Notes under the pieces: generated by a model
The model's input: the letters and a program-made list of their open reading frames with translations, nothing else
Told to the model about the DNA's origin: nothing
Databases searched by the model: none
Assembly: GCA_016793265.1 (NCBI GenBank)
Contig: JAEUHT010000221.1
Coordinates: forward strand, 1 to 35,752
DNA length: 35,752 nt
Direction: 5' to 3'
DNA from: Planctomycetota bacterium
GTDB taxonomy: Bacteria; Planctomycetota; UBA1135; UBA2386
In this document: positions 1-35,752 of the stretch, piece by piece
Position numbering within the stretch: position 1 is the stretch's first letter
Layout of the letters: each line of letters begins with the position of its first letter
Program-made: the position numbers and the translations under genes

Positions 1-2
1 AC

Positions 3-1295
3 CGCGGGGCGCTGTGGCGGGCCCTGCCGGCGCCGCTGCTGGCCCTGCTGCTGCACGTCGGCGTGGCGCGCCTGCTCGGCGGCGGCTGGCTGCCCGACTC
101 GGCGCTGCCGATGGCCTGGTTGTTCCACGAGCACGGCGAACGCATCGCCGCGGTGGCTGGCGATTCCGGCTGGTCGCGCACGTGGTGGTTCTTGCGCCCG
201 GTGCTGCTCGGCGGCCCGTTCGCGCTGGCCTCGTCGCTCGGCATCGGCTTCGCGGTGTTCGCCTGCCTGCGGCCGTTCTGGCCCGCCGGGCTGCGTGCGC
301 TGCCGGCGCTCGCCGTCGGCATCGGCAGCGGCCTCGGGGTGCGCGACCTCGCCACGCCAGGCTGGACGGCGCTGCTGCTGGCGCTGTTCCCGGCGGCGCG
401 CCGGCGGCGTCCGCGCTGCGAGCTGCTGGCAGCGCTGCTCGGCCTCGGCGCCATCGTGCTGTTGCACTGGGCGATGCGTTGGTATCCGCGCGATTACTAC
501 GTGGCGCCGCTCGTCGTCGCGGCGATGGCGGCGGTGGCGCGCTACGGCCGGCTGCGGTTGCTGTTGATCACGTTCGCCTTGGTGCAGGTGTTCGACGCGC
601 GGCGGGTGTCACCGGAACCGCTGGCCGGGCAGCGTGAGATGGAGCTCGCCGGCCGCCACCTCGCCGCGGTGTTGCCGGCGGGCGAACGGGTCGGCTGCTT
701 CAACTCCGGGCTGGTGACGTTCTACGCCGACGTGCTGGCCGCCGCCGCGCAGCGGCACGGCATCGTCAACCTCGATGGCGTCGTCGACGCCCGCACCTTC
801 GCCGCCGGCAAGGCGCGTTCGCTGGCGGCGTGGCTCGATGCCCACGAAGTGCGCTTCGTGCTCGACAACGCGCTGCAGTTCGCGCGCGACGAACGCGAGC
901 CGCACGCCTGCGGCGATCTGTTCGGCGCCGACTTCGAGGCAGCCCGGGACCTGGTCGAGGTCGCGCGCTTCGACGTGCCCGGGCTCGGCAACGAAAGGCC
1001 CGACGGTGACAGCCTGCGCCTCTACTGGCGGCGTGGGCGCGGCGCCGCTCCGGTGTTGTCGGCCAAAGGCGTGCGACTGCTGGGCGGCGACATGGCCGGC
1101 GGCACGGTGGTGGCGTGGACCGCGGCGGCGGGGGCGACGCTGCGCATCGAGCATGCCGATGGTCGCCGCGAGCCGCTCGCACACGCCGACGTCGACACCA
1201 CGGTGGTGGTGTGGATCGCGCGAGAACGCCATGGCACTGGCCGCTTGTTCGTAGGCGACTCGGCGACGCCGGCTTTGCATCTGCCGGCGTTGTGA
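3..1295 (+). CDS. Polytopic membrane protein, C-terminal part (GT-C glycosyltransferase-like), 5' truncated
   Basis: The frame is open from the first bases of the window, so the true start lies upstream; the GTG at 63 sits inside a hydrophobic segment and is unlikely to be the start. Four or more membrane segments are visible in the first 190 residues, broken by Arg-rich loops, followed by a soluble domain of about 230 residues. The junction contains a 'CFNSGLVTFYAD...IVNLDGVVD' pattern. I associate this pattern with the extracytoplasmic C-terminal domain of large bacterial GT-C (dolichyl-phosphate mannosyltransferase-like) membrane proteins; that link is from memory and inference. The N-terminal catalytic loop that would identify the enzyme is outside the window, so substrate and reaction are unknown. 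The gene ends 21 bases before the fbp ORF and could be cotranscribed with it, but no functional link is evident. Confidence 0.6.
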   Translation, partial: RGALWRALPAPLLALLLHVGVARLLGGGWLPDSALPMAWLFHEHGERIAAVAGDSGWSRTWWFLRPVLLGGPFALASSLGIGFAVFACLRPFWPAGLRALPALAVGIGSGLGVRDLATPGWTALLLALFPAARRRRPRCELLAALLGLGAIVLLHWAMRWYPRDYYVAPLVVAAMAAVARYGRLRLLLITFALVQVFDARRVSPEPLAGQREMELAGRHLAAVLPAGERVGCFNSGLVTFYADVLAAAAQRHGIVNLDGVVDARTFAAGKARSLAAWLDAHEVRFVLDNALQFARDEREPHACGDLFGADFEAARDLVEVARFDVPGLGNERPDGDSLRLYWRRGRGAAPVLSAKGVRLLGGDMAGGTVVAWTAAAGATLRIEHADGRREPLAHADVDTTVVVWIARERHGTGRLFVGDSATPALHLPAL

Positions 1296-1328
1296 GGCAG
1301 GCCGGGGCGCGGTCCAATGACGCGCGCC

Positions 1329-2309
1329 ATGAATCGTCTCACGCTCAGCGAACAGTTCTTCCGCGATCAGGCCCTCGCGCACGCCAGCGGCGGCATGTCG
1401 ACGGTGCTCAACCGCTTCAGCCTCGTCGGCCGCATGCTGGCCAGCGAGATCATGCGCGCGGGCTTCGTCGGCAAGCTCGGTTACACCGGCACCACCAACG
1501 TGCAGGACGAAGACGTGCGGGCGCTCGACGTCATCAGCAACGACACCGTGCTGCAGGTCTTCGACAGCATGCCGCTGGTCTGCGGCATCGCCAGCGAGGA
1601 GATGGAAGGGGTGCACTACCCGTCCGGCAGCGAAGAGGGCAAGTACCTGATCGCCTGCGACCCGCTCGATGGTTCGGGCAACGTCGACGTCGCCGGCCAG
1701 ATCGGCACGATCTTCGGCGTCTACCGGCGCCGTTCCGCCTCGGGCAAGCCGCCGCTCGATGACTTCCTGCAGCCTGCCCGCAACCTGATCGCCGCCGGCT
1801 ACATCCTCTACGGCCCGTGCACGATGCTGGTCTACACCGCCGGCGGCCCGGTCAACGGCTTCACGCTCGATCGTTCGATCGGCACGTTCTTCCTGACGCA
1901 CCCCAACATCCGCATCCCGGAGGGCACCGGCAGCTACTCGGTCAACGAGGCCAACGAGAAGAAGTGGGACGCGAAGACGCAGGCGATGGTGCGCGCCTTC
2001 CGCCAGCAGGAGACCGACTGCGGCAAGCGCGCCGCGCGCTACGCCGGGGCCCTGGTCGGCGACTTCCACCGCACGCTGTTGAAGGGCGGCATCTACATGT
2101 ATCCGGGCGAGGTCAAGAAGCCGTCCGGCAAGCTGCGCCTGCTCTACGAGAACGGGCCGCTCGGCTTCATCTGCGAGAAGGCCGGCGGCGCGGCGAGCGA
2201 CGGCACGCAGCCGATCCTCGACATCGTGCCGAACGAACTGCACCAGCGCACGCCGCTGTTCCTCGGCAGCAAGGGCGACGTCGCCGAAGCGGTGCGCCGC
2301 CTCAGCTAG
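1329..2309 (+). CDS. fbp: Fructose-1,6-bisphosphatase, class I
   Basis: Hydrolyses fructose 1,6-bisphosphate to fructose 6-phosphate in gluconeogenesis; cytoplasmic and Mg2+ dependent. Numbered from the upstream in-frame ATG at 1317, the protein has 330 residues, the normal class I length. Metal-site residues are present as Glu94-Glu95 and the signature D115-P-L-D-G-S-G-N122 (usually DPLDGSSN, here with Gly at the second Ser). The substrate-binding blocks 'RYAGALVGDFHR' (241-252), 'GGIYMYPG' (257-264) and 'KLRLLYENGPLGF' (272-284) are intact. I prefer the second ATG (1329) because class I enzymes begin close to this 'LTL' segment; the ATG at 1317 would add four residues. No convincing Shine-Dalgarno sequence precedes either. 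With acetyl-CoA synthetase at 6210 it would support growth on acetate, although the two are not in one operon. Confidence 0.93.
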   Translation: MNRLTLSEQFFRDQALAHASGGMSTVLNRFSLVGRMLASEIMRAGFVGKLGYTGTTNVQDEDVRALDVISNDTVLQVFDSMPLVCGIASEEMEGVHYPSGSEEGKYLIACDPLDGSGNVDVAGQIGTIFGVYRRRSASGKPPLDDFLQPARNLIAAGYILYGPCTMLVYTAGGPVNGFTLDRSIGTFFLTHPNIRIPEGTGSYSVNEANEKKWDAKTQAMVRAFRQQETDCGKRAARYAGALVGDFHRTLLKGGIYMYPGEVKKPSGKLRLLYENGPLGFICEKAGGAASDGTQPILDIVPNELHQRTPLFLGSKGDVAEAVRRLS

Positions 2310-2323
2310 GGTCGCAGCCGCCG

Positions 2324-2345
2324 GCGGGCGCGTCCTTGGGCCCGC
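2324..2345. terminator. Possible bidirectional hairpin between convergent genes
   Basis: A perfect 6-bp inverted repeat, GCGGGC (2324-2329) and GCCCGC (2340-2345), with a 10-base loop lies in the 48-base gap between convergent fbp and the Kelch gene. There is no U-tract, so intrinsic termination is uncertain. In DNA this GC-rich such a repeat can arise by chance. Confidence 0.25.
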
Positions 2346-2357
2346 GGCCGGGTGGCG

Positions 2358-3740
2358 TCACAGGCCGATGACGATGCGGCCGCCCTGCGAGGTGGCGACG
2401 AACAGGTTCGGCCCCGCGAACGACAGCAGGATGCCCTGCACGTAGAGCGTGGCGTTGGCCAGCGTCGGCGTGTTCGGGATGTTGAGCGTGAAGCTCGCGC
2501 TGTTGGCGGCCACCAGCGACAGCTCGAGCACGTCGGGCGCCGCGAGCAGTTCGCAGCCGGTGATGCCGAGGATGCTCAGGTCGAGCGGCAGCGGCAGGCC
2601 CTGCCACGTCTGGTTGCTGGTGCCGAAGCCCCAGGCGGCGACGTCGCTGCCGTTGGGGATGCTGGTGAGGTCCAGCGTGAACGGTTGGTTGACGGTCGGC
2701 ACGCCGCCGGTCAGCGCCGGCACCAGCGTCGGCTCGCTGGGCGAGCAGGCTTCGCCGTAGGTGGCGAACGAGCCGGTGCCGCCGCCGTTGAATTCCCAGG
2801 TCGTGTTCAGGAACGAGCCGCCGAAGCCGCCGAACAGCACGAACTTCTTGCGGGCGGGGTCGTAGCCGGAGTAGGCCTCGGCGGTGTTGGTGGGCAGGTT
2901 CGCGGTCGTGATCGCCCTCCAGTCGGAGCCCGTGAACTCGTAGGTCTCCTGCAGCAGTTGCTCGCCGTCGAAGCCGCCGTAGAGCACCACCCGGTGGCGG
3001 GTGCTGTCGAAGACCGTGCCCATCGCGTAGCGCGGCGACGGCGTGTTCGCGGGGGCGAGCTGCGTCCAGTCGTCGCCGTCGTAGCTCCAGGTGCCGCCGA
3101 GCACGAGGTCGAGCTCGAGCTGGCGACCACCGAACAGGATGGTGCGGTTGAGGCTCGCATCGAAGTGCATCGCCGCGTCCTGGCGCGGCGACGGGCTGTG
3201 CGCGGGGAAACGCTCGGTCCAGGCGACGCCGTCGAACTCCCAGGTGTCGTTCTTGCTGGCCGAGGCGGTGCGACCGCCGAACAGCACGGCGACCTGGCGC
3301 ACGCTGTCGAACGCCATCGCGTAGCCGTAGCGCGCGCTCGGCGCCGTCGGCGTCGGGATCGTCGACCACGTGCTGCCGGTCCACTCGGCGGTGTCATTGG
3401 CGAAGCCGCTCAAGGTCGGCGAACGGCCGCCGAAGGTCAGCAGGCGGTTCGTGGCCGGGTTGCGCACGAGCCGATGCCCCCAGCGCGGCGCCCCGGCGGT
3501 CGCCGGATTCAGCAGCGTCCAGGTGGTGCCGTTGTAGCCCCAGGTCTCGGCCAGGATCGTGCTCGGCGTCTGCGTCACGCCGCCGTAGAGCAGCAGGCGG
3601 TTGTTGGGCTGGTCCCACGCCATGGCGCCGTCGCGGCGGATGCCCGGGGCTGCGGCGGGGCTGGTCTGGGTCCAGGTCGGGGACTGGGCCGTGAGCGTGG
3701 TGGCGAGCAACAACAGGGTCGCAGGGGTACTCAGGTGCAT
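2358..3740 (-). CDS. Secreted Kelch-repeat protein with C-terminal beta-sandwich-like module
   Basis: A 460-residue protein starting at ATG 3740 with a signal peptide (MHLSTPATLLLLATTLTAQ, probable cleavage after the TAQ). Residues from about 30 to 325 hold six Kelch-like units, recognisable by repeated 'LLLYGG', 'LLTFGG', 'VLFGG', 'ILFGG', 'VVLYGG', 'VLFGG' followed by 'TWEF/TWGY...W' strands; they should close as one beta-propeller. The last 130 residues form a separate module starting 'YGEAC' and containing 'LPLDLS.LGI.GC' and 'SFTLNIPNTPTL'. I recognise this arrangement from secreted proteins of some planctomycetes, where the tail recurs on otherwise unrelated exported proteins; its function is unknown. 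The role is probably extracellular binding, with no catalytic residues visible. It is transcribed divergently from the MoaD-MoaE gene, and a TATCCT box (minus strand, 3788-3783) precedes it. Confidence 0.85.
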   Translation of the reverse strand: MHLSTPATLLLLATTLTAQSPTWTQTSPAAAPGIRRDGAMAWDQPNNRLLLYGGVTQTPSTILAETWGYNGTTWTLLNPATAGAPRWGHRLVRNPATNRLLTFGGRSPTLSGFANDTAEWTGSTWSTIPTPTAPSARYGYAMAFDSVRQVAVLFGGRTASASKNDTWEFDGVAWTERFPAHSPSPRQDAAMHFDASLNRTILFGGRQLELDLVLGGTWSYDGDDWTQLAPANTPSPRYAMGTVFDSTRHRVVLYGGFDGEQLLQETYEFTGSDWRAITTANLPTNTAEAYSGYDPARKKFVLFGGFGGSFLNTTWEFNGGGTGSFATYGEACSPSEPTLVPALTGGVPTVNQPFTLDLTSIPNGSDVAAWGFGTSNQTWQGLPLPLDLSILGITGCELLAAPDVLELSLVAANSASFTLNIPNTPTLANATLYVQGILLSFAGPNLFVATSQGGRIVIGL

Positions 3741-3782
3741 TGGACTGGGTGGCGGGTCTGTGGGGCAATCGGCCCGCCGAGC

Positions 3783-3788
3783 AGGATA
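3783..3788 (-). promoter_or_regulatory. Putative -10 box of the Kelch gene
   Basis: On the minus strand the sequence reads TATCCT, 42 bases before the ATG at 3740. The same hexamer occurs on the other strand at 3883-3888 ahead of the divergent MoaD-MoaE gene. This suggests the 156-base gap (3741-3896) holds two back-to-back promoters. It is a pattern match only. Confidence 0.35.
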
Positions 3789-3882
3789 CCAGCCACCGCA
3801 ACGGCGGGAACGATCTCGCGGTGCCATCACGCGGACTTTCCGCGTCGGTCCACTGCGTTGCTGCAGCGAAGGCGGCGCGCCG

Positions 3883-3888
3883 TATCCT
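3883..3888 (+). promoter_or_regulatory. Putative -10 box directly upstream of the MoaD-MoaE gene
   Basis: TATCCT ends 8 bases before the ATG at 3897, so transcription would begin at or within a base or two of the start codon, giving a leaderless mRNA. A possible -35 (TTGCTG, 3858-3863) has a long 19-base spacer. No Shine-Dalgarno sequence is present, which fits leaderless initiation. Confidence 0.35.
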
Positions 3889-3896
3889 CGGTGCCA

Positions 3897-4610
3897 ATGT
3901 CGAAGCCCGCCCCGACCATCCAGGTGACCCTGCGTTGTTTCGCCGCCGTGCGCGAGCAGCTCGGCGTCGACGAATTGAAGGTCGAGTTGCCCGCCGGCGC
4001 CACGGTCGAGGCGCTGCGCCAGCGCCTGGGCCAGCGTTGCCCCGGCCTGCTGCGCCTGCCGCTCGCGTTCGCGGTCAACCGCGACTATGCGCGCGCCGAC
4101 AGCGAGCTGCGGGACGGCGACGAGGTGGCGTTCATCCCGCCGATCAGCGGCGGCTCCGGCGCCCACGATCTCTATCGCTTCGATCTCGTGTGCGCGCCCA
4201 TCGCGGCGGCGTCGATCGAGGCCGAGTGCCGCACCGATGCCGACGGCGCCGTGGTCAGCTTCGCCGGCACCACGCGCAACCAAAACGACGGCGCCGCGGT
4301 GGTGTCGCTCGCCTACGAGGCCTACGCCGAGATGGCGCAGAAGGTCATGTGCGGCCTGTTCGAGGAGGCGATCAAACGCTTCCCGATCACGCGTGCGCGC
4401 GTCGTGCACCGGCTCGGCGTGGTGCCGGTCGGCGAGACCTCGGTGCTGGTCGTCGTCGCTTCACCGCACCGCGGGCCGGCCTTCGACGCCTGCCGCTTCC
4501 TGATCGACCGGCTCAAGAGCGAGGTGCCGATCTGGAAGCGCGAGCTGCTGCGCGACGACGGCGGGGAACGTTGGATCGGCGAGCTGCCGCGGCCCGCGGG
4601 CCAGAGCTGA
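3897..4610 (+). CDS. Molybdopterin synthase, MoaD-MoaE fusion (MoaX-like)
   Basis: A 237-residue fusion of both molybdopterin synthase subunits, which insert two sulfurs into cyclic pyranopterin monophosphate to make molybdopterin. Residues 1-86 are the ubiquitin-like MoaD sulfur carrier, ending in 'FIPPISGG' with the essential diglycine at 85-86. Residues 90-237 are MoaE: 'FAGTTRN' (122-128, the pterin-site Arg127), 'SPHRGPAF' (189-196) and catalytic-type lysines in 'DRLKSEVPIWKREL' (K207, K214). Because the diglycine is internal (GG-SG), the protein must be cut after Gly86 before adenylylation and thiocarboxylation. Mycobacterial MoaX has this arrangement and is known to be cleaved there. 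The ATG at 3897 is chosen because it begins the MoaD fold; the long upstream open frame is antisense to the Kelch gene. No other moa genes are in the window. Confidence 0.92.
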   Translation: MSKPAPTIQVTLRCFAAVREQLGVDELKVELPAGATVEALRQRLGQRCPGLLRLPLAFAVNRDYARADSELRDGDEVAFIPPISGGSGAHDLYRFDLVCAPIAAASIEAECRTDADGAVVSFAGTTRNQNDGAAVVSLAYEAYAEMAQKVMCGLFEEAIKRFPITRARVVHRLGVVPVGETSVLVVVASPHRGPAFDACRFLIDRLKSEVPIWKRELLRDDGGERWIGELPRPAGQS

Positions 4611-4663
4611 GCGGCGGCGGTGGGTGGAGTCGGGCTGCCCGGCCGGCTACAACGGCGCGCCTG

Positions 4664-6166
<1,503 letters not shown>

Positions 6167-6209
6167 CCGCCGCAGTTGCCCGTCCGCCCGTTACCCCGAC
6201 GAGATCAAC

Positions 6210-8153
<1,944 letters not shown>

Positions 8154-8180
8154 CCGGCGCCTGCCCGCCGCCGCGGCGGT

Positions 8181-8197
8181 ATCGTGGCGACCACGAT
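8181..8197. repeat. 17-bp palindrome overlapping a start codon
   Basis: ATCGTGG-CGA-CCACGAT is a perfect 7-bp inverted repeat with a 3-base spacer. It spans the GTG at 8184 and the first two bases of the ATG at 8196 of the next gene, and overlaps a TATCGT box (8180-8185). It could be an operator or an mRNA hairpin that masks the start; either is inference. Confidence 0.4.
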
Positions 8198-8750
8198 GGT
8201 GGCCCCCGATCCGTCGCCGACCGGCGGCAAGCCCGCGCGCATCGAGCTACGGCTGCGCGAGCTCAAGCAGCTGTTCGACTCGTTCGACCCGGCCCCGTTC
8301 CACGAACAGGACCTCGACGGCGACGCCGAGGAGTACATCGTCAGCTGGGCGCGTGAGTATCCCGTCGACGCGGCGCTCGTGTTCCGTCTGCACCTGCCCC
8401 AGGACCAGAAGGCGCTCGATCCCGAGCGCACGGTGCAGCAGGCGTTCCAGCGCTATTTCCTGTACCGCGCCGAACTGGCGCAGCTCGAGGTCAAGCGCAC
8501 CTTGCAGCAGGGCCGCGCCAGCCTTGGCGTCGGCGTATTGTTCCTGGCCCTGTGCATGCTGGCCCGCGAACTGGCCGGCGGCTTGCCGTTCGACGGCGCC
8601 CACGTCGTGCAGGAGGGGCTGCTGATCGTCGGCTGGGTCGCCATGTGGCGGCCGATCGAACTGCTGCTCTACGACTGGTGGCCGCTGCGGCGCCGCCGCC
8701 GCACCTACGAGAACCTGGCCCGCATGCGCGTCGAGGTCGTCTACCAGTAG
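8196..8750 (+). CDS. Small membrane protein of unknown function
   Basis: 184 residues from ATG 8196; a GTG at 8184 would add four. The first 100 residues are soluble and acidic, with 'ELKQLFDSFDPAPFHEQDLDGDAEEYIVSWARE' readable as a conserved-looking block (shown here only as a pattern of Asp/Glu-rich helices). Two hydrophobic segments follow, 'SLGVGVLFLALCML' and 'GLLIVGWVAMW', then a basic tail rich in Arg. This predicts a cytoplasmic N-terminal domain anchored by a two-helix hairpin with both ends inside. I have seen similar N-terminal blocks in hypothetical proteins of several phyla but cannot name a function. It follows acs by 42 bases and is convergent with the KaiC-like gene (15-base gap). 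Confidence 0.8.
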   Translation: MVAPDPSPTGGKPARIELRLRELKQLFDSFDPAPFHEQDLDGDAEEYIVSWAREYPVDAALVFRLHLPQDQKALDPERTVQQAFQRYFLYRAELAQLEVKRTLQQGRASLGVGVLFLALCMLARELAGGLPFDGAHVVQEGLLIVGWVAMWRPIELLLYDWWPLRRRRRTYENLARMRVEVVYQ

Positions 8751-8765
8751 CGGCCGGTCGCGCGG

Positions 8766-10358
8766 TCAGCTGCGGCGCCACTGCAGCGGCAGGGCTTCCT
8801 GCGCGAAGTCGTTGCCGACCGACTTCAGCACGCGGAAGAACGGCGCCGTGCCGTGGTCGGTGGTCGTCAGCCAGGTGTGCAGCACGTTGTCGAAGGCGGC
8901 CAGGTACGACGACGGATCGAAGGTGCTGCCGCCGCGGCTGGCTTCGGCCGGCAGCATGTCGACGAACAGCGGCGTGACGCCCTGATAACGCAGCATGTCG
9001 AGCATCGCCGCGACCAGGAAGCGCTGCTCGGTGATCAACGGGAAGCGGTCCTGCAGCCGGTAGATGTTGTCGAACGCCAGCCGCACGACCGGCCGCGCCT
9101 GGCCGTCGGCGTGGCCACCCTGGCACAGCCGCACGAGGTCCCACAAGAACTTGCCGGGGGCGATGAACTCGGGGTGCAGGTAGACGACGCGGAAGTCCGG
9201 CGCGAAGCGGCCGTCGCGCTCGAGGCACTTCGCCAGCGCGGGCTCGCGTTGGCAGATGCGGCGGATGGCGTCGCGGTCCTCGCGCGTCGAGATGAACAGG
9301 CAACGTTCCCCCTGTTCGAGGCCGGCGGCGAGGAAACGCAGGGCGAGGTAGGTCGCGCGGGTGCCGGGCTCGGCGAGCAGCACCGACGACGACCGTGCGG
9401 TCGGCCCGGTGTTGCCTTCGAAGGCGCGGTTGAGGTCCGGGTGGCCGAGGTCGATCGGCTTGTCACCGCGCGGCGGCACCGTGAACTGCGCCTGGTCGCG
9501 CGCCATCGACAGCTGCGCCGCCACCGACGGGTAGATGTGGATGCCGGGGCCACGTTCATTGCGGGCGCCGAGGTAGACGTCGCGCGTGATGCCGCGGCCG
9601 GCGATCGAGAAGTGGTGTACGCCGCGGTAGTAGTACTGGTGGCGCGCCTTGCTGATCTCGATCGCGCGGGCCTTGAAGTCGGTGGCCTCCTCACGGAACG
9701 CCAGGTGCAGCATCAGGTCGGTCGAGAACTCCTCCGCCGACGGCAAGCGGAGGTCGCGCGGGTGGGCCTCCTCCATGACGAAGACGCCGTGGATCTGGTG
9801 TTCGAGCAGGCGCCGGCGCACCTCGAGCAGCGCGGTGCGCTTCTCGAAGTACTCGAGGTCGGTCAGCAACAGGCCGACGTTGTCGATGACGACCATGCGC
9901 ACCTCACGAACGAGGCGCAGGTTCTCGATCTCGGCCAGGATCCACTCGATGTCGACCGTGGTGCCGCGCGCGCTCTTCTGCTGCATCGACGCCGGCCGCG
10001 CCTGCGTCAGCACGAGTTGGCCGCTGTCGGGGCGGCCATCGACCGTCAGCGTCAGCTTGTTGGGCACCTCGCGCGGCGCCGCCACGATCGGTGCCTTGCT
10101 GCGGAACCAGTCGAAGTCGCTGGCCAGCTTCTTGTGCAGGCCGTCCGGCGTGTGCTCGACCGAGTAGTAGAGGAAGGTGGCGCCGGTCCTGTCCTCGAGC
10201 CAGGCGCGCACGACCAGCTCGAGCGCCAGCAGCGTCTTGCCGGTGCCAGGGCCGCCGGCGATGCAGACGAACGCCGCGTCGCCTTCCGGAAAGCGGATGC
10301 CGCCGCCGAGGATGCCATCGAGGCCGTCGATGCCCGTGCGAAGCGTGACGAAGCTCAC
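8766..10358 (-). CDS. KaiC/RecA-like ATPase with a degenerate second domain
   Basis: 530 residues from GTG 10358; an in-frame ATG at 10418 would add 20. The first half is a KaiC-type RecA fold: 'TGIDGLDGILGGGI' at the N-terminus, Walker A GGPGTGKT (35-42), a glutamate in 'YYSVEHT' (Glu68), Walker B 'MVVIDN' (155-160) and the KaiC-like segment 'ISKARHQYYYRGVHHFSIAG' (235-254). The second half repeats the fold, but its Walker A position reads 'LAEPGTRATYL' (328-338), without the Lys-Thr pair, and the Walker B-like strand is 'RLAFDN' (426-431). It therefore has one active and one inactive ATPase domain. Such tandem KaiC homologues outside cyanobacteria act in signalling or unknown processes; no KaiB or KaiA is nearby. 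It diverges from a degenerate histidine phosphatase with starts 75 bases apart. A TAGCGT box (minus, 10372-10367) lies 8 bases ahead of the GTG. Confidence 0.85.
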   Translation of the reverse strand: MSFVTLRTGIDGLDGILGGGIRFPEGDAAFVCIAGGPGTGKTLLALELVVRAWLEDRTGATFLYYSVEHTPDGLHKKLASDFDWFRSKAPIVAAPREVPNKLTLTVDGRPDSGQLVLTQARPASMQQKSARGTTVDIEWILAEIENLRLVREVRMVVIDNVGLLLTDLEYFEKRTALLEVRRRLLEHQIHGVFVMEEAHPRDLRLPSAEEFSTDLMLHLAFREEATDFKARAIEISKARHQYYYRGVHHFSIAGRGITRDVYLGARNERGPGIHIYPSVAAQLSMARDQAQFTVPPRGDKPIDLGHPDLNRAFEGNTGPTARSSSVLLAEPGTRATYLALRFLAAGLEQGERCLFISTREDRDAIRRICQREPALAKCLERDGRFAPDFRVVYLHPEFIAPGKFLWDLVRLCQGGHADGQARPVVRLAFDNIYRLQDRFPLITEQRFLVAAMLDMLRYQGVTPLFVDMLPAEASRGGSTFDPSSYLAAFDNVLHTWLTTTDHGTAPFFRVLKSVGNDFAQEALPLQWRRS

Positions 10359-10433
10359 GGCGGGGTACGCTACTTCGTGGGCGGCGGCGGAGCCACGATG
10401 GAACTGACGGCACCGCATGGCCAAGATGCGTAG

Positions 10434-11060
10434 GTGCTCGTCGATCCGACCGACTTCTGTCGTCTCTGGCTGCTGCGCCACCCGGAACTGGACCTGGCGG
10501 TGGCCGACCGCGCCATCGGCGCCGGCCCCGCCGAACTGAGCCGCCGCGGCCGCGCCCACGTGCTGCGCTGGCTCGAGTTGCTGAAGCCGATCGAGGTCGC
10601 CGAGGTGCACTCGGGGCCGCAGCCGCAGTGCAGCGGCCCGGCTCGCGCGATCGCCGAAGGGCACCAGCTCGAAGCACGGCTCGACGACCGGCTGCGGGAT
10701 CAGGAGATGGGCCGCTGGCAGGGCCGCGCCTGGAGCGACGTCATGCGCGAGGAAGAAGGGGCGCTGCGCACCTTCTTCAGCGAGTTCGGCGACGCCAAGG
10801 CGCCGGGCGGCGAGAACCTCGGCGAGGCCGTCGAGCGCATGCTGGCGTGGTGGGGCGACACGCGGCCGCGTGGTCCCGGCAAGAGCTTCGTCGTCGTGCT
10901 GCCCGGCTCGCTGCTGAGCGGGTTCACCGCGGCGATGCTCGGCATGCGGCTGTCGCGCTGCATGTCGCTGAACCTGCCGCACGGCGGGCTCGGCGCGCTC
11001 GACGTGTTCGACAACGGCGTGCGCATGGCGACGTGGAACGTCGACGCGCTGCACGAGTGA
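10434..11060 (+). CDS. Histidine phosphatase superfamily protein, apparently catalytically degenerate
   Basis: 208 residues from GTG 10434, the first start after an in-frame TAG at 10431. The N-terminal motif 'WLLRHPELD' (R15-H16-P17-E18) matches the phosphoglycerate mutase-like 'LLRHGE', and 'LRDQEMGRWQGRAW' and 'GGENLGEAVERM' match the next two conserved blocks. Two catalytic positions are lost. The usual 'SSPLxRAxQTA' reads 'SGPQPQCSGPA', with Gln in place of the Arg. The usual 'VSHGGVIR' reads 'VVVLPGSLLSGF' (153-164) and lacks the second His. Hydrolysis by the normal mechanism is therefore unlikely; it may bind phospho-ligands or be a pseudoenzyme. It is head-to-head with the KaiC-like ATPase and convergent with the alpha-2-macroglobulin gene (13-base gap). 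Confidence 0.75.
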   Translation: MLVDPTDFCRLWLLRHPELDLAVADRAIGAGPAELSRRGRAHVLRWLELLKPIEVAEVHSGPQPQCSGPARAIAEGHQLEARLDDRLRDQEMGRWQGRAWSDVMREEEGALRTFFSEFGDAKAPGGENLGEAVERMLAWWGDTRPRGPGKSFVVVLPGSLLSGFTAAMLGMRLSRCMSLNLPHGGLGALDVFDNGVRMATWNVDALHE

Positions 11061-11073
11061 GGCCGGGGGGCGC

Positions 11074-14000
11074 TCACAGGCCGCGGTAGAGGCGGCAGCG
11101 GCGCAGCAGGGCGGCCTCGGCCGGCGTGAAGGCCCCGGCGAGGCCGAGCCACTGCAGCCGGTGCATCAGCGCCTTGGCCGGGTCGTCGGTGTGCGGCAGC
11201 AGCGTCGCCGCATCGAGTGCGAACGCGTCGGCGTGCGCCTGCCGCAGCTCCGCCTGGAGCGGACCGCCGTCGCCGGCGAGCAGGTGGCGGCGCAGGCACT
11301 CGACGCCGGCCGGCGACCGCTGCAGCGCGTCGAGCGGACCGTCGAGGTCGCCGCTGCGTTGCACGAACTGCCACAGCGCTTCGGCTTCGGCGGCGGTCGC
11401 CGGCACGAACTGGTCGTGCAGGTTCTTCTGGAAGAGGCCGAGCAGCGCAACCCGCTGTGGGCCCGGCAGCCGCGACCAAGCCGCGGCCCAGCGCGCGTCG
11501 TCGAGGAACTCGCGGTTGGCGTAGAGCTGGTCCGGCGTGCCGTTGGCGACGATCGCCGGCGAGACGAACCGCGTCAGCAGGTCGAGTTCGCCGGTGAGGT
11601 CGGCGGTGCCGCGACGGGCCAGTTCCGCAACGAGCAGGGTGTGGGCGCCGGCGACGTCGTCGGCGTCGAGGTCGAGCGCCTGCGCCCATGGCGCGGCGGC
11701 GGTGGTCGCGGCGCCAGTCCCGGCCCGCGCGCCGCGGGCGCGCAGCGCCGTCGCCAGCAAGAACCGCCAGGACGGGATGCGGGCTTGGGCGAGTTCCTGC
11801 TGCAGCACGGTGGTCGGCCGCGTCGCGAGGTCGAGGTGGGGGAGCACGGCTTCGACGGTGAGTCCGTTCGCCTCGGCGATCGTGTTGGTGGCGAGGCCGG
11901 CGAAAGCCCGGAGCGGCACGTCGGCCCAGAACACCGCGGGCAGTTCGCGTTCGAGCTGCTCGAAGCGCAGGAGCACGAACTCCGGGGTCTGCAGCCGGCG
12001 CTGCAATTCGGCGCAACCGGCGTCGCTGCGGGCGGCCCAGGCGATCACCCCGTCGGTGTCGGGGGGGGCCCGGTCGAGCACGAGTCCCGGCGGCAGCAGG
12101 TCCTGGTCCGCGTGGTCGAGCAGGTTCCAGATCTGCGCGAACAGATCCGCGCGCGCCGTGGCCGCGGCCTCACGCAGGACCACCCGCAGGGCCGGCAACT
12201 GCGGGGGAGCTTGCAGTTCCTCGAGCAGCGCGTCGATCGGCGTGTCGATGCCGCGTGCGAGCTGCCACCAGCGGGCGAGCAGGGTCTCGTCGGCCGGCGC
12301 AGCGGCCGCGATCGCCCGGCGAAGCAAGCGTACGCGTTCCCCTGCCGGGTCGGCGTCCTTCGGCAGCGGCGACGCGAGTGCCGCCGGCAGTGCCGCGACC
12401 AGCAGCGCCTGCAGTCGCAGCCGGGCCGCAGCTCGCCAGGCGCGTTCGGCCCAACGGTCGTCGTCGGCATCGGCAGCACAGCCTTCGAGCAGGTCGGTGA
12501 TCGCTGCGAGGCGCGGCCATGGTTCGGCGCCGGCCGGCGGCAGCTTCGCCCACAGGGCCTCGATCAGGCCCGCCCGCGTCGCCTCATCGGGCCCGTTCTC
12601 GCCCCACGTCGGCGGCCGTTGCCACGATTCGGCAGTGTTGGCGAACAGGTGCACGGTGATGCCGCGCTCGGGTTCGTGGTCCTCGCGGAAGGCGTCGCGG
12701 AACGCGCAACACCACGGATCGAGCGGGTCCTCTGGCTCGTCGAGAACCTCCGGCCGTGGACCCTGCAGGCACGTGCCCACGCTCGGCACCGCGCCCGATG
12801 GCAACGTCACGACCTCGACGAACGCGCCCGCGGTGCCGCCATCGTGTTCGGTCGCGTACATCGGCGTCGCGGTGGTGGGCGGCCAGACGAAGCGGCCGGC
12901 GAGCGTCGGCACGACATCGAGCCGCAGCACCGTCGGCTGCGCCGGATCGAGGTCGGTGACGAAGGCGACGCGGTCGTCGAAACGCTCGATCGCATCCAGT
13001 TCGGACGGCAGTTCGAAGCCGGCCGGCAACGGGCAATCGACGACGACGTGGCGCGCCGGCACCGGCGACGACAGTTCGAGGCGCAGCACGAGCGGGCGGC
13101 CGGTCGGCAGCGCACCGAGCACCGGTTCGAGGTCGGTGCCTTCCCGGCGTTCGCGCCAGGTGGCAGAGGCGCGCGACGTGCACCACTGGCGTTGCACTCG
13201 GATCGGCGTCGCCCAGGCGACGTGGTCGCTGGCGCGTTCGATGCGGCCGCTGGTGATGCGCACGAGCAGCGGCATGCCGGCGGGACCACGAACGGTCACG
13301 GCCGCGGCGTGCGGCAGGCGGCAGTGCACTGCCGGGCCGGCCGGCCCGCCGATCACGAACTCGCGCCGCTCGCTGCCGGCTTCGACGACGATGGTGCCCG
13401 GCGTCGCCGTGGTCTCGGGCAGGACCAGCGCCAACGCCGCCAACGCCGAGGCGTGGCCGTAGGTGGTGCCGCGACCCGCAAGACAGGCGAGCAGCAGCTC
13501 GGCAGCGGCGCGTTCGAGCGCCGCGGGCGGGGCCGAGAGCGCGAAGTCGAGTTCGAGCCGCAAGGCCTGCACCGCGAGCGGGTCTTCGCCCGGGAAGTCG
13601 TCGAGGTGCAGCGCGGGCGGCGTGCCGTCGCCGAGCCGCCCGCGGCAGGCGCGGGCACCGTCGGCATCGCCGAGCTCGTGCAGCGCGAGACCGAGCCGCG
13701 CCACGAGCCCCGCGGGCAATTGGGGCAGCAGGTCGAGCAGCGGCTGCAGCAGTTCGTGGACGCCACTGCGTTCGCGGAACAACCGCGCGGCGCCGACCAG
13801 CCGTTCGGCCTCGCGCACGAACGCCGCATCGACGACGTGGAGGCCCTGCTGGCGCGGCAGGCCGTCGAAGAAGTAGTACGGCGGCAGATCGAGCCCGGAC
13901 GGATCGAGGTCGAAGCCACCGTCGCGCAGCATCGCGAGGCCCTGCAGCACGAGGCCGGTGATGCCGGGCTCGGGATCCTGGTCGGGCCAGAACGCAAACT

Positions 14001-17000
14001 GCCGCGACGAGGTGGGCTGCAGCGTGCGCAGGTGGGCGAGGCCGGCCCGCAGGCGCGTGCCGAACGCGGCGTCCATCACGGGCGGCACCGTGCCACGCCG
14101 CTTCGCCGCGCGAACGAGCGCGAAGTACGGCACCAGCCGCGACAGCGTCTGCTCGGCGCAGCCGTACGGATAGCGCGCGAGGTCGGCGGCGAGCTGCGTC
14201 CAAGCGGCGGCACCACCCTGCAGCACGTCGACGGTGACGGCGAGCTCCGGCGAGGCCTCTGCCGGCAGCGGCACCGTCACTTCCCCAGTGCCCGACGCGG
14301 CGGCGGCCAGCGTGCGCACGACCTGATCGGCGGCGACCGGCAGCAGGCGTTCGGAACGGTCGCCGAACTCGCCACAGGCAGCCGTCAGCTGCAGCGTCGC
14401 CGGCCCGGCGGTCACGGCGCGCATCGGGATCGTCGTCGTGTGCACGCTGCCTGCGGCCACCGCGACCTCGCTGCTGGGCTGGTCGATGCGGAGCCCTTCG
14501 CCCGTAGCGGCGGCGGTCACGCGCACGGTCTCGGCGCCGCCGGCGGCGGCGGCCCGATCGATCGCCACCGGCAGCTCGAAGCGGTCGCCGGCCCGCAGCG
14601 CGCGCGGCAGCACCGGTTCGGCGGCGAGCGGCTGCCGCGACGCGAACTCCGCGCGCGTGATGGTGCCGCTGCCGTCGGCGGTGACCAAAGCCGCGGTGAC
14701 GCGCCAGCGCGTGAGGTCGTCGGGCAGGCGGAAGCTCGTCGCCGCATCGCCGTGCGCATCGGCGCGCACGGTGGCGAAGTGCGCGGTGGGGCAGAAGCGG
14801 GTGCGCGCGGCGCCGCCGGCAGAGACCGGGGCCGCACTGCCAGCGCCGCTGGAGCCGCGCTCGGCGAGGTCGCGCGTCCAGCCGAGCTCGGGCACGCGGC
14901 CGTGGACGAGCAGCGAGCGCACCAGTTCCATCGGCGTCGAGCAGAACGGCGCCGCGAAGGGGCGCCATCCGGTGTACGGCAGGTTCGGCCGCAACGCGTC
15001 CGCAGGCTGCTCGGTGTGGTCGTGGGCGAGTTCGTAGATGCGTTCGTCGACGACGGCGAAGGTGACGAGGGCGCCTGGATCCCCGTGCGCATGCACGGTC
15101 GTCTGCTGCCCCGGGCTCGCCTGCGCGGGCACTTCGAGGCGCAACTCCGGCAGCACCCGCAGCGACACGGGCACCGTCGCCCGATCGGTGCCGGCGCTCG
15201 TCGCCACGGTGACGTCGAAGCGTGGCCAGTCGTCGCGCCGCACGGGTTCGTCGATCGTCAAGGAACCGTCGGCAGCTAGTTGCACCGTGTGCAGACGCGC
15301 ATGGGCGCCGCGGCCGACGACGACGAGCACGGGCACGCCGGTCGCGCCACGCAGCCTGATGCGACAGGTGGTGCCGACCACGGCATCACCGAGTTCGACC
15401 GCGGGCACGGCAGCGGCGGGCTGCTGGTCGGTCGTGGTGTCGGCCGCACTGGGCTCGTTCACCACCCGCATTCGGTGCCAGCCGAGCGCGGCCTTGCCGT
15501 CCGGCCCGGTCACCACGAAGTCGACGTCGACCCAGCTCGGCCCGACGCTGGCGATCGGCACGCGCACGGTGGCGCGACCGTCGGCAGCGGTCTGCAGCTG
15601 CACCGCCTCTTCGCGCTCCCAGCCATCGCGCGCGTTGATCTGGGCCCGCACGTCGAGGCCCGCGGCAGCACCACCGGAGGCCCACGTCGCGCGCACGGTC
15701 ACGGCGACCTCGGCGGCCGTGGCCGCCACCGTCAATGGGCCGTCGATCTCGATTTGCACGGCCTGCCGGCGGAAGCTCGCCACGTCGGCGAGGGCGCCGA
15801 GGTGGAGGCGCTCGGGCTCCTGTTCGGCCGCCACCGCCGGCAGTTCGAGCCAGAACGACAACTCGTCGCCGGGCGCCGCCTCCTGGGGCACGCGGAAGGT
15901 GAAGGCCGCGAGGCCGTCGGCGTCGGTCCGCAGCGGTTGCCGCAGTTCGCCGATCGACTCGATGCGCAGCACGACGGTGGCCTGCACGGCGTCGGCCGGT
16001 GCGGTGCTCGGCACCTGCGAGATGCCCTCACCCTGCCAGGAGCACGTGCGCAGCACGATGCGGCCCGAGACCGTCTCGCCGGGTCGGTAGATCGGCCGGT
16101 CGACCATGGTGTGGGCGAGCCAGCGGGCGCCATCGTCGTGGTCGCGCCAGAGCCGGTGGTGCAGCCAGCTCGAACCGTGGGCGCTGCGCAGCAGCAGTTC
16201 GCAATCACGCGCGAAGTCCAACGCCGCCGGCGGCGGCACCAAGCTGGCGGTGGCCGCGAGTTCGCCACTGGCGATCGGCGCGCCCTGCTGCTGCCACGAC
16301 CATGTGGCCGGCACCGGGTCGCTGCCGACGAACGTGGCCAGCGCGAGCCAGCCCTCCTGTTCGAGCCCGATCGCTTCGAGGTCGCTGACCAGGACGCGCC
16401 GCACGCCGCGCCAGGTCGTGGTCGTCGACTGCGCCGCGAGCAGCCAATCGCCCGCGGGCAGGGCCGGCAGCGCGAACGGGCCCGTGGCGGGCAGGGTCGC
16501 GGTCCACAGCGGGGCGCCGAGGGCATCGAGCTCGGGCCACGGCAGGCGGCCCGGCGCACACGGCACGAGCCGCAGGTCCAGCGCTTCCTGGAGCTCCGGC
16601 GGCCGCTGCCACGCGGCGGTCGTCGGCACGCGCACGGGGGACAGGCCAAAACGCGTCACGCGGGCCAGCCCCAGCAGCCGTTCGGCCTCCTGTAGCAGCT
16701 GCGCGTCGCCACCAGCGCGCCGCCGCGCCGCGACGGCCGCGGTGAGGCCGAGCACGACGGGCGCCATGGCCTCGGCATCGGTGTCGCGGTCGTCGTCGAT
16801 GGGGCTCCAGGCCGCGAGTTCCGGCACCGCGGGCTGCCGATTGGCGGCCGCGAGGGCCGCGGCGGCGCCGGCGACGAGCGCGCGATCGGCCTCGGCATCG
16901 GCCGGGAAGGCCTGGGCCACCGCCAACATCGCCGCGGCGCGCGCGGGCGCCGGCCGCAGCGCCGCCTGCAGCCGGGCGCGCAAGGCCGGGGTCGCCGCGT

Positions 17001-17121
17001 TGGCCGCCGCCCGCGCGGCCGCCGCCGGTTGATCACGCAGCAGCGCCGAAAGCACGTCGTCGGCGGGGTCCTGGGCGAAGGAGGCAACGGCAAGGACGGG
17101 CACGGCGAGCAGGGAGCGCAT
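11074..17121 (-). CDS. Secreted alpha-2-macroglobulin family protein with intact thioester motif and long C-terminal extension
   Basis: 2,015 residues from ATG 17121, which begins a clear signal peptide (MRSLLAVPVLAVASFAQ); the upstream ATG at 17163 would bury it behind 14 charged residues. There is no lipobox cysteine, so it is probably soluble in the periplasm or exported, unlike the usual lipoprotein form in Proteobacteria. 'DRPIYRPGETV' near residue 345 marks the macroglobulin domains, 'LPDDLTRWRVTA' near 800 the domain before the thioester, and 'YPYGCAEQTLSRL' carries the thioester Cys988 and Gln991 followed by an alpha/alpha-toroid region. A pattern resembling the C-terminal macroglobulin domain ('GRFVWPPTTATPMYATE') lies near 1415. 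About 570 further residues, helical and Ala/Leu/Arg-rich, match nothing I recognise. Family role: a protease trap whose thioester links covalently to targets. The usual partner PbpC is not adjacent. Confidence 0.9.
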   Translation of the reverse strand: MRSLLAVPVLAVASFAQDPADDVLSALLRDQPAAAARAAANAATPALRARLQAALRPAPARAAAMLAVAQAFPADAEADRALVAGAAAALAAANRQPAVPELAAWSPIDDDRDTDAEAMAPVVLGLTAAVAARRRAGGDAQLLQEAERLLGLARVTRFGLSPVRVPTTAAWQRPPELQEALDLRLVPCAPGRLPWPELDALGAPLWTATLPATGPFALPALPAGDWLLAAQSTTTTWRGVRRVLVSDLEAIGLEQEGWLALATFVGSDPVPATWSWQQQGAPIASGELAATASLVPPPAALDFARDCELLLRSAHGSSWLHHRLWRDHDDGARWLAHTMVDRPIYRPGETVSGRIVLRTCSWQGEGISQVPSTAPADAVQATVVLRIESIGELRQPLRTDADGLAAFTFRVPQEAAPGDELSFWLELPAVAAEQEPERLHLGALADVASFRRQAVQIEIDGPLTVAATAAEVAVTVRATWASGGAAAGLDVRAQINARDGWEREEAVQLQTAADGRATVRVPIASVGPSWVDVDFVVTGPDGKAALGWHRMRVVNEPSAADTTTDQQPAAAVPAVELGDAVVGTTCRIRLRGATGVPVLVVVGRGAHARLHTVQLAADGSLTIDEPVRRDDWPRFDVTVATSAGTDRATVPVSLRVLPELRLEVPAQASPGQQTTVHAHGDPGALVTFAVVDERIYELAHDHTEQPADALRPNLPYTGWRPFAAPFCSTPMELVRSLLVHGRVPELGWTRDLAERGSSGAGSAAPVSAGGAARTRFCPTAHFATVRADAHGDAATSFRLPDDLTRWRVTAALVTADGSGTITRAEFASRQPLAAEPVLPRALRAGDRFELPVAIDRAAAAGGAETVRVTAAATGEGLRIDQPSSEVAVAAGSVHTTTIPMRAVTAGPATLQLTAACGEFGDRSERLLPVAADQVVRTLAAAASGTGEVTVPLPAEASPELAVTVDVLQGGAAAWTQLAADLARYPYGCAEQTLSRLVPYFALVRAAKRRGTVPPVMDAAFGTRLRAGLAHLRTLQPTSSRQFAFWPDQDPEPGITGLVLQGLAMLRDGGFDLDPSGLDLPPYYFFDGLPRQQGLHVVDAAFVREAERLVGAARLFRERSGVHELLQPLLDLLPQLPAGLVARLGLALHELGDADGARACRGRLGDGTPPALHLDDFPGEDPLAVQALRLELDFALSAPPAALERAAAELLLACLAGRGTTYGHASALAALALVLPETTATPGTIVVEAGSERREFVIGGPAGPAVHCRLPHAAAVTVRGPAGMPLLVRITSGRIERASDHVAWATPIRVQRQWCTSRASATWRERREGTDLEPVLGALPTGRPLVLRLELSSPVPARHVVVDCPLPAGFELPSELDAIERFDDRVAFVTDLDPAQPTVLRLDVVPTLAGRFVWPPTTATPMYATEHDGGTAGAFVEVVTLPSGAVPSVGTCLQGPRPEVLDEPEDPLDPWCCAFRDAFREDHEPERGITVHLFANTAESWQRPPTWGENGPDEATRAGLIEALWAKLPPAGAEPWPRLAAITDLLEGCAADADDDRWAERAWRAAARLRLQALLVAALPAALASPLPKDADPAGERVRLLRRAIAAAAPADETLLARWWQLARGIDTPIDALLEELQAPPQLPALRVVLREAAATARADLFAQIWNLLDHADQDLLPPGLVLDRAPPDTDGVIAWAARSDAGCAELQRRLQTPEFVLLRFEQLERELPAVFWADVPLRAFAGLATNTIAEANGLTVEAVLPHLDLATRPTTVLQQELAQARIPSWRFLLATALRARGARAGTGAATTAAAPWAQALDLDADDVAGAHTLLVAELARRGTADLTGELDLLTRFVSPAIVANGTPDQLYANREFLDDARWAAAWSRLPGPQRVALLGLFQKNLHDQFVPATAAEAEALWQFVQRSGDLDGPLDALQRSPAGVECLRRHLLAGDGGPLQAELRQAHADAFALDAATLLPHTDDPAKALMHRLQWLGLAGAFTPAEAALLRRCRLYRGL

Positions 17122-17259
17122 GGGCGTGGTGCGGCGATCGTAGTCGCCGCGGGCGCCGCGCATGGCAAGCCGTGTTCCGCCGGGGCTGCGATCGTGGGCG
17201 GGTTGCTCCGGGCTGCCGTTCGTTTCGGGCCCGGAACGATGCCGCCCCAGGCACCGCGC

Positions 17260-19329
17260 TCAGCCCGGCTTCTTCTTCGCCTTCGCCTCGAACGGGTGCG
17301 CGAACGCCTCCGGCTTGACGTCGGAGAGCAGCGTGCATTGGCCCTGCTCGATGTCGTCGCCGACGGCGCCCACCAGCTTGCGCAGCCGTTCCATCTGGCC
17401 GAGCCCGGTCAAGAGCCGCGTGCCGCGCACGCGCGTCGCGAGCTGTTCGCACTGCAGCGCGGCGATGTGCAGCTGGCTCTTGTCCATCGTCGCCGTGGCG
17501 TGGTGGCACAGGGCCAGCATCGTCACGAGCTGTTCGATGGTCTTGCCGAGCCGCTGCAGCGGGATCTGCGCGCGCGTGAGCTCCAACTGGAACCACAGGT
17601 TGATGCCGAGGTAGGCCCAGCGCAGCCGCCGCAGCTTCGCCTCGGCGAAGCGCGCGTAGCGGCGCAGTTCGGGCGGCAGCAGCTGGTAACGCGGCAGCCA
17701 GCGGCTCGGCAGCAGTGCGAACGGCAGCCGCAGCAGCTCTTGCAGCCCGTTCCAGGCGATCCAGCCCTTGAGCTTCCAGAACGAGCCGGTGCCGAGCAGG
17801 CGACGCGTCGCCTGCCAGAGCTTCTTCGGCTGCGTGAACAGCGTCAGCGGCGTCAGCCGCAGCAGGCGCTGCGCGGGCGGCAGCGGCTTGCCGTCGGCAG
17901 CGACGTTGATCGACTGGATCACCGCGAGCATGCCGGCCATGTAGCGCTCGGTCCAGGCGTCGGTGACGTCCTTGACCATGCCCATCAGGATCAGGTCGTC
18001 CTCACCTTCGACGACGCCGAACACGTGCATGTTGTGGCGGGCCTGGTGCGAACGCGCGCCGGCGTCGAACGAACGGCCGCCGAGCACCCGTTCGCAGGCG
18101 ATCTGCGACTCGATGGCGCTGGTCGCCGCCGCCGACTTGGTCAGGTCGCGCAACCCGGCGAGGTCGAAGCCGTCGGCATCCTGTTGCAGCGACAGGTGGC
18201 TCAGCGCGCGCGATTGCAGGGCGCCGCCGAGCATGCGGCCGAGGTGTTGGCGCGGCAATTCGTGTTTGATGACGAGCCCGCCGACGCCTTCGCGGCTCCT
18301 GGCGTAGGCCGCGGCGTCGGCCGCGAACATGCGTTGGTAGCCGGCCGACATCGCCGCCAGCATGCAGCGGCCCATGCGCAGGCAGTAGAACAGCACCTCG
18401 ACGCCGTCGGCCTGGATCTGCTCGTCCTTCCGCAGCGGGTAGTTGTCGAAGTGCAACCGCGCGTTGTGGTTGCTGGTGAAGGCGCCGCTGTTCGACGAAC
18501 GACACCAGAACTCGTGATCGACGCCGTCGCCGCGCACCACATCCTGCTGCGGCAGCCGGGTGACGAACAGGCCGACCTGTTTGCCGTCCTTGCCGATGCG
18601 GGCGACGATGGCGACGAGGCCGCCGTGCACCGCGTTGGTGATCCACAGCTTGTTGCGGTCGCCGACGGCGAACAGGCGGAAGCCGCCGGTGGCGGGGTCG
18701 GGTTCGACGTAGGCGCGCACCTTCTTGGCGTTGACGCCGATGCCGACCTCGGTGAGGCCGAACGCCATCAGCTCGCCCTGGGCGACCAGCGGCAGGAACA
18801 GCCGCTTCTGCGCGTCGGTGCCGTAGGCCAGCAGCGAGCCGGCGCCGATCGTCAGTTCGCCGCTGATCTCGACCGCGAGCGGGCCGAGGCCATTGGCGGC
18901 GAGTTCCTCTTCGACCAGCGCCAGTTCGACGTAGCGGCCGCCGAGGCCGCCGAACTCGCCGGGCACCGTGAAGCCGTAGGCCTTCTCCTGCGCGACCGCC
19001 TGGCGCAAGGCCGCCGACAGCCGGCCGTTGGCGGTGAAGGCCTCGCCGCGGGCGAGGCAGTCGAGCGCCGCCCGCACGACGCCGTCGCCGCTGGTGCCGG
19101 CGCGGCTCATGCTGACGGCGCCGCCCTGCAGCTCGGCGGTGTCGGGCTGCGGTCCGTAGATCAGGCGCTCGACGAGGCCGCGCTTCTTGCGGCCGAGCCG
19201 CGCGGCGGCCTTCTGGGCGGCATCGTCGAGGGCGCCGACGTCGCGCGCGGAGTCGGCGTCGCCGGCGGCGGCGAGGGCCTTGGCGGCCGTCGATGCGGGG
19301 GAGGGAGCGGCGTCGGGTGGTGTGGTCAC
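17260..19329 (-). CDS. Acyl-CoA dehydrogenase family protein with C-terminal extension
   Basis: A 689-residue flavoprotein that should introduce an alpha-beta double bond into acyl-CoA. Typical ACAD features run in order: N-terminal helical domain, 'AYGFTVPGEFGGLGG' (117-131), FAD-contact 'MAFGLTE' (188-194), 'KLWITNA' (227-233), and the helical C-terminal ACAD domain with 'GARSHQARHNMHVFGVVEGEDD', where Glu441 aligns with the catalytic base. A further 230 residues of amphipathic helices follow, rich in Leu, Arg and Gln; similar long tails occur in FadE-like and very-long-chain enzymes and may give membrane association or dimerisation. The N-terminus (1-60) is Ala-rich and probably disordered. 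The start is GTG 19329. Upstream lies the divergent peroxiredoxin; downstream, 138 bases separate it from the macroglobulin start. Substrate chain length cannot be read from sequence. Confidence 0.85.
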   Translation of the reverse strand: MTTPPDAAPSPASTAAKALAAAGDADSARDVGALDDAAQKAAARLGRKKRGLVERLIYGPQPDTAELQGGAVSMSRAGTSGDGVVRAALDCLARGEAFTANGRLSAALRQAVAQEKAYGFTVPGEFGGLGGRYVELALVEEELAANGLGPLAVEISGELTIGAGSLLAYGTDAQKRLFLPLVAQGELMAFGLTEVGIGVNAKKVRAYVEPDPATGGFRLFAVGDRNKLWITNAVHGGLVAIVARIGKDGKQVGLFVTRLPQQDVVRGDGVDHEFWCRSSNSGAFTSNHNARLHFDNYPLRKDEQIQADGVEVLFYCLRMGRCMLAAMSAGYQRMFAADAAAYARSREGVGGLVIKHELPRQHLGRMLGGALQSRALSHLSLQQDADGFDLAGLRDLTKSAAATSAIESQIACERVLGGRSFDAGARSHQARHNMHVFGVVEGEDDLILMGMVKDVTDAWTERYMAGMLAVIQSINVAADGKPLPPAQRLLRLTPLTLFTQPKKLWQATRRLLGTGSFWKLKGWIAWNGLQELLRLPFALLPSRWLPRYQLLPPELRRYARFAEAKLRRLRWAYLGINLWFQLELTRAQIPLQRLGKTIEQLVTMLALCHHATATMDKSQLHIAALQCEQLATRVRGTRLLTGLGQMERLRKLVGAVGDDIEQGQCTLLSDVKPEAFAHPFEAKAKKKPG

Positions 19330-19473
19330 GGTTCGCGTTCGGGGCGAACATGGTGCCCGGTCGAAGGGACCGGGGGAATGCCGGATTTCGGCGCAGCAGG
19401 CGAGGCTGGTTTCTCGGCGGGATGCTGGCTAGGTTTAGAGCCCCAATTCAGGACGCATTTCCGAGGAACACCC

Positions 19474-20082
19474 GTGAGCCAAGTGACGACGATCCAGGTC
19501 GGGCAGATCGTGCCCGATTTCGAGATGGAGACCTACCTGCCGAGCAAGAAGGACTTCGGCAAGTTCAGCCTCGCCGAGGCCAAGAAGGCGGGCAAGTGGA
19601 CCGTGTTGGTCTTCTACCCGGCCGACTTCACCTTCGTCTGCGCGACCGAGTTCGCGGCGCTGGCGCAGCAGTATGCGACGCTGCAGAAGCTCGGCGCCGA
19701 GGTGCTGACGGTCAGCACCGACACCAAGTTCACGCACCTGGCCTGGCAGCGGCACGAAGGTGAGTTGGCGAACGTGACCTATCCGATGGCGGCCGACCGC
19801 ACCGGCGCGGTGTCGCGCCTGCTCGGCGTCTACATGGAGAACGGCCTCGCCCTGCGCGGCACGTTCATCATCGGTCCGGACGGCAAGCTGCACGGCAGCG
19901 AGATCAACTTCCTCAACGTCGGCCGCAACATGGAGGAGCTGACCCGCAAGGTGCAGGCCTTCATCCACTTCAGCAAGCTGCCCGAAGAGGCCTGTCCGGC
20001 CAACTGGAAGAAGCCCGGCGACAAGTCGCTGAAGCCGAACGCCGGCCTGGTCGGCAACGTGCACCAGGCGATGAAGGGCTGA
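19474..20082 (+). CDS. ahpC: 2-Cys peroxiredoxin (AhpC/Prx1 type)
   Basis: A 202-residue cytoplasmic peroxidase that reduces H2O2 and organic peroxides. The peroxidatic Cys56 sits in 'FYPADFTFVCATE', with Pro49, Thr53 and later Arg129 completing the usual active site. The resolving Cys174 is in 'EEACPANW' near the C-terminus, followed by a tail typical of the AhpC class. The start is GTG 19474, supported by a GAGGA Shine-Dalgarno sequence at 19463-19467 with a 6-base spacer, one of the few clear ones in the window. A TAGGTT/TTTAGA AT-richer patch near 19429-19438 may belong to the promoter. It diverges from the acyl-CoA dehydrogenase. The next gene, 80 bases on, is the UGA-containing thioredoxin-like protein; no AhpF or other reductase is adjacent. 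Confidence 0.93.
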   Translation: MSQVTTIQVGQIVPDFEMETYLPSKKDFGKFSLAEAKKAGKWTVLVFYPADFTFVCATEFAALAQQYATLQKLGAEVLTVSTDTKFTHLAWQRHEGELANVTYPMAADRTGAVSRLLGVYMENGLALRGTFIIGPDGKLHGSEINFLNVGRNMEELTRKVQAFIHFSKLPEEACPANWKKPGDKSLKPNAGLVGNVHQAMKG

Positions 20083-20162
20083 TCGCGGCGGCGCCGGCGG
20101 TGCAGGAAGGGACAGAACCGCGACAGTGCCTGGCCGGGGGTGCGAGTATCATGCCGCGCCTC

Positions 20163-21143
20163 ATGGTCTCCCTCCGCAAACTGTTCGTGGTCGCGGCGCT
20201 CGTCGCCGCGGCCGTGCCGGCCCAGATCCAGAAGGGATCTGCCGCGCCGGCCTTCCCGTTCCAGAAGGTCTGGAACGATGGTCCCGCGAGCTTCGACGAT
20301 CTTGCCGGCAAGGTCGTGTTGTTCGACTTCAGCGCCACCTGGTGAGGCCCCTGCAAGGCGGCCGTCCCGCACCTGAACGAGCTTCACGCGAAGTTCGCGG
20401 AGCGGGGGCTGCTGATCATCGGCGTGTCCGATGAAGCCGAGAGTGCCATCCAGAGTGTGTTCATCGACAAGATCGGGGCCAAGTACCCGATCGTGAAGGT
20501 CGACGCCAAGGACGTCGCTGGCTACGGGATCAAGTTCTACCCGAGCCTCTACTGCCTCGACGCCGACGGCAACGTCGTCTCCGTGCCCGACGATCGGGAG
20601 CCCTCGGAGGCGAGGATCGAGGAGCTGCTCAAGAACGTGACGCTGGCGCCGAAGCTGCCGGCCGAGGCGCGCTACGAGCCGCTGCGCGCGCTGTGGAACA
20701 AGAAGGACTACGCCAAGCTGCGCGACCATCTGGCGCAGATGCTGGCGCAGCCGAACCTCGACGCGGCGATGCGCGAGGTCTACGAGGGCCAGCAGAAGGT
20801 CCTCGACCAGAAGGTGGCAGCGCAGCAGCAGCGGGTCGCCAAGCTCGGCGAAGGTCCCGACTTCTTCACGGCCTCGGCGCAACTCGCCAAGATCGAGAAG
20901 GAGTGGAAGGGCTTTCCGGTGGCGGCCGAGGCGCGCGCGCAGTTGACGCGCTTCGCCGGCGACGCGCCGATCCGCCAGGAGATCGCCGCCGGCAAGGCGC
21001 TGCAGAAGCTGCTCGACAGCTACGACCCGAGCAAGCAGGCGCAGGCGCGCAAGCTGCTGGAGGAGCTCGCGCGCTTCGCCAAGAAGCACCCGGACACCTA
21101 CGCCGGCCAGCAGGCGGCGAAGATGGTGGCGCAAGAGAAGTGA
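20163..21143 (+). CDS. Exported thioredoxin-like (TlpA-type) protein with in-frame UGA in the active site: candidate selenoprotein
   Basis: Read through the UGA at 20343, this is a 326-residue protein. Residues 1-21 are a signal peptide (MVSLRKLFVVAALVAAAVPA), then a thioredoxin fold begins: 'FDDLAGKVVLFDFSATW', UGA (position 61), 'GPCKAAVPHLNELHAKFAE', the strand 'LLIIGVSDE', and 'GYGIKFYPSLYCLDADG' with the expected cis-Pro of thioredoxins. The active site thus reads U61-G-P-C64 in place of C-G-P-C. From about residue 160 a charged helical domain follows (Lys/Glu/Gln/Ala-rich, possibly TPR-like). The frame is intact on both sides with no shift. Expected role: periplasmic thiol-disulfide reduction. 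ATG 20151 is an alternative start, adding four residues; a TATCAT box (20147-20152) lies just upstream. The stop overlaps the next start as GTGA. The alternative reading, a pseudogene or base error TGC/TGT to TGA, cannot be excluded from one sequence. Confidence 0.8.
20343..20345 (+). other. Candidate selenocysteine codon (UGA)
   Basis: This UGA occupies the position of the N-terminal, nucleophilic cysteine of a thioredoxin WCGPC motif: tgg-TGA-ggc-ccc-tgc-aag. It is one base from TGC or TGT. Most other genes here use TGA as a normal stop, so the codon is not reassigned throughout. selA, selB, selC and selD would have to lie elsewhere in the genome. Confidence 0.72.
20347..20409 (+). promoter_or_regulatory. 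Candidate bacterial SECIS region (stem-loops just after the UGA)
   Basis: Three mutually compatible pairings can be drawn by hand. Closing stem: 20347-20354 with 20402-20409, eight pairs including one G-U, starting two bases after the UGA. Hairpin A: 20356-20358 with 20372-20374 and 20359-20361 with 20367-20369, a two-base bulge and the loop CCGUC at 20362-20366, whose first base is the 17th after the UGA and so falls in the usual bacterial SECIS range. Hairpin B: 20378-20385 with 20390-20397, eight pairs, loop ACGC. No guanine lies in the first two loop positions of hairpin A, which is atypical, and GC-rich coding DNA pairs easily by chance. Confidence 0.4.
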
Positions 21144-21973
21144 CCGGCGCCGCCGACGCGGTGCTGGTGCTGCGGCGCGGCGGCCTCGGCGACTGCCTGC
21201 TGATGCTGCCGCTGCTGCGCGCGCTGCGTCGGGCCCGTCCCGGCGCGGCGCTGCACTTCGCCGGGGCGAGCGAGTGCGGCGAGCTGTTCTGTCGGCGCGG
21301 CGTGGTCGACGCGGCGCGTGCCGCGGAGGACCTCGAGCTGTGGCATGCGGCGCGGGCGCGGCAGCGCCTGCTCGGCTACTGCGAGATCGTCGGCGACGAA
21401 CCAACGTTGGCGACGGTGCCGATCGACGTCACGCGGGTCGTCGCCGGCGTGCCGGTGGCGCGGCAGTGGCTCCAGCAGGCCGGCCTGCCCACGCACTGGC
21501 CCGACGACGGCTGGCTCGCGCCGCCGCGGGCGTGCGGCGGTCCTGGGGCCATCGTGCTGGCGCCGGGCAGCGGCGCGCGGGCCAAGTGCTGGCCGCCGGT
21601 TCGCTGGCTCGAGCTGGCGGCGCTGCTGGCCGCTCGTGGTTGCGCGCTGCAGGTCGTGGTCGGGCCGGTCGAGCTCGAACGCGACGACCCGCGGCGCTGG
21701 CCGTGGCCGGTGCCGGTGACGTTCGTCGTCGGCCGCCGCGTCACCGAGCTCGCGGCCGAACTCGAAGCCGCGGCGGCGTTCGTCGGCAACGACAGCGGCA
21801 CTACGCACCTGGCGGCGGTGGTCGGCGCGCCGACGGTGGCGCTGTTCGGGCCGACGGAGCCGTTGTTGTGGGCGCCGGTCGGGCCGCACGTGCGCGTGCT
21901 GCGCGGGGCGGCGGGGGAACTCGCCGCGATCCCCACCGCCGACGTCGCGGCCGCCGTCATCGGCCCGCGGTAG
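21140..21973 (+). CDS. Glycosyltransferase family 9 (heptosyltransferase-like)
   Basis: 277 residues from GTG 21140, whose first bases overlap the preceding stop as GTGA, so translation is probably coupled to the Sec-thioredoxin gene. The GT-B fold of family 9 is indicated by 'VLRRGGLGDCLLMLPLLRAL' at the N-terminus, 'LAPGSGARAKCWPPVRW' at the start of the second domain, and 'GNDSGTTHLAAVVGAPTVAL' (216-235) leading into 'FGPTEP', the sugar-nucleotide binding block. Family members add heptose or related sugars to lipopolysaccharide core from the cytoplasmic side. The length is somewhat short (typical 320-350), with missing loops in the first domain. The acceptor cannot be predicted. Its coupling to a periplasmic thioredoxin has no obvious functional reason. 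It is convergent with the lysozyme-like gene, 8 bases away. Confidence 0.85.
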   Translation: MTGAADAVLVLRRGGLGDCLLMLPLLRALRRARPGAALHFAGASECGELFCRRGVVDAARAAEDLELWHAARARQRLLGYCEIVGDEPTLATVPIDVTRVVAGVPVARQWLQQAGLPTHWPDDGWLAPPRACGGPGAIVLAPGSGARAKCWPPVRWLELAALLAARGCALQVVVGPVELERDDPRRWPWPVPVTFVVGRRVTELAAELEAAAAFVGNDSGTTHLAAVVGAPTVALFGPTEPLLWAPVGPHVRVLRGAAGELAAIPTADVAAAVIGPR

Positions 21974-21981
21974 TGGGGCCG

Positions 21982-22494
21982 TCACGGCAACTGGGCGCGA
22001 ACCCGCTGCCAGTAGCCGTCGGTCTTCTGGTTCTCGGTGCCCTTCGGGCCACCGTTGTGGGTGCGCGCGATCACCTCGGCGTCGCCGCTGGCCCACGCCG
22101 CGGGCACGTAGTGCTGCATGTAGATCGTGATCACGCGTTCGGCGTAGTCGCGTCGTCGGCAGTCTTGATAGTCGCCACCGAGCTCCGGGGCGAAGCGCAG
22201 TGCGTCCTGCCAGTAGACGCGGTGGATCTGGTAGGGGCCGATGGCGAGGCCGTCGTCGCCATCGGGCGGCCGTTGCCGGCCGCTGCTCTCGACGAAGCGG
22301 ATGGCGTCGAGGATCTGCTGGCGCGGCCAGTGCCGGCGCTCGCCGCCGCCGTGCCACCACCACAGCACGACCAGCAGCACGAGCGCCCACAGGCTCGCCG
22401 ATCGCCGCGACCGCGGCCGCAGGCGGCGCCACGGCAGACGGCGCAGCGACGGCAGGCGCAATCGTGGCAGTCGCTGTCGGCGCGGCATGTTCAT
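21982..22494 (-). CDS. Membrane-anchored i-type lysozyme/destabilase-like protein
   Basis: 170 residues from ATG 22494, which overlaps the stop of the upstream EamA gene as ATGA; a second ATG at 22488 is two codons in. The N-terminus (4-31) is extremely Arg-rich, followed by one membrane helix (33-47, 'ASLWALVLLVVLWWW'), so the rest faces outside. The soluble domain starts 'ILDAIRFVESSG' with Glu69 as candidate catalytic acid, then 'GLAIGPYQIHRVYWQDA' (82-98), 'YAERVITIYMQHY' (117-129) and 'ARTHNGGPKG' (143-152). The order E-S-G, G-P-Y-Q-I, Y-M-x-x-Y and H-N-G-G-P matches invertebrate-type lysozymes (destabilases) and their bacterial relatives. Expected activity: cleavage of peptidoglycan glycan strands, possibly isopeptidase. 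Only one cysteine remains of the many in animal i-type lysozymes. Confidence 0.7.
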   Translation of the reverse strand: MNMPRRQRLPRLRLPSLRRLPWRRLRPRSRRSASLWALVLLVVLWWWHGGGERRHWPRQQILDAIRFVESSGRQRPPDGDDGLAIGPYQIHRVYWQDALRFAPELGGDYQDCRRRDYAERVITIYMQHYVPAAWASGDAEVIARTHNGGPKGTENQKTDGYWQRVRAQLP

Positions 22495-23378
22495 CGGCGG
22501 CGCCCGACGACGAGGAACAAGCCGGCGGCGACCAGCGTGGTGCCGGCGAGCGCCAGCGGCGTCAGCGCGCCATCGCCGACGATCGCGGCGAGCAGCATGG
22601 CGAGCACCGGGGTGACGTAGGTGATCAGGGACAACGACGAGGCCGCGGTGGTGCGCAGCAGGTGGAAGTAGAGGCCGAACGCGAGCGTGGTGCCGACCAG
22701 CGCCAGGTAGAGCGTCGCCGCCGCCGCCGGCCACGTCCAGCGCAGCTCGAGTGGGCGTTCGCCGGCGAACGCGGCGGCGCCGAGCAAGGCCGCGCCGAGC
22801 AGCATGCCGTTGCGATTGAGCAGCACCGAGCTGGTGTGGCGGCCGTGGCGTTTGACCAGCGTGGTGCCGACCGCCGACACCACCGGGCTCGCCAGCAGCA
22901 GCAGCGCCCAGTGCAGTTCGTCGCCGCCGAGGTCGTTCGCCGACACCGTGCAGATGCCGCTGAAGCAGATCACGAAGCCGAGCAGTTGCCGTGGCGACAA
23001 CCGTTCGCCGAGCACGAGCACGCCGCTCAGCGCCATCAGCAGCGGGAAGACCGCCCACAACACCGCGGCGGTGCCGGAGCGCACGTGCTGTTCGGCGACG
23101 TAGAGCACGCCGTAGGAGCCGGCGAAGTTGGTGGCGCCGGCGAGCAGCCACAACCAGACCGGTGGTGGGGCGGGCGGCGGCGTGCTTTCGTGGCGGCGCA
23201 GCAGCGGCGTCAGCGCGGCCATGGCGAGGCTCGCGATCAGGAAGCGCAGCGCCGCCGAGGTCAGCGGCGGCTGCACTTCGACGCAGAGGCGGATCGCCCA
23301 CCACGTGCTGCCCCAGATCAGGCAGAGCAGCGTGATCTGCGCGGGCACCTTGGCGGAACGGTCAGGGGCGGAGGCCAT
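22491..23378 (-). CDS. EamA-family (DMT superfamily) transporter
   Basis: 295 residues with about ten hydrophobic segments in two homologous halves of five, the layout of drug/metabolite transporters of the RhaT/YdcZ/EamA type. The first half opens with 'LLCLIWGSTWWAIRLCV' and continues 'LRFLIASLAMAAL'; 'VLWAVFPLLMALSGVLVLGERLS' and, in the second half, 'SLITYVTPVLAMLLAAIVGDG' are the conserved 'P.....L.....GE' helices. The second half has lost the usual Glu after the Pro helix (here GDG). The start ATG 23378 lies inside the end of the aldehyde dehydrogenase gene (17-base overlap) and its end overlaps the lysozyme-like start, so the three genes form a coupled operon. The substrate is unknown; amino acids or metabolites are typical. 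Confidence 0.88.
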   Translation of the reverse strand: MASAPDRSAKVPAQITLLCLIWGSTWWAIRLCVEVQPPLTSAALRFLIASLAMAALTPLLRRHESTPPPAPPPVWLWLLAGATNFAGSYGVLYVAEQHVRSGTAAVLWAVFPLLMALSGVLVLGERLSPRQLLGFVICFSGICTVSANDLGGDELHWALLLLASPVVSAVGTTLVKRHGRHTSSVLLNRNGMLLGAALLGAAAFAGERPLELRWTWPAAAATLYLALVGTTLAFGLYFHLLRTTAASSLSLITYVTPVLAMLLAAIVGDGALTPLALAGTTLVAAGLFLVVGRRR

Positions 23379-24864
23379 GGCAGAGCACGGCGGCGAAGCG
23401 GGTCGCGCCGGGGCGGAGGTAACAGCGGGTCAAGGCGCGCAGCGTCGCGGCGGCGCGGCGATGCTGCGGCAACCAAGGCGGGCGCGGCCACGGCCGCAAC
23501 GGTGCGGCGAGCACGACGCGCTGCAGGTCGCCGCGGCCGAACGAGCGCACCGAGCCCCGGCCGTGGGCCAGCGCGGCGCCGGCGGGCACTCCCCACGGCA
23601 CCGTGGCGAGGCCGTAACCGAGGCCGGTCCAGGTGTTGATCGCGACGGTGCCGTGCGGCAGCGCGCGCACGAGCTCCTGCAGGCCGCGGTCGCGGCGGGC
23701 GATGGTGGTCGGCGCGAACACGTAGGCCGAGAGCGCGCCAAAGCAGCGCTCGCGCACGAACGCCGGGGCCGCGCTGGCGAAGTCGGCGACGTCGGCCGGC
23801 AGCATGACCTCGCGCAGCACGGGCGCAAACAGCTCGCGGCTGCCGTCGAGCGTGGTCGCCTGGTCGCCGCGGTCGCGCACCAGCGTCGGCGGCAGCGGTC
23901 CCGCGGGCGCCGCAGCGCCGGTGGCCGAGGCGAAGTGCTCGCGCACGCTCGGGTGGAACGGCTGGCGCGCCGGCAGCGCCGCCAGCTCGGCGGTCAGCAG
24001 ATCGAGCAGCCGTTCGTGCTGTGGCCAGCCGCGCGCCGTCAGCAGCACGCGCGGAGCGAGGCAGGTGGCGCCGCCGTTGGTGGCGACGTAGGCGGCGAGC
24101 TGGCGGGCGATGGCCAGCAGTTCGTCGTCGGCGAACACCGCCGGCAGCACCATGGCCGGCGTGCAGCAGCCGACCTCGGCGGTGAGCTGCTTGGGCTGCA
24201 GCGCCGCATCCTGGGCCAGCGCGAGCCAGGTGGTGGCCGAGCCGGTCAGGTGCACCGCGTCGACCAGCGGGTCGTGGGCGAGGCGCTGCGCGACCTCGGC
24301 GCCGCCGGGCACGATGCGCACGAGGTCGCGTTCGACCAGCGGCCGCAGCGCCGCCACGAGGTGCGGCAGCAGCGGCGTATGCAGCGGGCTCGGCTTCAGC
24401 AGCACGGCGCGCTGGTGCAGGAACACCTGTTCGAGCGTGTCGAGCAGCGGCGTCGCGGTGACGTTGCCGGCGCCGAGCACCAGCGCGAGGCCCCCGTGGT
24501 GGCGGCGGTGCGGCGCGTCGGGCAGGGTCGCGACCGCGGCCGAATGGCCGCGCAAGAACAGGCGATCGAACGGCACCCGCGGCCCCCGGCCGCGACAGTT
24601 TGCCGCCAAGGCCACCAGGAAGCGCGCCACCGGCAGCGGTCCGCTGGCCCATTCCTCCGCGGTGGCGTGTGGCAGGTCGCGCCAGCCCTTGGCGGCGGCG
24701 CTCGCAAGGACCAGCTCGTCGGCGACGTGGTCGAGGCTCTGGCGCAGTTCGGCCAAGACGCGAAGCCGCGCCGCCGGGCCCGCCGCCAGCCACGCACCGG
24801 CCGCGCGCTGCAACGGCGCGCAGGGCGGCATCGGATCGGAAGCGGCCGGCGGGCCTATGTGCAT
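23362..24864 (-). CDS. Aldehyde dehydrogenase family protein
   Basis: 500 residues from ATG 24864 (ATG at residue 12 is an alternative). NAD(P)-dependent oxidation of an aldehyde or acyl-CoA substrate is expected. Family markers are present in order: 'LVLGAGNVTATPLLDTLEQV' (128-147), the cofactor-binding lysine in 'VLLKPSP' (Lys157), 'VHLTGSATT' (204-212), Glu230 in 'LTAEVGC', and the catalytic cysteine in 'ATNGGATCLAPRVLL' (Cys268), where canonical enzymes have 'FxxxGQxCxxxxR'. Late motifs are 'FAPVLREV' (for 'E.FGPV') and 'TVAINTWTG'. The departures from consensus (no Gln before the Cys, Val for Leu after the Glu) and the long Arg-rich C-terminus place it away from well-known subfamilies, so I give no substrate. 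It is first in an overlapping operon with EamA and the lysozyme-like gene, and divergent from the copper monooxygenase fusion. Confidence 0.82.
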   Translation of the reverse strand: MHIGPPAASDPMPPCAPLQRAAGAWLAAGPAARLRVLAELRQSLDHVADELVLASAAAKGWRDLPHATAEEWASGPLPVARFLVALAANCRGRGPRVPFDRLFLRGHSAAVATLPDAPHRRHHGGLALVLGAGNVTATPLLDTLEQVFLHQRAVLLKPSPLHTPLLPHLVAALRPLVERDLVRIVPGGAEVAQRLAHDPLVDAVHLTGSATTWLALAQDAALQPKQLTAEVGCCTPAMVLPAVFADDELLAIARQLAAYVATNGGATCLAPRVLLTARGWPQHERLLDLLTAELAALPARQPFHPSVREHFASATGAAAPAGPLPPTLVRDRGDQATTLDGSRELFAPVLREVMLPADVADFASAAPAFVRERCFGALSAYVFAPTTIARRDRGLQELVRALPHGTVAINTWTGLGYGLATVPWGVPAGAALAHGRGSVRSFGRGDLQRVVLAAPLRPWPRPPWLPQHRRAAATLRALTRCYLRPGATRFAAVLCHGLRP

Positions 24865-24981
24865 GCGCGGGCAGTGTCGTCGCCGCGCGCTGCCGCGCAA
24901 CGGCGAGCCGGCGTAACGCCGCTGCACCGTTGTCGGCCGGTGCTTTACCGGGGCCGCTGCAGCCGCCACGCTGGGCCGACC

Positions 24982-26742
24982 ATGCGCGCGCTCCTGCCCT
25001 TCGTGCTCGCCGCCGGGCTCGCCCCGGCGGTCGCCCAGAACCCCGCCGCGGTGCCGCTCGGCAGCGTCGTCGCGGCCCCGTTCACCGACCTGCGCTGGCA
25101 GACCCGTTCCTTGCGCGAACTCGGCGACCGGCCGGCGACCGTGGTCTTCTTCACCACGCTCGAATGCCCGCTCGTGCAGCGGTACCTGCCGCGTCTGAGC
25201 GACCTCGCCCGCGACTACGCGAGCCAGGGTGTGGTGACGCTGCTGATGAACGTCGGCCCGGGAGATGGCTTCGTCGACGCCGTCGGCCAGGTCGCCGATC
25301 AGGTGCCGCAGGCGGTGTTCGGCAAGGACTTCGAGCTCGCCTTCGCGCGCGCCTGCGGCGTCGACCGCACCGCCGCTGCGCTGGTGCTCGACCACGAGGG
25401 CCGCATCGCCTACCGCGGCCGCGTCGACGACCAGTATGGCTACACCGGCAGCCGGCAGCGGCCGACGCGCGACGACCTGCGGCTGGCGCTCGACGACGTG
25501 CTCGCCGGCCGGCCGGTGGTCGTGGCCGAGACCATGATCAGCGGCTGCAAGATCACCCCACCCGCCGCGGTCGCCGGCGATGCGTCGGTGACCTACACGC
25601 GCGACGTGGCGCCGATCCTGCAGCGGCACTGCACGCCGTGCCACCGGCCCGGCGGCGAGGCGCCGTTCGCCTTGCTCGACGAGGCCGCGGTCGAGAAGCA
25701 CGCCGAGATGATCGCCGAGACGGTCGTGCAGGGCCGCATGCCGCCGTGGTACGCGAGCTCGGCGCACGGCGCCTTCGCCAACCACCGCGGGCTCGGCCCG
25801 GCCGAACGCGACACCGTGCTGGCGTGGGTGCGGGGCGGCATGGTGAGCGGCGACCCGCAGCACCTGCCGCCGCCGCCGCCGGTGCCGCCGCCGGGCTTCC
25901 GCATCGGCGAGCCCGACCTGGTGCTGTCCCTGAAGGCGCCGGTGCGGCTGCCCGCGGACGGCATCGTGCCGTACCAGTACTTCATCCTGCCGCACCGCTT
26001 CGAACAGGACACCTGGGTCGAGGCGATCGAGATCCTGCCCGACAACAAGCGCGTGCTGCATCACTGCAACCTGGCGCGCGTGAAGTGGGGCGAGAAGTTC
26101 TCGCAGCAGGGCTTCATCACCGGCTACGTGCCGGGCGGCGACCCGATGGTGCTCGACGCCGGCAGCGCGATCCGCATCCCGGCCGGCACCGTGCTGGCGC
26201 TGCAGGCGCACTACGTCACCACCGGCCAGCCGGAGGTCGACCGCATCCGCGTCGGTCTGCGCTTCCCGCGCCAGCCGGTGCAGAAGGAGGTGAAGATCGC
26301 CATCGTCGCCGACTTCAAGTTCGAGATCCCGCCCGGCGCCATGGCCCAGCGGGTGGCGGCTTCGCGCACGCTGCCCGAGGACGCCGTCGGCATCGGCATG
26401 TTCGTGCACATGCACCTGCGCGGCCGCGACATGAAGGTGCTCGCCGAACTGCCGGGTGGCGACCAGGAGACGCTGCTGCTGGTGCCCAACTACAACTTCG
26501 ACTGGCAGCAGTCCTACCGCTGGGCGCCGGGTTCGCGCACGTTCGCCAAGGGCACGCGGCTCGAGGCCATCGCCCACTTCGACAACTCGAAGTGGAACCC
26601 GTTCAACCCGGAGCCCGAGGCGACGGTGCGCTTCGGCCTCGAGACCACCGACGAGATGATGTACTTGTTCTTGTTCTGGATGGCGCAGCACGAGCAGCTC
26701 GGGCTCGACGTCGATCCGGCCACGGGCACCGTTCGCGGCTGA
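24982..26742 (+). CDS. Redoxin-cytochrome c-PHM-like copper monooxygenase fusion protein, exported
   Basis: 586 residues with a signal peptide (MRALLPFVLAAGLAPAVAQ). Three domains follow. Residues 22-190 are a redoxin/thioredoxin-like fold with Cys62 in 'TTLECPLVQRYLP', a one-Cys site of the 'CPxxxxY' kind. Residues 203-295 form a c-type heme domain, C217-T-P-C220-H221, with Met253 in 'RMPPWY' as likely distal ligand. Residues 305-580 resemble the copper core of peptidylglycine alpha-hydroxylating monooxygenase: His360-His361 ('VLHHCNL') and His410 ('LQAHY') for one copper, His476-x-His478 ('VHMHLRG') and Met559 or 560 ('DEMMYL') for the other. All six ligand positions are thus conserved. A periplasmic oxidase fed electrons through its own heme is plausible; the substrate is unknown. 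Such fusions occur in Planctomycetes, Acidobacteria and Verrucomicrobia (established knowledge, from memory). It diverges from the ALDH gene. Confidence 0.83.
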   Translation: MRALLPFVLAAGLAPAVAQNPAAVPLGSVVAAPFTDLRWQTRSLRELGDRPATVVFFTTLECPLVQRYLPRLSDLARDYASQGVVTLLMNVGPGDGFVDAVGQVADQVPQAVFGKDFELAFARACGVDRTAAALVLDHEGRIAYRGRVDDQYGYTGSRQRPTRDDLRLALDDVLAGRPVVVAETMISGCKITPPAAVAGDASVTYTRDVAPILQRHCTPCHRPGGEAPFALLDEAAVEKHAEMIAETVVQGRMPPWYASSAHGAFANHRGLGPAERDTVLAWVRGGMVSGDPQHLPPPPPVPPPGFRIGEPDLVLSLKAPVRLPADGIVPYQYFILPHRFEQDTWVEAIEILPDNKRVLHHCNLARVKWGEKFSQQGFITGYVPGGDPMVLDAGSAIRIPAGTVLALQAHYVTTGQPEVDRIRVGLRFPRQPVQKEVKIAIVADFKFEIPPGAMAQRVAASRTLPEDAVGIGMFVHMHLRGRDMKVLAELPGGDQETLLLVPNYNFDWQQSYRWAPGSRTFAKGTRLEAIAHFDNSKWNPFNPEPEATVRFGLETTDEMMYLFLFWMAQHEQLGLDVDPATGTVRG

Positions 26743-26782
26743 AGGGCTTGCCGCGGCGGCCGGCGCCCGTTTGCTTCTCGCC

Positions 26783-27328
26783 ATGCGCATCACCCTGCTG
26801 TTGGTGTTGGGGTTGTCGTTGCCGTCGAGCCAGGACCCGCGCAGCGACGCGGCGATGCTGCGGCAGGCGCAGCAGCTCGCGGTGCCGGTGGCGCAGCACC
26901 AGCGGCTGCAGCGGCTCACCGGCGAGTGGAAGGTCGCGTCGCAGTCGATGGGAACGACCAGCGAAGGCGCCGTGGCCGGCAAGGCGATGCTCGGCGGCCG
27001 CTACGTGGTGCTGAGCTATCGCCTGCCGCGCGCCGGCCGCGAACTCGAGGCCGTACAACTGCTCGGCTTCGACACGTTGCATCAGGTCTACACTTCGTCG
27101 TGGCGCGACGACGCCAGCACCTGGGCGGTGGAGGCGAGCGGCAGTCCGGACCCCGAGGCGCCGGACCGGCTCGTGCTGCGCGGCAGCGTCTGTGATGCAC
27201 GCGACGCGAGCGGACGGCCCTACCGGATCGAGTTCGACCTCGGCGTTGCGGATGCCGTCACGGTGGTGATGTACGACACGATCGACGGCAAGGACGTCTG
27301 CGTCGAGACGCAGCGCTGGCGGCGCTGA
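26783..27328 (+). CDS. Exported DUF1579-like protein
   Basis: 181 residues from ATG 26783, 40 bases after the copper monooxygenase fusion and probably cotranscribed. The N-terminus is a short signal peptide (MRITLLLVLGLSLPSSQ). The body contains 'LTGEWKVASQS' and 'AMLGGRYVVLSYR', then 'LLGFDTLHQVYTSSWRDD', the pattern of DUF1579 proteins ('L.G.W......GGR......G..LG.D.....Y...W.D'). Their fold is a lipocalin-like beta-barrel suited to binding small hydrophobic ligands, but no function is established. A lone Cys in 'GSVCDA' and another in 'KDVCVE' near the end could form a disulfide. It is convergent with msrA (25-base gap). Confidence 0.75.
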   Translation: MRITLLLVLGLSLPSSQDPRSDAAMLRQAQQLAVPVAQHQRLQRLTGEWKVASQSMGTTSEGAVAGKAMLGGRYVVLSYRLPRAGRELEAVQLLGFDTLHQVYTSSWRDDASTWAVEASGSPDPEAPDRLVLRGSVCDARDASGRPYRIEFDLGVADAVTVVMYDTIDGKDVCVETQRWRR

Positions 27329-27353
27329 GCCGGGCCGCCGGTCGCGCGCGGCG

Positions 27354-28079
27354 TCACTTCGCCGGCGGGGTCGGCACCGGCAGCTTCTGCAGCTTCGGGG
27401 CGATCACGGCGCGGCAGTAGGGCTGCTGGCTGTTGCTGCGGAAGTAGTCCTGGTGGTAGGCCTCGGCCGGCCAGAACGTGCTCGCCGCCGTCACCTCGGT
27501 GACGATCGGCTGGGCGAAGTCGGGCTGGTGGCGGGTGATCGCCGCCCGCGCCGCCTGCTGCTGCGCCTCGTCGCGGCAGAAGATCGCCGAGCGGTACTGG
27601 GTGCCCTCGTCGGCGCCCTGGCGGTTCAAGGTGGTCGGGTCGTGCGCCTTGAAGAACCAGTCGAGCAGCGTGTCGTAGCCGATGCGCGCCGGATCGAAGG
27701 TGATCTGCACGACCTCGGCGTGGCCGGTGCTGCCGGTGCAGACCTGCCGGTAGGTCGGGTGCTCGACGGTGCCGCCCATGTAGCCCGAGGTCACCTCGAG
27801 CACGCCGTCGAGCCGTTCGAACACCGCCTCGGTGCACCAGAAGCAGCCGGTGCCGAAGGTCGCGACCGCCCGGGTTGCAGCGGCAGCGTGGGCGGGAGCG
27901 GCAGCGGGGCTGGGCTGTGGGTCGGGCATGGTCGTGGTCGTGGTGGAGGATGGGGTTGTGGCGGTCGGGGCCGGGGCCGGCGAGGCGTTGCGCTCGGGGC
28001 CGGAGCAAGCGGGGGTGAGGCCGGCGACGAGGCCGATCAGGAACACGGTGGCTCGGGACCAGGTTCGCGGCGCGTGCAT
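27354..28079 (-). CDS. msrA: Peptide methionine sulfoxide reductase MsrA, exported form
   Basis: Reduces methionine-S-sulfoxide in oxidised proteins. 241 residues from ATG 28079; the longer frame to 28148 would place charged residues before the hydrophobic segment. Residues 1-25 are a signal-like segment ending 'GLTPAC', resembling but not matching a lipobox, so a lipoprotein is possible. Residues 26-70 are a Pro/Thr/Ala-rich stalk. The catalytic domain has the active site GCFWC (78-82; Cys79 nucleophile, Cys82 possible recycling cysteine) with Glu84, 'VTSGYMGG', 'GHAEVVQ', and 'QYRSAIF'. All catalytic cysteines are ordinary TGC codons. Targeting outside the cytoplasm fits repair of envelope proteins, in line with the other exported redox proteins here. 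A TAGTCT box (minus, 28092-28087) ends 7 bases before the ATG. Confidence 0.93.
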   Translation of the reverse strand: MHAPRTWSRATVFLIGLVAGLTPACSGPERNASPAPAPTATTPSSTTTTTMPDPQPSPAAAPAHAAAATRAVATFGTGCFWCTEAVFERLDGVLEVTSGYMGGTVEHPTYRQVCTGSTGHAEVVQITFDPARIGYDTLLDWFFKAHDPTTLNRQGADEGTQYRSAIFCRDEAQQQAARAAITRHQPDFAQPIVTEVTAASTFWPAEAYHQDYFRSNSQQPYCRAVIAPKLQKLPVPTPPAK

Positions 28080-28086
28080 GGCGCAG

Positions 28087-28114
28087 AGACTAGGCCTTGG
28101 GCCTGGGTGGCCAA
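28087..28114 (-). promoter_or_regulatory. Putative msrA promoter giving a leaderless mRNA
   Basis: On the minus strand TTGGCC (28114-28109), a 16-base spacer and TAGTCT (28092-28087) resemble -35 and -10 boxes. Seven bases separate the -10 box from the msrA ATG (28079), so transcription would start at the initiation codon. Confidence 0.4.
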
Positions 28115-28133
28115 GGGAATGTCGCGGGGGTGC

Positions 28134-28161
28134 TTTTGGCGCCGGCAACCGTCAGTATCAT
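28134..28161 (+). promoter_or_regulatory. Putative promoter of the RRM gene with a long leader
   Basis: TTTTGG (28134-28139) and TATCAT (28156-28161), 16 bases apart, resemble -35 and -10 boxes. Transcription would begin near 28168, leaving a 5' leader of about 120 bases before the ATG at 28288. Long leaders with a clear Shine-Dalgarno sequence are typical of cold-shock type control; here that is inference. The region 28080-28287 has no other gene. Confidence 0.35.
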
Positions 28162-28287
28162 GCGCCCAGTCCGCCGGCCCCTTGGGTCCGGCGGTGGCAC
28201 GCCCCGATCGCCGATCTCGACACGAGGCGGCTTCCTCGACGGTCGCGGCGTGAGGCCCATGCGTTTGCCCGAGGAAGTCAGATCCGA

Positions 28288-28848
28288 ATGGGAAAGAGAC
28301 TGTACGTCGGAAACCTCCCCTACGACGCCGACGAGCAAACCCTGCGGGACGCGTTCGCCCAGGATGGGCGCACCGTCGAGCGCGTGCACATCGTGATCGA
28401 TCGTGAGACGCAGCGTCCGCGCGGCTTCGCCTTCGTGGAGATGGCGACGGATGACCAGGCGCGCGCCGCGATGGAGGCCCTGAACGGCACCATGCTCGGC
28501 ATGCGGCAACTGCGCGTCACCGAGGCCGAAGACCGGCGTCCGGGCGGTGGCCCCGGTGGTCCCGGCCCGCGTGGCCCCGGTGGACCCGGCCCGCGAGGTC
28601 CCGGTGGTCCGGGCCCGCGCCCTGGTCCCGGTGGCCCCGGTGCGGGCAGCGGCGGCAGTGGCGGCGGCGACGACCGCAGCAACCGCTTTGGGCCCGATTC
28701 GCGGCCGGCGCGTGAGCGCTTCCGCGACATGGAGCGCCGCGGTGGCGGTGGCGGCGGCGGTGGTGGTGGTGGACCGCGGCGGCGCGACGAGGGCGACGAC
28801 AGTGGGCGGCGCGGCGGCCGCCGCTACGACGACGACGACGACGAGTAG
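28288..28848 (+). CDS. RRM-type RNA-binding protein with Gly/Pro/Arg-rich tail
   Basis: 186 residues. Residues 3-80 form one RNA recognition motif, with RNP2 'LYVGNL' (5-10) and RNP1 'RGFAFVEM' (45-52), including the aromatic RNA-stacking residues Tyr6, Phe47 and Phe49. Residues 85-130 are low complexity, with three near-identical 8-residue units (GGPGPRGP at 90-97 and 98-105, variant at 106-113). A run of 11 glycines follows (152-162), then RGG-like patches ('RRGGRRY') and an acidic end (DDDDDE). This is the layout of bacterial glycine-rich RNA-binding proteins of cyanobacteria and planctomycetes, thought to act in cold or stress RNA handling. The disordered tail is of the kind that promotes condensates (inference). 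A GAGGAA Shine-Dalgarno sequence lies at 28271-28276, 11 bases before the ATG. Confidence 0.92.
   Translation: MGKRLYVGNLPYDADEQTLRDAFAQDGRTVERVHIVIDRETQRPRGFAFVEMATDDQARAAMEALNGTMLGMRQLRVTEAEDRRPGGGPGGPGPRGPGGPGPRGPGGPGPRPGPGGPGAGSGGSGGGDDRSNRFGPDSRPARERFRDMERRGGGGGGGGGGGPRRRDEGDDSGRRGGRRYDDDDDE
28555..28626 (+). repeat. 24-bp imperfect tandem repeat inside the RRM gene
   Basis: Three consecutive 24-base units encode GGPGPRGP, GGPGPRGP and GGPGPRPG. The units differ at synonymous positions (for example GGT/GGA for Gly, CGT/CGA/CGC for Arg). The peptide repeat is therefore better conserved than the DNA, which suggests selection on the protein and not a recent duplication. Confidence 0.7.
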
Positions 28849-28877
28849 GCGCCGGCTCGGGGAACGGCCCGGACCGC

Positions 28878-28906
28878 TTGATGTTCGGTATCCGTTAGGT
28901 ATACCG
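28878..28906 (+). promoter_or_regulatory. Promoter of dnaE2 with an overlapping palindromic operator candidate
   Basis: TTGATG (28878-28883), a 16-base spacer and TATACC (28900-28905) resemble a housekeeping promoter. The -10 box ends 6 bases before the GTG at 28912, so the mRNA would be leaderless. A 21-bp inverted repeat, CGGTAT-N9-ATACCG (28886-28906), covers the spacer and -10 box. Within it GGTAT also occurs as a direct repeat at 11-base spacing (28887-28891 and 28898-28902). A repressor bound here would block the promoter; LexA is the natural candidate for a dnaE2 gene, but the motif is not one I know. The patch is clearly more AT-rich than its surroundings. Confidence 0.55.
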
Positions 28907-28911
28907 CGAGC

Positions 28912-31900
28912 GTGGTCCTCCTGCTCGCGCGCACCCACTACTCGCTGCTGACGGCGCCGGCGTCGCCGCGCGAGCTGTGCGAAGAGGCGCTGCGGCGTGG
29001 CCTCGACCACCTCGTGCTCGCCGACACCAACGCGCTCTACGGGCTCTACCCGTTCGCGCGCGAGACGGCGCGGCTCGGGCTGCACGGCCTGTTCGGTTGC
29101 GAACTGGTGCACGCCGGTCGCCGCGTCGTCGCCGTGGCGCAGGACCGCCGCGGCTACGCCTCGTTGTGCGCGCTGGTCAGCGAACGGCACGGCGCCTACG
29201 GGCCGACTGCGGGCGAGCCGTTCGACCTCGCGCGCGCCTGCGAACGCCACGCCGAAGGCCTGTTGTTCGTGTGTGGCGACGTGGCGCTGCTGCCCGAACT
29301 GTCGGTGCGGGTGCCGCCGGGGCAGTTGTCGGTGGCGCTGCCGCCGCGTGGTCGCGGCGCCGGTGCGGCCGCCGCGGCGGCGGACGAGGTCGTGGTCGCC
29401 GCGCGGCGCGACGGCGGCCGCAAGCTGCCGGACCCGGGGCCCGGCTGGCCGCGCGAAGTGCTGCTGCAGGCCGCGCGCGACCTCGAACTGCCGCCGTGTG
29501 CGGTGCGCGACGTCTGGTTCCCGACCGAGCCGGACCACGCGCTGCACCAGTTGTTCCTGGCGGTGAAGTGGAACCGCGCGCTGCGTGGCGGCGACGCGGC
29601 GGCCGACCTGCGTGGCATCGGCCAGGCGCCGGCGGCTGCGCACCTGCCGTTCGCCGCCGAGCTCGCGGGCGGCTTCGAGGACGCGCCGGCGGCGCTGGCG
29701 ATGGCGTCGGCGCTGCGGCAGCGCTGCACGTTGGCGTTCGCGACGCCGGCGGAGCCGGTGTTCCCGCCGATCGTATTGCCGCCCGACACCACGCCCGCGG
29801 CCGAGCTGCGCCGGCTCGTCGCGGCCGGCCGGCGCCGGCGCCACGGCGACGACGCCGCCGCGGCCGCGCGCTGCGAACACGAACTCGCCGTCATCGAGCG
29901 CATGGGGTTCGCGCCGTACTTCCTCGCCGTGCAGCAGATCGTCGAGCTGGCGCGGCAGCGCGACATCCCGTTCGTCGGCCGCGGCTCGGCCGCCGACAGC
30001 CTGGTCGCGCACTGCCTCGGCCTCACCGACGCCGATCCGCTGCGCTACGGCCTCCTGTTCGAGCGCTTCCTCAACCCGGGCCGCCGCGACCTGCCCGACA
30101 TCGACCTCGACTTCTGTTGGCGCCGCCGCGACGAGCTGATCGCGGCCGTCTACGAGCACTTCGGCCGCGACCACGTGGCGATGATCGCGACCTACAGCAC
30201 CTGCGGGCCGCGCGCCGCCTACCAGGAAGCGGCGAAGGTGCTCGGGCTGCCGCCGAACGAGGCGGCGCGGCGCAGCAAGCTGCTGCCGTGGCACGGCGGC
30301 GCCGGGCTCGACTTCGCCGCCGTGGTCGCCGAGACGCCGGGCTTCTGGCGCCTGGGCGCCGGCCGCGGCAGCATCGCCGACGGCGAGCACCTGCCGCCCG
30401 CCCGCGAACGCCTGCTGCTGGCCGCGGCGCAGCGGCTGCTCGCAGCCCCGCGGCACCTCGGCGTGCACCCGGGCGGCATCGTCATCACCCCCGGACCGGT
30501 CGCCGCGCACGCGCCGCTCGAAATCGCCGCCAAGGGTGTCGTCGTCACCCAGTACGACAAGGACTTCGTCGAGGGCATCGGCCTGGTCAAGATCGACCTG
30601 CTCGGCAACCGCGCGCTGTCGATCGTGCACGACTGCTGCACGATGCTGCGCGAACACGGCGTCGCCCTGCCCGACCTCGACCGCATCCCCGAAGACGACG
30701 CGCGCACGGCGGCGCTGCTGCGGCGCGGCGCTACGCTCGGCTGCTTCCAGGTCGAATCGCCGGCGATGCGCACGCTGCTGCAGCAGCTCGACGCCGGCAG
30801 CATGGACCGCGTCATCCAGGCGGTGGCGCTGGTGCGGCCCGGCCCCGCCGCGGCCGGCATGAAGGACAGCTTCGTGCGGCGCGCGCGCGGCCTCGAGCCG
30901 GTGACGGCGGCGCACCCGCTGCTCGCCGAGGTGTTCGCCGACACCTTCGGCATCATGCTCTACCAGGAGGACGTCATCCGCGCGGCGATGACGGTGGCCG
31001 GCGTCGACGCCACCGCCGGCGACGGCCTGCGCCGCGAGCTGGGCCGGTCGGCAGCGGGGCGCCGCGATGGTGCGCGCGGCGGCGAACGTTTCGAGGCGTT
31101 CCTGCTGGCGGGGCTGCGGCGCGGCCTGACGCGGCCGGCGATCGAGCAGGTGTGGGCCGAGATGGCGCGCTTCGCCGCCTACTCGTTCTGCAAGGCGCAC
31201 GCGGTCACCTACGGCCGCATCGCCTACCGCTGCGTCTGGCTCAAGGCGCGCTGGCCGGCGGCGTTCCTGGCCGCGCTGTTGCGCAACGAGGCCGGTTACT
31301 TCGCTGCGGGCGTCTACGCCGAGGACGCCAAGCGCTTCGGCGCCGAGCTGCTGCCGCCGTGTGTGCAGCACAGCGACCGCGAACACCGGCTGGTCGGCCT
31401 CGGCACGATCCGCATCGGCCTCGGCGCCGTGCGCGGCATCAACGAACGCACGCTGGGCGCGATCGCCGACGCGCGCGCGGCCGGCGGCAGTTTCCGCTCG
31501 TTCGCCGACTTCCTGGCCCGGGTGCGGCCGGCGCGCGACGAGGCCGAGAACCTGATCCTGGTCGGCGCCTGCGACGCCTTCGGCAGCACGCGGCCGGAGC
31601 TGCTGTGGCGGCTGCAGGTGGCGAGCTCGAAGGCCGGCCGCGAGGCCGCCGGACGGGCGGCCGCCGCCGCGCGTGGGGCGCTGTTCGCCGAGGCCGTGGC
31701 GCCGCGTGAGGTCAGCTATCCGCCGTTGCCCGACTACGACGCCGACGCGCGCGCCGAGGCCGAACTGCGGCTGCTCGGCTTCACGCTGGGCAGCCATGCG
31801 ATCGACGTCTGCTGGCGGCGCGGCGAGCTGCCGGAGCTCGCCGACGTGGTGCCGTGCGGCCGCATCGACGAGCTGGTCGGCCGCACCGTGCGCGTCTGCG

Positions 31901-32148
31901 GCTTCGCCGTCGCCTTCCGCCCGCACCACACCGAAGGGGGCGCCATGTGCTTCGTCACCATCGAGGACGGCACCGGCATCGTCGAGGCGACGCTGTTCCC
32001 GCGCACGTTCCAGCAGTGTGGTGGCGTGCTGCAAGGCCGCGGCCCGTTCGTGGTCAAGGGCATCGTCGAAGAACGGCTCGGCGGCGTCTCGCTGCGCGCG
32101 CTCGACGTCGTGCGGGCGAGCATGGCACGCGGCGGCCAGGGCCCGTAG
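28912..32148 (+). CDS. dnaE2: Error-prone DNA polymerase DnaE2 (ImuC-type)
   Basis: 1,078 residues, a C-family polymerase used for translesion synthesis in damage-induced mutagenesis. The N-terminal PHP domain (1-190) has degraded metal ligands: 'ARTHYSLL' where active PHPs have HxH, and 'ADTNALYG' in place of 'TDH', so proofreading is unlikely. The palm holds 'LPDIDLDF' (Asp396, Asp398, Asp400) and 'GLVKIDLLG' (Asp562), the three catalytic aspartates at the spacing of E. coli DnaE. 'GRGSAADSLVAH', 'AYSFCKAHAVTYG' and 'RDEAENLILVGACDAFG' are typical, the last being characteristic of DnaE2. An OB fold lies near residues 985-1060, and the tau-binding tail of replicative DnaE is absent. The start is GTG 28912 under a likely leaderless promoter. 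imuA and imuB, its usual partners, are not adjacent; a NYN nuclease gene follows 9 bases downstream. Confidence 0.9.
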   Translation: MVLLLARTHYSLLTAPASPRELCEEALRRGLDHLVLADTNALYGLYPFARETARLGLHGLFGCELVHAGRRVVAVAQDRRGYASLCALVSERHGAYGPTAGEPFDLARACERHAEGLLFVCGDVALLPELSVRVPPGQLSVALPPRGRGAGAAAAAADEVVVAARRDGGRKLPDPGPGWPREVLLQAARDLELPPCAVRDVWFPTEPDHALHQLFLAVKWNRALRGGDAAADLRGIGQAPAAAHLPFAAELAGGFEDAPAALAMASALRQRCTLAFATPAEPVFPPIVLPPDTTPAAELRRLVAAGRRRRHGDDAAAAARCEHELAVIERMGFAPYFLAVQQIVELARQRDIPFVGRGSAADSLVAHCLGLTDADPLRYGLLFERFLNPGRRDLPDIDLDFCWRRRDELIAAVYEHFGRDHVAMIATYSTCGPRAAYQEAAKVLGLPPNEAARRSKLLPWHGGAGLDFAAVVAETPGFWRLGAGRGSIADGEHLPPARERLLLAAAQRLLAAPRHLGVHPGGIVITPGPVAAHAPLEIAAKGVVVTQYDKDFVEGIGLVKIDLLGNRALSIVHDCCTMLREHGVALPDLDRIPEDDARTAALLRRGATLGCFQVESPAMRTLLQQLDAGSMDRVIQAVALVRPGPAAAGMKDSFVRRARGLEPVTAAHPLLAEVFADTFGIMLYQEDVIRAAMTVAGVDATAGDGLRRELGRSAAGRRDGARGGERFEAFLLAGLRRGLTRPAIEQVWAEMARFAAYSFCKAHAVTYGRIAYRCVWLKARWPAAFLAALLRNEAGYFAAGVYAEDAKRFGAELLPPCVQHSDREHRLVGLGTIRIGLGAVRGINERTLGAIADARAAGGSFRSFADFLARVRPARDEAENLILVGACDAFGSTRPELLWRLQVASSKAGREAAGRAAAAARGALFAEAVAPREVSYPPLPDYDADARAEAELRLLGFTLGSHAIDVCWRRGELPELADVVPCGRIDELVGRTVRVCGFAVAFRPHHTEGGAMCFVTIEDGTGIVEATLFPRTFQQCGGVLQGRGPFVVKGIVEERLGGVSLRALDVVRASMARGGQGP

Positions 32149-32157
32149 AACGGCGGC

Positions 32158-32670
32158 ATGGCAGGCAGGAAGCCACGCGGCCCCGACCCGGTGCCACCGC
32201 CGCTCGGCGGCATCGTCATCGATGGCGCCAACGTGGTCGCCTCGAGCCGGGTGCGCCCGCTCGAACGACTCGACCTCGTCGTCGCGTGGTTCGCCGCCTG
32301 GCGCCGCGACCTCGGCATCCAGGTGTTCATCGACCACGCCACCGCGGTGCGCATGAAGCCGCCGGCGCAGGCCGTGCTGCGCGCGCGCTGCGAGGACGTC
32401 ACGCCGGGCCGCGCCCGCTACGCCGTCTGCCCGCGGCACGAGGCCGCCGACGAACACGTGCTGCGGCACGCGCATGCCCACCGCGCCCTGGTCGTCAGCA
32501 ACGACCGCTTCTTCGATCACGACGCGCTGCGCCGCGGCGTGCTGACGGTGCAGTTCACCATCGTCGGCGACGAGCTGGCGGTGTTCGACGAGGCGACCTG
32601 GTTCCTCGCCACCGGGGCGGCCGTGCGCGTGCCGATGGTGGTGCTGCGCGAGGCGGGCCGCGTCGACTAG
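32158..32670 (+). CDS. NYN/Zc3h12a-like (PIN-fold) ribonuclease domain protein
   Basis: 170 residues from ATG 32158, 9 bases after dnaE2, so almost certainly cotranscribed. The core matches the NYN branch of the PIN-like superfamily: 'IVIDGANVVAS' (19-29) with Asp22, 'IQVFIDHAT' (54-62) with Asp59, 'EAADEHVLRHA' (95-105) with Asp98, and 'LVVSNDRFFDH' (111-121) with Asp116 and Asp120. The retained acidic cluster suggests an active metal-dependent RNase, as in Zc3h12a/regnase and bacterial YacP/NYN enzymes. The first 17 residues are basic and Pro-rich. There is no antitoxin-like neighbour, so a toxin role is not indicated by context. Its stop shares CTAG with the stop of the convergent MFS gene (32667-32670). 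Pairing with an error-prone polymerase is unusual. Confidence 0.8.
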   Translation: MAGRKPRGPDPVPPPLGGIVIDGANVVASSRVRPLERLDLVVAWFAAWRRDLGIQVFIDHATAVRMKPPAQAVLRARCEDVTPGRARYAVCPRHEAADEHVLRHAHAHRALVVSNDRFFDHDALRRGVLTVQFTIVGDELAVFDEATWFLATGAAVRVPMVVLREAGRVD

Positions 32671-33851
32671 CCGCGTGTCGCGCGGCGGAAGCCGGCCGCG
32701 GCCATGAGCCCCGCCAGCGTACACGCGCACCACAAGGTGGCGGCGCCAGCCCCCTGGTAGACGAGGCCGCCGAGCAGCGGCGCCAACACCAGCGCCAGCG
32801 TGAACGACATGCCGTAGGCGCCGTTGTAGGCGCCGCGCGCGCCGGCCGGGGCGTGGTCGTTGACGTAGGCGCCGAGCGTCGGCATCTGCAGCAGCTCGCC
32901 GACGGCGATGACGACCATGCCGAGCACGATGGTGGCGCCGCCGAACGGCAGCAGGAAACAGGCGAAGCCGAGGCCGATGACGGCAGCGCCCAGCGCGACC
33001 AGCGGCAACGCCGGCCGCCGCTGCAGGGCGTGTACGACCGGCATCTCGAACAGCGTGATCATGATCGGGTTGATGGCGACGAACCAACCGATGGTCTGCT
33101 TCGAGTAGCCGCCGTCCTCGAACACGCGCGTGCCGGTGGTGAAGTACTGCATGAACGCCGTGATGACGACGACGTTGGTGAGCATGAGCCAGAGGAAGTG
33201 GCGGTCCTGGAACGGCCGCCAGGAGTCGCCGCGCCGGCGCGCGGGCGCCTCGGGCCGCCAGTGGCGCAGCGCCACGAACAGGAACCCCGCGGCGAGGGCG
33301 CAGGTGCCGCCGTCGGCCAGGAACATCCAGTGGAAGTCGATCGTGGTCAGGTAGCCGCCGATGGTGGGGCCGAACGACCAGCCGAGGTTCAGCATCAGCC
33401 GGTTCAGCGTCAGCGCCTTGCGGCGCAGCTCCGGCGCGCAGCTGATGGCGACGGCGGTGATGCTGCCGGGACGGAAGGCGTCGTTGAGCACGCCGAGCAG
33501 CAGCACCGCGGCGGCGAACCCGCGGGCGTCGTCGATGCGCGTCATGGCGAGCATCCACGCCCCCGACGAGAGCAGCGTCACCACCTGCACCCGCACCGGG
33601 CCGATGCGGTCGGCGAGCCAGCCGCCGAGCCAGCTGCCGCAGAGGGCGCCGATGCCGTAGAGCGCGACCACGAAGCCCGCCTCGTCGGGGTCGTAGCGCC
33701 AGCGGTCCTTGACGTAGAGGCCGAGGAACGGCACCACCATCGAGCCGCAGCGGTTGAGGAAACCGGCGAGGCACAACAACCACGTCAGCCGCGGCAGGCC
33801 GGCGAACGCCTCGCGGTAGAGCGCGACGACGCTGGTGACCGGGTTCCGCAT
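32667..33851 (-). CDS. MFS transporter
   Basis: 394 residues with about 12 membrane segments in two halves. The signature loop between helices 2 and 3 reads 'GSWLGGWLADRIGPVRV', the major facilitator 'GxLaDrxGrkr' motif, and helix 4-5 has 'RPGSITAVAIS' followed by 'RLMLNLGWSFGPTIGG', typical of the DHA1-type drug or metabolite exporters. A charged cytoplasmic loop (about 200-215, 'RRRGDSW') joins the halves. The ATG at 33851 abuts the stop of the upstream permease with no gap (TGAATG), which indicates one operon with the two FtsX-type permeases. It might export a product connected with that ABC system, but the substrate cannot be inferred. Its end overlaps the end of the NYN gene. Confidence 0.9.
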   Translation of the reverse strand: MRNPVTSVVALYREAFAGLPRLTWLLCLAGFLNRCGSMVVPFLGLYVKDRWRYDPDEAGFVVALYGIGALCGSWLGGWLADRIGPVRVQVVTLLSSGAWMLAMTRIDDARGFAAAVLLLGVLNDAFRPGSITAVAISCAPELRRKALTLNRLMLNLGWSFGPTIGGYLTTIDFHWMFLADGGTCALAAGFLFVALRHWRPEAPARRRGDSWRPFQDRHFLWLMLTNVVVITAFMQYFTTGTRVFEDGGYSKQTIGWFVAINPIMITLFEMPVVHALQRRPALPLVALGAAVIGLGFACFLLPFGGATIVLGMVVIAVGELLQMPTLGAYVNDHAPAGARGAYNGAYGMSFTLALVLAPLLGGLVYQGAGAATLWCACTLAGLMAAAGFRRATRG

Positions 33852-35021
33852 TCAGGAGCGCCGCAGCGCCTGCGTCGGCGACAGGCGCGCCGCGCGCCAG
33901 GCCGGGAAGGCGCCGCCGACGAGGCCGAGCAGCACGGCGAAGCCGACCGCCAGGCCCATGGCCATCGGCGTGGTGCGGAAGGCGATGGTCGCCTCGGTGA
34001 AGGTGGCGAAGTTCAGCATGCCGCCCTGCAGGCCGTTCAGCGGCAGCACCATCAGCACGCCGACGAGGCCGCCGAACAGGCCGAGCAGCGCCGCTTCGAG
34101 CAGGAACGACAACAGGACCGCGTACGGCCGGAAGCCGGTCGCGACCAGGATGCCGATCTCGTGGGTGCGCGCGGCGAGCGCCGACAGCATCGCGTTGGTG
34201 CCGGTGAAGACGGCGGCGATGCCCATGATGACCGACAAGAAGACGCCGAGGCCGATGAAGAAGCCGCTCAGCGCGCCGGTCTGCTTCTGCAGGTACTCAC
34301 GCTCGCTGAAGACCGCCGCCGGCACCCGCTTGTCGTGTTCGAGCCGTTCCTTCAGGGCCGCCAGCGAGGCCGCGGACCGCAGCACGCCGAGCACGCGGCT
34401 GTAGTGCGCGGTCTTCAGCGCCTCCTGCATGCGGTCGACGTCGCCCCAGATCTCGGCCTGGTAGGCGCCCTTCGACTCGAACACGCCGACGACGCGGAAC
34501 GGCGTGGTGTTGATCTGCAGCACGTCGCCGACCTTGCAGTGCTGCATGCGGTCGGTCAGCGCCTTGCCGACCAGCACCTCGTCGGTGCCGGGGGTCAGGT
34601 TCTTGCCGTCGATGATGCGGAAGCTGTCGCCGTGGATGGCGAACGTGGCTGGCATCACGCCGCGCAGCGGCACGTTGGTCTCACCGCCGTCGAGGCGCTG
34701 CAGCAGCGCCGCCAGGTAGAGTTCGGCCGCGACCAGCGGCTTGCCGGCGGCGTCGACGGCGAACTCGGGTGTCTCCTTGAGCACGATCTGGGCACGGTCG
34801 CGATCGAACGCGCTCTCGCCCTCGGAGGTGGCACCGGGGCGCATCAGCACGGCGAGGTCGTCGCGGCCGCGGTCGGCGAACAAGGTGGCGAAGCCCTGTT
34901 GCAGGCTCAGCATGGCGGCGAGCACGGCGACGGTGGCGGCGATGCTGCAGATGCAGAGCCACGTGTTGCCGGAGCGCACCAGCAGCGAACGCAGGTTGTA
35001 GCGGAATGGGACCAGGGCCAT
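33852..35021 (-). CDS. ABC transporter permease, FtsX/MacB family
   Basis: 389 residues from ATG 35021. One N-terminal membrane helix ('TWLCICSIAATVAVLAAML', about 20-38) is followed by a large periplasmic domain (40-265) of the MacB_PCD kind ('VLVGKALTDRMQHCKVGDVL', 'FRVVGVFESKGAYQAEIW'). Three C-terminal helices make up the FtsX domain: 'FFIGLGVFLSVIMGIAAVF', 'RTHEIGILVATGFRP' as the coupling loop, and 'AVGFAVLLGLVGGAFPAWRA', ending 'ARLSPTQALRRS'. Such permeases drive lipoprotein, peptide or antibiotic export across the envelope by mechanotransmission and do not import. The ATG lies one base after the stop of the preceding permease, and the MFS gene follows directly. The ATPase gene is not in the window and is presumably upstream, beyond the right edge. 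Confidence 0.9.
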   Translation of the reverse strand: MALVPFRYNLRSLLVRSGNTWLCICSIAATVAVLAAMLSLQQGFATLFADRGRDDLAVLMRPGATSEGESAFDRDRAQIVLKETPEFAVDAAGKPLVAAELYLAALLQRLDGGETNVPLRGVMPATFAIHGDSFRIIDGKNLTPGTDEVLVGKALTDRMQHCKVGDVLQINTTPFRVVGVFESKGAYQAEIWGDVDRMQEALKTAHYSRVLGVLRSAASLAALKERLEHDKRVPAAVFSEREYLQKQTGALSGFFIGLGVFLSVIMGIAAVFTGTNAMLSALAARTHEIGILVATGFRPYAVLLSFLLEAALLGLFGGLVGVLMVLPLNGLQGGMLNFATFTEATIAFRTTPMAMGLAVGFAVLLGLVGGAFPAWRAARLSPTQALRRS

Positions 35022-35022
35022 G

Positions 35023-35752
35023 TCATGCCTCCGAACGCAGGGCGACCACGGGACGGAGGCCGACCGCGCGCCACGCCGGCAGCAGGCCGGCGACGACGCC
35101 GAGCCCCAGCGCGAGGCCGAGCCCCTGCAGCAGCACCACGGTGCTGAGGTGGAACCCTGGCACCGTCGACGAGACCACGCTCCAGATCGGCGCCTCGGCG
35201 GCCAGGGCCAGCAGGATGCCGAGTCCGCCGCCGAAGGTGCAGACCAGCGCCGACTCCAGCAACAACAGGCCACCGATGGCGCGGTCGCCGAAGCCGATCG
35301 CCTTCAGCACGCCGATGTCGCGCGTGCGTTCGCGCGCCGCCATCAGCATGGTGTTCAGCACGGCGAAGAAGATCGCGAACAACACGCCACCGCCGACCGC
35401 TCGCAGGATCGCCGGCACGACGCCGAGCATGGTGATGAACTGGCGCTGGAACTCGGCCTCGGTGGTCACCCGCACACACTGCGGGCCGTTGGCGTAGGTC
35501 TCCTGCACGGCGGCGATCACCGCCTCGGGGGACGCCCCGGGTTCCACCGCGGCGAGGAACACGCCGACCCCGGGTGGGCCGCCGACGGCCAAGGCCTCCT
35601 GGCCTTCCTTGAGGTAGTCGAAGTCGAAGAACATCGTGCTCTGGTCGATGTTCGGCGACTTCGAGCGGTAGATCGCCGCGACGGTGAAGTCCCAGTTGCT
35701 GCCGTCGAGGCGCGGGAAGATGGCCCCGATCAGGGGCACGTGATCGCCGATC
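35023..35752 (-). CDS. ABC transporter permease, FtsX/MacB family (N-terminus beyond the window)
   Basis: The frame is open to the right edge ('IGDHVPLIGAIFPRLDG'), so the GTG at 35739 is an internal valine and the start lies outside. The visible 243 codons hold the end of a periplasmic MacB_PCD domain, then helices 'ILRAVGGGVLFAIFFAVLNTM' and 'LLLESALVCTFGGGLGILLAL', with 'RERTRDIGVLKAIGFGDRAI' as the coupling loop between them, then 'GLGLALGLGVVAGLLPAWRA' and the terminal 'VGLRPVVALRSEA'. It is homologous in layout to the next gene, which starts one base after its stop; the two probably form a heterodimeric exporter with an unseen ATPase. Confidence 0.88.
   Translation of the reverse strand, partial: IGDHVPLIGAIFPRLDGSNWDFTVAAIYRSKSPNIDQSTMFFDFDYLKEGQEALAVGGPPGVGVFLAAVEPGASPEAVIAAVQETYANGPQCVRVTTEAEFQRQFITMLGVVPAILRAVGGGVLFAIFFAVLNTMLMAARERTRDIGVLKAIGFGDRAIGGLLLLESALVCTFGGGLGILLALAAEAPIWSVVSSTVPGFHLSTVVLLQGLGLALGLGVVAGLLPAWRAVGLRPVVALRSEA

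Follow-up and report, generated by a model that had tools for sequence, protein, structure and literature searches.

Gene content of the locus

The window analyzed here, a 35,752-nucleotide stretch of planctomycete DNA, is contig C199 of a fragmented assembly (4.9 Mb in 316 contigs, 81% complete). Positions 20163 to 21143 carry a predicted selenoprotein gene, and the features of the gene and of its immediate surroundings are as follows.

19474..20082, plus strand: AhpC-type peroxiredoxin gene; start not settled, ends 80 bp upstream of the selenoprotein gene
20163..21143, plus strand: predicted selenoprotein gene, from ATG to a terminal TGA; readthrough of the UGA gives 326 residues
20163..20222, plus strand: likely signal peptide, residues 1-20, placed by eye
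20235..20642, plus strand: thioredoxin-fold domain, ResA/DsbE/TlpA-like, residues about 25-160, from Pfam and the structure model
20343..20354, plus strand: U-G-P-C active site; UGA 20343-20345 is residue 61 and 20352-20354 is Cys64
20357..20413, plus strand: conserved hairpin, likely an atypical SECIS, from codon shuffles and covariation; apical stem 20378-20397, loop ACGC 20386-20389
20424..20426, plus strand: GTG (Val88), the table-11 start of a shortened downstream ORF, from ORF prediction and database starts
20667..21137, plus strand: C-terminal domain, residues 169-325, predicted as eight helices by the structure model
21143..21973, plus strand: gene for a family 9 glycosyltransferase; start uncertain, within a frame at 20693-21973

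The AhpC gene lies upstream in 13 of 29 loci and a glycosyltransferase gene downstream in 15 of 29, several of these loci having short flanks. The AhpC neighbor hints at oxidative stress, and as a guide to function the linkage was set aside because, at 13 of 29 loci, it is too patchy. Elsewhere in the window are a fructose-1,6-bisphosphatase gene (1317-2306, plus strand), a frame encoding ThiS and MoaE domains (2352-4607, plus strand), and a gene for a 2029-aa bacterial alpha-2-macroglobulin-like protein with A2M, MG2, and bMG10 domains (11074-17163, minus strand). A minus-strand frame at 21982-23301 has a weak Pfam Destabilase match (35.3 bits versus a cut-off of 26.2) and may not be a gene.

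Reading frame and domain architecture

The frame starts with ATG at 20163, opens MVSLRKLFVVAALVAAAVPAQ..., and meets an in-frame TGA at codon 61 (20343-20345), around which it reads LFDFSATW-U-GPCKAAVPHLNELH. A first-pass annotation of the window had placed this TGA on the first cysteine of a thioredoxin motif, as borne out by the W-U-G-P-C context shared with the 28 family orthologues described below. It had also given 266 codons without a further stop; the frame is open as described, and the exact count is 265 sense codons followed by the terminal TGA at 21141-21143. Under translation table 11 the gene is split, leaving downstream of the TGA a GTG-started ORF of 239 aa (20424-21143).

Domain matches to the read-through protein run across the TGA. 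The Pfam AhpC-TSA match covers residues 25-139 (53.1 bits versus a cut-off of 26), and the Redoxin (23-151) and Thioredoxin (50-86) matches likewise span the site. An AlphaFold2 model in which Sec was entered as Cys has a mean pLDDT of 92.5, low values at residues 1-17, and a thioredoxin domain resembling those of ResA and DsbE. Ala20, the last residue of the likely signal peptide, is invariant in an alignment of 15 sequences. The C-terminal tail modeled alone also gave a confident prediction (97.2), and comparison of the tail domain with PDB structures returned no match at E values up to 0.001, the best being 0.68, to BamCD.

Conservation of the in-frame UGA

A search at the level of the bacterial family gave matches in 28 of 34 genomes and 15 of 18 genera (E up to 1e-20), and one locus per matching genome (n = 28) was examined, three lower match rows being left out. 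TGA occupies the aligned codon in all 28 orthologues, always as W-U-G-P-C, and the matched part of each frame contains no further stop. Every orthologue starts with ATG; 27 are 325-333 residues long and one is 351. UGA is also the terminal stop in 22 of the 28, in agreement with the first-pass view that the codon is not reassigned overall.

In a wider sample of the phylum, 97 of 392 genomes match. The best 30 of these matches comprise 27 new loci, with TGA at the site in 23 and TGC in four (L173, L174, L181, and L184); the latter are among the full-length Cys relatives that the first-pass annotation had proposed seeking. A scan with Cys-based patterns yielded 80 loci; the one examined, from Planctomycetota bacterium isolate CH-Oct18-165, is a clear orthologue (57% identity) with TGA at the site.

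The fragmentation and incompleteness of the assembly raise the question of whether misassembly produced the TGA or the gene is decaying. The same TGA recurs in 23 genomes besides the 28 from the family, and in each of eight pairs dN is lower than dS both before and after the UGA, most weakly upstream in L046/L049 (0.32 versus 0.49). Given this conservation and selection on either side, error or decay cannot account for the TGA; this explanation is already contradicted and its probability is close to nil. Nor do close relatives have the degraded downstream frames that were named at the outset as evidence against a selenoprotein: their frames are intact and under selection.

A tree of 57 rows (50 Sec and seven with Cys or another residue) requires at least six changes at the site, and shuffling the labels gave values as low in 112 of 500 trials, so that Sec and non-Sec rows are not clustered beyond chance. 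One locus with TGA at the site, L187, was left out of the alignment and tree because it has no ATG near the expected start. Three paralogues carry other residues at the Sec position: His in L059, where Cys64 is kept; Asp (ADGSG) in the copy beside an orthologue in L060; and Gln in L003, a distant paralogue on contig C23 of the window's own genome. As these three lack the attacking residue, not every copy would be capable of the chemistry proposed below. All three are full length, as if the fold were retained for another use.

Database fragments and the possibility of a true stop

Among 158 database proteins listed, 77 reach the C-terminal region, and 71 of these start after the UGA; 53 of the 71 align from residue 88, which corresponds to the GTG at 20424. 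The split annotation that had been predicted from the window alone is thus the prevailing form among the listed relatives. The six full-length entries comprise three with WCGPC (P0005, P0124, and P0125, further full-length Cys forms) and three with degenerate motifs.

These entries would be correct if the UGA were a true stop, with an exported stub of 60 residues made separately from a C-terminal protein that begins at GTG-20424. Table 11 yields such a split, most database entries follow it, and UGA does terminate 22 of the 28 genes. However, the stop coincides with the catalytic residue in every one of the 28 orthologues, and the codons between UGA and GTG specify an invariant G-P-C and more conserved residues (alignment of 15 sequences). 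Full-length Cys forms exist, and a hairpin past the UGA is under selection (see below). Termination at codon 61 is accordingly judged very improbable, and the fact that 28 related genomes all retain the stop at this point of the active site indicates that the UGA is likely read as selenocysteine.

Selenocysteine machinery

The first-pass annotation had called for a search of the genome for Sec genes, and these were largely found. The window's own genome contains a tRNA-Sec with anticodon TCA and a selA gene adjoining selD, while selB is incomplete in the assembly: only the last 275 residues of SelB are encoded, at a contig end, and this piece is 45-70% identical to four full SelB proteins of the bacterial family. 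The SelD gene itself carries an in-frame TGA, presumably at its usual Sec position. Among the 34 family genomes, selA is present in 32 and selB scores above cut-off in 31, the own genome not being counted.

Of the 23 genomes with the UGA form in the wider phylum, 22 have selA (only a piece in G207), and G114 has none; all four genomes with the Cys form have it. The gene is also present in 19 of 19 genomes of the same order without a match to the selenoprotein gene. Since selA is common in gene-less genomes and absent from G114, its presence was dropped as a discriminating test and serves as a consistency check.

The UGA might be decoded as another amino acid, such as Trp or Cys, through suppression or reassignment. 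This would likewise yield the complete protein, and Cys forms occur naturally, but UGA terminates 22 of the 28 family genes, and the Sec tRNA, selA, and selD are all present. Such decoding is about as implausible as termination, or slightly more so.

A conserved hairpin downstream of the UGA

Shuffling of synonymous codons preserves the protein and therefore tests selection on RNA folding itself. Of 25 segments taken along the gene, one stands out, starting three codons past the UGA, with a mean z of -2.51 and z below -1.5 in 26 of 28 genes; the remaining segments have mean z values from -0.91 to +0.40. The long hairpin in this region (20357-20413) has 87.3% of cells paired across the 28 sequences, compared with 39.5-49.6% when partners are slid, and nine pairs have changed on both sides, a result equaled in 0 of 500 shuffles. 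A second register of the lower stem is 82.3% paired, and all its 20 pairs form in the window sequence at 20357-20413. CTT encodes the Leu at codon +13, within the stem, in half of the genes (14 of 28), versus 19 of 695 Leu codons elsewhere downstream. RNAalifold by itself predicted 12 pairs only, at -3.96 kcal/mol, which was counted against the main reading. Among the non-Sec paralogues, two of three have no shuffle signal and L059 has a z of -2.08 at one offset. The signal is weak in the 23 other orthologues from the phylum (best mean z about -0.9 to -1.0).

The hairpin departs from the published bacterial SECIS model, which places a G in the first two loop positions and the element 16-37 nt from the UGA (PMC13188914), whereas the family loop is ACGC, ACGA, or similar, about 40 nt away. 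The same source, in the text available, notes that some bacterial SECIS elements lie outside the model. In a scan for canonical hairpins of -5 kcal/mol or better, restricted to unbulged stems, none of the 28 family genes had one (3.0 expected from shuffles). Sixteen of the 23 phylum orthologues did (4.2 expected), as did 55 of 55 genes of a second W-U-G-P-C family described below (17.1 expected), where the loop is GGUC at 31 nt in the 15 genes printed out. Rfam gave no family above its gathering score in the window, and its three chance-level matches at 20330-20440 include no SECIS. A short SECIS immediately after the UGA was considered and rejected: 12-codon segments beginning two to four codons on are less folded than their shuffles (z of +0.5 to +0.7), and the unbulged-stem scan found no G-loop hairpin of -5 kcal/mol in the family.

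Sec might also be inserted without the hairpin at 20357-20413 serving as the SelB site, by way of another element or of a general effect on readthrough. The ACGC-like loop with no G in its first two positions and its distance beyond the 16-37 nt of the model (PMC13188914) favor this, as does the use of a canonical hairpin by the same bacteria in all 55 genes of the second family. Conversely, nowhere else in the gene is selection on RNA structure clear, and the segments closest to the UGA fold less than shuffled ones. This alternative is thus unlikely, although it deserves far more weight than any of the explanations that dispense with Sec. The hairpin itself is the likely SelB site, and in the window's bacterial family the gene appears to use another SECIS shape.

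Other W-UGA-G-P-C genes

The pattern TGGTGAGGNCCNTGY (W-UGA-G-P-C) occurs at 106 sites in the 34 genomes, versus 17 for a reversed control. These comprise 28 sites in the present family, 55 in the second family, two in DsbD/thioredoxin-like genes, two in genes for another protein, and 19 without a coherent frame. Proteins of the second family have a TlpA-like domain preceded by an extended N-terminal region (about 385 aa in L005); one locus is in the window's own genome (L005:1501-1914, minus strand; C112:20755-21168), and 54 are in other genomes, among loci L203-L272. The DsbD/thioredoxin-like genes, L200 (C155:2300-2314 of the own genome) and L274, read FTAKW-UGA-GPCK, stay open for more than 450 codons past the UGA, and likely encode another selenoprotein. 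So, likely, do L219 and L248, which specify a short TlpA-like protein of 218-222 aa with FWGxW-UGA-GPCRGAVPHLLELA.

Relationship to known selenoproteins

Thioredoxin-fold selenoproteins with a UxxC motif are a known kind. Prx-like and thioredoxin-like forms are treated in reviews (PMC13188914 and PMC9312934, in the portions available), and a 2005 paper described them from the Sargasso Sea (PMC1088965, likewise in part). The protein agrees with the Prx-like thiol:disulfide oxidoreductase selenoproteins in having both PF00578 (53.1 bits versus 26) and a UxxC motif (U-G-P-C). The accessible parts of the Prx-like selenoprotein tables (PMC13188914 and PMC9312934) mention neither a helical C-terminal domain nor export, and the present family is set apart from them on the basis of these descriptions. 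From the Cys-containing ResA, TlpA, and DsbE it differs in the Sec replacing the first Cys and in the helical tail, and its score against the ResA model NF002854 is 75 bits versus a cut-off of 170.

The protein scores below the cut-off of each of the 13 NCBIfam models listed for it. The C-terminal helical region is related to that of the VPGUxxT family (NF041382), 38 of whose 53 members match at E values up to 0.01 (best, 6.9e-21), with residues 177-323 aligned to profile positions 201-348; the protein nevertheless scores 27.2 bits against a cut-off of 350 and carries W-U-G-P-C rather than VPGUxxT. It shares a ResA-like domain with the ResA-like WAxxUGC family (NF041054), 45 of whose 54 members match, below the cut-off, but that family is named for UGC, not UGPC, and the score is 34.1 bits versus 300.

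Candidate selenoproteins, along with Sec genes, have been reported for two cultured planctomycetes (PMC4807772, available in part). The main texts of the selenoproteome papers searched do not name Planctomycetota, and no description of the family was found in the available portions of the literature (including PMC7539508, PMC12013277, PMC5029168, and PMC2398784); the S9 Table of PMC4807772 may contain members. The initial description of the gene as a candidate new selenoprotein needs qualification: its general kind was in print by 2005 (PMC1088965, in the part available), whereas the family combining a thioredoxin domain with a helical tail, its wide occurrence in Planctomycetota, and the atypical hairpin appear to be new.

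Proposed function and implications

The conserved UGA, selection on both sides of it, the Sec machinery (with a partial selB), and a hairpin selected beyond the needs of the protein all lead to the same reading, and a selenoprotein at 20163-21143 is strongly supported by these genomic comparisons. It is highly probable that the product of the gene is a single thioredoxin-fold oxidoreductase, predicted to be exported, with the UGA specifying Sec, the putative attacking residue of the U-G-P-C site.

In the proposed mechanism, the hairpin would recruit SelB with tRNA-Sec(UCA), which would insert Sec at the UGA, and the chain would then be exported to the periplasm. Thiol-disulfide exchange is the established chemistry of this fold family and the basis for the roles assigned to the two active-site residues: Sec61 would attack disulfides of partner proteins and Cys64 would resolve the mixed selenosulfide, while the helical C-terminal domain may hold the partner. 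A reductase seems likelier than an oxidase, given the GP dipeptide and the ResA/DsbE-like fold.

More broadly, the chances are roughly even that these genes represent an extensive, overlooked family of exported, helical-tailed seleno-thioredoxins in Planctomycetota and that, in the window's bacterial family, Sec insertion into them relies on a second SECIS class, with a long stem and a loop of the ACGC type at 40 nt, which would be read by the same SelB as the GGUC hairpins of a sister selenoprotein gene in the same cell. With two hairpin types in one genome, this would be a testable exception to the rule by which bacterial SECIS elements are found, and loop-based searches would miss one of the two. 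Dozens of database fragments would become halves of a real redox protein, and many planctomycete families would use Sec in thioredoxin-fold proteins predicted to be exported.
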